From positions 234 through 64,233 of the forward strand of contig NZ_JALBGD010000014.1 in the NCBI RefSeq assembly GCF_023507705.1: 64,000 bases of DNA, given 5' to 3'. Positions 1-64,000 of the stretch are shown one piece after another. The notes under the pieces were generated by a model. That model searched no databases. It was not told the origin of the DNA and worked only from the letters and a program-made list of their open reading frames with translations. Origin of the DNA: Stappia sp. WLB 29 (GTDB lineage: Bacteria; Pseudomonadota; Alphaproteobacteria; Rhizobiales; Stappiaceae). The position numbers and the translations under genes were made by a program. Each line of letters opens with the position of its first letter. Positions within the stretch are counted from its first letter, which is position 1.

Positions 1-43
1 ATCAGCTTGGAAGGCTGCTGCTCTACCATTGAGCTACACCCGC
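1..43 (-). tRNA. tRNA-Gly(TCC), 3' part missing
   Basis: Read on the minus strand the gene begins GCGGGTG, followed by a typical D arm (TAGCTCAATGGTAGAGC) and an anticodon loop CTTCCAA, giving anticodon TCC. The window edge cuts it just after the anticodon stem, so the T arm and acceptor 3' strand are not seen. It lies just downstream of tRNA-Tyr on the same strand, the arrangement usually found in front of tuf. Confidence 0.93.
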
Positions 44-61
44 CGCCTGCCGCAAGGGGGA

Positions 62-146
62 TGGTGGAGGAGGTTGGATTCGAACCAACGTAGGCCAAGC
101 CAACGGATTTACAGTCCGTCCCCTTTAACCACTCGGGCACTCCTCC
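62..146 (-). tRNA. tRNA-Tyr(GTA)
   Basis: Complete class II tRNA. The acceptor strands GGAGGAG and CTCCTCC pair, the anticodon loop CTGTAAA gives anticodon GTA, there is a long variable arm, and the T arm GGTTCGAATCC is present. The 3' CCA is encoded. Probably co-transcribed with the tRNA-Gly that follows it, and divergent from rlmB. Confidence 0.97.
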
Positions 147-354
147 GTTTCACCGCCCTGTCGCCGAAGCATCCTGGATGGCTTCACGAAAACGCCCCGC
201 GAAACAATCGCGAGGCCGCTCCCGTGGCGCGTGTTATGTAGAACAGGCATGGGGGTGTCAACACCCATTTATAGCCTTTGGACACAAAAACGACCGCCCG
301 TCCGGCAGCGGTTTCTCCTTGCCGGTGGATCACCTTGCGGATAATCGCTCGCTC

Positions 355-1338
355 ATGACACGACCCGACACACCGGCCGGCCCATCCGGCACCTCCACCA
401 GCTCCGAAGAGACCGGCGCCCCCTCGCCCGCGCATTCCCGCAGCAAGCCTCCGCATGGATCGGCAGGCGGCCAGCGGGATTACAAGGGTACCAAAGGCCG
501 GGGCGCCAAGGGCGGCTTCAGAAAGGGCGGCGGCAAGCAGTCGGCGCAGGGCGCCGCGCATGAGGGCGAAGGGCGCCGTCCGTTCGCCAGGGTGCGCCCG
601 CGCTCATCGCGCGAGGGAGACGCGTCCGAGGGGCCGGTCCTCCTCTATGGCCTCCATACAATCGAGGCCGCATTCCGCAATTCCGATCGCCGCCGCCACC
701 GGCTGCTGGCGACCGAGAACGCCCAGCGCCGCCTGACCGAGCGCGGAATTGACTTCGACGTTCCTGTGGAAACCGTCAGTCCGCGGCAACTCGACCACCT
801 CGTCGGGCGCGACGCGGTGCACCAGGGCGCCGTCCTGGAGGCCGATCCCCTGCCCGCCTTCGGTCCGCGCGACCTTGCCAGGGCCCGACTCGTGCTGGCA
901 CTCGATCAGGTGACCGACCCGCATAATGTCGGGGCGATTCTGCGCTCCGCCGTGGCGCTTGCCGCCGATGCGGTGGTGACGACCGAGCGGCACGCCCCGG
1001 AAGAAGGCTCCGTTCTGGCGAAATCCGCCTCCGGCGCGCTCGACATGGTCCGCCATGTGCGCGTGAAGAACATGGCGCGCTTCGTCACCGAGATGCGCGA
1101 GGCCGGATTCCAGGCCGTCGCCCTCGACAGCGAGGGGCCGGCGCGTCTGGAAGAGACGGACCTCGGCGAGAAGGTGCTGCTGGTGCTCGGCTCGGAAGGC
1201 AAGGGCGTGCGCCAGGGCGTGCGCGAGGCGTGCAGCGCCCTCGCCCGGCTCGACATGCCCGGCGCCATCGCCTCGCTCAACGTCTCCAATGCGGCGGTGC
1301 TGGCCCTTTACGTCACTCGGGGGAAAATGGGCCTGTAA
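355..1338 (+). CDS. rlmB: 23S rRNA (guanosine-2'-O)-methyltransferase, RlmB/TrmH family
   Basis: SpoU-family 2'-O-methyltransferase of 327 aa, expected to use S-adenosylmethionine to methylate G2251 of 23S rRNA. All three SpoU motifs are visible: LDQVTDPHNVGAILRSA (about residues 183-199), LVLGSEGKGVR (about 279) and SLNVSNAAVLALY (about 307), which form the trefoil-knot SAM site. A substrate-binding L30e-like domain precedes them (about 95-165). The first 95 residues are basic, Gly/Ser-rich and low in complexity, a common extension in this order. The ATG used gives the shortest N-terminus that keeps this tail; the frame stays open upstream to position 178. Divergence from tRNA-Tyr/Gly matches the usual rlmB neighbourhood. 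Confidence 0.93.
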   Translation: MTRPDTPAGPSGTSTSSEETGAPSPAHSRSKPPHGSAGGQRDYKGTKGRGAKGGFRKGGGKQSAQGAAHEGEGRRPFARVRPRSSREGDASEGPVLLYGLHTIEAAFRNSDRRRHRLLATENAQRRLTERGIDFDVPVETVSPRQLDHLVGRDAVHQGAVLEADPLPAFGPRDLARARLVLALDQVTDPHNVGAILRSAVALAADAVVTTERHAPEEGSVLAKSASGALDMVRHVRVKNMARFVTEMREAGFQAVALDSEGPARLEETDLGEKVLLVLGSEGKGVRQGVREACSALARLDMPGAIASLNVSNAAVLALYVTRGKMGL

Positions 1339-1349
1339 ACCCATTTTCC
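1322..1349 (+). terminator. Hairpin overlapping the rlmB stop codon
   Basis: GGAAAATGGG and CCCATTTTCC form a perfect 10-bp stem whose 8-nt loop contains the rlmB stop codon. No T-run follows, so as an intrinsic terminator it would be weak; it may protect the mRNA 3' end instead. Confidence 0.4.
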
Positions 1350-1408
1350 GCTCCAGCGAGTCCGAAGCCCTCCGAAAAAATACCCTCCCGACAATCTGCG
1401 CGTTAATT

Positions 1409-1427
1409 CTTGACTCAATAACTCAAG
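1409..1427. promoter_or_regulatory. RirA/IRO-type iron operator (TGA-N9-TCA)
   Basis: The palindrome CTTGACTCAATAACTCAAG fits the iron-rhodo box consensus TGA-N9-TCA bound by the Fe-S regulator RirA in Rhizobiales, with two extra matching base pairs outside the core. It sits about 100 bp before the TonB-dependent receptor and overlaps a TTGACT element that could be a -35 box. The assignment is by consensus only; rirA is not in this window. Confidence 0.5.
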
Positions 1428-1528
1428 TTAAATATTTGCCAGCTTCAGGCGCTTGAGCGCCTCAGCCAGCTTTTGCGCGAGCCACCCTCTCTTCCCCCCA
1501 ACTCACTACAATCATCGAGGGCCCCATC

Positions 1529-4219
1529 GTGCAAAATGCCAAGAAGCGCGCCGCAATCAGCGGCGTCGCAACGATCGTGCTTGCCCTGCCGGCAGCGTCC
1601 TTCGCCCAGTCGCAAGCCCCCGCCGTCTCTCCCGCGGCATTGGCCGACGAACAGGTGCCCGACGCCGCGAGCACTCAGGCGTCCGACGGCCCTGCAGCCG
1701 ACAAGTCGGGGCAAGCCACACGTCTCAAAAGGCTCATCATTCCGTTCTACGAGTTTTTTGGCCCGCGCAGCCCGGCGGATGTCGGCACGACGACCCTCGA
1801 CACGGACGCCTTCACCGTACGCACCGACGGCAGCGGCGATGCTAACTCCGCGCTGCGAGGCCTGCCGAACGTCCAGTACCAGAACGAAGCCGACACCGAC
1901 GTCGGCGTCGACGGTCAGAAGATTCTCGACACACGCCCCGAGCTTCTCTCCATCTCGGGCGGGCGCACCTACGAAAACAATTTCATCGTCAACGGCATCC
2001 CGACCAACACGGTTACCGGGTCAGTCGAGCGCTATGGCAACTCGGAGCTGGCCAGCGACACCAATACGCCCAATGCTGACCGCTTCTACGGCCTGCATCC
2101 CCAGACGATCTTCGTGCCATCCGATTTTGTGGACAGCGTGACCGTTGTCGACAGCAATGCATCCGCCCGCTACGGCAACTTCCAAGGCGGCGTCGTTTCG
2201 TACGAACTAAACAAGCCCAACACGCAGCGCTGGACAGGCACGGCGAGCGTCCAAGTCGAAAGCGACAAGTTCGTCAGCTACAATATCGCCACGTCCGACG
2301 GCACCAACCCGCTCGATCGCAAGTCGCCGGAATTCACCAAGATCAAGTCTTCCCTTTCGCTCAGCGGGCCCATCAACGAAATCTTTTCCATGATAGCGCA
2401 GTACAGCAGGACTGACGTAACAACAAAAAAGCAGAAAGAATATATCTATTACTCCGGAGATATCCGTGAGGATTCGCTGAATAATTTCTTCAGACTCCAG
2501 CTCGACGCCAAGACAGACTACGGACTGTTCTCGCTGGAGGGCATGGTCACCGACTATACGCAAGGGTTCGAAAGCCCGAGCTGGCGTGACATGCAAGTCG
2601 ACGTCTCCACCCGGACCTATGCCGGCAAGATCGAGCATTCATACACGTTCGACACTCTCGAGATACCGCTCGGCCAGATCCTCGGCCTGACGCTCGACAC
2701 CAAGGCCGTCGTCTCCCACTCGTCGACGCGGAACCAGACGAACAGCGACGTCGCCCGGGTCTTCCAAATCAGGGAAGGTACCAGAACCGCCACCCATTGG
2801 ACGTCGAGCGACCCGGATATCCTCTCCTGGTGCCGGCTCGACCCGACCACGACAACGAATGTCATCTGCCGCGAAGGCGGATATGGCGCGAACAAAGTTC
2901 AGGAACAAACGCAGTATCTCTTCGGCCAGAACGTTACGGGATCCATCTGGGCCGGAACATTCGAGGCCGGCTTCGACCTCACCCACACGAACGCCCGCCG
3001 CGCGCGCGAAAGCGACTTCACCTACTACACCTCGGTCAACACGCTCTGGGACGCCCGCTCCCTCGGGCTCAGCCAATTCACCTGCCTGGGCAGCGAGGCC
3101 TGCGGCCCCGATCAGTATGCCAATATCAAGTCGATCTGGGAGGCTTTCGACACCACGACAACCCTCAACTCGGCTGATGCCTGGCTGCAACTCGAGCAGA
3201 GCTTCGGCTGGCTGACCGTCCGGCCGGGCGTGCGCCTCCAGGTCGACGACTACCAGAAGAACGTCAACATCGCGCCGCGCATCGCCGCGACGATCACGCC
3301 CATCGAAAGGATCGAGCTCTCCGCTGGGTTCAACCGCTATTACGACAGCGAAAGCCTTGCCTATGCCATCCGTGACAATCAGCCACGCGGGCAGGCCTAC
3401 ACCCGAGGCCATGACGGCAGCGGCAATGTCACCGACGAATGGACGATGCGCGCAGAGACCGGCGTCTATGGCAACAGGGCCTCGGACCTGCGAACTCCCT
3501 TCACGGACGAATGGGTGGCCGGCATCAAGGTCATCGATCCGCTCGTGGACGGTGCGTTCCGCCTTCGCTATGTCAATCGCGCGATGAAGGACCAGTACGC
3601 CAAGGCGGATCTCGGCAGCAATGTCTGGGAACTGACCAACGCCGGAACCGGGGCCTACGAATCCGCCACCGCGGAATATGCCAAGACCTGGGATGTAGAG
3701 CGGTTCCGTTTCCTCGATCAGCTGACGCTGACCGCGTCCTTCACATGGTCCGCACAGGAGCTCTCCCCGGACAGCTACTTCTACGACGAGGACGATCTTC
3801 TCGACCGGATCCTCTACAACGGCCGGTCCTATTCGGTCGCGGGCTTCTCCGTGGTGACCGGAAACATGGACATTCCCATGCGCGCCCAACTCGCGATGAT
3901 GACGAGCTGGTACGAAGGCAGGTTCAATCTGGGCTTCGCGGCCAACTACAATTTCCCCTTCACCGGCGTCGAGGACACGGGACGCACGCAGGTGTTCGAG
4001 GGCGTTCGCCACGACGTCTGGGAGGACAAGGATTTCGACGGAACCCTCACCGTCGACCTGCACTCGAATCTCGTCCTCCTGCGTGATGAGCACAGGAGCG
4101 TCCGCCTCAACCTGGTCGCCAACAATCTCTTCAACGAAATCGGCAACGCGACGGCCAACAACAGCAATCCCTTCATCAAAGGGCGGAGCTTCTGGCTCGG
4201 CCTCAGCACCACATTCTGA
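1529..4219 (+). CDS. TonB-dependent outer-membrane receptor
   Basis: Protein of 896 aa with an N-terminal signal peptide (about residues 1-26, ending ...ASFA before QSQ). A plug domain follows at about 85-250, including the stretches DANSALRGLPNVQY and ARYGNFQGGVVSYEL. A long aromatic-rich beta-barrel region ends in phenylalanine (...GLSTTF), as outer-membrane barrels do. There is no STN signalling domain, so it should transport without an anti-sigma partner. The start is GTG, with ATCGAGG upstream. It is followed after 9 nt by a di-haem peroxidase gene, an operon spacing. The ligand is unknown; the upstream TGA-N9-TCA box suggests an iron- or haem-related substrate. The segment around 2400-2480 is more A+T-rich than its surroundings. 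Confidence 0.9.
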   Translation: MQNAKKRAAISGVATIVLALPAASFAQSQAPAVSPAALADEQVPDAASTQASDGPAADKSGQATRLKRLIIPFYEFFGPRSPADVGTTTLDTDAFTVRTDGSGDANSALRGLPNVQYQNEADTDVGVDGQKILDTRPELLSISGGRTYENNFIVNGIPTNTVTGSVERYGNSELASDTNTPNADRFYGLHPQTIFVPSDFVDSVTVVDSNASARYGNFQGGVVSYELNKPNTQRWTGTASVQVESDKFVSYNIATSDGTNPLDRKSPEFTKIKSSLSLSGPINEIFSMIAQYSRTDVTTKKQKEYIYYSGDIREDSLNNFFRLQLDAKTDYGLFSLEGMVTDYTQGFESPSWRDMQVDVSTRTYAGKIEHSYTFDTLEIPLGQILGLTLDTKAVVSHSSTRNQTNSDVARVFQIREGTRTATHWTSSDPDILSWCRLDPTTTTNVICREGGYGANKVQEQTQYLFGQNVTGSIWAGTFEAGFDLTHTNARRARESDFTYYTSVNTLWDARSLGLSQFTCLGSEACGPDQYANIKSIWEAFDTTTTLNSADAWLQLEQSFGWLTVRPGVRLQVDDYQKNVNIAPRIAATITPIERIELSAGFNRYYDSESLAYAIRDNQPRGQAYTRGHDGSGNVTDEWTMRAETGVYGNRASDLRTPFTDEWVAGIKVIDPLVDGAFRLRYVNRAMKDQYAKADLGSNVWELTNAGTGAYESATAEYAKTWDVERFRFLDQLTLTASFTWSAQELSPDSYFYDEDDLLDRILYNGRSYSVAGFSVVTGNMDIPMRAQLAMMTSWYEGRFNLGFAANYNFPFTGVEDTGRTQVFEGVRHDVWEDKDFDGTLTVDLHSNLVLLRDEHRSVRLNLVANNLFNEIGNATANNSNPFIKGRSFWLGLSTTF

Positions 4220-4228
4220 AGAAGAGCA

Positions 4229-5386
4229 ATGCCTTTCTTCCGCTTCTTCGTGGGCCTGTGGGGCCTGTGCCTTGCCGTTGTCCTGCTCATGCCGGGTCTG
4301 CTCGTACACGAGCGCTGGCAGCGAGCCGGCGACGATCAGCTCGCCTCGACCTTTCCTTCCGACCCGGGCAAAGGAGATTTCGAGGCGTTGCGCCGGGCCT
4401 ATGCGCGTCCGCCGTCCGAGTGGCCTGAGGCCTTGGTCGAACCGGAGGTCGCCTTCGTCGAACTAGGCCCGCTCGAGCGGCGTCCACCCCCGGAGGGTGT
4501 CGAACTCCGGAAGGCCCGCCTCGGGCGCAGGCTGTTCGAGGATCCGTTGCTGTCCGCTTCCGGGCATTTCTCCTGCCAATCCTGCCACAACCGGCAGCTT
4601 GGCTGGGGCGACGGGCTCAGGGTCTCGGTCGGCCACGAACGACAGGAGGGGCGGCGCAACGCCCCTTCGCTCTTCGGGGCAGGCTATCGCGACGCGTTTT
4701 TCTGGGACGGCCGGGCGGCAACCCTCGAGCAGCAGGCCGCCGGCCCCCTGCTAAACCCCGTCGAGATGGCCAATGAAGATCTTGCCCAGGTGGTGGACCG
4801 CCTTCGCGCAAGGCCGGACTATGTCCGTGCCTTCGGCCAGGTCTACGGCGAAACGCCCATCGCCTTTTCGCACGTCGCCGAGGCATTGGCCGCGTTCCAG
4901 CGCACGCTGGAACGCGGGACGCGGTTCGATCGCTTCGCCGCAGGACTACCTATCCGCTTTTCCGATGAGGAGCTTTGGGGCCTCAATCTCTTCCGCGGCA
5001 AGGCGGGCTGCGCCAATTGCCACTTCGGCCCTCTGCTGACCGACCAGAAGATGCACAATCTGGGGCTCACCTTCTTTCGCCGCCGGCTTCAGGATCTCGG
5101 CCGGTACGAGGAGACGGGCGATCCGCAGGATGTCGGCCTGTTTCGCACGCCTCCCCTGCGCCATGTGCGGCTGACCGCGCCTTACATGCACAACGGGATC
5201 ATGCCGCGTCTGGCCAACGTCATCGCCTTCTATGTCCAAGGCGGCGGCCTCATCCGGCCGCGCAACGAGACGGAAGCGGCCGACCCGCTCTGGCCCCATG
5301 CAGCCCGCACCTCGCCGCTCCTCAAGCGCCTCGATCTGGAGCAGGCAGAAATCCGGGCGCTGATTGCGTTCCTGGAGAGCTTGTGA
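4229..5386 (+). CDS. MauG/CcpA-family di-haem c-type peroxidase
   Basis: Protein of 385 aa with an N-terminal membrane or signal segment (about residues 5-28) and two c-type haem sites, CQSCH at 116-120 and CANCH at 261-265, in the spacing of bacterial di-haem cytochrome c peroxidases and MauG. The stretches NAPSLFGAGYRDAFFWDGR and RTPPLRHVRLTAPYMHNG are typical of the family. It should act in the periplasm, using peroxide or oxidising a protein or small-molecule substrate. The preceding TonB-dependent receptor is 9 nt away, so the two are very probably co-transcribed. MauG relatives also modify proteins or metallophores, so a role in processing the receptor's ligand is possible but unproven. 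Confidence 0.9.
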   Translation: MPFFRFFVGLWGLCLAVVLLMPGLLVHERWQRAGDDQLASTFPSDPGKGDFEALRRAYARPPSEWPEALVEPEVAFVELGPLERRPPPEGVELRKARLGRRLFEDPLLSASGHFSCQSCHNRQLGWGDGLRVSVGHERQEGRRNAPSLFGAGYRDAFFWDGRAATLEQQAAGPLLNPVEMANEDLAQVVDRLRARPDYVRAFGQVYGETPIAFSHVAEALAAFQRTLERGTRFDRFAAGLPIRFSDEELWGLNLFRGKAGCANCHFGPLLTDQKMHNLGLTFFRRRLQDLGRYEETGDPQDVGLFRTPPLRHVRLTAPYMHNGIMPRLANVIAFYVQGGGLIRPRNETEAADPLWPHAARTSPLLKRLDLEQAEIRALIAFLESL

Positions 5387-5486
5387 TCAGCCGGCGTTGC
5401 CTCATGCAAAACACGTTCGTTTTTGAGCAAAGCAGCATTCGAAACGGATGCACGCCTGCGAAAGGTGTGCTAAACGCCGCTCCGAT

Positions 5487-5562
5487 GCCGGTATAGCTCA
5501 GCTGGTAGAGCACCTGATTTGTAATCAGGGGGTCACGGGTTCGAATCCTGTTGCCGGCACCA
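5487..5562 (+). tRNA. tRNA-Thr(TGT)
   Basis: Cloverleaf with acceptor strands GCCGGTA and TGCCGGC, D arm TAGCTCAGCTGGTAGAGC, anticodon stem CCTGA/TCAGG with loop TTTGTAA (anticodon TGT), T arm GGGTTCGAATCC and an encoded CCA. It is a single-copy gene between the peroxidase and pyrE, without an intron. Confidence 0.97.
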
Positions 5563-5690
5563 CCACCTCCCCGATGTTTTCCAGTCCGAACACGGCACGG
5601 TCCGCATCGCGGGTCGAACGGTTTCGCCCGGCTGCGCAACAGCCGGGCCGAAGGCGCAACACGGCGCATACAGCAGCGAGAGGACAGCAC

Positions 5691-6386
5691 ATGAACCCGA
5701 TCGGTTTCCCGGATCCCGCCTTCGTGTCACGCCAGACGGCCAGGATGCTGCTCGAGGTCAAGGCGGTCCATTTCCGCGCCGACGAGCCCTACAAGCTGAC
5801 CTCCGGCCTTGCCAGCCCGGTCTACATCGACTGCCGCAAGCTGATTTCCTTCCCGCGCCTGCGCGCCACGCTGATGGACTTCGCCACCGCGACGATCCTG
5901 CGCAATGTCGGCTTCGAATCGCTCGACGCGGTCGCCGGCGGCGAGACGGCCGGCATCCCCTTCTCCGCATGGATCGCCGAGCGCCTCGGCCTGCCCATGC
6001 AATATGTGCGCAAGAAGCCGAAGGGCTTCGGCCGGGACGCGCAGATCGAAGGCGTTCTGAAGGAGGGCGACCGGGTGCTGCTGGTCGAGGACCTGACCAC
6101 CGACGGCGGCAGCAAGGTCCGCTTCGCCGAGGCGCTGCGCAAGGCCGGCGCCCAGGTCGACCACGCCATCGTGCTCTTCTTCTACGACATCTTCCCGCAG
6201 ACCTACGAGGCGATGGCCCGCAACGGCCTGACGCTGCACTATCTCGCCACCTGGCGCGACGTGCTGGCGGTCGCCCGCGACGAAAACCATTTCGACGAGA
6301 AGACCCTCGCCTCGGTCGAATCCTTCCTCAACGAGCCGCTGAAGTGGTCGGCCGCCCATGGCGGCATCTCCGAATTCTCGGTCTGA
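5691..6386 (+). CDS. pyrE: Orotate phosphoribosyltransferase
   Basis: Converts orotate plus PRPP to orotidine 5'-monophosphate in pyrimidine synthesis, in the cytoplasm. The 231-aa product has the PRPP-binding motif [14 protein letters not shown] (from residue 129), the catalytic basic loop [15 protein letters not shown], and the N-terminal [15 protein letters not shown] typical of the alphaproteobacterial type. The ATG chosen follows GAGAGGACAG and gives the family length; the frame stays open further upstream through the tRNA-Thr gene, which excludes longer starts. It ends 12 bp before the convergent desaturase. Confidence 0.95.
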
Positions 6387-6398
6387 GCCGGCACGTCC

Positions 6399-7445
6399 TC
6401 ACTCCGCCGACTGCAATTTCTCGCGCCCCAGCCGCCGCGCCAGGACCGGATGTTCCACCGGTTCCTTGGCGCGGAAGGCATGGCGGCGCGCGATCTCCAG
6501 ATACGAGCGGTAGACATAGCCGCCGTTTTCCGCCCGGAACGCATCGCGGTGGCGGCGATAGAGCCCCGGCAACCGGTACCAGGGCACGGCCGGAAAGCGG
6601 TGATGCACCGCATGCAGCGAGTTGAAGAGGAACAGGACGGCAAGCGGCCCCCTGTCCTCGATGATCACCGTCCGGTGTCCGACCGCCTCTTCCGCCCGGT
6701 GCTCCAGGAACGTGCGCACGCACAGAAGCGACCAGGCGCCGTAGCAGACCGCCAGATAGGCCGGCAGCGAAAAGCCCGGCAATAGCCCCAGCAGCGCCAG
6801 CAGAACGCCGGCGAGCACCAGATGCTCGCCCCAGGCGCGCAGGACATCGTTGCGCCCGCCCCGCGCCAGCCGCCATTCGGCAGCGACGAAGCCCGCCATG
6901 CCGATGGCCGGCCCGACCAGCATCCGTCCGAACAGCGTGTTGTTGAAGGCAAGCAGGGCGCGTCTCCCCCGCCCCGCCGCCCGCCAGTCGCGCGGATGCA
7001 GATACCAGCTCTCGGGATCCTCATAAGGGTCGGTCAGGCGCGGGTCGTCGTGATGGGCGATATGCAGGGCGCGGAACCGCCAGTAGGGCACGAACAGCCC
7101 GAGCGGCAATCCGGCGAGCAGCGCGTTCAGCCGCGGATTGCGGAACGGATGGCCATGCAGCAGTTCGTGCTGCAGCGACGAATGCAGCGTCACCACCGGC
7201 ACCAGGCAGAGCCAGAGGAGTGCCGACCAGCCGTCCCCCTGCGCCATGGATGCCGCCGTCACCAGCACGGCAAATGCCAGATAGACCCCGGTCAACAATG
7301 CCAAGGTGGGCCATTCGAATGCCGCCCGTGAAAGCAGTTGCCGCTCGACACCGGCAAGCGAACCCGCTCCGGCGTCCTCTTGCAAAGGATGGAGTTCGAA
7401 GGGCGTTCCCGCGGCTGGCAAGGTTTGCGCGTGCTGCATCCGCAC
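6399..7445 (-). CDS. Membrane fatty acid desaturase
   Basis: Integral membrane di-iron enzyme of 348 aa. The three histidine boxes are present: HELLHGH (93-99), HIAHH (128-132) and HAVHH (278-282). Hydrophobic stretches lie at about 47-67, 77-92, 107-121, 172-190, 207-225 and 228-243. The family introduces double bonds into acyl chains or hydroxylates related substrates. The start is either this codon or the ATG two codons later (MQHAQT). It is divergent from an XRE regulator across a 142-bp A+T-rich spacer with a strong palindrome, so the regulator may control it. The exact substrate cannot be read from the sequence. Confidence 0.85.
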   Translation of the reverse strand: MRMQHAQTLPAAGTPFELHPLQEDAGAGSLAGVERQLLSRAAFEWPTLALLTGVYLAFAVLVTAASMAQGDGWSALLWLCLVPVVTLHSSLQHELLHGHPFRNPRLNALLAGLPLGLFVPYWRFRALHIAHHDDPRLTDPYEDPESWYLHPRDWRAAGRGRRALLAFNNTLFGRMLVGPAIGMAGFVAAEWRLARGGRNDVLRAWGEHLVLAGVLLALLGLLPGFSLPAYLAVCYGAWSLLCVRTFLEHRAEEAVGHRTVIIEDRGPLAVLFLFNSLHAVHHRFPAVPWYRLPGLYRRHRDAFRAENGGYVYRSYLEIARRHAFRAKEPVEHPVLARRLGREKLQSAE

Positions 7446-7530
7446 AGAGTGCCGGAACCGGCACGCGGAACAATGTGTCGATATCCAAAGACAAATGTGA
7501 TTTCATTGAGAACATATAGATTTGATGTGT

Positions 7531-7551
7531 TTTCGCAAATTTCATGCGAAA
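7531..7551. promoter_or_regulatory. Palindromic operator between desaturase and XRE regulator
   Basis: TTTCGCA and TGCGAAA are perfect 7-bp arms separated by 7 bp, in the middle of the A+T-rich divergent spacer, 36 bp before the XRE start. The size and symmetry suit a dimeric HTH regulator. The simplest reading is autoregulation and control of the desaturase by the XRE protein. Confidence 0.55.
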
Positions 7552-7587
7552 CAGAAAATCATATCGGAGCGATGAGGAGCGGCCGAC

Positions 7588-8436
7588 ATGACCGGCACCG
7601 ACAAGCGCGAACTCGCGGCGCTTTTCCGCGAGCGGCTCGGCATCCTGATGGCGCGACGCGGCGAGCCGCCCGGCCGCTTTGCCGCCCGTATCGGCCTCGA
7701 CCGGTCGGCCCTTAGTCATTTTCTCGACGCCGCCTCCACACGCATGCCGCGGGCCGAGGCACTTTGCGATATCGCCCGCTCGGAAGGTGTCACCACCGAC
7801 TGGCTGCTCGGGCTGACCCAGAGCGCCTCGGATGCGGCAGCCATCGCGCCGGCCATCGAGATCGAACAGGCGGAAAACGGCCGCGGCGACACGTTGCTGG
7901 CAAGCTGGCACCAGCAGGCGGTCGGCTACAAGATCCGCTATGTGCCGGGTACGGTTCCCGACCTTCTGCGCACCGAGGCGGTGCTCGCCTACGAATTCGG
8001 CGCGCCGGAAACCGTCAAGGCTGCGGCCAAGGCCGATCAGGGGCGGCGCCTGCTCGCCTATACGCGCCGTCCCGAGACGGACATGGAGGTCTGCATGCCG
8101 CTGCAGACACTGGAGCAGCTGGCCGGCGGAACAGGCATCTGGACGGGCCTGAGCGAAGGCGACCGGCGCGAGCAGCTCGAGCATATGGCCCGGCTGGTGG
8201 AGGAGCTCTACCCGACGTTCCGCCTGTTCCTCTATGACGGCCGCGCCCGGTTTTCCCCACCCTATACCGTCTTCGGGCCGCAGCGCGCCGCCCTCTTCCT
8301 CGGCTCGTTCTATCTGGTGGTGAACTCGGTCGAGCACATCCGCGCACTTACCCGGCATTTCGACATGCTGATCCGTGCCGCTTCCATCGGCCCCGACCGC
8401 GCGGCCGGACACTTGCGCGACCTGGCGAGGCACTAG
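7588..8436 (+). CDS. XRE-family transcriptional regulator
   Basis: Protein of 282 aa with an N-terminal helix-turn-helix (about residues 8-70: RERLGILMARRG, then GRFAARIGLDRSALSHFLD, with the recognition helix around SALSHF). A long C-terminal region (about 90-280) matches no domain I recognise and may sense a ligand. No catalytic motif is evident. It is divergent from the membrane desaturase and followed by genes for cytochrome c' and a di-haem cytochrome c on the same strand. A link to membrane lipid composition is plausible from position. Confidence 0.8.
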   Translation: MTGTDKRELAALFRERLGILMARRGEPPGRFAARIGLDRSALSHFLDAASTRMPRAEALCDIARSEGVTTDWLLGLTQSASDAAAIAPAIEIEQAENGRGDTLLASWHQQAVGYKIRYVPGTVPDLLRTEAVLAYEFGAPETVKAAAKADQGRRLLAYTRRPETDMEVCMPLQTLEQLAGGTGIWTGLSEGDRREQLEHMARLVEELYPTFRLFLYDGRARFSPPYTVFGPQRAALFLGSFYLVVNSVEHIRALTRHFDMLIRAASIGPDRAAGHLRDLARH

Positions 8437-8560
8437 CCGAGCGGCGCGAACGCACCTGCTCTCACGCCTTCGTGAAATGCGGCATCTTGAGCAATGAGGG
8501 GAAATGCGTGGACACTCCCTTTGGGCGGCGTGTCGTGCCGCACCTGAGGGAGACACACAT

Positions 8561-9004
8561 ATGCTCAAGTCCTGCCTGCGCACGGCAGCCGTGCTCGTGG
8601 CCTTTGCGACGACTGCGTCGCTCGCCAATGCAGACCCCATCGAAATCCGCCAGAACATGATGAAGTCCGTGGGCGCGGCCACGGGCACGCTCGGCAAGAT
8701 GGTGAAAGGCGAGATCCCGTACAATCCGGAGCTGGCCGGACTGGCCATGCGCATCCTCTTCACCACGCCCTCGGGATTCGTCGCCCAGTTTCCGGACGGG
8801 GCCGATTCGCCGACCAGCGAGGCCGGCCCGAAAATCTGGGAAGACCGCGCCGGCTTCGAGAAGGTCGCCCTCGACATGCAGAATGCCGCCATGGCCGCAA
8901 TCCCGGCAGCCGGCGAAAGCCTCGACGCCCTGAAGGCCTCTTTCGGTTCGGTCGCGCAGAACTGCCGCGCCTGCCACGAGACCTACCGCGTCAAGAAGAA
9001 CTGA
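8561..9004 (+). CDS. Cytochrome c'
   Basis: Periplasmic class II cytochrome of 147 aa. Residues 1-24 form a signal peptide (...ASLANA before DP), the body is predicted as a four-helix bundle (RQNMMKSVGAATGTLGKM; ...WEDRAGFEKVALDMQ), and the haem-binding CRACH lies near the C-terminus (135-139), which defines the class. Members bind NO and CO and protect against nitrosative stress; some act as electron carriers. The start follows GAGGGAGACACACAT. A di-haem cytochrome c gene follows after 112 bp containing a long hairpin. Confidence 0.9.
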   Translation: MLKSCLRTAAVLVAFATTASLANADPIEIRQNMMKSVGAATGTLGKMVKGEIPYNPELAGLAMRILFTTPSGFVAQFPDGADSPTSEAGPKIWEDRAGFEKVALDMQNAAMAAIPAAGESLDALKASFGSVAQNCRACHETYRVKKN

Positions 9005-9027
9005 TCTAACAAGGTCGCTTGAACATG

Positions 9028-9069
9028 CCGCACCGCGCGCCGGAGCAGGTCTCCCGGCGCACGGTGCGG
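9028..9069 (+). other. Strong intercistronic hairpin
   Basis: CCGCACCG and CGGTGCGG, then GCGCCGG and CCGGCGC, form a 15-bp stem with one internal mismatch and a 10-nt loop between the cytochrome c' and di-haem cytochrome genes. No T-run follows. It could attenuate read-through or stabilise the upstream mRNA, giving unequal amounts of the two cytochromes. Confidence 0.5.
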
Positions 9070-9116
9070 TTCTGCCGGTCGGCAGGCATTTCGCACGACG
9101 TGTCCCGGAGTAGTAC

Positions 9117-10031
9117 ATGACCCGCCGCACCTTCCGCCGTCTCCTCGGCGTGTTCCTGCTGCTGATCGCCGCGGGGCTGTATTTCACGCGGCCCGAGCGG
9201 GTCGACCCCGCCACGATCCCGGCGCGTCAGGCGGACCTGGCAAATGGCGAGCGGATGTTCTGGGCAGGCGGCTGCGCCTCGTGCCATGCCTCTCCGGGAG
9301 CCACCGGCGACGCCAAACTGGTGCTTGCCGGCGGGGTGGAACTGAACACCCCGTTCGGCCTCTTCCGTGTGCCCAACATCTCGCCGTCCGAAGCGGGCAT
9401 CGGCGGGTGGTCGGTCAGCGACTTCCTGAACGCGATGATCCACGGCACCTCGCCGCAGGGTCTGCACTACTATCCGGCCTTCCCCTATGGCTCCTACCGC
9501 AACATGAAGGCGGAGGACCTGATCGACATGAAGGCCTATCTCGACACGCTGCCGGCCTCGGAAAACCAGGTGGCCGACCACGATCTCGCCTTCCCCTTCT
9601 CCTGGCGCAGTGCGCTCGGCATGTGGAAGCTGCTGTTCCTCGACACCGCCGCCCCCGCCCTTGCAGCAAATGCCGGCGCAGAAGCCGAACGCGGCGCCTA
9701 TCTGGTGACCGGTGCCGGACACTGCGCGGAATGCCACACGCCGCGCAATGTCCTCGGCGGCCTGGATACGTCGCAATGGATGGCGGGCGGCCCCAATCCC
9801 GACGGCGAGGGCAGCATCCCGAACATCACACCGTCGTCGCAGGGAATCGGCTCCTGGTCGGCGACGGACATCGCCTATTATCTGGAAAGCGGCTTCACCC
9901 CGGACTTCGACAGCGTCGGCGGCAGCATGGCCTCGGTCCAGGCGAACTGGGCCAAGGTGCCGGCGGAGGACCGCGCGGCCGTGGCCGCTTATCTCAAGTC
10001 GATCGCGCCAATCCCTGCACAAAGCAACTGA
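9117..10031 (+). CDS. Di-haem class I cytochrome c, membrane-anchored
   Basis: Protein of 304 aa with an N-terminal membrane anchor or uncleaved signal (residues 8-24) and two cytochrome c domains, with haem sites CASCH (53-57) and CAECH (203-207). Probable axial-methionine regions follow (NMKAEDLIDMKAYL; SVGGSMASVQ). The layout resembles the cytochrome subunits that take electrons from periplasmic alcohol, aldehyde or nicotinate dehydrogenases, but no dehydrogenase subunit is nearby. It may pass electrons together with the neighbouring cytochrome c'. Confidence 0.88.
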   Translation: MTRRTFRRLLGVFLLLIAAGLYFTRPERVDPATIPARQADLANGERMFWAGGCASCHASPGATGDAKLVLAGGVELNTPFGLFRVPNISPSEAGIGGWSVSDFLNAMIHGTSPQGLHYYPAFPYGSYRNMKAEDLIDMKAYLDTLPASENQVADHDLAFPFSWRSALGMWKLLFLDTAAPALAANAGAEAERGAYLVTGAGHCAECHTPRNVLGGLDTSQWMAGGPNPDGEGSIPNITPSSQGIGSWSATDIAYYLESGFTPDFDSVGGSMASVQANWAKVPAEDRAAVAAYLKSIAPIPAQSN

Positions 10032-10055
10032 TCCGATCCGCCGAGGTGCCGGAGA

Positions 10056-10391
10056 TCAGCTGCCCTCGAAGGCCTCGCTGCCGGTCTGCCGGCGGATCCA
10101 GTCGAGGAACGAGGCGCTGCCTCCCTCCACAGGCAACAGCATGACCGCCGGCTCGTCGTAAGGGTGCGCCTGGACGACCGCCTCGATCGCCTCCCGTGCC
10201 CGCGACCGGGTGGTCTTGGCCAGGAACACGATCTCCTCGCTTTCCTCCAGCGCGCCGTCCCACTGGTAGATCGACGTCATTCCCGGCCACATGTTGACGC
10301 AGGCAGCCAGCCCCTCGCCAACCAGCCGGCCGGCCGCCGCACGGGCGCTCTCCGTGTCTGGAAAAGTCGCGTAGATCAACCGGATATCCAT
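10056..10391 (-). CDS. cutA: Divalent-cation tolerance protein CutA
   Basis: Small trimeric CutA1 fold, 111 aa with the start used here. The sequence [16 protein letters not shown], then [20 protein letters not shown] and [13 protein letters not shown] match the family core. The frame continues upstream for ten codons, but the internal ATG gives the canonical N-terminus and leaves room for the divergent nadK promoter. The molecular role of CutA is unsettled; copper tolerance is the classical phenotype. It converges on the di-haem cytochrome gene. Confidence 0.9.
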
Positions 10392-10449
10392 CTCGCCCTG
10401 CATCAAAAGACGGGTCCCCAAATTTCCCGGCCCGTGCTACGTGAGAAAC

Positions 10450-11232
10450 ATGGACCGTCTGCCGCAGACTATCGAGAAACTGGCCTTCGTCTCAAGCGAG
10501 ACGGACGAGGCGGAGCGTGCCCGCATCCAGCTGGAGGGCCGCTACGGCGCTAACGACCCCAAGCAGGCCGATGTGATCGTCGCCCTCGGCGGCGACGGCC
10601 TGATGCTCCAGACCCTGCACCGGTTCATGAATACCGGCAAGCCGATCTACGGCCTCAACCGCGGTTCGGTCGGCTTCCTGATGAACGAATACGGCGAGGA
10701 CGGTCTGCCCGAGCGGATCGCGCGGGCCGTGGTCAGCCGCATTCATCCGCTCGTGATGGAGGCGACGGACACGTTCGGCCATATCCACTCTGCACTTGCG
10801 ATCAACGAGGTGTCACTGTTGCGCCAGACGCATCAGGCCGCCAAGCTGCGCATCTCGGTCGACGACCGCGTGCGGATGGAGGAACTGGCCTGCGACGGCG
10901 TCCTCGTCGCCACCCCGGCCGGCAGCACCGCCTACAACCTGTCGGCCCATGGCCCGATTCTGCCCATCGACGCGCAATTGTTGGCGCTGACGCCGATCAG
11001 CGCATTCCGCCCGCGGCGCTGGCGCGGTGCCTTGCTTCCGAACTACGTCAGTGTTCGCATCGGCGTTCTGGAAGCAGACAAGCGCCCGGTAAGCGCGGCA
11101 GCGGACTATACCGAGATCCGCAACGTCATCGAGGTGCGCGTGCGCGAAGAGAAAAACTCTTCCAGCCTTGCCCTGTTCGATGCGGACCACAATTGGGACG
11201 AACGGATCCTGTCCGAGATGTTCCGCTACTGA
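10450..11232 (+). CDS. nadK: NAD kinase
   Basis: ATP-dependent phosphorylation of NAD to NADP, cytoplasmic. The 260-aa product carries the invariant GGDG (47-50), then NEVSLLR, and the glycine-rich [23 protein letters not shown], all diagnostic of the family. ATG at 10450 is preferred; a GTG three codons earlier is also in frame. The gene stands alone, divergent from cutA, with an A+T-rich stretch after it that is likely to hold the promoter of the receiver gene. Confidence 0.95.
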
Positions 11233-11333
11233 CCGCAGTAAGTAGCTTGCCTTATTTCGCAAATAATTAAACTTTGGCCGCGATCTTTCCGCTAGGCTCT
11301 TTTGAAGACAAGAGCGTGCAGGACTGACGCAGG

Positions 11334-11912
11334 ATGCAACTGCCCCATCTCGACCTCGGCGGAATACGGGTTCTGATCGTCGACGACAACACCAACATGC
11401 GCAGGATCCTGCGGACGATGGTCGCGGGCTTCGGCGTCAAGTCCATCTACGAGGCCGAGGATGGAGCCGACGCGCTGGAAGAGATCTCCCGCAACGATCC
11501 CGACCTGATCATCATCGACTGGCTGATGCCCCTGGTGGACGGCAGCGAACTGACCCGCCGCATTCGCACCTCGCACGCGCCCGCCTGCTTCGTGCCGATC
11601 ATCGCGGTGACGGCACATACCCAGAAGCGCCGCGTGATGCAGGCAAGGGACAGCGGCGTGACGGAGGTGATGTGCAAGCCGGTCTCCGCCCGTGCCCTCT
11701 ACCTGCGCATCGCCAATTGCATTCTCAACCAGCGCGACTTCGTCCGCACAAAGGGCTTTTTCGGACCCGACCGGCGCCGCTTCCAGAACCCGAGTTTCTC
11801 GGGAGACGAACGTCGGGGACAGCCGGTCGACGATGGATATACTCTGGACGGTCCAACGGAACTCCCGCAAAGTCATTTCTCACGGGTAGGCAGGGAATCG
11901 GCGACAGGATGA
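11334..11912 (+). CDS. Stand-alone response-regulator receiver protein
   Basis: CheY-like receiver of 192 aa: acidic pair D17-D18 (VLIVDDN), phospho-acceptor D62 (IIIDWLMP), the conserved Thr region AVTAHT, and the conserved Lys in MCKPVSA. About 60 residues follow the receiver; they are polar, lack a DNA-binding or enzymatic motif and look disordered. The next gene encodes an Hpt-domain protein, so the two may form part of a phosphorelay, but no histidine kinase lies in the window. Similar receiver/Hpt pairs occur in alphaproteobacterial cell-cycle or motility signalling. Confidence 0.88.
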   Translation: MQLPHLDLGGIRVLIVDDNTNMRRILRTMVAGFGVKSIYEAEDGADALEEISRNDPDLIIIDWLMPLVDGSELTRRIRTSHAPACFVPIIAVTAHTQKRRVMQARDSGVTEVMCKPVSARALYLRIANCILNQRDFVRTKGFFGPDRRRFQNPSFSGDERRGQPVDDGYTLDGPTELPQSHFSRVGRESATG

Positions 11913-11997
11913 GACCGCATTCCTGTAGCAACCTGAGCAGCATGTCGTTCGACGGCGGGATTGCCGGAGATGGCGCGCAGCGGGAGCGAAAGAACAG

Positions 11998-12525
11998 ATG
12001 AGCAGCGACCCGACCAAGCAGAATGCCGGCTACGAACTCGTGAAGCCACCACGCGATCTTCGCGCGAAGGTCCGGGTCATGAGCGAGCGCGAGGCTGCGC
12101 GGTTCGACCCGATCAAGTCGGCGGAAGCCGCGCTCGAGCGCCTTTCTCACGATTTCGACGACTGGATGGCCAGCGAGGCGCAAACCCTGTCGCAGGCTTG
12201 GGCCGATATCCAGGAAAACGGCATCGGCGATACCGAGCGTCGCGAGACGCTGTTTCGCGCGGCCCATGACATCAAGGGTCAGGCGAGCACTTTCGGCTAT
12301 CCGCGGGTTGGCGCCGTCGCCGGCAGCCTCTGCCATCTGATGGAGCATGTGGCGGCGGACAAGCTACCGCTGAAGCTTATCGCCCAGCATGTCGAAGCGA
12401 TCCGCGCCATGGTCGCCGAGACCGGGCAGCAGGAAGAAAACGCCACCGCCAAGGCGCTGGTCGATAGAATTGCCGACGTCACCAACGACTACGTGTCACG
12501 GCATGGAGACGGCGAGGAGGAGTGA
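11998..12525 (+). CDS. Histidine phosphotransfer (Hpt) domain protein
   Basis: Protein of 175 aa, mostly helical, with the Hpt signature AAHDIKGQ, where H90 would carry the phosphate. The flanks (about 70-165) suit a four-helix Hpt bundle. The first 40 residues are polar and probably flexible. It lies 85 bp after a stand-alone receiver on the same strand, its likely partner. There is no kinase ATPase domain. Confidence 0.82.
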   Translation: MSSDPTKQNAGYELVKPPRDLRAKVRVMSEREAARFDPIKSAEAALERLSHDFDDWMASEAQTLSQAWADIQENGIGDTERRETLFRAAHDIKGQASTFGYPRVGAVAGSLCHLMEHVAADKLPLKLIAQHVEAIRAMVAETGQQEENATAKALVDRIADVTNDYVSRHGDGEEE

Positions 12526-12558
12526 CCCCTCGCCCTCGGCGGGCAAGCCGCAGTCCGA

Positions 12559-13713
12559 TCAGGCGGCGGCGAGCGTCCGGCCGACATAGGCGCGCGCTGC
12601 CTCGCGCGCGATCTCGGCCGAGAAGCGGCGCAGCATCACCACCAGATCGTCCGCCTCGACCCCATCCTGCGACTGGTAGCGCTCAAGCACCTCGGCGATC
12701 ATCAACCTTGCCACGGCCGGGTTCGACGGAATGACGAGATCGGGAGAGATCTCGCGCGCCAGATCACGCCACACGCCCACCGCAACCTGGATCAGCGCGT
12801 GGGTGCGCGGCGGCAGACCGGCGCGTGCCAGCAGCGCCCGAACGGCGAGTCCCCTGCCCGTCTCAAGCACCCCGTGCACGCGATCTTTGCGCATGCCCGA
12901 CAGGCGCGCCAGCGCTGCGTTGAACAGGCGGATATTGCCCGTGCACAGCGCCCTCAGCAGCAGGCCGGCCGTCAACTGTCCCGATTCCACGAGATGCCCG
13001 ACCAGCGCATCCGTCTCCTGGGGGCCCGCCTGGCTGGCAAGGCTGACCGTCGCCCGCTCGCGCGCTTCGGTCACCACCGTACGGGCCCGCTCTTCCTTGA
13101 GGCCCCGACGAACGAGGGGGTGATCGCTCAACAAGTCGCCGACCTGCTTCAGCAGCATCTGGCGGATCTCGATGGGAATGCCGGGGCGCGCCATTAGCGC
13201 CTCGCGCAAGGTCGCGTCCTTACCGTGGCGCTCGACCAGCCGGACCAGACTGAAACGCGAGATGTCCGCCGTGTCGTTTTCGGCAAGCGCCACGCATGCC
13301 TGCAGCGAGCCGACCTCCGCGATCGCAGCCGCCACCTCCACCGACAGGTGGAACCGGCGCGCCACCGCCGCAGGCAGCGGGTCCGCGAAGCCGCCGATTG
13401 CATCGACCAGTTCCGCATCCAGCAGCACGGGAGACCGCTCCAGAACGGGTAGCGCCACGTCCGGCAGGTCGCTGACCAGCGCCAGCACCACCTCGCGCGG
13501 GGCCTTGTCGCTGCGCGACAGAGCTTCGGCGAGCGCGCGGCGCACCTGCACGGCCGGGTCGTCGAGAAGGATGATCATCGCCGCTTCCGCCGCATCGCGG
13601 TCGTCAGCGGACATTTCGGAATAAAGATAGGCCTTGGCGAGCGCGCTCGTTGCCTCCGCCCGCCGGGCCACCGGCGCATCTGCCATCCAACGCAAAAACT
13701 GATGCACGATCAT
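12559..13713 (-). CDS. DUF2336 domain protein
   Basis: Cytoplasmic, helix-rich protein of 384 aa that matches the alphaproteobacterial DUF2336 family (AEATSALAKAYLYSEMSADDR, then PAVQVRRALAEALSRS and LPVLERSPVLLDAELV). HEAT-like helical repeats run through residues 40-250. No catalytic motif is seen. Function is unknown; related proteins in other alphaproteobacteria have been tied to cell-cycle or morphology control. A near-consensus CtrA box and a 13-bp direct repeat lie just upstream. It converges on the Hpt gene. Confidence 0.8.
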   Translation of the reverse strand: MIVHQFLRWMADAPVARRAEATSALAKAYLYSEMSADDRDAAEAAMIILLDDPAVQVRRALAEALSRSDKAPREVVLALVSDLPDVALPVLERSPVLLDAELVDAIGGFADPLPAAVARRFHLSVEVAAAIAEVGSLQACVALAENDTADISRFSLVRLVERHGKDATLREALMARPGIPIEIRQMLLKQVGDLLSDHPLVRRGLKEERARTVVTEARERATVSLASQAGPQETDALVGHLVESGQLTAGLLLRALCTGNIRLFNAALARLSGMRKDRVHGVLETGRGLAVRALLARAGLPPRTHALIQVAVGVWRDLAREISPDLVIPSNPAVARLMIAEVLERYQSQDGVEADDLVVMLRRFSAEIAREAARAYVGRTLAAA

Positions 13714-13778
13714 GATGCGTAGTCCCCTGGGTCGCGCCGCGTAACGCAGCGCAGGTCACCAGTCTGGGGCCAAAACGC

Positions 13779-13815
13779 TTAAAGCTTCGTTCACCATAAA
13801 GCCTTCGTTCACCAT
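13779..13815 (-). promoter_or_regulatory. Near-CtrA box with 13-bp direct repeat, upstream of DUF2336
   Basis: CTTCGTTCACCAT occurs twice (13785-13797 and 13803-13815), 18 bp apart start to start. Overlapping the first copy is TTAA-N7-TTCA (13779-13793), 7 of 8 bases of the CtrA consensus. Both lie 65-100 bp before the DUF2336 start codon, a promoter position. Confidence 0.35.
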
Positions 13816-13892
13816 GACCGACCGAGACAAAAAGAAAGACGCCCGAACCGCCTGGTCCGCGCGTCGCTGTCCATCCTTGCTGGTGCCGCGGC

Positions 13893-14972
13893 TCACACCG
13901 GCGGCAGCAATTCCCTCTGGGCGAAGGTCGGCTGGTAGTTGAGGAAGCCGGTGAGATCCATCGGCTGGCTGCGCAGAAGGCTCGCAGTTCGCTGCCCACC
14001 GCTTGCCTCGACGAGAACCCGCGACCGCCGCTCGGCATAGGCATCGCTGCTCGATGCCGCCTCCAGGCGCGCCGCCGCCCGCTCCAGCGCTTCCGCCTGC
14101 CCGGCCTCCTGGGCCGCGAAGGCCGACGCGAAGCGCGAGTCGAACGACACGCGCCGCGCCTCCATGCCATTGCGGAACAGCGCATGGAACGGCGAGGAGA
14201 TGTCGTCGGTAGCCGACCAGGCCGTCAGCACCCGGCTGGTGGGGGCGTCGCTGGCGGACCGCTCGCCGTCGGCATTGTAGGCAAGCTCGGTGCCCGTGGT
14301 CGGCTTCGTCTCGGGGCGCGCTGCCACCAGCGTGCCGCCGGCTCCGGGCAGCGCCGGCATGGGGCCGGAATGCTTGGAAACCAGGTTGGCATAGACCTGG
14401 GAGACGCTACGCGCGCCCCCCCGGTCGTAGAAGATCGGCTTGTTCGCCTTCGCCTGTCGCGAAAAGACCTGATCCGCGGCAAGGTCCGGCTGGCTCTGGG
14501 CCAGCGAGATCAGCTTGTGGGCACCGCCCGCCCCCAGGAAATGCGCGATATAGAGTTCGCCCTCGCTGGGCGGCCTGCCGAGCTTCTCCGTGAGATACGA
14601 GGCGTTCTTCTGCGTCAACTCGCCAGCCATCATCGACGCGATGTTGGCATCGTTGCGCAGATTGAGAATCTTCTCGCGCATGGCCGGATCGGCCACGCGA
14701 TACTTGCCGTTCGCGGTCCGCTCGATCTGATCGGCATACTGCCCCAGGCCGTGGCGCGCGCCCGATTCCTTGAGCGTCTCCAGCCAGGTGCTTTCGATGA
14801 ACTGGAAGAGACCGGTCGCACTCGAGGTGCGCGCGCGGGCGGTCTCGACGAAGTTGGATTCCCGCTTCGCCGTCTTCACCAGGTACTCGAAGGAGGTGCC
14901 GGTCGTCGTGCTGGCCGACTGGAACGCCTGCTCGATCCTGGATGCGATCGAGATCGGTTCGCCGACTTTCAT
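13893..14972 (-). CDS. Lytic transglycosylase (SLT domain) protein
   Basis: Protein of 359 aa with an N-terminal SLT domain. KRESNF carries the catalytic glutamate (E38), followed by SATGLFQFIESTW and IAHFLGAGGAHKL, the usual substrate-cleft motifs. The C-terminal 170 residues are Ala-rich and polar, perhaps a linker to a partner. No signal peptide is evident with this start (MKVGEPIS) or the one eight codons earlier, so export may use a dedicated route, as for flagellar muramidases. It would cleave peptidoglycan glycan strands. A perfect CtrA site lies 60-75 bp upstream, consistent with cell-cycle or motility control. Confidence 0.85.
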   Translation of the reverse strand: MKVGEPISIASRIEQAFQSASTTTGTSFEYLVKTAKRESNFVETARARTSSATGLFQFIESTWLETLKESGARHGLGQYADQIERTANGKYRVADPAMREKILNLRNDANIASMMAGELTQKNASYLTEKLGRPPSEGELYIAHFLGAGGAHKLISLAQSQPDLAADQVFSRQAKANKPIFYDRGGARSVSQVYANLVSKHSGPMPALPGAGGTLVAARPETKPTTGTELAYNADGERSASDAPTSRVLTAWSATDDISSPFHALFRNGMEARRVSFDSRFASAFAAQEAGQAEALERAAARLEAASSSDAYAERRSRVLVEASGGQRTASLLRSQPMDLTGFLNYQPTFAQRELLPPV

Positions 14973-15031
14973 GCTCCGCTCTCCTGCGTAACGCATGTCT
15001 TAGGATTTGGTTAAGAGTCACGGCCATTTGG

Positions 15032-15046
15032 TTAACGACTGGTTAA
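15032..15046. promoter_or_regulatory. CtrA-type site TTAA-N7-TTAA
   Basis: Perfect match to the full CtrA consensus (TTAA-CGACTGG-TTAA) in the divergent spacer between the lytic transglycosylase and the MaoC gene. The 60-nt distance to the transglycosylase start would place it at about the -35 region of that promoter. Confidence 0.6.
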
Positions 15047-15159
15047 CGTCCGCTAAGGTCCGTTGCGAATTGCACTTTATGTCTTTAATCGAGAGACTCG
15101 ATTCGTCCGGAAAATGGTACGGCCGGCCTGCAACCGGCTCAAACGACAGGGAGGAACGC

Positions 15160-15612
15160 ATGCCGGGACTGCATTACGAGGAGTTCGAGATCGGCCACGT
15201 CTTTGCCCATTCGCTGACCCGCACGGTCACCGAGATGGACAACATGCTGTTCTCCAACATGACGCTGAACCCGCAGCCGCTGCATATCGACCGGCATTTC
15301 TGCGAGACGCAGACCGAGTGGGGCCAGCCGCTGGTGAACAGCATCTTCACGCTCGGCCTGATGATCGGCATCTCGGTAAACGACACCACCGTCGGCACCA
15401 CCATCGGCAATCTCGGCATGACCGATGTCCGGTTCCCCCATCCCCTGTTCCAGGGCGACAGCGTTCATTGCACCACCGAAGTGGTCGCCAAGCGCGAGTC
15501 GAAGTCCCGCCCCGATGCCGGCATCGTCGAGTTCGAGCACAAGGCCTACAATCAGAACGACATCCTGGTCGCCAGCTGCCGCCGTCAGGCCTTCATGAAG
15601 AAGAAGGGCTGA
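15160..15612 (+). CDS. MaoC-family hot-dog dehydratase
   Basis: Single hot-dog domain of 150 aa: YEEFEIGHVFAHSLTRTVTEMDN at the N-terminus, then NPQPLHIDRHF, the D/H-containing substrate loop of MaoC hydratases. These hydrate or dehydrate enoyl-CoA esters in the cytoplasm. The start has a near-perfect ribosome-binding site (ACAGGGAGG, 7 nt before). The CoA-ester lyase gene begins 2 nt after the stop codon, so the two are co-translated and probably act in one pathway, hydrating an enoyl-CoA to a hydroxyacyl-CoA that the lyase then cleaves. Confidence 0.88.
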   Translation: MPGLHYEEFEIGHVFAHSLTRTVTEMDNMLFSNMTLNPQPLHIDRHFCETQTEWGQPLVNSIFTLGLMIGISVNDTTVGTTIGNLGMTDVRFPHPLFQGDSVHCTTEVVAKRESKSRPDAGIVEFEHKAYNQNDILVASCRRQAFMKKKG

Positions 15613-15614
15613 GC

Positions 15615-16496
15615 GTGCGCTCGCTCCTCTTCGTTCCGGGCGACAGCGAGCGCAAGCTGGAGAAGTCGCTGACGAGCGGCGCCGATGTGCTCCTGATCGA
15701 CCTGGAGGATTCCGTCGCGCTCGAGGCCAAGCCGAAGGCACGCGAGACGGCCACCGCCTTTCTCGCGGCGAACCGCGAGCTGGAGACCCGCCCGCGCCTC
15801 TATGTCCGCGTCAACGCGCTCGACACCGGCGAGACGGACGCAGACCTCGCCGCCGTGATGCGAGCAGCGCCCGACGGCATCATGCTGCCCAAGTCGATCT
15901 CCGGCCGCGACGTACAGCACCTTGCGGCCAAGCTTGCAGTGCACGAGGCCGAGCAGGGACTTGCCGACGGCGCGACCCGCGTGATCGTCGTCGCCACCGA
16001 GACCGCCGCGTCGGTTTTTAATCTCGGCACCTATCCCGCGTCGAGCCCGCGCCTTGCCGGCCTCACCTGGGGCGCGGAAGACCTGTCGGCCGATCTCGGA
16101 GCGCTCGGCAACCGGACTGCGGACGGGCGCTATTCGGGCCCGTTCTGGCTGGCGCGCAACCTCTGCCTCTTCGGCGCGGTCGCGGCCGAAGTAGCCCCCA
16201 TCGACACCGTCTTCACCAATTTCCGGGACATGGACGGCCTGCGGGCCGAGGCGCTGGAAGCGCTGAACGACGGCTTCACCGGCAAGATGGCCATCCACCC
16301 CGCACAGGTTCCGGTGATCAACGAAGTCTTCACCCCCTCGAGCGAAGAGATCGCCAAGGCGAGGCAGGTGTTCGAGGCCTTCGCAGCTGCCGGCAATCCC
16401 GGCGTCGTCGGTCTCGACGGCGAGATGCTCGACCGGCCGCACCTGCGCCGGGCCGAAAAGGTACTCGCGCGCGCCGGTATCGTTGCCACCGCCTGA
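15615..16496 (+). CDS. HpcH/HpaI-type CoA-ester lyase (CitE/malyl-CoA lyase-like)
   Basis: TIM-barrel lyase of 293 aa starting at GTG. Signatures are RSLLFVPGDSERKLEKS, LIDLEDSVA (metal/CoA site), ATETAASVFNLG, and GAEDLSADLGA with the catalytic acidic residues. The family cleaves malyl-CoA, methylmalyl-CoA or citryl-CoA-like esters reversibly; the precise substrate is not readable. Translational coupling to the MaoC dehydratase suggests a paired hydratase-lyase step, for example in methylmalyl-CoA or dicarboxylic-acid metabolism. Confidence 0.88.
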   Translation: MRSLLFVPGDSERKLEKSLTSGADVLLIDLEDSVALEAKPKARETATAFLAANRELETRPRLYVRVNALDTGETDADLAAVMRAAPDGIMLPKSISGRDVQHLAAKLAVHEAEQGLADGATRVIVVATETAASVFNLGTYPASSPRLAGLTWGAEDLSADLGALGNRTADGRYSGPFWLARNLCLFGAVAAEVAPIDTVFTNFRDMDGLRAEALEALNDGFTGKMAIHPAQVPVINEVFTPSSEEIAKARQVFEAFAAAGNPGVVGLDGEMLDRPHLRRAEKVLARAGIVATA

Positions 16497-16504
16497 CACA
16501 ACAA

Positions 16505-16533
16505 AAGGCCGGAGGAACATGCCCTCCGGCCTT
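16505..16533. terminator. Bidirectional intrinsic terminator
   Basis: AAGGCCGGAGG and CCTCCGGCCTT form a perfect 11-bp stem with a 7-nt loop between two convergent genes. On the minus strand it is followed by TTTTGTTGT, giving a usable T-run for the flavin reductase operon. Confidence 0.75.
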
Positions 16534-16561
16534 GCCAACCAACTCCGGAAGCGGCAGATGC

Positions 16562-17170
16562 TCAGGCCCTGGGCCGGCGCATCTGGAACACGCTGTCGAC
16601 CACCGCATAGTCCATGTAACCAAGCCGCGAGAGCGGCCGCGCCTTCGTCACGTCGAACAGCCCGTCGACCAGCATGGCCTCGTCGATATGCACGGCGACA
16701 ACCTCGCCCAGCACCATCCAGCTGTCTGTCGGCGTGCCGTCATGAGCCGTCAGGCGGATCGTCTGCAGATGCTTGCATTCGAGTGCGGCCTTCGCCTCGG
16801 CGACCCGCGGCGCACCGACAAGCAGAGACTCCTGCGCCGTCAGGCCGGCCTTTTCGAACTCCGACACGCCCTTGTCGAACGGCGCCGAAGACGTGTTCAT
16901 GGCGTCCTTCAGGTCTTCCGTTGCAAGGTTGAAGACGAAATCGCCCGTCTCGTCGACATTGGCGACCGAGTCCTTGTAGCCGGACGAAGAGAACACCACG
17001 ATCGGCGGCGTGTCGCAGACCGCGTTGAAGAAGCTGTAGGGGGCAAGGTTGACCGCCCCGTCGGCAGCCCGGCTGGAAATCCAGCCGATCGGCCGCGGCG
17101 CCACCAACGCCTTGAACGGATTGTGCGGCAGGCCGTGCCCCTTGGCGACCTCGTAGCTGTACATGTTCAT
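16562..17170 (-). CDS. Flavin reductase-like FMN-binding protein
   Basis: Split-barrel FMN-binding protein of 202 aa: NPFKALVAPRPIGWIS, then AVNLAPYSFFNAVCDTPPIVVF, the flavin-binding core. Members reduce free flavin or bind FMN in oxidoreductases. The start ATG overlaps the stop of the upstream nitroreductase gene (ATGA), showing translational coupling. The partner is also a flavoprotein, so the two may share a redox task; the substrate is unknown. Confidence 0.87.
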   Translation of the reverse strand: MNMYSYEVAKGHGLPHNPFKALVAPRPIGWISSRAADGAVNLAPYSFFNAVCDTPPIVVFSSSGYKDSVANVDETGDFVFNLATEDLKDAMNTSSAPFDKGVSEFEKAGLTAQESLLVGAPRVAEAKAALECKHLQTIRLTAHDGTPTDSWMVLGEVVAVHIDEAMLVDGLFDVTKARPLSRLGYMDYAVVDSVFQMRRPRA

Positions 17171-17751
17171 GCGGCACTCCATTCGCTGATCAGGTCGTCA
17201 AGGTCGGGGCGGGGGCGCTCGCTCGGCTGCTGGGAGGGCGTGCCGAGATGAATGAAGCCCGCGATGCGCTCTGCTTCGGCAAGGCCCAGCAGCGACGATA
17301 CGTCGTCGTCGAAGGCCATCCATTCGGTCAGCCATTGCGCCGCAAAGCCGCTGGCATTTGCCGCCATCACCAGGTTCATGCACACCGCACCGACGCACAG
17401 CTGTTGCTCCCAGACCGGGATCTTGGGATGTACGGCGGCGCGACTCACCACGGCGATCACCAGCGGCGCACGGGTGAAGCGCGTCAGTTCCTGATCGCGC
17501 CGCTCTCCAGAAAGCTCGCCTTCGCGCGCCTCGACCAAAGGCAGCAGCTTCTTGCCGAGTTCGGCCCGCGACTCGCCGCGGATGAGGATGAAGCGCCAGG
17601 GCACCAGCTTACCGTGATCGGGCACGCGCGAGGCGGCCTCTAGGATGGTGCGCAGGGCCTCGCCTTCCGGCGCCGGCTCGACCATGGTCATGGCCGGATG
17701 CGAGCGCCGCGTGAGCATCAAGTGCAGGGTTTCGGATTGCTCCGTCGTCAT
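17167..17751 (-). CDS. Nitroreductase-family FMN oxidoreductase
   Basis: Protein of 194 aa of the YdjA-like nitroreductase group: LMLTRRSHPAMTMVEPAPEG at the N-terminus (FMN phosphate contacts), VPDHGKLVPWRFILIRGE, WEQQLCVGAVCMNLVMAANA, and a C-terminal IAGFIHLGTPSQQPSERPRPDL. The internal ATG (MTTEQSETL) is preferred over the longer open frame because it gives the family length. It is the first gene of a two-gene operon with the flavin reductase-like protein. Confidence 0.88.
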   Translation of the reverse strand: MTTEQSETLHLMLTRRSHPAMTMVEPAPEGEALRTILEAASRVPDHGKLVPWRFILIRGESRAELGKKLLPLVEAREGELSGERRDQELTRFTRAPLVIAVVSRAAVHPKIPVWEQQLCVGAVCMNLVMAANASGFAAQWLTEWMAFDDDVSSLLGLAEAERIAGFIHLGTPSQQPSERPRPDLDDLISEWSAA

Positions 17752-17975
17752 TTTCTGCCTTTTTGTCGGCGCCGGCCGCGAACGGGTCGGCACGGGATGG
17801 AAGGGGCGCGAACCGCGCTTTCGCCTTCATGACCTAGACGGGTTTTCGCGCCTGTCAATCTTGCCGGGGTTGCAGGCGACAGATGACTTGAAATTGCCCC
17901 AGTTTTGGAGTGGAACCCAGGGGCGGGTTTTCTCCCGTTCGCTTTCGTTACGAGACAGGGGCAGGCAGCCGGCAA

Positions 17976-19025
17976 ATGCAGGTGTTCAGGGCTTTCGCAA
18001 TCGCGCTTTGCGCCGTCGGTCTGGCGATCTCCCCGCTCCATGCGCAGGAGGTGGTGACACCTCCGGCCAAGCCCGACGAACTGGAGGCCGCACCGACGGA
18101 GGACGCGGATACGCAAGCCGCCCCCGAAGAACCGGCGGCACCGCCCCTCGGCGATCTGTTCGGTGGCAATGCCGTGCCCGGCTCGTCGACGCCGGTCGTG
18201 CCCTACGCCCCGGCCATCACGCCGGACACCGGCATGCCGGACCAGGGCACGGAAAGTCCGGTCTACATGGTCGCGCGCCTCTCCGAGGATGGCCCCGCCT
18301 TGACGCAGGGCGTCACCTGGCGCGTCTACCGGCCGACGCTGGATGACACGGGCCGCCTTGAACTCGTGGCAACGGCAACCGGAGGCGATGCCGACTTCCG
18401 CCTGGCTCCGGGCGACTATTTCGTCCACACCGCCTTCGGCTATGCCGGCCGCACCAGCCGCATCTCCGTGCGCAACGGCCTCACCAGCCAGACGGTCGTG
18501 CTCAATGCCGGCGGCATCAAGCTCGACGCGCAATTCTCCGGCAATCAGCCGATCCGCACCGGCCGGCTGGTGTTCGACATCTACGAGCGCGAGTTCAACA
18601 ATCGCGGCGAGCGCAAGATCGTCGCCAACAACGTGAAGCCGGGCGACATCGTGCGGCTGAACGCAGACACCTACCACATCGTCAGCCGCTACGGCGCCGT
18701 CAACGCCACGGTGCGCGCCGACATCCGCGTCGAGCCAGGCAAGTTGACCGAGGCGACGGTCTATCACGACGCGGCCCGCGTCACGCTGAAGCTGGTCAAC
18801 CAGCCGGGAGGCGAGGCCATTGCCAACACCAACTGGTCGGTGCTGACCCCCGGCGGCGATACGGTGGTGGAAGGCACGGGCGCCTTCCCGGCCTTCGTAC
18901 TGGCATCGGGCGAATATCAGGTGATCGCGCGCAACGAGGACAAGCTCTACTCGCGCGATTTCGAGGTGAAGACCGCCGCCCACGGCGAGGTCGAGGTCCT
19001 GACGAGCTCACTTCTCAAGCAGTAG
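17976..19025 (+). CDS. Exported protein with three beta-sandwich-like repeats
   Basis: Protein of 349 aa with a signal peptide (residues 1-24, ...PLHA before QEVV), a Pro/Ala/Glu-rich linker (25-90), and three internal repeats of about 85 residues. Each has a W/F-x-V/I strand, a loop ending in GDY, DTY or GEY, and a V-x-x-G turn: around TWRVYRP...LAPGDYFV, LVFDIYE...LNADTYHI and NWSVLTP...LASGEYQV. The pattern suggests Ig-like or carboxypeptidase-regulatory-like domains in the periplasm. No enzyme motif is visible. I do not recognise a named family; similar exported proteins occur in Rhizobiales. Confidence 0.75.
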   Translation: MQVFRAFAIALCAVGLAISPLHAQEVVTPPAKPDELEAAPTEDADTQAAPEEPAAPPLGDLFGGNAVPGSSTPVVPYAPAITPDTGMPDQGTESPVYMVARLSEDGPALTQGVTWRVYRPTLDDTGRLELVATATGGDADFRLAPGDYFVHTAFGYAGRTSRISVRNGLTSQTVVLNAGGIKLDAQFSGNQPIRTGRLVFDIYEREFNNRGERKIVANNVKPGDIVRLNADTYHIVSRYGAVNATVRADIRVEPGKLTEATVYHDAARVTLKLVNQPGGEAIANTNWSVLTPGGDTVVEGTGAFPAFVLASGEYQVIARNEDKLYSRDFEVKTAAHGEVEVLTSSLLKQ

Positions 19026-19039
19026 TCCCTGAGCAGGTC

Positions 19040-19966
19040 TCAGGCAGCGATCCGCCGCAGCCGGCGCCGGTCAGGCCTGCCCCGCCGCCTGGGCACCGCC
19101 GGCGCCATCGCGACCACGCGCGCCAGCAGATGCTCGGTCATCGCCTTCTGATCGCCGAAAGCTGCGAGCTCCTCATACGGGATCGGTGCGCCTACCCGCA
19201 CCGCCAGATCGCAACCCATGATCCGGCGGAACTCGCGGATATACATCGACAGGCGCAACGTCAGCGAAAAGCGCGAGACCAGGTGAAAGAGCGGCGAGTT
19301 CTGGCCATCGAAAAACAGCGGGATGACCGTGGCACGGGCCGCGCGGATCATCTTGGCCGTGAAGGTTTTCCACGGCAGCTCACGCGCGCGGCCGAAGGGC
19401 CGGTCGGCCGTCGCCACCCCGCCCCCGGGGAACACGATGATCGTGACGCCTTCGGCGAGCAGGCGCAGGGCCTCCTGCCTGGTGCGCATGTTGGTTCTGA
19501 GCGCGTCCGCCGTCTCCTCGAAGTCAATGGGCAGCGCGTAAGGGCGGATCTCCGGCGCCTTCAGGAGCTCGTTGTTGATGAGAATGCGGTAGGGACGCCC
19601 TAACCGTTCGGCGAGCGACAGGATCGCCAGTCCGTCGCCGAGCCCGTAAGGGTGGTTGGCAATCATCACCAGCGGTCCGTCCGGCAGGTTCTCCGGCGGC
19701 CAGCTGCCCTCTTCCACCACCACATCCACGCCGATCAGCGCCAGCAGGTCGCTCCATTTGGTGGTCGAGGTCGCGGCGACGGCATCGCGCCAGTAGCGAT
19801 AGTAGCCGAGCAGGTAACTGCGTCCCGACAGCGTCTCTATCCCGCGGATCACGACACGCTTGGTCCACGAATGCGCCTCGTTGGCGTAGCTGAGTTCCGT
19901 TTCCTTCACCACCCGGCCCCTGAATTCGCCTGTGCGGAAGAAACCCCGATCTAGACCGTCTTGCAT
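19040..19966 (-). CDS. Lysophospholipid acyltransferase-like protein
   Basis: PlsC-type acyltransferase of 308 aa. The motif NHPYGLGDG is the NHx4D variant of the catalytic site (about residues 103-111), and VFPGGGVATADRPFGRARE supplies the second, phosphate-binding block. No clear membrane helix is seen, and the C-terminus is very basic (RRRGRPDRRRLRR), suited to contact with anionic membranes. It probably acylates a lysolipid or an N-acylated amino acid; the exact substrate cannot be told. It lies downstream of thrS but beyond a terminator. Confidence 0.82.
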   Translation of the reverse strand: MQDGLDRGFFRTGEFRGRVVKETELSYANEAHSWTKRVVIRGIETLSGRSYLLGYYRYWRDAVAATSTTKWSDLLALIGVDVVVEEGSWPPENLPDGPLVMIANHPYGLGDGLAILSLAERLGRPYRILINNELLKAPEIRPYALPIDFEETADALRTNMRTRQEALRLLAEGVTIIVFPGGGVATADRPFGRARELPWKTFTAKMIRAARATVIPLFFDGQNSPLFHLVSRFSLTLRLSMYIREFRRIMGCDLAVRVGAPIPYEELAAFGDQKAMTEHLLARVVAMAPAVPRRRGRPDRRRLRRIAA

Positions 19967-20000
19967 GACAGGAGCGCGACATTCCGGAACGTGCCGTACG

Positions 20001-20039
20001 AAAAGAGCCGACCGGGAGATCCCCGGCCGGCTCTTTTTT
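20001..20039. terminator. Intrinsic terminator after thrS
   Basis: AAAAGAGCCG.CCGGG and CCCGG.CGGCTCTTTT form a long G+C-rich stem with flanking A and T runs on both sides, so it can work in either direction. It separates the thrS stop codon from the start of the acyltransferase gene. Confidence 0.88.
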
Positions 20040-20059
20040 GAACACCGCTTGCGACGGTT

Positions 20060-22015
20060 TCAGCCCCGACGCAGGTCCGGCGCCACCGCCTCTTCGACGA
20101 GCGCGGCAATCGCCTCGTCGAGACCCGTGACGGACTGCTGCTGCGAGCCCAGCCGGCGGATGTTGACCGTGCGTTCTTCCGCCTCGCGCTTGCCGCACAC
20201 GACGATGACCGGAACCTTGGCCAGCGAGTGCTCTCGGACCTTGTAGTTGATCTTCTCGTTGCGCAGGTCGAGCTCAGCCCGCAGGCCTGCCTTCTTCATC
20301 GCCGCCTGCACCTCGCTCGCGTAGTCGTCCGCATCGGAGGTGATGGTGGTGACGACCACCTGCTGCGGCGCCAGCCACAGCGGGAAATGGCCCGCGAAGT
20401 TCTCGATCAGGATGCCGAGGAAGCGCTCCATCGAACCGCAGATGGCGCGGTGGATCATCACCGGGGTCTTCTTCTCGCCGTCCTTGTCGACATAGAAGGC
20501 ACCGAAGCGTTCCGGCAGGTTGAAGTCCACCTGGGTGGTGCCGCACTGCCACTCGCGCCCGATGGCGTCCTTCAGCGTATACTCGAACTTCGGTCCGTAG
20601 AACGCGCCCTCGCCCGGCAGGATGTCGGTCTTGATGCGCCCGCCCGACTGGTCGGCGATCTGCTTCAGGACCTTTTCCATCACCGCTTCGGCATGATCCC
20701 AAAGCTCGTCGGAACCGACACGCTTTTCCGGCCGGGTCGACAGCTTCACGACGATCTCGTTGAAGCCGAAATCCTCGTAGACCGAGAGGATCAGGTCGTT
20801 GATCTTCAGGCACTCCGCCGCCATCTGCTCCTCGGTGCAGAAGATGTGGGCGTCGTCCTGGGTGAAGCCGCGCACGCGCATCAGCCCGTGCATGGCGCCG
20901 GAAGGCTCGTAGCGGTGCACCGCGCCGAACTCGGCCAGCCGCAGCGGCAGGTCGCGATAGCTCTTCAGCCCGTGCTTGAAGATCTGCACGTGGCCCGGGC
21001 AGTTCATCGGCTTCAGCGCGAAGAGGCGAGTGTCCTCGGCTTCCGGATCGGCGCACTGCACGGAGAACATGTTCTCCTTGTACCAGCCCCAGTGACCGGA
21101 GGTTTCCCACAGCGAGGTGTCGAGGATCTGCGGCGCGTTAACCTCGTCATAGTCCTCGTCAAGCCGGCGGCGCATATAGGCGACCAGGCTCTGGAACAGG
21201 CTCCAGCCCTTGGCGTGCCAAAACACGACGCCCGGCCCCTCTTCCTGGAAATGGAAAAGGTCCATCTCCCGGCCGAGCTTGCGATGATCGCGCTTCTCCG
21301 CCTCCTCCAGCATGTGGAGATAGGCCTTGAGCTCGGCCTCGTTGGCCCAGGCGGTGCCGTAGATGCGGGTCAGCATCTCGTTGTTGCTGTCGCCGCGCCA
21401 GTAAGCACCGGCCACCTTCATCAGCTTGAAGGCGTCGCCCACCTGGCGGGTCGAGGCCATGTGCGGTCCGCGGCACAGGTCGAGCCACGCGCCCTGGCGA
21501 TAAATCTTCACGTCCTGGTCGGCAGGAATCGCGTCGACCAGCTCGACCTTGTAGGTCTCGCCCTTTTCCAGGAAGTGGCGCTTCGCCTCGTCGCGCGACC
21601 ACACCTCGCGGGTGAAGGCATCGCCCCGCTGGATGATCTCGCGCATCTTCTTCTCGATGACCGGCAGGTCGTCGGGCGTGAAGGGTTCGTCGCGCTTGAA
21701 GTCGTAGTAGAAACCGTTCTCGATCACCGGACCGATGGTCACCTGCGTCCCCGGCCACAGTTCCTGCACCGCCTCGGCCATGACATGGGCGGCGTCGTGG
21801 CGGATCAACTCCAGCGCCCGCGGATCTTCGCGGGTGACGATTTCCAGCCGGGCGTCGCGCTCGATCGGCAGCGACAGGTCCGCGAGCTCTCCGTCGAGCG
21901 TCACCGCGACCGCCTTCTTGGCCAGCGACTTGGAAATGCCGGCAGCGATCTCGGCGCCGGTCACGCCGGGCGCAAAGTCGCGAACCGAATTGTCGGGAAA
22001 GGTCAGATGGATCAT
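20060..22015 (-). CDS. thrS: Threonyl-tRNA synthetase
   Basis: Class II synthetase of 651 aa charging tRNA-Thr. Domain order: TGS (1-62), the editing domain with [11 protein letters not shown] and CRGPHM (about 65-230), the catalytic core with [29 protein letters not shown] and motif 3 [17 protein letters not shown], and the anticodon-binding domain (about 545-640). Length and all motifs are normal. No obvious leader regulatory structure is seen in the 147 bp before it. Confidence 0.97.
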
Positions 22016-22162
22016 GTCTGTCTCCGGCTCACTCCTGCAAACAGGGCAGGTAAGCGTTTATGGTCGGGCGCACACGCAAAATGCCGGCGCGAACCGCGCT
22101 CCATTTAGGTGATTTGGCCGCAAGGGGCAACCGGCCTGGCCGCCAACACTGCCGGAAAGCCC

Positions 22163-23617
22163 TTACCGCGCCTCGATCCGGCGGACGAACCAGCGCACCA
22201 GCCGCTCCCAGACCGCGTCCTTTTCCATCGAGTCCTCCACACCGTGATCGAGGTTTGGATTGTCGTTGACCTCGATGACGACGACCCGGTCGCCGAAGGA
22301 CTTGAGGTCGACGCCATACAGCCCGTCGCCGATCAGGCGGGCGGCGCGAACGGCGGTTTCCACGACGGCGGGCGGCGTCTCGGCGAGCGAGATGGAGCGG
22401 AAACTTCCCTCCTTCGCCTGCTTGCCGTCCTCGTGCTTGACGATCTGCCAGTGCTTCTTGGCCATCAGATACTGCACGGCGAAGAGCGGCTCACCGTCCA
22501 GCACGCCGATGCGCCAGTCGAACTCGGTCGGGCAGTATTCCTGTGCGATGATGATGTCGCTGTCTTCCAGCAGTTCCTTCGCCTTGGCGGCGATGGCCGC
22601 CTCGCCCGCGACGCGGAACACGCCGCGACTGAACGAGCCGTCCGGGATCTTCAGCACCACCGGCGAGCCGAGCCGCGCCTCCAGTCCCACCGCTTCCTTG
22701 ACGCTCGACAGGATCGCCGTCTTCGGGATCGGAATGCCGTGCGTTTCCATCAGCTCGGCGAGATAGACCTTGTTGGTGCAGCGGATCATCGAGACCGGAT
22801 CGTCGATCACCGGCATGCGCTCCTGCACGGCCCGGCGCGCGAAGCGGTAGGTGTGGTTGTCGATATTCGTCGTTTCGCGGATGAACAGCGCATCGTATTG
22901 CGCCAGCCGGTCGAGGTCGCCCTTGCCGATCGGCACGATCTCGACGCCCTGGCGGGCAGCGACCTTGGCCAGATGACGGAGAGACGCCTGGCTCGATGGC
23001 GCTAGCTCTTCCTTGGGGTTGGTGAGAACAGCCAGCGAGTATTTCATCGGCAAGCGCTGCTTGGGCGCCCGCCAGGCACGGTGCGTGTAGCTTTCCAGGC
23101 TGGCGCTCAGGAAGCTGCGCGAGGCCTCGTCGAGATCGGAGATCGGCACAACGCGGATGCGGGTGATCGCCCGCCAGCTGTCCTTGCCGAGGCTCACCTC
23201 CAGGATGGGCGCCCGGTACCAATCGAACAACAGGCGCGCAAACGGTTCGAGCGCGGCGATCTCCGTCTGGCCGAGGCAGACCAGCAGCCTGTCGCCGACG
23301 CCGTCCGCCTTTGCCAGACACCGGTTGAGGCTGTCCTCCAGCTCCGGCAGCGCGTGCCGGTACAACCCTTTGCGCGACAGCTCGATCATCGTCTCGACAT
23401 TGGGCAGAACCCGGTGCTGCCGCGCTTCGGCCAGCAGCGAGGCATAGTAACCCGCCCCCTGGTAGGCGAAGGACCGCGACAGGTTGATGATGTTGGGGTT
23501 GGTGCCGGTGAAGAGCTTGGGGCGCAGCATGTAGTCGCGCACGCTCATCACCTTGTGGGGCGTGTCGGCGTTGGAAAAATCTTTCGGATTGTCGACGAGA
23601 ACGACCCATGTAGCCAT
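22163..23617 (-). CDS. RimK-like ATP-grasp ligase
   Basis: Protein of 484 aa. The N-terminal 200 residues (ATWVVLVDNPKDFSNADTP...) form a domain of their own. The C-terminal ATP-grasp region (about 280-475) has VVLKIPDGSFSRGVFRV as the ATP-binding loop and VIEVNDNPNLDHG as the Mg-binding motif. RimK relatives ligate amino acids, often glutamate, to proteins or small peptides. The gene starts 5 nt after the stop of a GNAT-C39 peptidase fusion, a pairing typical of peptide-modification operons. The ATG used (MATWVV) lies inside a longer open frame and gives the family N-terminus. Confidence 0.87.
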   Translation of the reverse strand: MATWVVLVDNPKDFSNADTPHKVMSVRDYMLRPKLFTGTNPNIINLSRSFAYQGAGYYASLLAEARQHRVLPNVETMIELSRKGLYRHALPELEDSLNRCLAKADGVGDRLLVCLGQTEIAALEPFARLLFDWYRAPILEVSLGKDSWRAITRIRVVPISDLDEASRSFLSASLESYTHRAWRAPKQRLPMKYSLAVLTNPKEELAPSSQASLRHLAKVAARQGVEIVPIGKGDLDRLAQYDALFIRETTNIDNHTYRFARRAVQERMPVIDDPVSMIRCTNKVYLAELMETHGIPIPKTAILSSVKEAVGLEARLGSPVVLKIPDGSFSRGVFRVAGEAAIAAKAKELLEDSDIIIAQEYCPTEFDWRIGVLDGEPLFAVQYLMAKKHWQIVKHEDGKQAKEGSFRSISLAETPPAVVETAVRAARLIGDGLYGVDLKSFGDRVVVIEVNDNPNLDHGVEDSMEKDAVWERLVRWFVRRIEAR

Positions 23618-23622
23618 CGGTC

Positions 23623-24909
23623 TCAGCCCTTTCTCAAGATGATCTGCGCGCGCACCGGCGGCTTGCCCCAACGGGCCATGCGGTCGAATTCGGCATCCGG
23701 CACCGGCAGGTTCGAGGCGTCCTGCGGCGTCTCGTACCCCTCGTAGCCGAGCCAGGGGTCGTGAATGAAGAGGTGGCGTGCATCCTCGCCCTGCACCAGC
23801 ACCCAGTGGGGGCCGCGCCGGCCGAGCATGCGGTATTCGGAGATCAGCACGATGGCCAGCGCGCCCGCCCGCACCGTCTCTGCCAGCGCCCGGGCGGGCA
23901 ACTGCTCCTCCATCACGGGAATGCCGAGCCGCCGCGCCTCGGCGCGATAGTCGTCCTGCACGATCTGCATCACCCGCTGCTTGTCGGGATCACGCACGGA
24001 GGAGATGAACAGGTGCCCCGGGGGCGACAGGCGAACCTCGGCGGAAAGCCCGCGGCTCGCGGCCGCAACGGCAAGACCGAATGGCCCGCAGCCGCCATGG
24101 CCGGAGGCGAGGTAGATGGTCGTCGATTCCCGCCAGAGCCGCAGCTCGAGCCTTTCGCCCAGGTCGGTGGCCGGGTCGAAATGCTTGAGCGCCATCATCA
24201 GGCAGGCCGGCCCGCAGGTGAACTCGGTCGTCTGCGGGTGGTAGGGCACGGCGGAGCGCGGCGCCGCCTCGTCGTGCAGAAGCTTCTCCATCCGCAGCGC
24301 GGCGGTGCCGTCCTCGTAGTAGTCGGCGACCCGCCCGTGCACCCGGTATCCTGCCTTGCTGTAGAGCCCGCGCGCGGTGACATTGTCCTCGCGCACTTCC
24401 AGTCGCAGCACGATGCGGTCGCGAGCGAAGGCGTCTGCCTCCGCCGCCGCCAGCAGCGCCCGGCCGTATCCGAAACCGCGCATCTCCTCGCGCAGAGCAA
24501 AGGAGTAAAGCCGCGCAAGCGCCGTCCCGGAACGGAACAGCAACAGGGCATAGCCGATGATCCTGCCCGCCCGCTCGGCAATGACGAAGGAGGCGCCGGG
24601 GCTTTCCAGGAAGCGGCGGAAGGAGCGCCGGGAGATCCGGTCCTGCGAGAAGCAGGCTTCCTCGACCTCGACAAGCGCGGAAAGATCCTCCGGTCTGGCG
24701 GCGCGCAGGGTGGGCCTGTCGCCGCCGGGTCGAGGTTCTGGGTCGGTTTCCGGCGCGCTTTCGCGGCCGGCTTCAGGTGCCGGGGCCGGCCCTGTCTCGA
24801 GAGTGTTCAAGTCCGGATCTCCGGGGGGATCTGCTGGGTCGATCACCGGTTGCCGCCTGTTCGCTCGTGGCGCTTTTCCAATGATGGCCTGAAAGGCCTC
24901 TATCTCCAA
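23623..24909 (-). CDS. GNAT acetyltransferase fused to C39-like cysteine peptidase
   Basis: Fusion protein of 428 aa. Residues 1-65 are a disordered Pro/Glu-rich tail. Residues 66-212 are a GNAT domain with the acetyl-CoA loop RGFGYGRALL. Residues 215-428 are a C39-like papain-fold peptidase with QTTEFTCGPACLMM (C232), GPHWVLV (H368) and HDPW (D384) as the likely triad. The RimK-like ligase follows 5 nt later. Together they look like a set that ligates, acetylates and trims a peptide or protein; no substrate is encoded nearby. The combination is known by comparative genomics, but I know of no assigned function. Confidence 0.85.
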   Translation of the reverse strand: MEIEAFQAIIGKAPRANRRQPVIDPADPPGDPDLNTLETGPAPAPEAGRESAPETDPEPRPGGDRPTLRAARPEDLSALVEVEEACFSQDRISRRSFRRFLESPGASFVIAERAGRIIGYALLLFRSGTALARLYSFALREEMRGFGYGRALLAAAEADAFARDRIVLRLEVREDNVTARGLYSKAGYRVHGRVADYYEDGTAALRMEKLLHDEAAPRSAVPYHPQTTEFTCGPACLMMALKHFDPATDLGERLELRLWRESTTIYLASGHGGCGPFGLAVAAASRGLSAEVRLSPPGHLFISSVRDPDKQRVMQIVQDDYRAEARRLGIPVMEEQLPARALAETVRAGALAIVLISEYRMLGRRGPHWVLVQGEDARHLFIHDPWLGYEGYETPQDASNLPVPDAEFDRMARWGKPPVRAQIILRKG

Positions 24910-24977
24910 ATTCGCCTTGCGTCTTCAACGGGTTTCGCATGGCTCCAACGGAATTCGCATGGCCGCGGGAAACGCCC

Positions 24978-25331
24978 TTAATCGAGCCGCGTCGCCGGGT
25001 CGATATGGTCCGCCGTCCAACGCCCGTAGCGCCACGGCAGATACCATCGGGCCCTCTCCGGCAAGTCCTCGGGGATCGGGTCGAAGCCGCTGCCGCCGCC
25101 GGGCCGGCAGCGCTGCAGGCGCGCCACGCCCATCCAGCTTCCGGCCCACAATCCGTAGCGAGTGATTGCGTCGGCCGTATATCCCGAGCAGGTCGGCGCA
25201 TAGCGGCAGGAACGGCCGATAAAGGCCGACAGGGTCAGCTGGTAGATGCGGATCAGCAGGAGACCGATGCGAGCAGGCACGCCTGGCGCGTCCTTGCCCT
25301 TGCTGTCGTGGGCGGGCCGACCAGTACACAT
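24978..25331 (-). CDS. yidD: Membrane protein insertion efficiency factor YidD
   Basis: Small membrane-associated protein of 117 aa that helps YidC insert inner-membrane proteins. The family core runs from IRIYQLTLSAFIGRSCRYAP, with the conserved pair C42 and C48 in CRYAPTCSGYT, to GGSGFDPIPED. The ATG at MCTGRP is preferred because the upstream gene ends 11 bp before; a longer frame runs back through that gene in the wrong register. It is not next to rnpA/yidC here but follows an Fe-S scaffold gene, an order often seen in Rhizobiales. Confidence 0.9.
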   Translation of the reverse strand: MCTGRPAHDSKGKDAPGVPARIGLLLIRIYQLTLSAFIGRSCRYAPTCSGYTADAITRYGLWAGSWMGVARLQRCRPGGGSGFDPIPEDLPERARWYLPWRYGRWTADHIDPATRLD

Positions 25332-25342
25332 GCCCCGATCCT

Positions 25343-25780
25343 TCAGGCAGCGCGCCGCGCCTCGATCTGTTCGGCAGCTTCCACCACCGCCTCGAAGGCC
25401 AGCATGGTGGAGGCATGACGGGCCTTGAAGTCGCGCACCGGCTGCAGCACGGCAGCCTCGGCAAAACGCCCGCTCGGCGGCGGCCCGTTTTCCTTCAGCA
25501 TCGCAAGCACCGCGTCGCGCGCTTCGCGCAGATCGCTCAGCGTCGCACCTTTGATATGCCGCGCCACGATAGACGCCGAAGCTTGTCCGAGCGCGCAGGC
25601 TTTGACGTCCTGCGCGAAATCGGTCACAACTCCTTCTTGCATTTTCAGGTCGACAACCACCGTCGAGCCGCACAATTTTGAATGCGCCTTCGCGGAGGCA
25701 TCGGGTGCGTCGAGACGGCCGAGGCAGGGGATGTTGCCGGCGAGTTCGAGGATCTTCGAGTTGTAGATGTCGTCGAGCAT
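25343..25780 (-). CDS. IscU/SufU-like iron-sulfur cluster scaffold protein
   Basis: NifU-N/IscU fold of 145 aa with three conserved cysteines, C19 (GNIPCLGR), C37 (SKLCGS) and C62 (KACALGQAS), the positions that hold a nascent [2Fe-2S] cluster. It starts at MLDDIYNSKILEL, the family N-terminus; the longer open frame upstream is not needed. It forms a likely operon with yidD (11-bp gap) and diverges from folE. No sufBCDS genes are in the window. Confidence 0.86.
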   Translation of the reverse strand: MLDDIYNSKILELAGNIPCLGRLDAPDASAKAHSKLCGSTVVVDLKMQEGVVTDFAQDVKACALGQASASIVARHIKGATLSDLREARDAVLAMLKENGPPPSGRFAEAAVLQPVRDFKARHASTMLAFEAVVEAAEQIEARRAA

Positions 25781-25820
25781 AGGCGCCTCATCAAGACAGC
25801 GTGACGCCGGAGCAACCGGC

Positions 25821-25848
25821 TTCACAGCCATTTGGCATTTCTTATATA
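25821..25848 (+). promoter_or_regulatory. Possible promoter for folE
   Basis: TTCACA, a 16-bp spacer and TATATA form a passable sigma70-like promoter in the 271-bp spacer between the scaffold gene and folE. It would leave a leader of roughly 200 nt before folE. No riboswitch fold is evident. Confidence 0.3.
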
Positions 25849-26051
25849 GGGTGGAACGCGGGAAAGAAATGGACACACAGGTCTCAGGTCGCGGCCGGGC
25901 CGGACAGGTCGCGAAGAATTGCCGTAATTCAAACAACATGGCATGCGACCCCTCCGCCGCCCGGGGCCAGCACTTCGAGAAACTCCAGTGGTCCAAAATC
26001 ACGGGGGCGGCGTAAGGGATGCGGAATACAGTACAATCGGGAGATCCCGCA

Positions 26052-26687
26052 ATGGATGCCATCTTGAAGCCGGTCACGACCCGCGACGACACCGCGGCGG
26101 CCACCCGCCCGCGCCCGTCGCGCGAGGAAGTGGAAGCGGCCGTGCGGACGCTGCTTGCCTGGACCGGAGACGATCCCGAGCGAGAGGGCCTGCTCGACAC
26201 GCCCAAGCGCGTCGCCAAGGCATATGAAGAAATCTTCTCCGGCTACTTCCAGGACCCGGCAGAACACCTGAAGCGCACCTTCGAGGATGTCGGCGGCTAT
26301 GACGACATCGTGCTCGTGCGCGGCATCCCGTTCTTCTCGCATTGCGAACATCACATGCTGCCCTTCGTCGGCGAGGCTCATGTCGCCTACTATCCGTCGG
26401 AAGGCGTCGTCGGCTTGTCGAAGATCGCGCGCGTGATCGACATCTTCGCCAAGCGCCTGCAGACGCAGGAGAACCTGACGGCCCAGGTCGTCGATGCGAT
26501 CGACACGCATCTTGCTCCGCGCGGCATCGCCGTGATGATCGAGGCCGAGCACCAGTGCATGACCATGCGCGGCGTGCAGAAGCAGGGCGTTTCGACCATC
26601 ACCACCCAGTTCACCGGCGTGTTCCGGGACGATCCCAGCGAGCAGGTCCGCTTCATGAGCCTGGTTCGCGGCGGCCGTCGCGACTGA
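26052..26687 (+). CDS. folE: GTP cyclohydrolase I
   Basis: Makes 7,8-dihydroneopterin triphosphate from GTP, the first step of folate synthesis. The 211-aa product has the zinc ligands in [12 protein letters not shown] and HQCMTMRG, the GTP-binding [14 protein letters not shown], and the C-terminal RFMSLVRGG. The ATG at MDAILKP is used; eleven codons upstream another start exists but lacks a better ribosome site. hisI follows 48 bp later on the same strand. Confidence 0.95.
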
Positions 26688-26735
26688 TCGGGCACACGCA
26701 AGGACAAGGCGCCGCCCGGCGTCGACGGAAGACAC

Positions 26736-27188
26736 ATGACGGACATTCGCTTCGCCGGGCGCGGCGACAAGAACGAGCTGGAAAACGGCAACGTTTTCCA
26801 GCCGAAGTTCGATGCCGACGGGCTCATTGCCTGTGTCGTCACCGATGCCGACGACAGCACCGTGCTGATGGTCGGCTACATGAATGCCGAGGCTCTCGCC
26901 CGCACCATCAAGACGGGCGAGGCCTGGTACTGGAGCCGGTCCCGCCAGGAATACTGGAAGAAGGGCGGCACCTCCGGCCAGGTCCAGCAGGTCGTCGAAC
27001 TCCTCACCGACTGCGACCAGGATGCCCTGGTCATGAAGGTGCGCGTCGCCGGCAATGGCGCCACCTGCCATGTCGGATACCGGTCGTGCTTCTATCGCCG
27101 CATCGTTTCGGGCGAGGACGGCAGAGTCGGCCTGGAACAGGCCGGCGGCGAGCGGGTCTACGATCCCAAGGACGTCTACGGCGGCTGA
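26736..27188 (+). CDS. hisI: Phosphoribosyl-AMP cyclohydrolase
   Basis: Third step of histidine synthesis, opening the adenine ring of PR-AMP. The 150-aa protein is monofunctional (no HisE domain) and carries [34 protein letters not shown], the metal site [14 protein letters not shown] and [12 protein letters not shown]. Probably co-transcribed with folE, which also uses a purine nucleotide and zinc. Confidence 0.95.
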
Positions 27189-27214
27189 CCGCGGCATCTC
27201 CCCGCAATCCCTCA

Positions 27215-27616
27215 CTACCGCAACAGCGGCAACCTGCCGCAGATTCGGTCGACCGCCTTGCGCGGCCCGGCCAGCAGAACCGCATGCGGCGTGTGGCCGG
27301 CAAGCGGCGCGGCTGCGATACGCTGCGAATAATCCCCGTAGTTGCGGGCCTCGAAAGCCGCGCGCATATAGGCAAGGCGAACCGGCAGGCCCTCGGCCGC
27401 CGCGAAGAGGACGGGCAGTTCTTCTTGCGGGGCACCCAGCACCGGCAGCGCCACCGTCGTGATTCCGGCAAGAACGATACCGTCGCTCGTTGGCGTGTCC
27501 GCTCCGACGAGAGCAGGCTCGAACCGGCCAAGGCTCATCCCCAGCACAGCCGCGAAATTGGCCTTGAGCCCGACCGGCAGGCTGTCGGACAGAATGATTA
27601 CAGGCTTGATCGACAT
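27215..27616 (-). CDS. DUF2000 family protein
   Basis: Small protein of 133 aa: KPVIILSDSLPVGLKANFAAVL, then IPLVGL-like core stretches and YMRAAFEARNYGDYSQRIA, matching DUF2000. The fold is related to peptidyl-tRNA hydrolase II-like proteins, but no function is established. It is downstream of an AraC regulator on the same strand (68-bp gap), the usual pairing for this family. It converges on hisI. Confidence 0.8.
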   Translation of the reverse strand: MSIKPVIILSDSLPVGLKANFAAVLGMSLGRFEPALVGADTPTSDGIVLAGITTVALPVLGAPQEELPVLFAAAEGLPVRLAYMRAAFEARNYGDYSQRIAAAPLAGHTPHAVLLAGPRKAVDRICGRLPLLR

Positions 27617-27684
27617 GGCATTCCCCTGTTGTCAGGGGCTTGCCCTTGCCACGCCTGATCTGGCGCGGATTGGACGAAATTGAC

Positions 27685-28494
27685 CTAGCTGTGACGGACC
27701 AGGGCACCGGGCGTGACCCCGCAGTGCCGCCGGAACTGACGGATCATGTGGCCCTGGTCGCAAAAACCGGCGGCCACCGCCGCTTCCGCCGCACGCATTC
27801 CATCCAGCAACAGCTGCCGAGCAAAATCGACACGGTGCTGCAAGACATGTGCATGCGGGGTCATGCCGGTCACTTTCGCGACGCTGCGCACCAGATAGGA
27901 CGGCGCAAGACCGGCTTCGGCCGACAATTCCCGAAGGGTCAGGCTCTCCCCCGCCTCCACGCCGGCTGCGATGCGCTCCCTGAGCCTGCGGATCGCCGCT
28001 GTCTCCCGTCCTGCGGGCCGCAGTTCGGTGCGCCCATGCAGCGAAAAGGCACAGGCGAGCACTCGGTGGATCGCTTCTTCTGCCGCCAATCGCCAGTCGC
28101 GCCCCTTGGCCGCATTCAGCCTTGCGGCCAGCACGCCCAGCGCCTGCGTCAGAACCTGGGCCCGGTCGCGTGGCGCAATCTCCGCAAAGCCGCGCAACTG
28201 CGAAAGACCCAGAATCTCGCGAACCGCATCCTCGCTCGCATAAAGCATGTTGTAGCGAACGCGTCCGGCCGCGGCATGGCCGGTATGCGGCTCTTCCGGG
28301 TTCATCAGCGACAGCGTGCCTGCAGGAAGAATCATGCTCTCGCCGCGACAGACATATCCACCCGCGCCCTCGGCGATGGCGCCGATAGCAAAGCCGGCAT
28401 GTGCGTGCCGCGCGAATGTCTGGGTACTGAAGGCGGCCTCGAACAGTTCGATTCCGTGATGCCAGCCGAGATGGTGATAGCGGTTTGCCCGCAT
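27685..28494 (-). CDS. AraC-family transcriptional regulator
   Basis: Protein of 269 aa. An N-terminal AraC-binding cupin (about residues 1-130, with ARHAHAGFAIGAI and PHTGHAA) precedes two helix-turn-helix units at the C-terminus (SLTLRELSAEAGLAPSYLVRSV and AAVAAGFCDQGHMIRQFRRHCG). The inner ATG (MRANRYHHLG) gives the family start. DUF2000 follows immediately, so the two probably form one unit, with the regulator acting on an effector not identifiable here. Confidence 0.88.
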   Translation of the reverse strand: MRANRYHHLGWHHGIELFEAAFSTQTFARHAHAGFAIGAIAEGAGGYVCRGESMILPAGTLSLMNPEEPHTGHAAAGRVRYNMLYASEDAVREILGLSQLRGFAEIAPRDRAQVLTQALGVLAARLNAAKGRDWRLAAEEAIHRVLACAFSLHGRTELRPAGRETAAIRRLRERIAAGVEAGESLTLRELSAEAGLAPSYLVRSVAKVTGMTPHAHVLQHRVDFARQLLLDGMRAAEAAVAAGFCDQGHMIRQFRRHCGVTPGALVRHS

Positions 28495-28567
28495 GATGCC
28501 GCGTCTTCTCCGCTCCAGGTCGCCCCCCGCCGCGTGGTGGCTCAAGCGAGCTCGCCACGCGCCCCTG

Positions 28568-28999
28568 TCACGTCATGGCGATATAGTTGCGCATGTCCTC
28601 CGCCTCGCGCTCGATCTGCGCGATGCGATGCTTGACCACGTCGCCGATGGAGATCAGCCCGTCAAGCTTGCCGTCCTTGACCACCGGCACATGGCGGAAG
28701 CGCCCTCCGGTCATGCGCGCCATGACGGTGTTCACCGTCTCCGTCGCCTGGCAGGTCACGACCTTGGCGGTCATGTAGGCCGAGGCCGGCTTGTCGAGCG
28801 CATCGGTACCGTCCTGCGAGATTGCCCGGACCACATCGCGCTCGGAGATGATGCCGCGGATGGCACCCTTGCCGTCGGTGATGACGATGGCGCCGATGCG
28901 CTTGGCTCCGAGAATCGCGCAAATCTCGCGCATCGTCGTCTCGGCATGCTCCGTCACCACGTCCCGCCCCTTCTCGTTGAGAATTGATGCGACCGTCAT
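28568..28999 (-). CDS. CBS-domain pair protein
   Basis: Protein of 143 aa made only of two CBS motifs (about residues 5-65 and 72-132: IGAIVITDGKGAIRGIISERDVVRA; HVPVVKDGKLDGLISIGDVVK). CBS pairs bind adenine nucleotides and regulate partner proteins. No partner domain is attached. The ATG at MTVASILNEKG is preferred over the longer frame because it begins right at the first CBS strand. It follows the rhomboid gene on the same strand after 122 bp. Confidence 0.88.
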   Translation of the reverse strand: MTVASILNEKGRDVVTEHAETTMREICAILGAKRIGAIVITDGKGAIRGIISERDVVRAISQDGTDALDKPASAYMTAKVVTCQATETVNTVMARMTGGRFRHVPVVKDGKLDGLISIGDVVKHRIAQIEREAEDMRNYIAMT

Positions 29000-29121
29000 G
29001 TCCGACCTCCCCGGTGGCTTGTCCTGGCTGCGGGCCGGGAGCATCGCAGCTCCCGATTCCGCTTCCATCATGACAAATCCCTGTCGCCGCGCAATCGGCA
29101 ACACTGCGGGGGAGAGACGCT

Positions 29122-29883
29122 CTACCGGCGGCGTGGCACCGGATCGAAAAGGGAAAACAACAGAAAACCGGCAACGAACCCGCCGATATGGGCCTCCCAG
29201 GCGACGCTGCCCCCCTCCCCGGCACCCGGCAGGGAAATGATGCCGAACAGGAAGTTGATGCCGAACCAGACCAGCAGAAACATCATCGCCCGGGGGTTGG
29301 CGAGCGTCGCGGCCATGCCGGAGGCAGGAATTCGGTAAGCGAACTCATCCGTCCGCCGCATCGCGCCGAGCGGCCCGCCCATGTCGAAGACAAAGCGCGT
29401 CGCAGCCGCCATCTGGCCGGAAATCGCGGCCGAAGCCCCGATCATCGGCACCGTCTCGCCGAAGTGCAGCGCAAGGTGCAGCGCAGCGCCGGCCACGGCG
29501 CAGACGGCGGAGAGCACCAGGAACCGCGCCGTACCGAAGCGCCGGGCGACCGCGGATCCGAAGACCGCCATCCACATCACATTGACGAAGAGATGCCCCC
29601 ATCCCCCATGCAGGAATGCGTAGGTGAGAAAGGTCCAGGCCTTTGCCGGCTCGCCGCCCGGCAACTGATACAGGGCGACCGCGTCCGGAAGGTAGCGTGC
29701 CGGCAGGAACGAGAAGGCGAGCAGGACTTCGTATCGCAGGTCTCTCGACAACAGATACGTGTCCGCCAGATGCACGCCGATCAGCACCAGCGATAGCCAG
29801 GTCACCACTTTCGGCAGGTTGAAGACCGGCTCCGACGGCGGCGGGCCCTGATCGTAAATCTCTAAAGGTCTGGGTTCGTGCAT
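29122..29883 (-). CDS. Rhomboid-family intramembrane serine protease
   Basis: Polytopic membrane protease of 253 aa. The catalytic serine is S151 in MIGASAAISG and the histidine is H232 in WEAHIGGFVAG. The loop residues HGGWGHLFVNVMWM correspond to the usual rhomboid HxxxxHxxxN region. At least six membrane segments are visible, with a roughly 50-residue insertion between the serine and the following helix. Substrates are unknown. Confidence 0.9.
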   Translation of the reverse strand: MHEPRPLEIYDQGPPPSEPVFNLPKVVTWLSLVLIGVHLADTYLLSRDLRYEVLLAFSFLPARYLPDAVALYQLPGGEPAKAWTFLTYAFLHGGWGHLFVNVMWMAVFGSAVARRFGTARFLVLSAVCAVAGAALHLALHFGETVPMIGASAAISGQMAAATRFVFDMGGPLGAMRRTDEFAYRIPASGMAATLANPRAMMFLLVWFGINFLFGIISLPGAGEGGSVAWEAHIGGFVAGFLLFSLFDPVPRRR

Positions 29884-30411
29884 TGTCTCGCGCCTGGCGG
29901 TGATCGTCAGTCACCAGATCGGCCGCCGAGGACGATCCGTCAAGCCGCCTGCCGACAGTCGGGGCCGGACGAGTGTCAAAGAAAAGCCGCCCGCCGCGCT
30001 TGCACGCGATCCGGGCGGCCAGGAAGTGGTGGAAATCGGCGCCTTGGCCGGATTCCGGCAAACGAGGTCAGTCGTCGCGCGGTGCAGATAAACTCGATTT
30101 ACCAACTGCCTGATCCTGCACATCAAACCGACGCCGCGGCAACCGCTACCCTTCGTTAACCTTAACAAGAGGTAAAGCGAACCGTTCAACTGCTTGGCAT
30201 GCGCCCTGCTTCGTAACCGTCAACGCGTGGCACAGGTAGGAAAAACGTCCCGAAACCGGACAGTTTTCCGCTTCCGCAGACAAGAAAGCGCAGGGCGTCC
30301 CACGTTCCGGCACACCTGCCGGTTCCGATGGCCGGCCTTGCGCGAAAACAGGACACACGCTCCCACCGGGCCCGCCGGGAGGAGCGGAAAACGGGGGCAA
30401 GGTTGGTCGAC
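29884..30411. other. Gene-free divergent spacer
   Basis: Between the rhomboid gene and the PAS-domain gene there are 528 bp without a convincing coding frame on either strand. The middle (30150-30180) contains TTAA-N7-TAAA (30162-30176), 7 of 8 bases of a CtrA site. I see no tRNA, terminator or repeat. Confidence 0.5.
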
Positions 30412-31068
30412 ATGAAACATCCGGTGACGCAGCAGCTCTATGAATACTGGGACAGTCTGCGCGGCGATCGGCCGGCGCCGGACCGCGGCGAGATCGAGCC
30501 CGGCCGGATCCGTGCCGTGCTCGGCGACACCTTCATCCTGGAACTCGTCGACCGGGACACCTATCGCTACCGGTTGGCCGGAACCCGACTATGCGCCCTG
30601 CATTGCCGCGAGTTGAAGAACCGCAACATCCTGCGCGGCTGGTCGGACGAGGACCGCGAGGCGCTGTCCACGCTGCTCGCCGCGGTCAACGAGGACGCGG
30701 CCGCTGCGGTGATCGGCATCACCGGCTATACGGAGCGCAAGCAGACGGTCGACATGGAGATGCTGCTGCTGCCGCTTCACATTCCCGGCGAGGGCTGCAG
30801 CCGCGTGCTTGGCGCCTGTGTCGCATTGGAACAGCCCTACTGGGCCGGCATGCATCCGCTCCTGTCGCAGACGATCAAGAGCGTGCGGCTGATCTGGCCG
30901 GACGAGCGACCCGCCTTCGTGCGCCCGCAGCCGCGCGGTTCCGTCAGCACCGTTCCGCGGTTCGGGCGGCAGCCGTCCCTCCTGCAGGCCGCCTCTCCCC
31001 CCATGCAAGTGTTGGCCGAAGCACGGCGAGTACAGCATCTGATGGTCATCGAGGGCGGCAAAAGCTGA
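30412..31068 (+). CDS. PAS-domain (PAS_5-like) protein
   Basis: Protein of 218 aa starting MKHPVTQQLYEYWDSLRGDRPAPDR. Residues 10-160 resemble the degenerate PAS domain common in Rhizobiales (LGDTFILELVDRDTYRYRLAGTRLCALHCRELK). No kinase, GGDEF or DNA-binding part is attached, so it may act as a sensor or adaptor. The tail (170-218) is polar. A PilZ-domain gene follows 139 bp later, and both are signalling-type proteins. Confidence 0.78.
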   Translation: MKHPVTQQLYEYWDSLRGDRPAPDRGEIEPGRIRAVLGDTFILELVDRDTYRYRLAGTRLCALHCRELKNRNILRGWSDEDREALSTLLAAVNEDAAAAVIGITGYTERKQTVDMEMLLLPLHIPGEGCSRVLGACVALEQPYWAGMHPLLSQTIKSVRLIWPDERPAFVRPQPRGSVSTVPRFGRQPSLLQAASPPMQVLAEARRVQHLMVIEGGKS

Positions 31069-31207
31069 GTTGGCGCAGCCGCAAGTATTGACATCCGCAG
31101 CCCTGCACAGGCCCTTGCTTACCAACTGTTAACTGCCACACCATATCTTCGACCGGCAGTGTTCGCGCGGCCTCCATGTCGTGCGCTCCAGGGAAGGTCG
31201 ACGACGC

Positions 31208-31828
31208 ATGGCGCACGCCACGGCACTCACGTATACGACAGCTGCCGCAGCCAAGAATGTCGACCGTCGGCGCCATTCCCGCGTTCCGGTGAATATTCTC
31301 GGTCGCTTCATGCTGGAGGATCGCCAGGAGTATCCCTGCCAGATCGTCGACATGTCTCCCGGGGGCGCCGCCATAATCGCCCCGGTGCCGGCGCGCGTCG
31401 GCGAGCGCATCATCGCCTATATCGACCATATCGGCCGGATCGAGGGCGAGGTGGTGCGCGAGATCGAGGGTGGGTTCGCCATCCGCATCAACGCGCCGAT
31501 GCGCAAGCGCGACAAGCTCGCCAACGTCCTGACCTGGCTTGCCAATCGCGACGTGCTCAACCTGCCGGAAGATCGGCGCCACGACCGCTTCACGCCGAAG
31601 AACCCGATCACCCAGATCGTCCTGCCGGACGGGCGCAGCTACAAGTCGCGGATCATCGACGTGTCGCTGTCGGGTGCCTCGATCAAGACCGAGGTGAAGC
31701 CGGAGATCGGCATGGCGATCGGCATCGGCAAGATGCGCGCCCGCGTGGTGCGCCACACCGAGGACGGCATCGCCGTCGAGTTTGCCAACATCCAGAACCG
31801 CGACCTGCTCGAAAAGCACATTTCCTGA
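31208..31828 (+). CDS. Double PilZ-domain protein
   Basis: Protein of 206 aa with two PilZ units, each with the c-di-GMP signature: DRRRHSRVPV with DMSPGGA (about residues 20-55), and RRHDRFTPK with DVSLSGAS (about 126-165). It probably binds c-di-GMP and signals to motility or exopolysaccharide machinery. No effector domain is present. The ATG at MAHATALT is chosen over an earlier in-frame one because it directly precedes the domain. Confidence 0.87.
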   Translation: MAHATALTYTTAAAAKNVDRRRHSRVPVNILGRFMLEDRQEYPCQIVDMSPGGAAIIAPVPARVGERIIAYIDHIGRIEGEVVREIEGGFAIRINAPMRKRDKLANVLTWLANRDVLNLPEDRRHDRFTPKNPITQIVLPDGRSYKSRIIDVSLSGASIKTEVKPEIGMAIGIGKMRARVVRHTEDGIAVEFANIQNRDLLEKHIS

Positions 31829-32151
31829 TCCCGACGGTCTAAAGACCGCAGCACAGGCTCGCCCGGACGCCATGTCCGTGCGGGCCTGATCGCGTTTTCG
31901 CGCCGCTCTCTCGCCTCTTCCGATCACTCGCTTTGCCGACCCGCAATCGCCCATGCGCTTGCGGGGAAAGGCATTTTTGCGCCCGTTTTACGGCCCTCCC
32001 CAAGGGGCGTTCGATCTCTACAATTTTAATCAAAACAAGTATAAATTATCTTATAAATCTCTTATATTTCAAATAAACTTCCGACGTCGACCTTAGACGC
32101 AAATAAAAACGAGCATGTCATTGTCTTGTCAGCCTTGGGGAGGGCGAAGAC
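31829..32151. other. A+T-rich spacer before the transglutaminase-like gene
   Basis: No gene is seen in these 323 bp. The last 120 bp (32015-32115) are very A+T-rich for this genome, with long A/T runs and TATAAATT-like stretches, which is suited to a strong promoter or a binding site for a nucleoid protein. I could not single out one -35/-10 pair. Confidence 0.5.
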
Positions 32152-32769
32152 ATGACAATGAACGCGAAATATCTGAAGTATACTCTTCTCGCACTGGCAC
32201 TGATCGCGACCGGCACGAGCCAAGCCAATGCGCAGGCCGGGCGTTTCATGGAGACCGGCACAATGGCGAAGGCACCTGTCGGCCATGTCGGCTTCTGTCA
32301 GGAAAATCCTGTGGAGTGCGAACCGGACGGCAAGGGCGCCGTGGTCGTCAAGCTCGATCGCGAGCGCTGGAACGAGCTCATCGCCATCAATACGGAAGTG
32401 AATGATCGCATCCGGCCGGTGACCGACATCGAGCTTTTCGGCGTCGAGGAATACTGGACCTATCCGGTCGACGGTGCCGGCGACTGTGAGGAATACGTGC
32501 TGGAGAAGAAGCGCGTGCTGCTGAACCGGGGCTGGCCGGCCAGCGCCCTGCTGATCACCGTCGTCAAGGACACCAACAACGCGGGCCATGCCGTTCTCAC
32601 GGTCCGCACCGATCAGGGTGACGTCATCCTCGACAACCAGATTGAGGCCGTTCTGCCCTGGTACTCGGCCCCCTATCGGTTTGTGAAGCGGCAGTCGGTG
32701 TCGCATCCGGCGAAGTGGGCCGCCATCTCCGACCTGCGGACCAGCACGCTGGCCAGCATCGGAAACTGA
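32152..32769 (+). CDS. Exported transglutaminase-like cysteine peptidase (BTLCP)
   Basis: Secreted or periplasmic protein of 205 aa. A signal peptide covers residues 1-27 (ending ...SQANA). The catalytic triad of bacterial transglutaminase-like cysteine peptidases is visible as C112 (GAGDCEEYV), H146 (NAGHAVLTV) and D161 (LDNQ). The family is common in alphaproteobacteria, some members being partnered with LapD/LapG-like c-di-GMP adhesion control; no such partner is adjacent here. It has its own promoter region, and the PilZ gene lies upstream. Confidence 0.9.
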   Translation: MTMNAKYLKYTLLALALIATGTSQANAQAGRFMETGTMAKAPVGHVGFCQENPVECEPDGKGAVVVKLDRERWNELIAINTEVNDRIRPVTDIELFGVEEYWTYPVDGAGDCEEYVLEKKRVLLNRGWPASALLITVVKDTNNAGHAVLTVRTDQGDVILDNQIEAVLPWYSAPYRFVKRQSVSHPAKWAAISDLRTSTLASIGN

Positions 32770-32890
32770 CGGCTGGTCGGCGGGACCGAACACCCGCCAC
32801 CCGCGCGGCTTGGCAGTACACGAAGCATTGCGCCGTCACTGATGGCAACCAGGCCCATCCCCTCCCCCATACCCCGGGGTCGGGTTGCCG

Positions 32891-32926
32891 GCCGGTCTCC
32901 GCTGATGCGGAGGCCGGCCTTTTTTT
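32891..32926. terminator. Intrinsic terminator
   Basis: GCCGGTCTCCGC and GCGGAGGCCGGC form a 12-bp stem with one G-T pair and a TGAT loop, followed by seven T. It ends the transglutaminase-like gene; the convergent carbonic anhydrase gene ends just beyond. Confidence 0.9.
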
Positions 32927-32928
32927 GC

Positions 32929-33465
32929 TCAGCTCTCGGCAACCGGCGACAGGCCGGCGATATAGCGGCGCCACTTGCCGACATAACCTTCGGCAGAGGC
33001 GGCGATGCGCGCCTCGGCGGCCTCGTCGAGCTGGCGCACTACACGCCCCGGCATGCCGACCACCAGCGAATTGTCCGGGATCTCCTTGCCCTCGGCGATC
33101 AGAGCGTTGGCGCCGATGATGCAGTTTCGGCCGATGCGAGCGCCGTTCAGCACGGTCGCGCCCATGCCCACCAGCGTGTTGTCGCCGATGGTGCAACCAT
33201 GCAGGATCGCCTTGTGTCCAATCGTGCAGCCGCGGCCGATGTCCAGCGGAAAGCCCATGTCCGTATGCAGCACGCAGCCGTCCTGCACATTGGAGCCCTC
33301 GCCCACGGTGATCGTTTCGTTGTCGCCGCGCAGCACCGCTCCGAACCAAACGCTGGCCCCTCGCATCAGGACGATACGCCCGATCACCGCCGCATCCGGG
33401 GCGATCCAATAAGTTCCGGGTTCGGGCGTGACGGGGCTGTGATCGTCGAGGCGGTAAAGCGGCAT
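32929..33465 (-). CDS. Gamma-class carbonic anhydrase-like hexapeptide protein
   Basis: Left-handed beta-helix protein of 178 aa with the three zinc ligands of gamma-carbonic anhydrases, H67, H84 and H89 ([16 protein letters not shown]). It may hydrate CO2, though many members in this family have low or unknown activity. Start [11 protein letters not shown] is the family N-terminus; the open frame upstream is not coding. It converges with the transglutaminase-like gene. Confidence 0.9.
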
Positions 33466-33551
33466 CTGAAACTCCGGCAGGGCTGAGGCGTCATGCGGGA
33501 CGGGAGGAGGGAGAAAGGCAGCAAGGAGCAGCACCCGGTGGGCGCCGCGCC

Positions 33552-33869
33552 TTACAGAAGGACAATCAACGCAGTATGCACGACCATGATGCCGGAGCAA
33601 AGGCTCCACATTCCCGCGATCGTGGAGGAGGCCACCAGCCAGCCGAGCGGCCGCTGTTCGACCCTGCGGCCGCGAATCGCGTTACGCATGATGATGAAGG
33701 GACCTGCGAAGACGCACAGCACACAGGACAGGAGACCCTTTATCCAGGTCTCTACCGAGATGGCAAACCTCAGGGGTTCCCCCGTCACAAGCTGATAGAA
33801 ACTGCCGACAATTCCCGAAATGACGAAGCCCGCGCAGCCGAGATAGGCAGCTAGTGCCAGTTCACTCAT
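33552..33869 (-). CDS. Small three-helix membrane protein
   Basis: Protein of 105 aa with three hydrophobic segments (about residues 2-27, 43-62 and 74-105). No motif or named family is recognisable. Its ATG lies only 7 bp from a perfect CtrA box. The frame is hydrophobic throughout and clearly better than overlapping plus-strand frames. Confidence 0.65.
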
Positions 33870-33876
33870 GATGCCG

Positions 33877-33891
33877 TTAACCCCTCGTTAA
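33877..33891. promoter_or_regulatory. CtrA-type site TTAA-N7-TTAA
   Basis: TTAA-CCCCTCG-TTAA is a perfect CtrA match, 7 bp upstream of the start codon of the small membrane protein (minus strand) and 217 bp before the plus-strand membrane gene. The position so near a start codon suggests repression of that gene, or that transcription of the other gene is controlled. Confidence 0.6.
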
Positions 33892-33963
33892 CCAATTCTC
33901 TGGGACCTTAACCGGAAACTCGGGTTTCCTTCCAGCAAATAGCATGCCGTTTGCGCGGCCCCA

Positions 33964-33978
33964 TTAACGGACTGGTAA
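33964..33978. promoter_or_regulatory. Near-CtrA site TTAA-N7-GTAA
   Basis: TTAA-CGGACTG-GTAA matches 7 of 8 consensus bases and stands 130 bp before the plus-strand membrane gene, in the same spacer as the perfect site at 33877. Confidence 0.35.
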
Positions 33979-34108
33979 CCATAAAGATGGCGAACGGAGC
34001 GCCCCGCGTCCCGGCACAGATCGGGACACCCGTCCCGCATCGGGACAGCCCGACGGGCGCCCTGCCCTGTCCCGGTGCGCCCTCGCGGGCGGCAACGGGA
34101 GCCTGCGG

Positions 34109-34834
34109 ATGATGCCGCTCACTCTTCCCGGCGGAACGGGCATCGAGGCCCGCCACTTCACATCGATGGTCTTTGCGCTGGCCCTCGCCGGCACCGCGCT
34201 GGTGGCCCACACGGTCGGCAGCTGGCTGACCTATACCCGTGGCCCCACGGGTTGGAGCGATAGCCGCGAACGCGTTCCTGTCACCCTCGGCCCTACCGAG
34301 CTGAAAGTGCCGGCCAACATGATGCGGAGGGTCGAGGAGCGGATTGCCGGCGGCCCTGTCGACCGGCTGAGCCTGGCGGTCCTGTGGCCTTCCATGGACG
34401 GCTACAGCGAGCTCAACGCCCGCGCCTTCGCCGACCCGAGCGACACGTCCGCCGTCATTCTCGTGGCACTGGAGCCGACGCTGACGGCCGACATCATGGA
34501 CACAAGCGAGCGCCTGACCCAGGTCTGGCTGTCGCTCGCCTCGGGCAATCCCCTGCCCGGTCCGGCAGGCCTTGCCCTTCTGCCCCTGCCCGGCGATCCG
34601 ACCAGCGGCACCGACTTCGTCGCGCATCGCGCCGAGGCGGGACGCCTCTTTGCCGCCCGCTGCTTTACGCCGCGGGACAAGGCACTGGCCGCCACCTGCG
34701 AGCGCAGCATCCGCCTCGGCCACGGCCTCTTCGCCACCTACCGCTTTCGCCAGGCTCAGCTGGAACACTGGCAGAAGCTGGATGACGGCATTGCCGCTCT
34801 GGTCGCCAGCCTGTCGCCCGGCCCCGCCTCCTGA
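34109..34834 (+). CDS. Single-span membrane protein of unknown function
   Basis: Protein of 241 aa with one hydrophobic segment near the N-terminus (about residues 17-40, FTSMVFALALAGTALVAHTVG) and a soluble, probably periplasmic remainder. Two cysteines are visible (residues about 187 and 196), which could form a disulphide. I do not recognise a family. A terminator follows. Near CtrA-like sites lie in the preceding spacer. Confidence 0.65.
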   Translation: MMPLTLPGGTGIEARHFTSMVFALALAGTALVAHTVGSWLTYTRGPTGWSDSRERVPVTLGPTELKVPANMMRRVEERIAGGPVDRLSLAVLWPSMDGYSELNARAFADPSDTSAVILVALEPTLTADIMDTSERLTQVWLSLASGNPLPGPAGLALLPLPGDPTSGTDFVAHRAEAGRLFAARCFTPRDKALAATCERSIRLGHGLFATYRFRQAQLEHWQKLDDGIAALVASLSPGPAS

Positions 34835-34855
34835 CGCACATCCTTGCTGCGATAC

Positions 34856-34893
34856 GAAAAACGGGCGCCCGCCAAGCGGTGCGCCCGTTTTCT
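34856..34893. terminator. Bidirectional intrinsic terminator
   Basis: ACGGGCGC and GCGCCCGT pair around a 12-nt loop, with an A-run before and TTTTCTTC after. It lies between the convergent ends of the 241-aa membrane protein and the DUF3126 gene. Confidence 0.85.
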
Positions 34894-34941
34894 TCAAACT
34901 CCGGCCCGATGCCGGAGCCCGGTTGCTTAAATGCGTGCGGC

Positions 34942-35160
34942 TCAGGCCTCGTCGAGATCGTACGACAGGATCGCCATCTGGAAGTTCCAGCTCAGGTCGT
35001 CGTCATCGTCGTCGTCGCGATAGATCACGCCGATGAACTCCTCGCCGATATAGACCTCGGCGGAATCGTCCTTCTTCGGACGCGCGCGGACGACAAGCTT
35101 CGGAAGCTCGAACTTCTTCTGGAGGTAGGCCTCGAGCTTGCGGATCTCGTCTGGCTTCAC
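34942..35160 (-). CDS. DUF3126 family protein
   Basis: Small cytoplasmic protein of 72 aa (KPDEIRKLEAYLQKKFELPKL; an acidic run of seven Asp near residue 53) matching DUF3126, a family of Rhizobiales often found beside cysE. Start is GTG, with AAAGGAGCC placed properly 5-6 nt upstream; a longer open frame exists but lacks this site. Function is unknown. cysE lies upstream on the same strand. Confidence 0.88.
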   Translation of the reverse strand: MKPDEIRKLEAYLQKKFELPKLVVRARPKKDDSAEVYIGEEFIGVIYRDDDDDDDLSWNFQMAILSYDLDEA

Positions 35161-35341
35161 GAAAGGCTCCTTTCTGGGGCGTCGGACATTGCACCCGCGC
35201 CCAAACGGGTTGCCGGCCATGCCGGAATGCGCCCGAACCTACACATTCGGCCGCTCGAACCAAGAAAAAAGCGCGCCTTTCCCCCAGCTGGGGGCGGCGC
35301 GCCCTGCTTTCACGCGTCTGAAGCGTCCCGCCTCGGTAGCG

Positions 35342-36175
35342 TCAGCCCTTGTCGCTGTCCGCCGACAGAAGCTGGTCCATGGTGCGCGACGGTTCGGCGC
35401 AGCCGGCCGCCCCCACCACCCGTGCCGGCACGCCGGCAACGGTGGAGTTCGGCGGCACGTCCATCAGCACCACGGAGCCGGACGCCACCTTCGAGCAATG
35501 GCCGATCTCGATATTGCCCAGCACCTTGGCCCCGGCACCGAGCAGCACGCCATTGCGGATCTTCGGATGGCGGTCGCCCTCCTCCTTGCCCGTACCGCCC
35601 AGCGTCACGTTCTGCAGGATCGAAACATTGTCGCCGATCTGCGCCGTGGCGCCCACGACGATGCCGGTGGCGTGGTCGACGAAGACGCCCACACCGACCG
35701 GGACGGCCGGATGGATGTCCACCTGGAAGGCTTCCGAGCATCGGCTCTGCAGGTAGAGCGCGAAGTCCTTGCGCCCGCGCTTCCAGAGCCAGTTGGCCAG
35801 CCGGTGCGTCTGAAGCGCGTGAAAGCCCTTGAAGTAGAGCAACGGCTCCAGCAACCGGGTGCAGGCCGGGTCGCGGTCGTAGACGGCAACCAGATCCACC
35901 CGGAAAGCTTCGGCAAGCGCCCGCGAGTCCTGCAACGCCTCCAGATAGGTCTGGCGGATCAGGGAGGGCGAGACCACCACGTGACCGAGCCGGTCGGCCA
36001 GACGGTGGACGACGGCCTCTTCCAGCCGGTCATGGTTGAGCACGGTCTCGTAGGCGAAGGATGCCAGCGCCGGCTCGCAGCGCACCATCGCTTCGGCCTC
36101 TTCGCGGAGCTGGCTCCAGACGGGATCGTGGCGCGGCAGGGCCGGCGCCTCGGCAAGGGGGTTGGTTTGCGGCAT
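35342..36175 (-). CDS. cysE: Serine O-acetyltransferase
   Basis: Acetylates serine for cysteine synthesis, in the cytoplasm. The 277-aa product has the alpha-helical N-terminal SATase domain (about 15-140) and the hexapeptide beta-helix with IHPAVPVGVGVFVDHATG and DNVSILQNVTLGGTGKE, where the histidines and aspartate of the active site lie. Typically feedback-inhibited by cysteine at the C-terminus. Start at MPQTNPLAE gives the family length; a longer frame runs further upstream. Confidence 0.95.
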   Translation of the reverse strand: MPQTNPLAEAPALPRHDPVWSQLREEAEAMVRCEPALASFAYETVLNHDRLEEAVVHRLADRLGHVVVSPSLIRQTYLEALQDSRALAEAFRVDLVAVYDRDPACTRLLEPLLYFKGFHALQTHRLANWLWKRGRKDFALYLQSRCSEAFQVDIHPAVPVGVGVFVDHATGIVVGATAQIGDNVSILQNVTLGGTGKEEGDRHPKIRNGVLLGAGAKVLGNIEIGHCSKVASGSVVLMDVPPNSTVAGVPARVVGAAGCAEPSRTMDQLLSADSDKG

Positions 36176-36427
36176 GTCCGCCTCCTTATGGAGCCCCGCC
36201 GGACAGGCAGGACAGGCTCCCTTCAAGCACAGGTCGTTGGCGTCATCTTACTGCGATGTGTGCAGGCAAGGCCATAGGTCAAGCTTGCCGTAACGGTCAT
36301 TTCACGCCGCTCTCGGTACACGGCATACTCTCTGGCACGCATCCAACGCCTTCCTCGAATGGACTGTGTCGCCGCACCTTGCGATAACCATGCGCAACCC
36401 GTCCCTTTTCGAAGCTTCGGACCCGAC

Positions 36428-37237
36428 ATGACCGACAGTCCCGCCGACACCCGCCCCGCCCGCATCACCACCCGGATCGAGAATGGCATCGGCTGGCTGG
36501 AGGTGAACAACCCCGTTCGCAAGAACGCCATCACGCTCGCCATGTGGCAAGCTATCCCGCAGGCCGTGGCGGAGCTTGCCGCAGCCCCTGGCGTGCGCGT
36601 CATCGTGCTGCGCGGCGCCGGTGAGGAGACCTTCATCGCCGGTGCCGACATTTCCGAGTTCGCAACCTTGCGCAAGGATGCGGCCTCCGCACGTGCCTAC
36701 GAGGCTTCGAACGCCGCCGCCTTCGACGCCTTGCGCAATGCTCCCCTGCCGACCTTGGCAATGATCCGCGGCTTCTGTCTCGGCGGCGGCTTCGGGCTTG
36801 CGGCCGCCTGCGACCTGCGTATCGCCGAGGACGGCGCAAGTTTCGGCATTCCCGCGGCGCGGCTCGGTGTCGGCTATCCGCCGACGGCGATTGCCGATGT
36901 CGTCCGCCTGCTCGGTCCCTCGCGCGCCAAGCTTCTGTTCTTCACCGCGCGGCGCATCGGCGTGCAGGAGGCCGAGCGGTTCGGCTTCCTCGATATCGTC
37001 GCCTCCGCAGGCACCTTGGAGGCAGAGGCCCGGCGCCTCGCCGGCGAGATCGCGGCCGGCGCGCCCCTCACCCTTCGCGCGGCCCGCGCCGGCATCGACG
37101 CGCTCACCGCGCGCCTGTCGGGCGAGGATCTCGATGCCTGCCAGACGCTGGCCGATGCCTGTTTCGACAGCCGCGATTTCGTGGAAGGGCGAACCGCCTT
37201 CATGGAGAAGCGGTCGCCGGAATTCACCGGCGGTTAA
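36428..37237 (+). CDS. Enoyl-CoA hydratase/isomerase-family protein
   Basis: Crotonase-fold enzyme of 269 aa. The oxyanion-hole loops FIAGADISEFA and GFCLGGGFGLAAACDLRIA are present, and NPVRKNAITLAMW fits the N-terminal strand. The two catalytic Glu positions of true enoyl-CoA hydratases are not both evident (the second block reads IPAARLGVGYPPT), so the reaction could be isomerisation or another crotonase chemistry. The gene stands alone, followed by a gene-free A+T-rich region. Confidence 0.88.
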   Translation: MTDSPADTRPARITTRIENGIGWLEVNNPVRKNAITLAMWQAIPQAVAELAAAPGVRVIVLRGAGEETFIAGADISEFATLRKDAASARAYEASNAAAFDALRNAPLPTLAMIRGFCLGGGFGLAAACDLRIAEDGASFGIPAARLGVGYPPTAIADVVRLLGPSRAKLLFFTARRIGVQEAERFGFLDIVASAGTLEAEARRLAGEIAAGAPLTLRAARAGIDALTARLSGEDLDACQTLADACFDSRDFVEGRTAFMEKRSPEFTGG

Positions 37238-37338
37238 CCATGACGCGCGATACCCGCCTTCGGCAGAGCGATCCCGCCGCGCGAAGGGCGACGGCCGGCG
37301 ACGCAGAGTCATTTTGTTAACCGACTCCTTGCAGCGTC

Positions 37339-37383
37339 AAAAAAAAGAGCCGAGCACGCACCGACTTTGCGGACCGGGCTCTT
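37339..37383 (-). terminator. Minus-strand intrinsic terminator
   Basis: Read on the minus strand, AAGAGCC and GGCTCTT form a 7-bp stem with a 25-nt loop followed by a run of eight T. There is no T-run on the plus strand, so it serves minus-strand transcription. The nearest minus-strand gene ends 400 bp upstream, so it may end a separate RNA. Confidence 0.7.
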
Positions 37384-37560
37384 GACCGGCGGAATCCGGG
37401 ATGATTCTCTGACGCCCGATCCAGCTTGATTCTGTCTGCGAAGATCTTGAATCGGATCCTCAGCAAGCTGACATGTCACTTTAAGATAGACTGAAAATTC
37501 GTTCTTGATCAGAAGCTTGAGAGAAAACTCTCAAGCCGTTCGTTTACTTGAACCAAATTT
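37339..37560 (-). ncRNA. Candidate CtrA-regulated small RNA
   Basis: On the minus strand a perfect CtrA box (37580-37566) is followed by the hairpin GCTTGAGAG-TTTT-CTCTCAAGC (37536-37515) and, about 150 nt further, by an intrinsic terminator. No open frame fits. The 5' end is not determined; the coordinates are a guess based on CtrA boxes sitting near -35. It could also be the long 3' tail of the alpha/beta hydrolase mRNA. Confidence 0.3.
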
Positions 37561-37565
37561 CTGCA

Positions 37566-37580
37566 TTAACCTTCAATTAA
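37566..37580. promoter_or_regulatory. CtrA-type site TTAA-N7-TTAA
   Basis: TTAA-CCTTCAA-TTAA is a perfect CtrA match inside the gene-free island. It could drive a transcript on either strand; the minus strand has a terminator, the plus strand has only a weak 62-codon frame. Confidence 0.6.
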
Positions 37581-37784
37581 CCATACAAGATTTTGATATC
37601 TTTGTAAAAATTTGAACCATCGCCACCTTGAATCGGCAAGTGAGAACCGCGGCGGCTCCGAGCGCGCGAAAGCATGCCAAGACCGCCACGCGCACGGCAG
37701 CGCTCCAGGGCACCTCAAAGCCACCCGGTACCCCGGTTCAAACGCTGAAAAGATCGCTCGAAAAGCCGTGGGCGACTGACCTGC

Positions 37785-38669
37785 TCAGGCGGCGCGCAAC
37801 CGGTCGAGGAAGGTAACCACCGCGCCCGCGAAGGCGTCGTTGCGGTCGCCGGCGACCATGTGCCCCGCCCCTGCGACATCGGTGTACTCGGCATGCGGAA
37901 CCAAGGTCAGGAACTCGTCCACCTGCGCTTCGGTGACCAGTTCCGAGCGCGCGCCGCGCACCAGCAGGACGGGCACCTTCAGCGCCTGCGCCGCACGCAC
38001 GAGCTCGTCCTCGACGCGTTCCTCGATACCCTCGCCGGGCTCGACCGGCCGGCCGCGCCGGTCGCCGAGGAAGCGCGGGTCCCAGTGCCAGCGGTAGCGC
38101 CCGTCGTCGTGAAGACGCAGGTTCTTGGCCAGCCCGTCGAGCCGCTCCGGGCGCTTGCGATGCGGCAGATAGCGGGCGATGGCATCGGCCGCCTCCTCCA
38201 CAGTGCCGAAGCCTGCCTCCGCCCGGTCGGCCATGAAGGAAATCACCTTGTGCACGCCTGCCGGATCCATCCGCGGCGTCACATCGACCAGCACCAGCGC
38301 CGACAGCGTGCCGGGCTGGAACGCCCCCTCGGCCAGCAGGCTCGCCATGCCGCCGAGCGAGGCGCCGATGCCGATGGGCCGCGCGCCCGAGCGCTCGGCG
38401 ATCTGGTCCGACACCGCCACCACGTCGCGGCCGAAGTCGCGGAACTCGTAGGCGCCGCTGTCGACCCAGTCGCTGTCGCCGTGGCCACGCTGGTCGAGGC
38501 ACCACGCGGAGAGCCCGCGTGCGGCCAGCCGTTCGCCGGTCCCCTCCCAGGCATGGCGCGTCTGCCCGCCGCCATGCAGCAGCAGCACGGGCTGCCCGCC
38601 GGCGCCATGGACATCGGCGACGAGGCGGTTGTTCTCCGCCCCGGTCAGCGTGATGGTTTCGCGGCTCAC
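37785..38669 (-). CDS. Alpha/beta-fold hydrolase
   Basis: Hydrolase of 294 aa with the nucleophile S104 in GASLGGM, oxyanion HGGGQTRHAW, and the acid/His pair around VRGARSEL and VAGAGHMV. The start is GTG, overlapping the stop of the upstream hydrolase gene (GTGA), so the two are translationally coupled. Substrate is unknown; likely an esterase or epoxide/C-C hydrolase type. Confidence 0.85.
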   Translation of the reverse strand: MSRETITLTGAENNRLVADVHGAGGQPVLLLHGGGQTRHAWEGTGERLAARGLSAWCLDQRGHGDSDWVDSGAYEFRDFGRDVVAVSDQIAERSGARPIGIGASLGGMASLLAEGAFQPGTLSALVLVDVTPRMDPAGVHKVISFMADRAEAGFGTVEEAADAIARYLPHRKRPERLDGLAKNLRLHDDGRYRWHWDPRFLGDRRGRPVEPGEGIEERVEDELVRAAQALKVPVLLVRGARSELVTEAQVDEFLTLVPHAEYTDVAGAGHMVAGDRNDAFAGAVVTFLDRLRAA

Positions 38670-39433
38670 GCAACGCCCTCCCGCGCCAGGCTCTCAAGAA
38701 AATCGATCACGCCCGCCTTGTAGACCTTGTCGCCCACGGCGATCATGTGATCTCGGCCGGGGATCTCCAGCACCCTGGCTCTTGGCATCAGCCGGGCGAG
38801 CTTCTCCGGCGAACCGGCGATCTCGTCCTTGGTCCCAACGGCAACCAGAACCGGCTGGGTGATGCGGGAGACCTCGTCCTCGCTGATCTTCTGCCGTGAG
38901 GAGCGCATGCAGGCGGCAAGCGCGAGACGGTCGGAATTGGTCTGCTCGGCAAAGGCCCGGAAGGCGCGCGCTCCCCGATCCGTCACGTCGGACAGCTTCT
39001 CGGCCTCGAGACCCGCCGCGATCGGCTCGGGATCGCCGACGCCGGTAATCATGCCATAGCCCAGCCCTCCGAAGACGGCGCTGCGTACCCGCTGCGGATG
39101 GTTCAACGTCAGGAAAGCGGAGATCCGCGCGCCCATCGAGTAGCCCATTACGTCAGTCCGTTCGATGCCGAGATGGTCCAGCAGGCGCCTTGCATCCTCT
39201 GCCATCGCCGGCGCGCCGTAGTCGTCGGGATTGTGGCTGCCGGCGCTCTCGCCGTGCCCGCGGTTGTCGATGGCGATCACCCGCCGGCCGGCCTCGGTGA
39301 GCAGCTTCACCCAGCCGGGATAGACCCAGTTCACATGCTTGTTGGAGGCAAAGCCGTGGATGAGAAGGATCGGCTCGCCCCGTCCCTCGTCCAGATAGGC
39401 GAGGCGGAGACCGGCGGAATCGAAATGGGGCAT
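38666..39433 (-). CDS. Alpha/beta-fold hydrolase
   Basis: Hydrolase of 255 aa with nucleophile S99 in GYSMGAR, oxyanion HGFASN, and a terminal PGRDHMIAVGDK carrying the catalytic His. MPHFDSAGLRLAYLDEG is the family N-terminus, so the much longer open frame upstream is not used. Together with the next hydrolase it forms a two-gene operon of related enzymes, perhaps a duplication that diverged. Confidence 0.87.
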   Translation of the reverse strand: MPHFDSAGLRLAYLDEGRGEPILLIHGFASNKHVNWVYPGWVKLLTEAGRRVIAIDNRGHGESAGSHNPDDYGAPAMAEDARRLLDHLGIERTDVMGYSMGARISAFLTLNHPQRVRSAVFGGLGYGMITGVGDPEPIAAGLEAEKLSDVTDRGARAFRAFAEQTNSDRLALAACMRSSRQKISEDEVSRITQPVLVAVGTKDEIAGSPEKLARLMPRARVLEIPGRDHMIAVGDKVYKAGVIDFLESLAREGVA

Positions 39434-39650
39434 CGGAGCCTTTACCTTGACGTAAACGTAAAAACACGGAGTCCCACGATAATGCGCATGGCTGCCGATG
39501 AAAAGCCTGCAGCCCCCGGGCCGCCCGCCCCTTGTTCGTGCTCCCTGCTTCCGGTCGCCGCAGTTGTGGCGAAACCGCCACTTCCCCCTGTTCAAACCGC
39601 TCCTTCCTGCGTATGGTCCGGCAAATCCTGCAGGACATGCTGAACGACGG

Positions 39651-39905
39651 ATGGATGCGATGGCGCATGCTGTAATTCCCCATTTCCAGAACGACCGCGG
39701 CCTGGAGTCGATCGAGATCGGCGCGAAGGAGTTCCAGTGCGTGGGGGCCCGCCCGCCCTTCGACCATCCGCACGTCTTCCTGGACATGGGCGACGACAAT
39801 GAGATCATCTGTCCCTACTGCTCGACGCTCTACCGCTACAACCCGGCCCTGAGTGCTCATCAGGCGGAGCCGGCCGACTGCGTCTGGACCCCGGAAGCCG
39901 CCTGA
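39651..39905 (+). CDS. NDUFS6-like zinc-finger protein
   Basis: Short protein of 84 aa with the pattern C-x8-H ... CPYC (FQCVGARPPFDHP; IICPYCSTLY) that defines the zinc-finger family including the complex I accessory subunit NDUFS6. Bacterial homologues are widespread in alphaproteobacteria. Start may be this ATG or the one three codons later (MAHAVIP). It is followed 25 bp later by the FAD monooxygenase. Confidence 0.85.
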   Translation: MDAMAHAVIPHFQNDRGLESIEIGAKEFQCVGARPPFDHPHVFLDMGDDNEIICPYCSTLYRYNPALSAHQAEPADCVWTPEAA

Positions 39906-39930
39906 CCGACGGCTGTCGCAAGGCTCGCGC

Positions 39931-41154
39931 ATGGCGCAGTCCCACTCCGACGCGAACCGCATCTTCATCGCCGGCGCAGGCATCGGCGGTCTGACGGCCG
40001 CCCTGTGCCTGTCGCGCCGCTCGCGAGCCGTAACGGTGATCGAGCAGGCGAGCGAGTTGCGCCCCGTCGGCTCCGGCTTGCAGCTCCCCCCCAATACGAT
40101 GCAGGTGCTGCGCGCCCTCGGCCTTGAAGACGCATTGCTGCCCCATGTGGTGGCTCCCCGCGCCATTCAGGTCATGACGTCCCGCAGCGACACCCTGGTC
40201 GCCGAAATCCCGCTCGGGAAGATCGCCGAGAAGCGCTACGGCGCGCCTTATCTGGTCATTCACCGCGCAGACCTGCAGGAAGTGCTGCTCAAGGCGGCCC
40301 GCGCGTCCGCCGGCATTACCCTGCGCCTCGGCACGCGGCTGCGCGCAGCCGCGCAAAGCGCCGACGCCATCAAGCTGGAACTCGCGCACGCAGCCGGGGA
40401 CACGGATCCACATACCCCGCTCGATCACGATACGGGCGCGGCACTGATCGGCGCCGACGGCGTCTGGTCGACCGTGCGCCGCCGCGTCATGGGCCTGCGT
40501 GCCGCCGCCTTCTCCGGGCGCACCGCCTACCGGGCCGTCATCCCGGCGAGCGAGGTGCCCGAGCGCTGGCGCAACGTCACGGGCCTGTGGCTCGGCCCGC
40601 GCGCCCATGTCGTGCACTACCCCGTTGCCGGCGGCGAAAGCTTCAATCTTGTCGCCCTGGTGGAAGAGGACTGGCAGGAAGAGGCCTGGTCCGCCCCTGC
40701 CGACCGGGATCCCCTGCTCGCCCGCTTTCGCGACTGGCCGGGCAACTGCCGCGAACTGCTTTCCCTCCCCTCCTCGTGGCTGAAATGGGCGCTTTGCTCG
40801 ATGGATCCAGGCACCAGCTGGGTCGACGGGCGCTTTGCCCTGCTCGGCGATGCAGCCCATGCGATGCTGCCCTTTGCCGCCCAGGGCGCGGCCATGGCGA
40901 TCGAGGACGCGGAGGCGCTGGCACGTCATCTCGACCGGGGCGCGAGCGATGTCCCGCGCGCCATGCGCGCCTATGAGACGGAACGGCAGGACCGGGCCGA
41001 GCGGGTGATGCGCCTGGCACGCTCCAACGACCGCATCTACCACATGAGCGGGCCGCTGGCGCTTGCCCGCGACCTGGTGATGCGATCCCTGCCGTCGGAA
41101 CGTCTTCTCGCGCGGCTCGATTGGCTATATGGATGGCGGCCTCCGGGCGCCTGA
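39931..41154 (+). CDS. FAD-dependent aromatic monooxygenase (UbiH/salicylate hydroxylase-like)
   Basis: Flavoprotein of 407 aa with the FAD-binding GAGIGGLTA (15-23), the DG-type motif ALIGADGVWSTVRR (about 167), and the GD motif LLGDAAHAMLPFAAQGA (about 300). The class hydroxylates aromatic or ubiquinone-related substrates using NAD(P)H and O2. The exact substrate is not evident; no ring-cleavage genes are near. Confidence 0.88.
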   Translation: MAQSHSDANRIFIAGAGIGGLTAALCLSRRSRAVTVIEQASELRPVGSGLQLPPNTMQVLRALGLEDALLPHVVAPRAIQVMTSRSDTLVAEIPLGKIAEKRYGAPYLVIHRADLQEVLLKAARASAGITLRLGTRLRAAAQSADAIKLELAHAAGDTDPHTPLDHDTGAALIGADGVWSTVRRRVMGLRAAAFSGRTAYRAVIPASEVPERWRNVTGLWLGPRAHVVHYPVAGGESFNLVALVEEDWQEEAWSAPADRDPLLARFRDWPGNCRELLSLPSSWLKWALCSMDPGTSWVDGRFALLGDAAHAMLPFAAQGAAMAIEDAEALARHLDRGASDVPRAMRAYETERQDRAERVMRLARSNDRIYHMSGPLALARDLVMRSLPSERLLARLDWLYGWRPPGA

Positions 41155-41229
41155 TCATGCCCGCGAGCGCACCGCCCCGCATCCCGACGGCGCGGCGAAA
41201 GGGGCGACAGGGACTGATCCGGGAGTGTG

Positions 41230-41973
41230 ATGGGCATGTCGGCTGACCAGGACATCGTAACCGCAGGCTTCCTCGTCATCGGCGACGAGATCCTGTCGGG
41301 GCGCACCAAGGACAAGAATATCGGCTATCTCGCCGAATATCTCACGGCCATCGGCGTCGACCTGTCCGAGGTGCGCGTGGTGCCGGATGTGGAAGACCGC
41401 ATCGTCGAGGCGGTGCGGGAGCTGAGCGCCCGCTACACCTATGTCTTCACCTCCGGCGGCATCGGCCCCACCCATGACGACATCACCGCCGATTCGATGG
41501 CCAAGGCCTTCGGCGTGCCGATCGACCACGACCCGCGCGCCGTCGAGATCCTTCGCAACTTCTATCCCGAGGGCCAGCTGACCGAGGCGCGCCTGCGCAT
41601 GGCGCGCATTCCGCAAGGGGCGGACCTCATCGAGAATTCCGTCTCGAAGGCGCCCGGCTTCCGTATCGGCAACGTCCATGTCATGGCCGGTGTCCCCTCG
41701 ATCATGCAGGCCATGCTCGACGCCGTCGCCCCGACGTTGAAGACCGGCAAGCGCATGCTGTCGGAGGCGGTGGATGCCGACCTGCCGGAAAGCCGGATCG
41801 CAGCGAGCCTGCGCGAGATCCAGGAGGCGCATCCCGGCGTCATGATCGGCTCCTACCCGCGCTCCGTCGACGGGCGCTTCTCGACCCAGATCGTCGTGCG
41901 CTCGCGCGACGGCGACTTGCTGCAACGGGCGGCCGAGGCGGTGCGCGCCGCCGTCGCCGCCACCACCCGCTGA
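41230..41973 (+). CDS. CinA-like molybdopterin-binding domain protein
   Basis: Protein of 247 aa with the MoaB/CinA N-terminal fold: [19 protein letters not shown], then [17 protein letters not shown]. The C-terminal nicotinamide-nucleotide amidase domain of full CinA is absent. Family members are called competence/damage-inducible A or molybdopterin-binding, with no settled function. Three start codons lie close together; the second fits the ribosome site GGGAG best. Confidence 0.85.
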
Positions 41974-42011
41974 CCTTTCACGTATCTGCCGAACGACAGG
42001 ACCCGACCCGC

Positions 42012-42521
42012 ATGGAAAACCCGCAAGCCCCCAAAGCCTTTCCCGTTTCCTGGGACCAGTTCCACCGCGATTGCCGTGCCCTCGCGTGGCGCCTGTCGGG
42101 ACAGGGCAAGTGGGAAGCGATCGTCTGCATCACCCGCGGCGGCCTGGTTCCGGCGGCCATCGTCGCGCGTGAGCTCGGCATCCGGCTCATCGAGACGGTG
42201 TGCGTCGCCTCCTATCACGACTACGAGAATCAGGGCGAGCTGCAGGTCCTGAAGACCATCGACAAGAAGGTGGTCGATCTGAACGGCGGCAAGGGATCCG
42301 GCGTGCTGGTCATCGACGACCTGGTCGATACCGGCAAGACCGCGCGTGTCGTTCGCGAGATGCTGCCCGAAGCGCATTTCGCCACCGTCTATGCCAAGCC
42401 GATGGGCCGTCCGCTGGTCGATACCTTCGTCACCGAAGTCTCGCAGGACACCTGGATCTATTTCCCTTGGGACATGGGCTGGCAATTTCAACCGCCGATC
42501 GCCACCAGCACGCAGGGCTGA
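42012..42521 (+). CDS. gpt: Xanthine/hypoxanthine phosphoribosyltransferase
   Basis: Purine salvage enzyme of 169 aa: [18 protein letters not shown] and [19 protein letters not shown] at the N-terminus, then the PRPP loop [14 protein letters not shown] (from about residue 97), as in Gpt. It makes XMP/GMP from xanthine or guanine. The C-terminal region [10 protein letters not shown] closes the active site. It may be coupled to the preceding CinA-like gene. Confidence 0.9.
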
Positions 42522-42640
42522 AGAACCCTGCGTCAACTCTGCCGCACAGCTCCCCGGCGGGTGCAGGCCAGCCCTGCACTCGCGGGAAAGTTATTGCCCT
42601 GCCCATATTTCGGCGCAATTTCTCAGCCTATAACCGCGTT

Positions 42641-43378
42641 ATGACACACGAGATTCTCCCGCGCGCCGGTTCCCTTCCCGCTTCCGGCAACACCCTCATG
42701 TCGCGTCGCACCGCTCTGGTCGGTCTCGGCGCGATGGCGCTTGCCGGCTGCCAGAGCACGGGCAACAACCCGCGCATCCAGGCGGCATCGGCGGCGGCAC
42801 CGGCTCCGGTGATCGACCCGTACTACCTGCAGATGTACGCGGCGATGCCGAACGAGAAATTCCCGATCCCGGCCGTGGACTTGCGCCGCGTCGATCCGGT
42901 CTACTTCCGCCAGGTGGTGCCTTACCGTACCCAGGAACGCGCCGGCACGCTCGTGGTCGACACGCCGAACCGGTTCCTTTACCTGGTGATGGAAAACGGA
43001 CAGGCCCTGCGCTATGGCGTCGGCATCGGCCGCGCCGGCTTCGACTGGGGCGGGCGTGCCCGCATTGCCTACAAGCGCGCCTGGCCGCGCTGGACGCCGC
43101 CGGCCGAGATGATCGCCCGGCAGCCGGAGTTGGAGCCTTATCGCAACGGCATGGAGCCGGGGCTGGACAACCCGCTCGGCGCCCGTGCTCTCTATATTTT
43201 CGAGGGCAATCGCGACACGATCTACCGCATCCACGGCACGATGGAATACTGGACCATCGGCAAGGCGGTCTCTTCCGGTTGCGTGCGCTTGATGAATCAG
43301 GACGTCATCGACCTCGCTGCAAGGGTGCCGAACGATACTCCGATCGTCGTCCTGCAGGACAATAGCGGCCTCGCCTGA
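42641..43378 (+). CDS. L,D-transpeptidase (YkuD domain) lipoprotein
   Basis: Protein of 245 aa. The lipobox LAGC (C37) after a short signal, which also holds RR (MSRRTALVGLG), suggests a membrane-anchored lipoprotein. The YkuD domain (about 95-240) shows HGTMEYWTIGK and SSGCVR with catalytic C214. The enzyme makes 3-3 peptidoglycan crosslinks or attaches lipoproteins to peptidoglycan. An alternative start at the ATG of MSRRTALV, 19 codons later, would give a cleaner signal. Confidence 0.87.
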   Translation: MTHEILPRAGSLPASGNTLMSRRTALVGLGAMALAGCQSTGNNPRIQAASAAAPAPVIDPYYLQMYAAMPNEKFPIPAVDLRRVDPVYFRQVVPYRTQERAGTLVVDTPNRFLYLVMENGQALRYGVGIGRAGFDWGGRARIAYKRAWPRWTPPAEMIARQPELEPYRNGMEPGLDNPLGARALYIFEGNRDTIYRIHGTMEYWTIGKAVSSGCVRLMNQDVIDLAARVPNDTPIVVLQDNSGLA

Positions 43379-43425
43379 CGGCAGCGCCCGCATTTCCTCC
43401 GCATCCGACAGGCGCAAGATTCCGG

Positions 43426-43452
43426 CGGGCCCGTTGCAACGGGCCCGTTTTA
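43426..43452. terminator. Intrinsic terminator
   Basis: CGGGCCCGTT and AACGGGCCCG form a perfect 10-bp stem with a two-base loop, then TTTTA. It ends the L,D-transpeptidase gene just before the convergent sfsA. Confidence 0.85.
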
Positions 43453-43453
43453 G

Positions 43454-44155
43454 TTATGGCAGCAAGGTTATCCGCTGCTCGGCGATGATTTCCTCCGGCG
43501 TGATCCGGCAACCGATCGCATAGGCCTCGACGCCTCGCTCCCGCGCCGCCGCAAAGGCGGCTGCATAGGCCGGATCGAGATCGCCGGCAAAGGAGAGGCG
43601 GTCGCAGTCCGGTCGCTGCACGAGATAGACCATCGCCGCGCGCGAACCTTCCGCCACCATGTCTCCCATCTCGACCAGATGCTTGGCACCGCGCGCAGTC
43701 ACCGAGTCCGGGAACTCGGCGAGGCCCGCCTGCCGCATCAGGTGAACGTTCTTCACCTCGACATAGACCGGACGGCCGTCGGTCCCCTCAAGCAGAATGT
43801 CGATGCGCGAGTTGCGGCCGTATTTCACTTCGCGGCGCAGCCCGGTGAAGCCGGCCAGTTCCTCGATCAACCCGGCACGCAGCGCCTCCTCGACCAGGCC
43901 GTTGGGATGCGCGGTGTTGATGCCGACCAGCGCTCCGTCGGCCTCCACGATCTCCCAGGAATATTTCAGCTTGCGCGCCGGATTGTCGGAGACCGACAGA
44001 TAGACCCGCGCGCCGGGCTCGCGCAGTCCCAGCATCGAGCCGGGATTGGCACAGTGGGCCGTCACCTCCTCGCCGCTGTCGAGAACGACATCGGCAAGGA
44101 ATCGCTTGTAGCGCTTGACGAGACGGCCGGGCACGAGGGGAGTGGCGAAGCGCAA
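43454..44155 (-). CDS. sfsA: Sugar fermentation stimulation protein homologue SfsA (DNA/RNA nuclease)
   Basis: Protein of 233 aa of the SfsA family: [31 protein letters not shown], then the nuclease-like RIDILLE and [11 protein letters not shown] (D and E/K of a PD-(D/E)xK-type site). The family was named for maltose phenotypes in E. coli, and nuclease activity has been proposed. In related genomes it is often next to map and radC; here 5.6 kb of other genes intervene. Confidence 0.88.
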
Positions 44156-44182
44156 GGGGAAACTCCGGACAGTTGAACGGGC

Positions 44183-45628
44183 TCAGCGCGACCAGAAGTC
44201 GGGATCGAGCAGTACCAGCACGGTGAACAGCTCGAGCCGGCCCATCAGCATGGCAAAGGACAGGATCCACTTCGCCCCATCGGGCAGCGGTGCGAAGTTG
44301 CCCGCCGGGCCGATGATCGGGCCGAGACCGGGGCCGACATTGGAGATCGCCGTTGCCGCCGCCGACAGGGCGGTGACGAGGTCGAGACCGAAGCCGGACA
44401 ACGCCAGCGTGATCGCACCCACTGAGCCCATGTAGACGACGAGAAAGGCCAGGACCGAGAAGGACAGCTCCGGCGTCAGGCGGGCATTGGCGTATTGCTC
44501 GGACATCACCCGGTTCGGCCGGACCATCCGCCGCACATGCGCCCGCACGGTGCCGAAGAACACCAGAAAGCGGAAGATCTTGATACCGCCGGACGTGGAG
44601 CCCGTGCAGCCGCCGACAAAGGTCAGCAGCAGGGCGAGGCCGATCACCGGCGGACCCCAGGTGGTGTAGTCGCCCATGGCGAAACCCGTCGTCGTGATGA
44701 TCGAGACGATGTTGAAGGTCGAGGCCAGCAGCGCTTCGGAGAAGTTCATCTCCAGCGCCGCCCCGAGATAGACCGTCACCGCCAGCGAGGTCAGAACCAC
44801 GAGGCCGAGCAGCGCCCGCACCTGCGGGTCGTTCCACAGCAGCAGCGGCCGGCCGCGCAAGGCCTGGATGATCAGCACGAAAGGCATGGCACCGATCAGC
44901 ATGAAGACCACGGCGACCCAACCGGCAGCAGGATTGGCGAAAAAACCGAAAGACGCATCGTGCGTGGAATAGCCGCCGGTCGCGATCGTCGCCATCGCAT
45001 GGTTGATCGCATCAAACACCGTCATGCCGGTCAGCAGGAAGGCGAGCACGCAGACGAAGGTCAGGAACAGGTAGGTGATGCCGAACAGACGGATCAGTTC
45101 GACCGAGCGCGCGACGATCTTCTCGCTGCGGTCCGAGCTCTCGCTCTGGAAGAGCTGCATGCCGCCGATCCGCAGGAACGGCAGCAGAACGATGGCCATG
45201 ACGACGATGCCGACGCCGCCCATCCATTGCATCAGGGAGCGCCACACCAGCAAACCGGGAGGCAGGCTGTCGAGGCCGGAAAGGACTGTCGATCCCGTCG
45301 TCGTGAAGCCGGATACCGCCTCGAACACCGCATCCGCATACCCGATGCCGAGCCACAGGAACGGCAGCGCCCCGAAGGCCGGCAGCGTCAGCCAGGACAG
45401 CGTCGTCAGGATGAAGGTCTGGCGAATGTCGAGCCCCTCGGTCAGCGCACCGCCGACGGCGACGGACAGCAGCAGGCCGATCAGGCCGGTGATCAGCGCC
45501 GACATGACGAAGGCCTGCCAGTCGGCATTGCGCGCGGCGACGTCGACCATTGCCGGGATGAGCATGGCTGTCGCCAGGCCCACGTAGAGAAAACCGAGGA
45601 CGTTGAGCACGGGGCGAAGCGAAATCAC
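44183..45628 (-). CDS. trkH: Potassium uptake protein TrkH
   Basis: Integral membrane K+ translocating subunit of 481 aa starting at a GTG whose N-terminus ISLRPVLNVLGFLYVG matches TrkH. The four pore loops typical of Trk (SGFTTTGSTV, with its selectivity-type GG/TG context, and later TTGFAMGDY, TGSTSGGIK, NVGPGLGP) are visible. It works with a cytoplasmic TrkA subunit, which is not in the window. Part of an ion-transport block. Confidence 0.92.
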   Translation of the reverse strand: MISLRPVLNVLGFLYVGLATAMLIPAMVDVAARNADWQAFVMSALITGLIGLLLSVAVGGALTEGLDIRQTFILTTLSWLTLPAFGALPFLWLGIGYADAVFEAVSGFTTTGSTVLSGLDSLPPGLLVWRSLMQWMGGVGIVVMAIVLLPFLRIGGMQLFQSESSDRSEKIVARSVELIRLFGITYLFLTFVCVLAFLLTGMTVFDAINHAMATIATGGYSTHDASFGFFANPAAGWVAVVFMLIGAMPFVLIIQALRGRPLLLWNDPQVRALLGLVVLTSLAVTVYLGAALEMNFSEALLASTFNIVSIITTTGFAMGDYTTWGPPVIGLALLLTFVGGCTGSTSGGIKIFRFLVFFGTVRAHVRRMVRPNRVMSEQYANARLTPELSFSVLAFLVVYMGSVGAITLALSGFGLDLVTALSAAATAISNVGPGLGPIIGPAGNFAPLPDGAKWILSFAMLMGRLELFTVLVLLDPDFWSR

Positions 45629-46096
45629 GGAATGGCGTCTTTCGTCGTCTGGCGTCGTCCGGGATCTGCGATCGTCGTCCCGTCTTGCGATGCGTGGCGG
45701 CAATCCTGGTACGGACGGTAGGGCTCGACCCCGCATGGCCTAGACCGAGGGACCGGTAACTCTGGAGACCGTACCTGTCGTTCTGTATCTGAAGCGAGTT
45801 TTCCGGCTTATCCGGGAGCGCGCAGGATAGTGCGCACGAATCCTGCTGATTTTGCGGGCATCTCGGACCTCATCCGCCTGCTGCCTTGCGGCACCGACTG
45901 CATGTGGCTGCCAACCTACCATTTTCCCCGGCCGAGCCAAGTACAAGGCTGAACGGACATGGTCAAGGCTTCGCCCGCAAGCCCTGCCTCCCGGTGCCGC
46001 CTCCCACCTCGCTGCGGCGTTGTCGTTTGCATTCCCTGCTGCCGGCGCCGGAACAATGTCTCCGATCAGGCCGTTTGCAAGGAATGGAGTGGTCGC
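45629..46096. other. Gene-free divergent spacer trkH/mgtC
   Basis: 468 bp separate the two divergent genes. Open frames occur but none has a family match or good start. No riboswitch fold (Mg2+ sensors would be the natural guess next to mgtC) and no palindrome is evident to me. Confidence 0.45.
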
Positions 46097-46624
46097 ATGC
46101 TTGAAACGGATATCGTCCTGAGGCTGTCGCTCGCAGTTGCCGGCGGCCTCGTGCTGGGCCTCGACCGCGAACTGCGCGGCATTTCCGCCGGCATTCGCAC
46201 GCATGGCATCGTGTCGCTAAGCTCGGCGGCGATCACGGTGTCCGCGCTTCTGCTCTACGACGCGATGAGATTCGATGCCGGCCCGCAAAGCATGGATCCC
46301 TTGCGGGTAATCCAGGGACTGGCGCAAGCCATCGGCTTCATCGCGGCCGGGACCATCTTCTTCTCCCGCGGCGACGTCCACAACCTGACATCGGCCGCCA
46401 ATCTGTGGCTTGCCGCCGCGCTGGGAATCGCCGCAGGCGCGGGCCAGTTCGTCCTGTTCTTCACCGCGCTCGTCCTGGGTGCGGTTCTGCTCACCGGCGT
46501 CCGTGTTCTGGAACGCTTCCTGCCCGGACGCGGCCAGCCCGAGCAAACGCAGTCTACCGGGCGACAAGTCTCGCGGGACGCACATTCCAACGCTCCGAAC
46601 CACGCGGTCACCAGCCAAGACTGA
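46097..46624 (+). CDS. MgtC/SapB-family membrane protein
   Basis: Protein of 175 aa with four hydrophobic segments and the family motif LVLGLDRELRGISAGIRTHGIVSLSSA. The C-terminal ACT-like domain of full MgtC is missing, and the last 30 residues are polar. MgtC proteins help growth under low magnesium or acid and inhibit F-ATPase in some pathogens; the role here is unknown. It converges on a CaCA antiporter. Confidence 0.87.
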   Translation: MLETDIVLRLSLAVAGGLVLGLDRELRGISAGIRTHGIVSLSSAAITVSALLLYDAMRFDAGPQSMDPLRVIQGLAQAIGFIAAGTIFFSRGDVHNLTSAANLWLAAALGIAAGAGQFVLFFTALVLGAVLLTGVRVLERFLPGRGQPEQTQSTGRQVSRDAHSNAPNHAVTSQD

Positions 46625-46631
46625 AGGGCTG

Positions 46632-46653
46632 CTGCAGCAGGTCCCTGCTGCAG
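46632..46653. terminator. Perfect 10-bp inverted repeat
   Basis: CTGCAGCAGG and CCTGCTGCAG with a 2-nt loop lie between the convergent mgtC-like and antiporter genes. There is no T-run, so it may be only a weak terminator or a protective hairpin. Confidence 0.4.
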
Positions 46654-46657
46654 GGTA

Positions 46658-47677
46658 CTAGCTCCCCTGCGTGACGAAGATTTGGAGCGCGACAGCGCCC
46701 GCATAGATGGCAAGCAGCGCTGCGCTTTCCGTTCCGATGCGGATAGGCCCGGAGCGCTCGCGCAAAATGAGCCCCGCCAGGAGGACCGCCGTCATCATGG
46801 CGGCGATGACCACCCAGAAGAAATCCGAAGGGCCGGCCGCGTGATAGAGCGAACCGTCCCGATACGAAATGTCCGCGGCCGTCAGGAACAGGGTGTCGAA
46901 CGTGTTCCCTCCGATGATCCCGCCGATGGCCAGCTGCAACGACCCGCGCCGGACGGCGACCAGCGTGGTCACGAGTTCCGGCATCGAGGTGATCGTCGCC
47001 GTCGCCAACGCTCCGACCAGCGAGGCCGAGAGCCCGAACCTGTCCACCAGCACTGAGGCGCTCGAGGCGATGGCCCAGCCGGCAATCCCCATGACCACCA
47101 TCAACCCGGCGAAGCTCGCGATGAGCGCGGCAGTGGAGCGTTCGCCTTCACCGCCGCCTTCCGCCTCCGGCCGATCTTCCCGGGTATCGGAGGTCGCAAC
47201 GGGGCGCCACATGGGCTCTGCGCGAATGGAGCGGCTGGCGACCAGCGACGCGATATAAATGACCGGTATCGCCAGGGAGACCGGATGGACCGACCATAAG
47301 GTGAACTCCGGCAGGGTCACCGCGAGGAACGGCAGCATCAGCAAGCCGAACAGCACCACCGCCTGAAACACGTTCACCAGTTCGGCGCCGGCGTGTTCGA
47401 GATTGGCCCGCCGGTATGTCAGGTCGGCAATGGCCAGGAACGCCGTCTGGGCGGCGATACCACCGATGCTGTTGGAGAACGCCAGCGAAGCCTGCCCCTC
47501 CAGTGCCGCCGTAATCGAGACGATGGTGCCGCTGAGCGAGGTGGACGCCCCCAGAAGCACCGCCCCGGCAATCGCTTCTCCCAGGCCCGTGCGATCGGCA
47601 AGCGTGTCGGCCAGCCTGGTGAGACGGGTGCCGCTGATGAACACCGCAAGGCCCGCCGCGATGAAGACAAGAAGCAC
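46658..47677 (-). CDS. CaCA-family cation antiporter, degenerate first alpha repeat
   Basis: Membrane protein of 339 aa with about ten hydrophobic segments in two halves. The second alpha repeat is canonical (ITSMPELVTTLVA, then GGNTFDTLF). The first reads GASTSLSGTIVSI, lacking the conserved Pro-Glu pair, so ion binding may differ from true Ca2+/H+ exchangers. The GTG start has no good ribosome site and the true start may lie a few codons upstream. Confidence 0.78.
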   Translation of the reverse strand: MLLVFIAAGLAVFISGTRLTRLADTLADRTGLGEAIAGAVLLGASTSLSGTIVSITAALEGQASLAFSNSIGGIAAQTAFLAIADLTYRRANLEHAGAELVNVFQAVVLFGLLMLPFLAVTLPEFTLWSVHPVSLAIPVIYIASLVASRSIRAEPMWRPVATSDTREDRPEAEGGGEGERSTAALIASFAGLMVVMGIAGWAIASSASVLVDRFGLSASLVGALATATITSMPELVTTLVAVRRGSLQLAIGGIIGGNTFDTLFLTAADISYRDGSLYHAAGPSDFFWVVIAAMMTAVLLAGLILRERSGPIRIGTESAALLAIYAGAVALQIFVTQGS

Positions 47678-47759
47678 AGTGGTCGTGGAGGCGCTGACTA
47701 GGATGGCAAAATCTCCTTTTTTCTGGTCGGTTACGACCGGGCTCGGCTCGAAGGGGCGT

Positions 47760-49064
47760 CTAGGCCAGAGCCTTGACGGCCTCGATCGCCGTGTCGACCT
47801 CCGACTCCATATTCCGGATAGATGGCGTCAGGCGGATATGCGCCTGGGCATACGGCGCGACCGATGCGACGATCCCGCGCTCCCTGAGTGCCGCCACCGC
47901 CGCGCCGGCCGAGCGACCGTCGATGTCGAACGAGACGATGCCCGCCGAGAGATCCGGATCCATCGGGGTGATCACCGCGACCCCGTCGATGGCGGCAAGC
48001 CCGCGCTTGAGACGGGTTGCAAGCCCGTGCGTTCGCTCTTGAACCGCCGCCTTGCCGATTTGAGCGTGAAGCTCGAAAGCCTCCTTCACCGCCCACAGAT
48101 GCTCGAAGGCCTTAAAGCCTCCAGGTGTCATGCGGCGCCCGTTGTTCCGGCCTCTCGGCGCGTTTCGCCTCCTGACCCAGGCATTGAAAGTCGGATCGTC
48201 GGTGAAACTGGGCACCGTCGGTGCCAATGCGTCCAGCGCCTTGCCGCTGAAAACCGCGATGCCGGTGCCGCGCGGACCGAAGAGCCACTTGTGGCATCCG
48301 GCCATCAGCATGTCGCACCCGAGGTCGGCGAAGGAGACGTCTTCGATGCCGAAGCCATGGACACCGTCGACGCCCAGTAGAATATGGTCCTGCGGGTCGC
48401 GGCCCGCATTGTGGTCGCGAAGTCCCCTGGCGATGGCACGAATGGGCATCTTGAGCCCGGTGCTGGAATGGACCCAGGTCAGCGCCACCAGACGCGTTTT
48501 GGGGCCGACTCCATTCAGGACGGCGGCGGCGATGGCCTCGGCCGTAGCATCGGAGGCCCGCTCGTAGAGCGGTATCGAGCGCAGGCGAGCACCGGATTCC
48601 AGCGCCTTGAGGCGCAGCGCCTCATGGGTGACGAAATAGTCCTCGTCGGTGGTGAGCATCTCCTGATCCGCGCGAATCTGGAGCCCGCCATAGGCCAGTC
48701 CCACAGCCATCGTCGTGCTGTCGGCGAACGCCACATGCGAGGAATGGATGTCGAGATAGGTGCCCGCAGCACGCCGGCTCGCCTCGGTGAGTTCCTCCAT
48801 ATGGGCTTCGAGATAGGCGACCGTGTCGCGGTCCAGTCCTGCACGATGGCGCGCGATCGCTTGCGCCACGGGACGGGGATGCGACGACAGCAGCATCGCG
48901 CTCATGTGGACCTTGTCGCGGGTCAGCTCGAAGAGATCGCGGACCGCCTCCCAGTCTTCCAGCGACGACGGGCTAAGCGTTTCCGCCTCCGAAATCCTCG
49001 AGATGCCAAGCGCAGCCGGAAACGCCGCCATGAGGTGAAGCAGATGACGGCGCGAAAACGCCAT
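47760..49064 (-). CDS. Tat-exported class V aminotransferase-fold PLP enzyme
   Basis: Protein of 434 aa. The N-terminus MAFSRRHLLHLMAAFPAALG has the twin-arginine pattern S-R-R-x-L-L and a hydrophobic stretch, indicating folded export. The rest is an isopenicillin-N epimerase-like class V fold: PLP lysine K259 (AGCHKWLFGPRG) and D233 (GVDGVH). PLP enzymes are usually cytoplasmic, so periplasmic location is unusual, and the substrate is unknown. The ribosome site is ACGGAGG. The antiporter follows 82 bp later. Confidence 0.83.
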   Translation of the reverse strand: MAFSRRHLLHLMAAFPAALGISRISEAETLSPSSLEDWEAVRDLFELTRDKVHMSAMLLSSHPRPVAQAIARHRAGLDRDTVAYLEAHMEELTEASRRAAGTYLDIHSSHVAFADSTTMAVGLAYGGLQIRADQEMLTTDEDYFVTHEALRLKALESGARLRSIPLYERASDATAEAIAAAVLNGVGPKTRLVALTWVHSSTGLKMPIRAIARGLRDHNAGRDPQDHILLGVDGVHGFGIEDVSFADLGCDMLMAGCHKWLFGPRGTGIAVFSGKALDALAPTVPSFTDDPTFNAWVRRRNAPRGRNNGRRMTPGGFKAFEHLWAVKEAFELHAQIGKAAVQERTHGLATRLKRGLAAIDGVAVITPMDPDLSAGIVSFDIDGRSAGAAVAALRERGIVASVAPYAQAHIRLTPSIRNMESEVDTAIEAVKALA

Positions 49065-49194
49065 GGGGAGGCCTCCGTGTCTGTCTTGAGATTCAACGCA
49101 AGACGTAGCACATGGTTGCCTGAGCGAGGGACCATGTCGGCAGCTCAGTTCCAGGTTGAGCATTGGTCGGCGCTTTGCTAGCAGAGAGGCCAGT

Positions 49195-49486
49195 GCGGAC
49201 GTGGTGGAATTGGTAGACACAAGGGACTTGGGGCAAACTTGAGTGCGCCGGCGGAAACGCGGGACGTAGAACTGCTCAAATTCGGGGAACCCTGTCACAT
49301 GGCGATCCCGAGCCAAGCCCGAGAAATCGGGAAGGTGTAGAGACTAGACGGGCAGCACCTAAGGCTTTCGCTACGGTGAAGGTATAGTCCAGACCACAAA
49401 CGCCGAAAGGCGGCGGCGAAAGCCGTAGCTGGTACGAAAATCCCTCAGCCTCGGCTATGCGGGTTCGAGTCCCGCCGTCCGTACCA
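49195..49486 (+). tRNA. tRNA-Leu(TAA) interrupted by a group I intron
   Basis: Class II tRNA in two exons (49195-49229 and 49437-49486). Acceptor strands GCGGACG and CGTCCGT pair with one G-U, the D arm is GTGGAATTGGTAGACA, the T arm is GGGTTCGAGTCCC, and CCA is encoded. Removing the intron rebuilds the anticodon arm AGGGA-CTTAAAA-TCCCT, giving anticodon TAA. The break is between the first and second anticodon bases, exactly where the cyanobacterial and plastid tRNA-Leu(UAA) intron sits. Confidence 0.96.
49230..49436 (+). ncRNA. Group I self-splicing intron (IC3-like) in tRNA-Leu
   Basis: 207 nt ending in the terminal G (49436) with no reading frame. P1 forms between ACTT-GGG (49226-49232) and CTTGAGT (49238-49244), with the U-G wobble at the 5' splice site. 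P3: CTGC/GCAG (49272, 49352). P6: CCCGA-GAAA-TCGGG (49318-49331). P7: GACTA/TAGTC (49342-49346, 49385-49389), the guanosine site. P8: CACC/GGTG (49356, 49375). P9: CGCC-GAAA-GGCG and CGGC-GAAA-GCCG (49401, 49414). Core stretches GAGCCAAGCC and AGAGACTAGACGGG match the cyanobacterial intron type. Confidence 0.95.
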
Positions 49487-49736
49487 GACAGACCGGCGCC
49501 CCTACGGCCGGTCGCGCCTGCTGTGCCGGCCCTGCGTCCAGCGCCACTCGCCCTTGCGGCGAAAGCGGATTGCGCCCCACGCCCTCGCGTTTTAAGGCTA
49601 TTGGAAATCCCGGCGGAGCCAGTCCCGCCCGACCCTTGCGCCCCGCATGCCTCCCGCATCGCGCGGCGACCGCAGACACTGCGGCGCGGGGGGGCGGCAG
49701 TCCCGCGACACGAACAGCCCGGACGAGCATCTCGCA

Positions 49737-50570
49737 ATGGTCACCTATATCGACGCCACCACGGCCCCTCTCAAGAATACCGGCCAGATCCGCCTCTACG
49801 GGCCGGAGGACTTCGCCGGCATGCACAAGGCGGGACAGCTGACGGCGCGCTGCCTCGATGCGCTGGTGGAAAAGATCGTGCCCGGCGTCACCACTCAGGA
49901 GATCGACGATTTCGTCTACCGCTTCGGTGTGGAAAACGGCGCCCTGCCGGCGACGCTGAACTACCGCGGCTACACCAAGTCGACCTGCACCTCGATCAAC
50001 CATGTCGTCTGCCACGGCATCCCGAACGACAAGCCGCTCAAGGAAGGCGACATCGTCAATATCGACGTGACCTACATCCTCGAAGGCTGGCACGGCGATT
50101 CCAGCCGCATGTATGCGGTCGGCAAGCTGAAGCGCGCCGCCGAGCGGCTGGTGGAGGTTACTTACGAATCGCTGCTGCGCGGCATCGAGATGGCCCGGCC
50201 CGGCAAGACCACCGGCGACATCGGCCACGCGATCCAGAGCTTCGTGGAAGCAGAGCGCTGCTCGGTGGTGCGCGACTTCTGCGGCCACGGCGTCGGCCGT
50301 CTGTTCCACGACATGCCGAACATCCTGCATTACGGCCGTCCGGGCGAAGGCATCGAGCTGAAGCCGGGGATGATCTTTACCATCGAACCGATGGTCAATC
50401 TCGGCCGGCCGCATGTGAAGGTGCTCGGCGACGGCTGGACCGCCGTCACTCGCGACCGCTCGCTGTCGGCCCAGTTCGAGCACTCGGTCGGCATCACCGC
50501 GACGGGGTGCGAGATCTTCACCCTGTCGCCCGCCGGCCTCGACAATCCGCTGACCTTCGGTCGCGCCTGA
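49737..50570 (+). CDS. map: Methionine aminopeptidase, type I
   Basis: Removes the initiator methionine from nascent proteins. The 277-aa product has the metal ligands in [35 protein letters not shown] and the final [11 protein letters not shown]. The N-terminal extension (about 30 residues) before the pita-bread core is usual in alphaproteobacteria. The start ATG is followed by VTYIDATT. radC follows 25 bp later. Confidence 0.95.
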
Positions 50571-50595
50571 CGACGGCACCACGGGAGGGGGCGGC

Positions 50596-51306
50596 ATGAA
50601 CGGCACCGACGACGGCTTCTCCGACGCTGGCGTCGCTCCGCATTTCCATGGGCACCGCGACCGGCTGCGCCAGCGCTTCCGTGAAGGCGGCCACGCCGCG
50701 CTGCAGGATTACGAATTGCTCGAGCTGCTGCTGTTCTCGCCGATCCGCCGCGCCGACACCAAGCCCGTGGCCAAGGCGCTCATCGACCGCTTCGGCTCCT
50801 TCGCCGAGGTGCTGGCCGCCCCGCCGGCCCGCCTCAAGGAAGTGCGCGGCGTCGGTGACCGGGTGGTCGATGAGCTAAAGCTCGCCCATGCGGTGGCCGA
50901 GCGCTTCCTGCGCGGTCAGGTGCGCGAGCGCACCGTCCTGTCGTCCTGGTCGCAGGTCATCGACTATGTGCGCACCGCCATGGCCTTCTCCGACCGCGAG
51001 GAGTTCCGCATCCTCTTCCTCGACAAGAAGAACGCGCTGATCGCCGACGAGGTGCAGCAGCGCGGCACGGTCGATCACACACCGGTCTATCCGCGCGAGG
51101 TGATGAAGCGGGCGCTGGAGCTTTCCGCCAGCGCGCTGATCCTGGTGCACAACCACCCGTCCGGCGACCCGACCCCCTCGCGCGCCGACATCGAGATGAC
51201 CAAGCAGATCGCCGCCATCGCCGGCACGCTCGGCATCGTCCTGCACGACCACATCATCGTCGGGCGCGACGGCCATGCGAGTTTCCGCGGCCTGCAGCTG
51301 ATCTGA
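50596..51306 (+). CDS. radC: RadC/JAB-domain protein
   Basis: Protein of 236 aa: helix-hairpin-helix-like [10 protein letters not shown]...[13 protein letters not shown] in the first half and the MPN+/JAMM metalloprotease-like motif [14 protein letters not shown] in the second. The family was misnamed for DNA repair; its real role is unknown. It shares a unit with map. Confidence 0.93.
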
Positions 51307-51363
51307 AGCCCCATAGCGCCTCTCAAACGGCTGCCCGGCAGCGACACCCCGTCGCAGCCGTGC

Positions 51364-51377
51364 TTGACGTTTATCAA
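51364..51377. promoter_or_regulatory. FNR/FixK-type box
   Basis: TTGAC-GTTT-ATCAA matches the anaerobox form TTGAT-N4-GTCAA read on the other strand. It lies 97 bp before the phasin start, a usable position for an activator. No fnr or fixK gene is in the window. Confidence 0.55.
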
Positions 51378-51474
51378 CGTTCTGCCACACGCCGGCGCTA
51401 GGATTGGCCTTGCGGTCGTGGACGGCCGCAACACCCCTGTCCCGCAAGGGACCCATAACGGGAGGTCCGCATCG

Positions 51475-51873
51475 ATGGCAAATACTCGCAAGACCGTTTC
51501 CGGGGACGGCGTCAACGCCTCCCTTACGCCGTTCGAAATGGCCTATTGCAACCCGCTGGTTCTGATCGGGCGTATGCAATCCGAGGCGCTGCGCGCGACG
51601 CTGGACCGACAGGTCGAGATGGTCGACTTCCTGCGCCTGCGGGTGGAAAAGGACGTTCGTCTCGCCGAGCGCCTGCTGCAGGCGCGCCAGCCCGTCGACG
51701 TTGTTGCGGCCTGCACCGAGTTCTGCAGCGATGCGCTCGAGGATTATACCCGCGAGGGCTACCGCGCTGCCAATCTTGTGCCCGAGGTCGCGGCAGAGAC
51801 GGCCGAACAGGTCGCCCGTGACGCGGAAGAGATCTCCGACGAGTTGAAGGCGGCCTCTCTCGTCGTCGCCTGA
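51475..51873 (+). CDS. Phasin-family protein
   Basis: Small helical, amphipathic protein of 132 aa, matching phasin (LTPFEMAYCNPLVLIGRMQSE, then VEKDVRLAERLLQARQPVDV). Phasins coat polyhydroxybutyrate granules. The start is preceded by GGGAGGT. An FNR/FixK-type box upstream suggests induction under low oxygen, when PHB accumulates. It converges on ackA with a 14-bp gap. Confidence 0.8.
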   Translation: MANTRKTVSGDGVNASLTPFEMAYCNPLVLIGRMQSEALRATLDRQVEMVDFLRLRVEKDVRLAERLLQARQPVDVVAACTEFCSDALEDYTREGYRAANLVPEVAAETAEQVARDAEEISDELKAASLVVA

Positions 51874-51887
51874 CGGCACCGCATGCC

Positions 51888-53078
51888 TCACGAAGCCGGC
51901 AGATCGCGGACATGCTCCGCGATCATCGCCTCTTCGTCGGTGGGTATCACCCGCACCTCGACGACGCTGTCCGCCGCCGAAATGACCTGTGCTCCCGCCG
52001 CATTTGCCGCCGGATCCAGCCGCACGCCCAGCCAGCCGAGCCGGGCGCAAATGCGCTCGCGGATCTCGGGCGCATTCTCGCCGATGCCCGCGGTAAAGAC
52101 GAACCCGTCCAGCCCGCCGAGCACACTGGCCAGCGCACCTGTCTCGCGCACGATGCGATGCACGAAGACCTCGACCGCCTCGGCCGCCGCCGGCTCCGCA
52201 CGTTCCAGCAGTACCCGCATGTCGTTGGAAATGCCGGACAGCCCCAGCAGTCCTGCGCGCGTGTAGAGCAGCCGCTCCGTCTCGTCGATGGACAGCCCTT
52301 CCCAGCGCATCAGATGCAGCAGGGCGCCGGGATCGAGCGCGCCGCAGCGCGTGCCCATCACCAGCCCGTCCAGCGCCGTGAAGCCCATGGTCGTGTCGAG
52401 GCTTTCGCCGCCCCTCAAACCGCACATGCTGGCGCCGTTGCCCAGATGCGCCGCGATCACCCGCCCGCCATGCACCTGCGGCGAGACGACCGCCAGCCGC
52501 CGGGACACATATTCGTAGGAGAGGCCATGAAAGCCGTAGCGGCGGATACCGCGCCGCTCGAACTCGCGCGGCAGGGCGAAGCGCGTCGCCACCGCCGGCA
52601 TCGTGCGATGAAAAGCCGTGTCGAAGCACACGACCTGCCGGATGCCGGGTCGCGTGCGGGCGATCTCGCGGATCGGTGCGAGATTGTGCGGTACGTGCAG
52701 CGGCGCCAGTTCCGCCAGGCTGCCGAGCAGGTCCAGGAGCTCCGGCGTCACCTCCTCGGGTGTCCTGTGGCCCGCCCCGCCATGCACCACACGGTGGCCG
52801 ATGCCGGCAAGATGCCGCCCGTGGAGTTCGCCGTCGAGCCGGGCGAGAAGATGCTCGAGCGAGGCCTCGAAACCGGACTGTGCCCAGGCCTCATCGGCCA
52901 GCAACTCACCGTCCGCGCCCTTCACCCGGAAGCGCTGGCCGGCCCCGTCCTCACGCAGTTCGCCGCGCCGCCACGCCCGCAGGGCGCCGTCCGTCGCAAC
53001 GTCGAAGATCGCGAACTTGATGCTCGATGAGCCCGCATTGAGCGTCAGGATCGCGCCCGTCTCGCCTGCCCCGCTCAC
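51888..53078 (-). CDS. ackA: Acetate kinase
   Basis: Interconverts acetyl phosphate/ADP and acetate/ATP. The 396-aa product has the ASKHA motifs ILTLNAGSSSIKFAIFD, GHRVVHGG, AHLGNGASMCGL and FTAGIGENAPEIR. Start is GTG, overlapping the stop of pta (GTGA); the open frame further upstream lies across pta in the wrong register and is not coding. Forms the acetyl-CoA to acetate branch with pta. Confidence 0.93.
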   Translation of the reverse strand: MSGAGETGAILTLNAGSSSIKFAIFDVATDGALRAWRRGELREDGAGQRFRVKGADGELLADEAWAQSGFEASLEHLLARLDGELHGRHLAGIGHRVVHGGAGHRTPEEVTPELLDLLGSLAELAPLHVPHNLAPIREIARTRPGIRQVVCFDTAFHRTMPAVATRFALPREFERRGIRRYGFHGLSYEYVSRRLAVVSPQVHGGRVIAAHLGNGASMCGLRGGESLDTTMGFTALDGLVMGTRCGALDPGALLHLMRWEGLSIDETERLLYTRAGLLGLSGISNDMRVLLERAEPAAAEAVEVFVHRIVRETGALASVLGGLDGFVFTAGIGENAPEIRERICARLGWLGVRLDPAANAAGAQVISAADSVVEVRVIPTDEEAMIAEHVRDLPAS

Positions 53079-54472
53079 GCCGTGCCCTCCCCGCCGGAGG
53101 CCGCGGCGAGACGGACGCGCGCGAGTTTCGCGGCGACCGCGCAGGAGGCGAGCCGGGTGCGCTCCGCATCCGCGCGGCTGGTCAGGATGATCGGCACCCG
53201 CGCGCCCAGCACCACGCCGGCGGCATCCGCGCCGGCAAGGAAGGTCAGTTGCTTGGCGAGGATGTTGCCGGCCTCCAGATCCGGCACCACGAGAATGTCC
53301 GCCTCCCCCGCGACCGGCGAGACGATGCCCTTTTCCCTGGCGGCCCATGGATCGACCGCATTGTCGAAGGCCAGCGGCCCGTCGACGAGCCCGCCGGTGA
53401 TCTGGCCCCGGTCCGCCATCTTGCACAGGGCGGCGGCGTCCAGCGTCGAGGCGAGCTTCGGATTGATCGTCTCCACCGCAGAGAGGATCGCCACCTTCGG
53501 CAGGGCGAGACCCATCGCATGCGCCAGATCGATGGCGTTCTGGATGATGTCGCGCTTGATCGCGAGATCGGGCGCGATGTTGACCGCCGCATCGGTCACC
53601 AGCAGCGGCCGGGGGTAGCCCGGCACGTCCATCAGGTAGACATGCGACAGCCGCCGCTCGGTCCGCAGTCCCTTCGCCCGGTCGAGCACGGCACGCAGCA
53701 GCTCGTCCGTGTGCAGCGAGCCCTTCATCAGCAGCGAGGCCTCGCCCCGTCGCACCAACGCCACCGCCTCCTCGGCCGCCGCGTGACTGTGCGGCGTCTC
53801 GACCAGGCGGAATCGGTCGAGGGCAACGCCCGCCTCCGCTGCCGCCCGCTCGATCTTGCCGCGCGGCCCCACCAGGATCGGGACGACGATGCCGGCCTGC
53901 GCGGCCTCCGCGGCCGCGGCGATCGCCGGTGCGCTGCAAGGATGGGCGACGGCTGCGACAGGAGGCTTGGAGGACGCTGCCTCCGCCATCAGCGCGCGGA
54001 ACCTCTCGTGCCGGCTCATGCGGATATCGGGCAGCTCGGCCCTCGGCCGGCGGATCTTCTCGTCCGGCGCGCGCACGCGGATGGTACCGGAAGCCACCTC
54101 CCTGCCCGCCTCCGTGCGACAGTCGCAGGACAGGGTCAGCTCCCGTGTCTCGGTTTCCCGTCTGGTGACGGTGAGCGTCAGCACAAGGGCATCGCCGGCG
54201 GATACTGTGCCGCGAAAGGCAAGCTCCTGCCCCAGCATCACCACGCCGGGTCCCGGCAGCTCGGTCGCAACCAGCAGCGACACCAGTCCGGTCACCACCG
54301 AGCCGGCGCCGGCGCCTTCTCCGGCGCTGCCGCCGCCCGAGATCACCGCCAGCAGGTCGATATCCTGCTGGGCAAGCGTCCGGCGCAACACTGCGCTGTC
54401 GCCGGCCGCGATCTCGTCGAAGGTCCGGTTCTCCACCATGTTCTGGCCGGTGGCGCCCGTGCGAATGTCCAT
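53075..54472 (-). CDS. pta: Bifunctional MaoC-like/phosphate acetyltransferase
   Basis: Fusion of 465 aa. An N-terminal MaoC-type hot-dog domain (about residues 8-135, ENRTFDEIAAGD...) precedes a PTA/PTB catalytic domain (about 155-455, with VYLMDVPGYPRPLLVTDAAVNIAPD and DGPLAFDNAVDPWAAREKGI). It exchanges acetyl or butyryl groups between CoA and phosphate. The fusion is known in alphaproteobacteria; the hot-dog domain may add enoyl-CoA hydratase activity. Coupled to ackA. Confidence 0.9.
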   Translation of the reverse strand: MDIRTGATGQNMVENRTFDEIAAGDSAVLRRTLAQQDIDLLAVISGGGSAGEGAGAGSVVTGLVSLLVATELPGPGVVMLGQELAFRGTVSAGDALVLTLTVTRRETETRELTLSCDCRTEAGREVASGTIRVRAPDEKIRRPRAELPDIRMSRHERFRALMAEAASSKPPVAAVAHPCSAPAIAAAAEAAQAGIVVPILVGPRGKIERAAAEAGVALDRFRLVETPHSHAAAEEAVALVRRGEASLLMKGSLHTDELLRAVLDRAKGLRTERRLSHVYLMDVPGYPRPLLVTDAAVNIAPDLAIKRDIIQNAIDLAHAMGLALPKVAILSAVETINPKLASTLDAAALCKMADRGQITGGLVDGPLAFDNAVDPWAAREKGIVSPVAGEADILVVPDLEAGNILAKQLTFLAGADAAGVVLGARVPIILTSRADAERTRLASCAVAAKLARVRLAAASGGEGTA

Positions 54473-54660
54473 GAAAGATCGGTTCCGGCTTGTCGTTGGG
54501 TGTCAGTCGGTCGCGCGGGAGCATGCATGCCCCCCGCCCCGGCATGCAATCCGTCAATATCCGGACCCCTCGGCCGCCCATCGCCGCACTGCGCGCAAAC
54601 CGCTGCGGCAATCCGCCGGCCTTTTTGCAGCGTAGCACAAGCTGAACGTGAGGAGCCGCC

Positions 54661-54783
54661 ATGAACCGCCTGTTTGCACGTCTTGCCTGCGCATTGCTCG
54701 CCCTTGGCGATGGCACGGACAGCAGCTCCGGCGCCTACCAGCTTTCCCTCTCGCTCGACATCGGCGGAGAGGACAAGTCATGA
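54661..54783 (+). CDS. Small ORF of 40 aa, coupled to DUF2256
   Basis: Reads [18 protein letters not shown] at the start and ends GGEDKS. Its ATG follows a good ribosome site (GAGGAG, 6 nt before) and its stop overlaps the next start (ATGA). The first 16 residues are hydrophobic with a basic start, like a short signal or membrane anchor. No family match. It may serve as a leader that couples translation of the zinc-ribbon gene. Confidence 0.45.
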
Positions 54784-54947
54784 AGATGCGCAGACGCCAG
54801 GACCTGCCGCAAAAGGTCTGCGCGACCTGTGGTCGGCCCTTCGCCTGGCGGCGCAAATGGCGCCTGAACTGGGAGGAGGTCCGCCACTGCTCGCAGCGCT
54901 GCCGGGAGAACCGTCTCCGGTCCGGCCCGAGCGGAAAGTCACGCTAA
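54780..54947 (+). CDS. DUF2256 zinc-ribbon-like protein
   Basis: 55-aa protein [20 protein letters not shown]..., with the family pattern CxxC...WRRKW...[11 protein letters not shown], four cysteines that probably bind zinc. Very basic. Role unknown. Translation is coupled to the 40-aa ORF by an ATGA overlap. A GGDEF-EAL gene follows 115 bp later. Confidence 0.83.
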
Positions 54948-54991
54948 ACCATTGCGGATGATGAGGTTTCGCAAACAGGTATTTACGCGGA

Positions 54992-55006
54992 TTAACCAAG
55001 CATTGA
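54992..55006. promoter_or_regulatory. Near-CtrA site TTAA-N7-TTGA
   Basis: TTAA-CCAAGCA-TTGA matches 7 of 8 CtrA bases, 56 bp before the GGDEF-EAL start codon. Confidence 0.35.
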
Positions 55007-55062
55007 TGGTCATTTGTTAACAGCCGCCATGCCACCTTCGCCTCGTTGTTAAGGGGCTCGCA

Positions 55063-57312
55063 ATGGTAGCGACACGAACCGACACAGGCGCACGTCTGGC
55101 AAATGCCATCCTGTTTCCCGTTGTGGGACTGGTGCTGCTCGCAATCGCGTTCTCGGTGGCGCTGATCGCCTATACGTCGCGGTCCGCCGACATCGCCGCT
55201 CTCAACAGCGAGCGCTCCCTGCTGCGCGGCAGCATCAATCTCCAGCTGGAGTTGCTGGCCAAGGAGCAGGAAGGCGTCGCGGTCTGGGACCAGTCGTTCT
55301 TCTACGCCCGGCCGGAGACCTTGAGCGTCGACTGGCTCGACAGCAATGTCGGCCTGTGGCTCTTTGCCAATTACGGCCACGACCAGACCATCATCCTCGA
55401 TGTCGACGGCAAGCCGGTCTACAATTCGATCCGCGGCAAGCGCATGCCGGTGGACGATGCCGCGGCGCTGCTCGACGACATCAAACCGCTTGTGGCCCGT
55501 GCGCGAGCCCGCTTCATCGCCAGTTTCGACCGGCTGCCGTCGGGCCTCTTCTATATCGAGCGCCCGCCGAGCGGCTTCACCCGTTCGCTGCACGAAACCG
55601 GCATGACCTCGTTCGAGGGCGAGCCGGCGCTGGTCGCGGCGACGGCGATCAGCCCGGAGCTGAAGCAGTTCCTGTCCAAGCGCCGCGCCCCCGCCGTGGT
55701 CGTCAGCCTGAAGAAGCTGGATCCCGCCCGCCTGCAGGCTCTGGCCGAACGTTCGGGCATCACGGGCCTGCGCTCTATCGCAAGGCCCGCCGGCCAGGCC
55801 GCCACCTTCGAACTGCGCAACCCGCGCGCCCAGCATATCGGCTATCTCGCCTGGCAGGCTGAGAACCCGGGCTCCTCGATCCTGTCGGGCGTGGGGCCGA
55901 TCCTGTTCTTTCTTGCCGCGACCATCGCCGGCCTCACCGGCCTGGTGCTGTTCTACACCCGCCAGAACACGCGCAGGCTCGCCGAAAGCGAGGCCCGCGC
56001 CCAGCATGCCGCGCTGCATGACAGCCTGACGGGCCTCGCCAATCGCGACTATTTCGCCAGCAGCTTCCGCGAAGAGCTGGCCGAATGGCAGGCCGCAAAG
56101 GGCCTGCTCGGCGTGATTTATATCGACCTCGACCACTTCAAGGACATCAACGATACGCTGGGACACGCCGCCGGCGACGAGGTGATCCGCGAGGCGGCGC
56201 GCCGGTTGCGCGTTCTGGTGCCGGAAGAGGCGACGCTCGCGCGCATCAGCGGCGACGAGTTCGCCCTGCTGCTGCCCGGCTGCGACTCCCGCGAACGCAT
56301 CGAGCAGGTGCTGAAGCGCATGCAGGATCGCTTCGCCGTGCCGATGTATATCGGCGGCAACCACCTGCATGTCAGTCTGAGCGTGGGTGCGGCCATTGCG
56401 CCGGAAGACAGCCTGTCGATGGGCGAGCTGCTGCGCAAGGCGGACATCGCGCTCTACTCGGCCAAGGCGAGCGGCCGCGGCCGCTGGGCCTTCTTCGAGG
56501 CCTGCATGGAAGAGCATGTGCGCACCCGCGAGAGCCTTGCCCATGCCCTGCGCGATGCCATTGCCCGCGGGAAGCTCGACGTCGTCTACCAGCCGCAGAC
56601 CACGATCGACGGAACCAAAGTCCTGTCGGTGGAGGCACTGCTGCGCTGGACCGATCCCGACATGGGCGCAATCAGCCCGGCGACCTTCGTGCCGATTGCC
56701 GAGGAAACCGGCCTGATCAACGATCTCGGCCTCTACGTGCTGCGCCGCGCCTGCCAGGACGCCGCCGCCTGGCCGCATCTGGGCCTTGCGGTCAATGTCT
56801 CGCCGACCCAGTTCCGCCATCCGCGCTTCATCGAGGACCTGCGCGACACGCTGGAGGCCTGCAACTTCGAGCCCTCGCGGCTGGAGATCGAGGTGACCGA
56901 GTCGGTCTTCGCCGACAACGACAACGACATCCTCAAGATCCTCACCCAGGTGCAGGAAATGGGCGTGCGGGTCGCCCTCGACGATTTCGGCGTCGGCTAT
57001 TCGAGCCTCAGCTACCTGCGCCGCTTCCCGTTCGACACGCTGAAAATCGACCGCTCCTTCATTGCCGACCTGGAGATCGCGCCGCATGCCCATGCGATCC
57101 TGTCGACGATCATCGACCTTGGCGAGGCACTGGGGATGAAGGTGGTGGCGGAAGGCATAGAGACCCGCCAGCAGGCGGTGATCCTTCAGCGGACGAATTG
57201 CGACCGCCTGCAGGGTTTCTACCTGTCGCGGCCCGTGCCGCCGGGCCGCATCGCCGAAGCAGAGGCCCGTCTGTCGGACGAGGATCAGCAGGCCATGCCG
57301 CTCAGGGCGTGA
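55063..57312 (+). CDS. CHASE4-like GGDEF-EAL cyclic-di-GMP protein
   Basis: Membrane protein of 749 aa. Two hydrophobic segments (about 15-37 and 272-297) enclose a periplasmic sensor region (CHASE4-like: QLELLAKEQEGVAVWDQSFFYARPE). A GGDEF domain follows with S396-GDEF, a variant of the first glycine, then an EAL domain with E524-A-L and DDFGVGYSS, which keep the residues needed for hydrolysis. So the phosphodiesterase is likely active and the cyclase perhaps so or regulatory. It ends directly against meaB (stop codons adjacent). Confidence 0.92.
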   Translation: MVATRTDTGARLANAILFPVVGLVLLAIAFSVALIAYTSRSADIAALNSERSLLRGSINLQLELLAKEQEGVAVWDQSFFYARPETLSVDWLDSNVGLWLFANYGHDQTIILDVDGKPVYNSIRGKRMPVDDAAALLDDIKPLVARARARFIASFDRLPSGLFYIERPPSGFTRSLHETGMTSFEGEPALVAATAISPELKQFLSKRRAPAVVVSLKKLDPARLQALAERSGITGLRSIARPAGQAATFELRNPRAQHIGYLAWQAENPGSSILSGVGPILFFLAATIAGLTGLVLFYTRQNTRRLAESEARAQHAALHDSLTGLANRDYFASSFREELAEWQAAKGLLGVIYIDLDHFKDINDTLGHAAGDEVIREAARRLRVLVPEEATLARISGDEFALLLPGCDSRERIEQVLKRMQDRFAVPMYIGGNHLHVSLSVGAAIAPEDSLSMGELLRKADIALYSAKASGRGRWAFFEACMEEHVRTRESLAHALRDAIARGKLDVVYQPQTTIDGTKVLSVEALLRWTDPDMGAISPATFVPIAEETGLINDLGLYVLRRACQDAAAWPHLGLAVNVSPTQFRHPRFIEDLRDTLEACNFEPSRLEIEVTESVFADNDNDILKILTQVQEMGVRVALDDFGVGYSSLSYLRRFPFDTLKIDRSFIADLEIAPHAHAILSTIIDLGEALGMKVVAEGIETRQQAVILQRTNCDRLQGFYLSRPVPPGRIAEAEARLSDEDQQAMPLRA

Positions 57313-58257
57313 TCAGAGGGCAAGTCGGGCCCGAAGCTCGCCGTCCAGCCGGGCGACGGCGCCGAACGGCCCACCTGCCCCGGCAAGCGCCGCATCAATG
57401 TCGCAGACCTCCCGTCCCGCCGTGCCGAAGCGCCGGGTGACGGCATCCACCACCCAGTGCCGCTGCTGCCGCGCGCGCCGCCCGGCAAGCTCGCCGTCCG
57501 CCTCCAGCCGCGCTGCATGGGCATCGCAGGCCGCAACCGCCTCCGCGATTCCCTGCTCTGCCGTCGCCGAGACCATCAGCACCTCGGGCAGGGCGGCTCC
57601 GGCCGGGCGGGCCAGCGACAGCGCACCCTGCACATCGGCCGCCGCGCGCCGGGCCAGAGCGCCCATGTCCGACTTGGTGACCAGCACCAGGTCGGGCAGC
57701 TCCATCACCCCAGCTTTCATGAATTGCAGGCTGTCGCCCGAGCCCGGCTGGATGCACAGGGCGAGCGTGTCGGCGACATGGGCAACGTCCGCCTCCGACT
57801 GGCCGATGCCGACCGATTCGACGATCACCCGGTCCATCACCGCGCGCATCAGGACGACGGCGGCGATGGCATGGTCGGAGAGCCCGCCGAGCCGGTCGCG
57901 CGCCGCCATCGAACGCACGAAGACGCCCCCATCTTCCGGATCGGTGGAAAGCCGCGTGCGGTCGCCGAGCAGCGCACCGCCGGTGATCTGCGAGGACGGA
58001 TCGACGGCAATGACGCCAACGCTCTCGCCCCGCGCACGGTAGGCACGGATCAGGGCGTTGGTCAGCGTCGACTTGCCGACGCCCGGCGGGCCGGTCAGTC
58101 CCAGGACGCGGCCGCCACCTGCCCCTGCAGCTTCATCGAGCAGCTGCAGGAAGGCGGGCTCGGCCGCCGCCGTCTCGATGGCCGACAGCGTACGGGCGAG
58201 CGCCGGCTTGCCGCCGGCGGCAAGCTCCGCGATGGTCGCCGGCCGCCGGACCGCCAT
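57313..58257 (-). CDS. meaB: Methylmalonyl-CoA mutase-associated GTPase MeaB
   Basis: G3E GTPase of 314 aa that protects or reloads B12-dependent methylmalonyl-CoA mutase. Walker A is GPPGVGKST (56-64), and VIVESVGIGQSE and VTKSDMG give the G3/G4 regions. Methylmalonyl-CoA mutase is not in the window. It starts 4 nt after ppdK on the same strand, an unexpected partner in one operon. Confidence 0.92.
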   Translation of the reverse strand: MAVRRPATIAELAAGGKPALARTLSAIETAAAEPAFLQLLDEAAGAGGGRVLGLTGPPGVGKSTLTNALIRAYRARGESVGVIAVDPSSQITGGALLGDRTRLSTDPEDGGVFVRSMAARDRLGGLSDHAIAAVVLMRAVMDRVIVESVGIGQSEADVAHVADTLALCIQPGSGDSLQFMKAGVMELPDLVLVTKSDMGALARRAAADVQGALSLARPAGAALPEVLMVSATAEQGIAEAVAACDAHAARLEADGELAGRRARQQRHWVVDAVTRRFGTAGREVCDIDAALAGAGGPFGAVARLDGELRARLAL

Positions 58258-58261
58258 AGCC

Positions 58262-60934
58262 TCAGGCCGCTTTCTTCGCCTTCAGCGCCGCCTGCGCGGC
58301 CGCCAGCCGGGCGATCGGCACACGGAACGGCGAGCAGGACACGTAGTCGAGCCCGACGCTCTCGCAGAAGGCGATCGAGGCCGGGTCGCCGCCATGCTCG
58401 CCGCAGATGCCGAGCTTGAGGCCCGGGCGGGCCGCCCGGCCGCGCTCGGCGCCGATGCGGATCAGCTCGCCGACGCCCTCCTGGTCGAGCGACACGAACG
58501 GATCGCGCTCGACCACGCCCATGCGCTGGTACGGACCGAGGAAGGAAGCCGCATCGTCGCGCGAGATGCCGAAGGTGGTCTGGGTCAGGTCGTTGGTGCC
58601 GAAGGAGAAGAACTCCGCCGTCTCCGCGATCTCGCCGGCGCGCAGGCACGCCCGCGGCAGCTCGATCATCGTGCCGACCTGATAGTCGATGGTGACGCCC
58701 GTCTCCTGCGCCACCGCCTTCGCCATCGCGTCGATGCGCGCACGCACCAGGTCGAGCTCCGCCTTGACGCCGACCAGCGGCACCATGATCTCCGGGGTCA
58801 CCGGCGATCCGGTGGTCTTGCCGGCCGCCACGGCCCCCTCGAAGATGGCTCGCGCCTGCATCTCGGCGATCTCCGGATAGGTGACGAGCAGCCGGCAGCC
58901 GCGATGGCCCAACATGGGGTTGAATTCGTTGAGATCGTGCGCCCTCTGCCGCAGCACCTCGCTGTCGACGCCCATCACCGCCGCCACCTCGGCGATTTCC
59001 TCCTCGCTATGCGGCAGGAATTCGTGCAGCGGCGGATCGAGCAGACGGATCGTCACGGGCAGACCCTGCATGATCTCGAACAGCTCGGTGAAGTCGCCGC
59101 GCTGCATCGGCAGCAGCTTGTCGAGCGCGGCGCGCCGGCCCTGCTCGGTCTCCGACAGGATCATCTCGCGCACCGCGACGATGCGCTCACCCTCGAAGAA
59201 CATGTGTTCGGTGCGGCACAAGCCGATGCCTTCGGCGCCGAAGCCACGCGCCGCGCGTGCATCCGCCGGCGTCTCGGCATTGGTACGCACCGCCATCCGC
59301 CGGTGGGCGTCGGCCCATTCCATCAGCCGGGCGAACTCGCCGGACATTTCCGGCTGCAGCATCGCCACCTCGCCGACGAGGACCTGGCCGGTGGTGCCGT
59401 CGATGGTGATCACATCGCCCTTGGTGAGCTTGCGGCCCGAGACCGTCAGCGTCGCCGTGCGATAGTCGATCCGCAACGCGCCGGCGCCGGAAACGCAGGG
59501 CTTGCCCATGCCGCGCGCCACCACGGCCGCGTGGCTGGTCATGCCGCCGCGCGTCGTCAGGATACCTTCGGCCGCATGCATGCCGTGGATGTCTTCCGGG
59601 CTCGTCTCGACGCGCACCAGGATGACCTTGCGGCCCGCGGCCTTCGCCTCTTCTGCCTCGTCGGAGGAGAAGACGATGGCACCGGACGCGGCGCCCGGCG
59701 AAGCCGGCAGACCGGTGGCGATCACGTCGCGCTTCGCCGCCGGGTCGATCATCGGGTGCAGCAGCTGGTCGAGGGCGGCCGGATCCACCCGCATCACCGC
59801 TTCCTCGGTGGTGATCAGGCCCTCGTCGGCCATCTCGACGGCGATCTTCAGCGCAGCGCGCGCGGTACGCTTGCCCGAGCGCGTCTGCAGCATCCACAGG
59901 CGGCCGCGCTCGATGGTGAATTCGAGATCCTGCATATCGCGATAATGGCCTTCCAGCCGGTCGCAGATCTCGGTGAACTCGGCAAAGGCCTCCGGCATCG
60001 CCTTTTCCAGCGACAGGGCATCGGAGCCGGCGGCGATGCGCGCGGCCTCCGTGATGTCCTGCGGCGTGCGGATGCCGGCGACCACGTCCTCGCCCTGGGC
60101 GTTGATCAGGAACTCGCCGTAGAGCGCCTTCTCGCCGGTGGACGGATTGCGGGTGAAGGCGACGCCGGTGGCCGAGTCCTCGCCCATGTTGCCGAAGACC
60201 ATCGCCTGCACGTTGACCGCCGTGCCCCAGTCGTTGGGGATGTCGTGCAGCCGGCGATAGGTGATGGCGCGCGCGCTTTCCCAGGACAGGAACACCGCCC
60301 CGATGGCGCCCCAGAGCTGCTCGTGCGGATCCTGCGGGAACGGCGTGCCGAGCTCGTCCTCCACCAGCGCCTTGTAGCTGGCGATGACCTGCTGCCAGTC
60401 CTCGGCCGTCAGGTCGGTGTCGAGGTCGCGGCCGTGTTCGTTCTTGAACTCCTCGAGGATCTCCTCGAAGGCGTGGTGATCGAGGCCCATCACCACGTCG
60501 GAATACATCTGGATGAAGCGGCGGTAGCTGTCATAGGCGAAGCGCGGATCGCCTGCGGCCGCGGCAAGCGCGGGCACCGTCTCGTCGTTGAGGCCGAGGT
60601 TCAGCACCGTGTCCATCATGCCCGGCATAGAGACGCGGGCGCCTGAGCGCACGGAGACCAGCAGCGGGTTGGTGGTGTCGCCGAAGCGCCGCCCGGTGAT
60701 CCGGCCGACTTCCTCGAGCGCGGCATCGACCTGGCCGCGCAGCTCGTCCGGATAGGTCTTGTCGTGGCTGTCGAACCAGGTGCAGACCTCGGTGGTGATG
60801 GTGAAGCCCGGCGGCACCGGAAGCCCCAGATTGCTCATTTCGGCAAGGTTGGCTCCCTTGCCGCCGAGCAGGTTCCTCATTCCGGCAGTGCCCTCGGCCT
60901 TGCCGTCACCGAAACCGTACACCCATTTGGTCAT
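58262..60934 (-). CDS. ppdK: Pyruvate, phosphate dikinase
   Basis: Interconverts pyruvate, ATP and Pi with PEP, AMP and PPi. The 890-aa product has the N-terminal nucleotide domain (MTKWVYGFGDGKAEG...GGKGANLAEMSNLGLP), the swivelling His domain GGMTSHAAVVARGMGKP, and the C-terminal PEP/pyruvate barrel (SFGTNDLTQTTFGISRDD; ICGEHGGDP). The ATG chosen is the family start, although the frame stays open for 180 further codons. meaB follows. Confidence 0.96.
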   Translation of the reverse strand: MTKWVYGFGDGKAEGTAGMRNLLGGKGANLAEMSNLGLPVPPGFTITTEVCTWFDSHDKTYPDELRGQVDAALEEVGRITGRRFGDTTNPLLVSVRSGARVSMPGMMDTVLNLGLNDETVPALAAAAGDPRFAYDSYRRFIQMYSDVVMGLDHHAFEEILEEFKNEHGRDLDTDLTAEDWQQVIASYKALVEDELGTPFPQDPHEQLWGAIGAVFLSWESARAITYRRLHDIPNDWGTAVNVQAMVFGNMGEDSATGVAFTRNPSTGEKALYGEFLINAQGEDVVAGIRTPQDITEAARIAAGSDALSLEKAMPEAFAEFTEICDRLEGHYRDMQDLEFTIERGRLWMLQTRSGKRTARAALKIAVEMADEGLITTEEAVMRVDPAALDQLLHPMIDPAAKRDVIATGLPASPGAASGAIVFSSDEAEEAKAAGRKVILVRVETSPEDIHGMHAAEGILTTRGGMTSHAAVVARGMGKPCVSGAGALRIDYRTATLTVSGRKLTKGDVITIDGTTGQVLVGEVAMLQPEMSGEFARLMEWADAHRRMAVRTNAETPADARAARGFGAEGIGLCRTEHMFFEGERIVAVREMILSETEQGRRAALDKLLPMQRGDFTELFEIMQGLPVTIRLLDPPLHEFLPHSEEEIAEVAAVMGVDSEVLRQRAHDLNEFNPMLGHRGCRLLVTYPEIAEMQARAIFEGAVAAGKTTGSPVTPEIMVPLVGVKAELDLVRARIDAMAKAVAQETGVTIDYQVGTMIELPRACLRAGEIAETAEFFSFGTNDLTQTTFGISRDDAASFLGPYQRMGVVERDPFVSLDQEGVGELIRIGAERGRAARPGLKLGICGEHGGDPASIAFCESVGLDYVSCSPFRVPIARLAAAQAALKAKKAA

Positions 60935-61351
60935 GCCGCCTGCATCCTCTCGCTTCGGGGCTTGCGGTCGCGCACCCCGGAGGCGCCGGGCCCTGCGCTT
61001 GGGCTCGCACGCGCCTCCCTCCCCGGATGCCCACCCCCATAAATGATGCAGTGCACGAAACAAAGGTTTTTTGCGCGACCGTCCGCTCCGTTGTTGACGC
61101 AAGACATCGGCGGACGCCGTAAAACCCTGCGATTCCAGCCCTTGCCGCCTTGCCGGACATGCCGCACCGCCCCATATCGCGAAAACAGGCAGGATCGATA
61201 CGCAACAGATCGCTCCACGTGTGAGCCGGCTCAACGGGCAGCAAGGCCGCCCATGCTTGCAGGCGGGACATATTGCGGCCATCCTCGCACGCAAACTCAG
61301 GCGGATGACTCGCCGCATTCGCGCCAAAGCAGGGGCATTGAGACAATCCGG
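60935..61351. other. Divergent spacer ppdK/TPR gene
   Basis: 417 bp with no supported gene. It must hold both promoters. There is an ordinary TTGACG-type element near 61094, but I could not assign a start point. Confidence 0.4.
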
Positions 61352-63154
61352 ATGACAACACGCCGCCTCACCCGAACCGCCCGCCGCGGCAGCCTTGCCT
61401 GCAGCGTCGCACTTCTGGCCTCGCTTGCGGCCCTTTCGTCCGCCCCTCTGGCTTTCGCCGAAACGCTGGCGCAAGCGACCGATATCGCCCCGGACTTCAG
61501 CGCAGGTACTCCGGAAGGCCTGCCGATCACCCTGAGCGGCAGCTATCTCTCCGGGCGGCTGGCCGGCCAGAGCAACGATCTAGACAATGCCGCCACCTTC
61601 TTCGGCGAGGCGCTGCTGGTCGACCCGGGCAACCCCTTCCTGCTCGACCGCACCTTCGTGCTGAAACTGGCGAACGGCGACCTCGCCGAGGCGCTGGAAC
61701 TGGCCGAACGCCTCAAGGGCGAGCAGGACGACCACTTTCTCGCCGGGCTGATGCTGGCAGTGGAGGAGATGCGCGCAGGCAACAACGCCAAGGCCGGAGA
61801 GTACCTCTCCGACGGCGGTCGAGGCCCGCTGGCGGAGCTCGCCGCCGGGCTGCTGTCGGCCTGGGCCCTGGCCGGCGACGGCAAGACCGACGAGGCGCTG
61901 GAGCGAATCTCGCGGCTGAACGGGCCGAGCTGGTACACCGTCTTCGTCGCCTACCACACCGGGCTGATCCAGGACTTTGCGGGCCGGGCCAAGGATGCGG
62001 AGGCGAACTTCCGCGATGCCTACAGCGCCGACCGGGGTGCGCTGCGCGTCGTCAACGCCTACGCGCTGTCGCTCTACCGCAACGGCGACAAGGACGCTGC
62101 GCTCAAGGTGCTGGCCGAGTTCGACGCGATGCTGCCCGACCATCCGGTGCTGGTGGCCACCCGCGAGCGGATCGAGAGCGGCGAGACCATCGAGCGCATC
62201 GCCGCAACCCCGCAAGTGGGTGCCGCCGAGGTGCTGTACGGCCTTGGCGCGGCCATCGGCCGGGACGGCGGCGAGGAGCTGTCGGCGACCTTGCTGCAGC
62301 TCGCCCTGCATCTCGACGAGGAGGCCGATGTCGCCGCCATCGCGCTGGCCGGCCTCTTCGACCGCATGGGGCGCTTCCAGCGCTCCATCGAGGTTCTTTC
62401 CGGCGTTCCCGACAGCTCGCCGCTGAAGCGCGATGCCGAGATCCAGGTCGGCATCAACTACAACGCCATCGACAATCTCGACGAGGCGCGCGCGCATCTC
62501 TCCGCCCTGGTGGAAAGTGATCCGAGCGATCTCGACGCGGTGATGGCACTCGGTAACGTCTTGAGATCCCACAAGCTTTTCAAGGAGGCCGAGGAAGCCT
62601 ACTCCAAGGGCATCGACACCATCGCCGAGCCGGACAGCCGCCACTGGACGATCTTCTACTATCGCGGCATCTGCCGCGAGCGGCTGAAGACCTGGGGAGC
62701 GGCCGAAGCCGACTTCCGCCTGTCGCTGAAGCTGTCGCCCGAGCAGCCCCTGGTGCTCAATTACCTCGGATATTCGCTGGTGGATCAAGGGCTTAAGCTG
62801 CCAGAGGCGTTGGACATGATCCGCAAGGCGGTGGAGCTGCGTCCCCGCGATGGCTACATCGTCGACAGTCTCGGCTGGGCCTATTACAAGCTGCAGCGCT
62901 ACGAGGAGGCGGTGACCGAACTGGAGCGCGCCGTCGAACTGCGGCCGCAGGATTCGGTGATCAACGACCATCTGGGCGATGCCTATTGGAAGGTCGGGCG
63001 CCGGCTGGAGGCACAGTTCCAGTGGAACCACGCCCGCGACCTCGATCCGGAGCCGGAAGAGTTGCCGAAGATCCTGGAGAAGATCGAGAAGGGCCTGCCT
63101 GAGGCCGGCGAGCCGCCGGCGGCCAAGGTCGAACCGAAGCAGAACGGCGGCTGA
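61352..63154 (+). CDS. Exported TPR-repeat protein
   Basis: Protein of 600 aa: a signal peptide (residues 1-36, ending ...LAFA) and at least ten tetratricopeptide-like helical repeats across 60-570 (for example ALELAERLKGEQDDHFLAGLML, EEAVTELERAVELRPQDSVINDHLGDAYWKVG). It probably sits in the periplasm and organises protein complexes. It lies 7 bp before ispE, an arrangement common in alphaproteobacteria, without a proven link. Confidence 0.88.
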   Translation: MTTRRLTRTARRGSLACSVALLASLAALSSAPLAFAETLAQATDIAPDFSAGTPEGLPITLSGSYLSGRLAGQSNDLDNAATFFGEALLVDPGNPFLLDRTFVLKLANGDLAEALELAERLKGEQDDHFLAGLMLAVEEMRAGNNAKAGEYLSDGGRGPLAELAAGLLSAWALAGDGKTDEALERISRLNGPSWYTVFVAYHTGLIQDFAGRAKDAEANFRDAYSADRGALRVVNAYALSLYRNGDKDAALKVLAEFDAMLPDHPVLVATRERIESGETIERIAATPQVGAAEVLYGLGAAIGRDGGEELSATLLQLALHLDEEADVAAIALAGLFDRMGRFQRSIEVLSGVPDSSPLKRDAEIQVGINYNAIDNLDEARAHLSALVESDPSDLDAVMALGNVLRSHKLFKEAEEAYSKGIDTIAEPDSRHWTIFYYRGICRERLKTWGAAEADFRLSLKLSPEQPLVLNYLGYSLVDQGLKLPEALDMIRKAVELRPRDGYIVDSLGWAYYKLQRYEEAVTELERAVELRPQDSVINDHLGDAYWKVGRRLEAQFQWNHARDLDPEPEELPKILEKIEKGLPEAGEPPAAKVEPKQNGG

Positions 63155-63161
63155 CACCGCC

Positions 63162-64000
63162 GTGCGCCCTGCCGCGCGGGGACAAAGCCCGCAAGACGAC
63201 CGATCCGGAGCGGGGATATCTGCCGGCGGGAACGCCCCTGCCCCGCTGCTCGCCCGCGCCAAGATTAACTATGCCCTGCATGTGACCGGCCGGCGCGCCG
63301 ACGGCTACCACCTGCTGCAAAGCCTTGTCGCCTTTGCCGAATTCGGCGATCTCCTGTCGGCAAAACCGGCCGGGACCGGACAAGGCTCGACGCTTGCGCT
63401 CACCGGTCCCTTCGCCGATGCGCTGGCGTCTGACACCGAGGATAGGCCGCAGGGCGACAACCTCGTGCTGCGTGCGCTTGCCGCGCTCGCCCAGGCCCTC
63501 GAAACGGCGCCCCCGCCCCTCGCCCTGACCTTGGAAAAGCGCCTGCCGGTCGCCTCCGGCATCGGCGGCGGCTCGGCCGATGCGGCCGCAGCGCTGCGGC
63601 TCGGCTTCGCCGCGATGGCCGGCCGCGCAGCGAACGAAAGCGAGATGGCACGGCTTGCGAAAATTGCGGAAACGATTGGCGCCGACGTGCCGATGTGCCT
63701 TGCCTCGCAGCCGGCGCTGGTCTCGGGTACCGGCACCGAGGTCGCACCTCTTCCCCGCTTTCCGGGCCATGCGGTGCTGCTGGCAAATCCGGGCTTACCT
63801 ATTGCAACACCTCAGGTTTTCGCGCAGCTGGAGCGCCGCGAGAACCCGCTGCTATCCCCGCTCGGCGAGAGCGATCTCGCCTCCTTCGACGCGCTCGTCG
63901 CCTGGCTCGAGGCCGCGCGCAACGACCTCGAAGCACCGGCGCTGAAGCTTGCGCCGCAGATCGCCGAGGTGCTGGCCGCGCTGCGCTCGGCGCCCGGCGC
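63162..64000 (+). CDS. ispE: 4-diphosphocytidyl-2-C-methyl-D-erythritol kinase, 3' end cut
   Basis: GHMP kinase of the MEP isoprenoid pathway, phosphorylating CDP-ME. The frame starts at GTG (RPAARGQSPQ), so ATG-based searches miss it. The family stretches LARAKINYALHVTGRRADGY and LPVASGIGGGSADAAAALR are clear. The window edge cuts it after 279 codons without a stop. Confidence 0.93.
   Translation, partial: MRPAARGQSPQDDRSGAGISAGGNAPAPLLARAKINYALHVTGRRADGYHLLQSLVAFAEFGDLLSAKPAGTGQGSTLALTGPFADALASDTEDRPQGDNLVLRALAALAQALETAPPPLALTLEKRLPVASGIGGGSADAAAALRLGFAAMAGRAANESEMARLAKIAETIGADVPMCLASQPALVSGTGTEVAPLPRFPGHAVLLANPGLPIATPQVFAQLERRENPLLSPLGESDLASFDALVAWLEAARNDLEAPALKLAPQIAEVLAALRSAPG

Follow-up and report, generated by a model that had tools for sequence, protein, structure and literature searches.

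The window examined here is a 64,000-nucleotide stretch of DNA from the marine bacterium Stappia sp. WLB 29, and it includes a tRNA-Leu(UAA) gene interrupted by a group I intron. The proteobacterial group IC3 introns in the tRNA-Ile of Azoarcus and the tRNA-Arg of Agrobacterium are alike in size, lack an open reading frame (ORF), and occupy an anticodon-loop site, whereas the window intron is located in tRNA-Leu(UAA), after U34, and belongs to a family resident in mobile elements. Its core is presumably similar in sequence to group IC3, with Azoarcus tRNA-Ile as the sequence compared, and we take it to match the core of the Azoarcus tRNA-Ile ribozyme. The tRNA-Leu(UAA) intron of cyanobacteria and plastids shares both the tRNA and the insertion position with the window intron, although the nearest relatives found for the latter are proteobacterial. 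A tRNA-Leu(UAA) intron of Gammaproteobacteria is reportedly the subject of a paper by Vepritskiy from 2002, and no prior report of tRNA-Leu introns in Alphaproteobacteria was found in the open-licence literature.

Integration at the expense of a host tRNA has been described in actinophages as tRNA-dependent lysogeny, where recombination occurs at a core of approximately 10 bp, the host tRNA is destroyed, and the phage carries a tRNA of the same isotype; no intron-bearing tRNA was reported (Guerrero-Bustamante and Hatfull, 2024; PMC10865867). The elements described below share the tyrosine integrase, the short core in the anticodon loop, the unrebuilt host tRNA, and the cargo tRNA of the same isotype, but they are mobilizable elements of Alphaproteobacteria, their target is tRNA-Leu(UAA), and a group I intron is found at the att core. 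They also differ from the classical tRNA genomic island, where the element regenerates its target tRNA; the Leu(UAA) elements read in this study do not. In archaea, tRNA introns at attachment sites have been proposed to block integration, an idea from Randau and Soll that was reviewed by Sugahara et al. (2012; PMC3293823), who suggested a benefit to the integrated element. Those introns are spliced by proteins and are located in host tRNAs, whereas the intron considered here is predicted to be self-splicing and lies in the rescue tRNA of the element. The open-licence literature yielded no description of a rescue tRNA with a group I intron, and tRNA-dependent integration with introns has apparently not been reported previously. 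With the present elements, the known range of such integration would grow beyond actinophages to include mobilizable elements across Alphaproteobacteria.

Identity and structure of the intron-bearing tRNA gene

A tRNA-Leu(UAA) gene containing a 207-nt group I intron was identified at positions 49195-49486 of the window (+ strand). Exon 1 (49195-49229) ends in GGACTT, which includes U33 and U34, and is followed by the ORF-less intron (49230-49436), inserted between U34 and A35, and by exon 2 (49437-49486), in which the CCA end is encoded. When introns were allowed, ARAGORN reported the gene as Leu(taa)i(36,207) at 49195-49486, and the spliced RNA of 85 nt was a well-formed tRNA-Leu(UAA); when run without introns, the program missed the gene at this position. 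The Rfam model Intron_gpI (RF00028) matched with 45.5 bits (E-value 1.7e-10 in a stretch of 500 nt), which falls under the gathering score of 50 bits. The silence of default annotation on this gene is explained by this sub-gathering score together with the intron.

The fold was assessed in an alignment of 22 sequences, comprising the window intron and 21 divergent relatives. Helices P1, P3, P4, P6, P7, P8, and P9 were supported, including the P3/P7 pseudoknot. Specifically, the internal guide GAGU (49241-49244) pairs with the exon sequence ACUU (49226-49229) to form P1, where the U.G wobble at the 5' splice site was invariant in all 22 sequences. The 5' strand of P3 (CTGCTC, 49272-49277) pairs with GGGCAG (49350-49355), and that of P7 (GACTA, 49342-49346) pairs with TAGTC (49385-49389), with two covarying pairs; all of these elements are on the + strand, and the intron terminates in G. 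Across the P1-P9 fold, 96.5% of cells were paired versus 84.7% in shuffled alignments, two-sided changes occurred at 33 pairs, and none of 500 shuffles reached the observed pairing. In P3, P4, P6, P7, and P8, pairing was 99-100%; changes on both sides of a pair were seen in P3, P4, P7, and P8, and the signal was abolished when helix partners were slid along the same alignment. The covariation indicates that the fold of this intron family is under selection, which suggests that the ribozyme of the window intron is very probably active; it would thus be expected to splice in vivo.

Among the Rfam tRNA matches in this genome, which is 99.9% complete, 43 tRNAs were identified. These included tRNA-Leu of the UAG, CAG, and GAG anticodons and none of the UAA anticodon. 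A DNA search of the genome for further copies yielded the gene at 49195-49486 and one 3' fragment, and nothing else. It is nearly certain that the Leu(UAA) gene of Stappia sp. WLB 29 both contains the intron and is the sole copy, so the decoding of UUA in this strain seems to require splicing. The initial annotation of this locus had described a 207-nt, ORF-less group I intron between the first two anticodon bases of tRNA-Leu(UAA), at the position of the cyanobacterial intron, with a wobble-containing P1 and helices P3, P6, P7, P8, and P9, on whose splicing an essential tRNA depends. Each of these points was borne out by the spliced tRNA model, the alignment, and the sole-copy status of the gene. 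Of the checks that it had proposed, the covariance-model search scored the region, albeit under the gathering score, and the second intact tRNA-Leu(UAA) that would have spoken against it was found neither among the 43 tRNAs nor by the DNA search. Matches to tRNA-Leu(CAA), Pro(CGG), Ala(UGC), and Ile(GAU) were also missing among the Rfam hits, and these may represent assembly gaps or undetected split genes.

Complete elements in related genomes

Elements with a tyrosine integrase that split the resident tRNA-Leu(UAA) and carry a complete intron-bearing copy were found in Breoghania corrubedonensis, Rhizobium pisi DSM 30132, Rhizobiales AFS049917, and a Caulobacter MAG. In B. corrubedonensis, the 3' half (L080 5053-5106) and the 5' half (L081 16758-16796) of the resident gene occur at the same locus as in Stappia, separated by approximately 31.5 kb. 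The element between them encodes a serine recombinase, a MobA/L relaxase, a type IV secretion system (T4SS) coupling protein, and a Gabija pair in addition to the intron-bearing tRNA-Leu(UAA). The tyrosine integrases adjoining each 5' half are members of one family, with identities of 54-85%. In the four hosts named above and in genomes G084, G193, G544, and G825, the integrase lies beside a tRNA that was disrupted and not rebuilt, and the cargo includes an intron-bearing tRNA of the same isotype. A DNA search for further Leu(UAA) copies was negative in R. pisi, AFS049917, and Breoghania, and in those Leu(UAA) elements that were read, the 5' half is not followed by a matching 3' end that would regenerate the target. 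Breoghania and G084 seem to retain traces of a former 3' half behind the 5' half, which would fit an ancestor that once rebuilt the tRNA and stopped doing so after gaining the rescue copy. Defence genes were also observed as cargo of such elements, namely the Gabija pair GajA/GajB (L081 12443-15210) and a Thoeris ThsB-like protein (L243 12143-13105).

A genome survey led by the integrase provided a sample independent of the intron. An intron-bearing tRNA-Leu(UAA) was located within approximately 100 bp of the integrase gene in all five elements that split Leu(UAA) and were scorable because the other side of the integrase gene was visible (G084, G193, G454, G544, and G825, of which G454 has the least clear partial gene). 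The sister integrases of this family are found beside intact tRNAs, and none of approximately 31 fetched loci with integrase homologs beside intact Met, Phe, Arg, Gln, Trp, or Lys tRNAs contained an intron-bearing tRNA. The contrast corresponds to a Fisher p of 2.7e-6 when loci are treated as independent; since the surveyed loci are related, its true weight is lower. In G1076, an integrase lies beside a partial Leu(UAA) with no visible intron-bearing tRNA, but the locus is 2.5 kb from the contig end and is unscorable. Additionally, a resident gene split by a shorter insert was observed in G022 of the genus Breoghania (L092 9951-11191), where the 1.15 kb insert contains a small ORF and a foreign tRNA-Leu(UAA) that is intronless and differs in the anticodon stem (CCAGACTTAAAATCTGG). 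An intron in the rescue tRNA is not obligatory, since the G022 copy lacks one.

Interruption of the attachment core

The two halves of the resident gene overlap in a core of about GACTTAAAATCC, which corresponds to the anticodon stem-loop. In the rescue gene, the sequence is GACTT-intron-AAAATCC, and the att core (GACTT^AAAATCC) is thus interrupted by the intron. Because the intron lies inside the core, the DNA of the rescue gene has no contiguous core while the spliced RNA is normal. We propose that the tyrosine integrase of an integrative, mobilizable element would recombine with the resident tRNA-Leu(UAA) at its anticodon loop, with a core of about GACTTAAAATCC, leaving the resident gene as two useless halves. 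The element would supply a complete replacement with its own upstream region, and with a group I intron at the center of the core, a normal rescue tRNA would form only after self-splicing. An essential tRNA gene could thereby be replaced by a foreign copy that needs splicing. If the intron indeed acts as camouflage, the integrase could not attack the rescue gene, and the removal of the intron by itself at the RNA level would still give a normal tRNA. Masking of the core is plausible, with the chances about evenly divided, and concealment of the rescue gene from the integrase may be the reason why the intron has been retained.

The strongest competing explanation agrees that the element brought the rescue tRNA but regards the intron as a passenger of the donor gene with no masking role. 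Intronless rescue tRNAs are functional in mycobacteriophages (PMC10865867), the G022 rescue tRNA is intronless as well, and members of the same intron family are found in tRNA-Leu genes on plasmids, where no link to integration is known. A mere passenger is harder to reconcile with the presence of the intron in all five scorable elements of the integrase survey, and with its position, which always interrupts the att core; the sole exception, in G022, has a different anticodon stem, a second means of departing from the core. It is also at odds with Gordonia phage Daredevil, which repeats the design in another phylum and another tRNA. We give the passenger explanation somewhat less than an even chance.

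Daredevil (tRNA-Lys-TTT) was listed as lacking a rescue tRNA and as forming clear plaques (PMC10865867). In its genome (NC_048021, L301 3840-4151), a tRNA-Lys(UUU) interrupted after U34 by 238 nt with a related intron core was found adjoining int and the CGGACTTTTAATCCG attP. No Rfam match was obtained in this phage at an E-value of 0.1, whereas ARAGORN identified the split tRNA and BLAST the related core, indicating that Rfam under-detects this intron family. The published study of tRNA-dependent lysogeny missed this intron-bearing tRNA-Lys, which supports a recurring design as a separate case. Given the clear plaques, it may fail as a functional rescue in that host. With masking as the reading pursued here, the intron would be a DNA-level camouflage of rescue tRNAs that arose at least twice, in alphaproteobacterial tRNA-Leu and in the tRNA-Lys of Daredevil, and that could help explain the preference of group I introns for tRNA anticodon loops; we judge this broader proposal equally likely to be right or wrong. 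It would give bacterial tRNA introns a possible selected function as well as a vehicle, and it makes testable the old puzzle of why ORF-less group I introns occupy anticodon loops and spread patchily.

The split resident gene and the insert in Stappia

The intron was found in four of the 14 sampled genomes of the genus, and the remaining 10 contain an intact, intronless Leu(UAA). In the intronless Stappia G008, this gene is on the minus strand and is flanked by trkH and map. In the window, the resident tRNA-Leu(UAA) persists at exactly that place as a decayed 3' half (45707-45752, - strand), which starts at the anticodon loop and is 83% identical to exon 2; no 5' half survives in the window. 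The remnant is overlapped by the longest ORF of the conserved left neighbor trkH (44183-45736, - strand), and the conserved right neighbor is map, an M24 peptidase gene (49737-50570, + strand). Between the remnant and map lies an insert of approximately 3.8 kb (45753-49537) that is absent from the intronless G008 allele (L084) and ends just beyond the intron-bearing tRNA at its right end. It contains an MgtC-family gene (45959-46624, + strand), a sodium/calcium exchanger gene (46658-47677, - strand), and a class V aminotransferase gene (47760-49067, - strand), the last of which is absent in G002. The 49-bp stretch upstream of the intron-bearing tRNA (49146-49194, + strand), a putative promoter region, is unlike the sequence upstream of the resident tRNA-Leu(UAA); it is common to Breoghania and Stappia carriers from 49146 and to Rhizobium carriers from 49173.

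No integrase was found by tblastn in the window or in its Stappia relatives. The case for the Leu(UAA)-splitting elements as vehicle is strong for the family, and the mechanism in the window is read from relatives because the integrase and the 5' half are gone there. In the Stappia lineage, the element would have decayed, with loss of the integrase and the 5' half and retention of the 3' half and the intron-bearing tRNA, after which the cell would depend on splicing to decode UUA. The intron-bearing tRNA is inverted relative to the remnant in the window and not inverted in Stappia sp. MMSF_3263, so a later rearrangement is needed. Horizontal transfer, considered likely in the initial annotation, is supported by the foreign upstream region and by the split resident tRNA at the ancestral site. 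A point absent from that annotation is that the gene is an immigrant, which mobile DNA very probably introduced while disrupting the resident tRNA-Leu(UAA); that it is specifically a rescue tRNA transplanted from a Leu(UAA)-splitting integrase element is probable, and the Stappia copy would have arrived by such an element.

Homing or reverse splicing of the intron alone into the resident Stappia tRNA-Leu(UAA), with the 3' fragment as an unrelated old pseudogene, would account for an insertion site that is identical in many taxa and for the patchy distribution, and independent movement is known for group I introns. However, the intron-bearing tRNA is on the opposite strand, at the far end of the insert, and differs in its upstream region. 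The position of the fragment coincides exactly with that of the ancestral tRNA, its start is at the anticodon loop, and the 207-nt intron has no homing endonuclease ORF; together, these observations make homing very improbable. It is also very improbable that an ancestral Leu(UAA) intron was inherited vertically and lost repeatedly in Stappia: the family is widespread in Alphaproteobacteria and no element was seen in some Rhizobium carriers, but 10 of the 14 genus genomes have an intact intronless gene that, where read, is at another place with another upstream region, and the Stappia carriers are polyphyletic on a trkH+map+radC tree, where a single clade was rejected (AU p 4.5e-9).

Distribution and descent of the intron family

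The relatives of the window intron form a widespread family of proteobacterial tRNA introns, from which 89 Leu(UAA) examples with strong covariation were collected. Of 397 genomes sampled from the order, 51 contained members, and those whose tRNA was typed lay mostly in Leu(UAA); the view in the initial annotation that tRNA-Leu(UAA) introns are rare outside cyanobacteria was not supported in Alphaproteobacteria. Other hosts in the order are tRNA-Arg(CCU) and tRNA-Thr(GGU), in which related introns were observed after position 36 (L112, L117, L124, and L126 for Arg; L107, L114, L122, L123, and L125 for Thr). The intron-bearing genes of Stappia indica SBBC 49 and Stappia sp. MMSF_3263 are 96-97% or more identical to that of the window. 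No split resident gene was found in many Rhizobium carriers at an E-value of 0.05.

In the intron phylogeny, the window intron grouped with those of Stappia, Breoghania, Oricola, and Tepidamorphus, and this group was joined with Rhizobium at weak support, as is the case for most deep branches. The closest relatives in this tree, whose sampling comprises no cyanobacterial intron, are proteobacterial. Support for the cyanobacterial descent implied by the earlier label of a cyanobacterial-type intron was not found, and, as far as tested, the relatives of the window intron are proteobacterial.

Wider occurrence

Genes of this kind are overlooked by standard tools, as illustrated by a relative on more than 1,200 plasmids and by another in a published phage. 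Plasmid pCTX-M3 (NC_004464.2, L208 6001-6298) contains an unannotated tRNA-Leu(UAA) with a 213-nt intron whose spliced tRNA is well formed, and on the plasmids read the gene adjoins a tmrB-like gene and aac(3)-IId. Similar sequences were found in 1276 PLSDB plasmids, most of which are enterobacterial; among 5426 complete E. coli genomes, 635 contained one.

A match in Pelagibacter phage HTVC120P (L302 3463-3655; L303) was rejected as a tRNA, since the intron-like core lies between two capsid coding sequences and is probably an intron in a capsid gene. Intron-bearing tRNA-Leu(UAA) genes were also observed in large IMG/VR contigs (L186, L190, L191, L196, L197, L200, L203, and L207), several of which exceed 100 kb and which apparently hold other tRNAs with introns of this family. 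Similarly, large conjugative plasmids of Bradyrhizobium (CP094621, NZ_CP094524, and others) contain a stretch resembling the intron-bearing tRNA-Leu(UAA), with a similarity of 74-84%.
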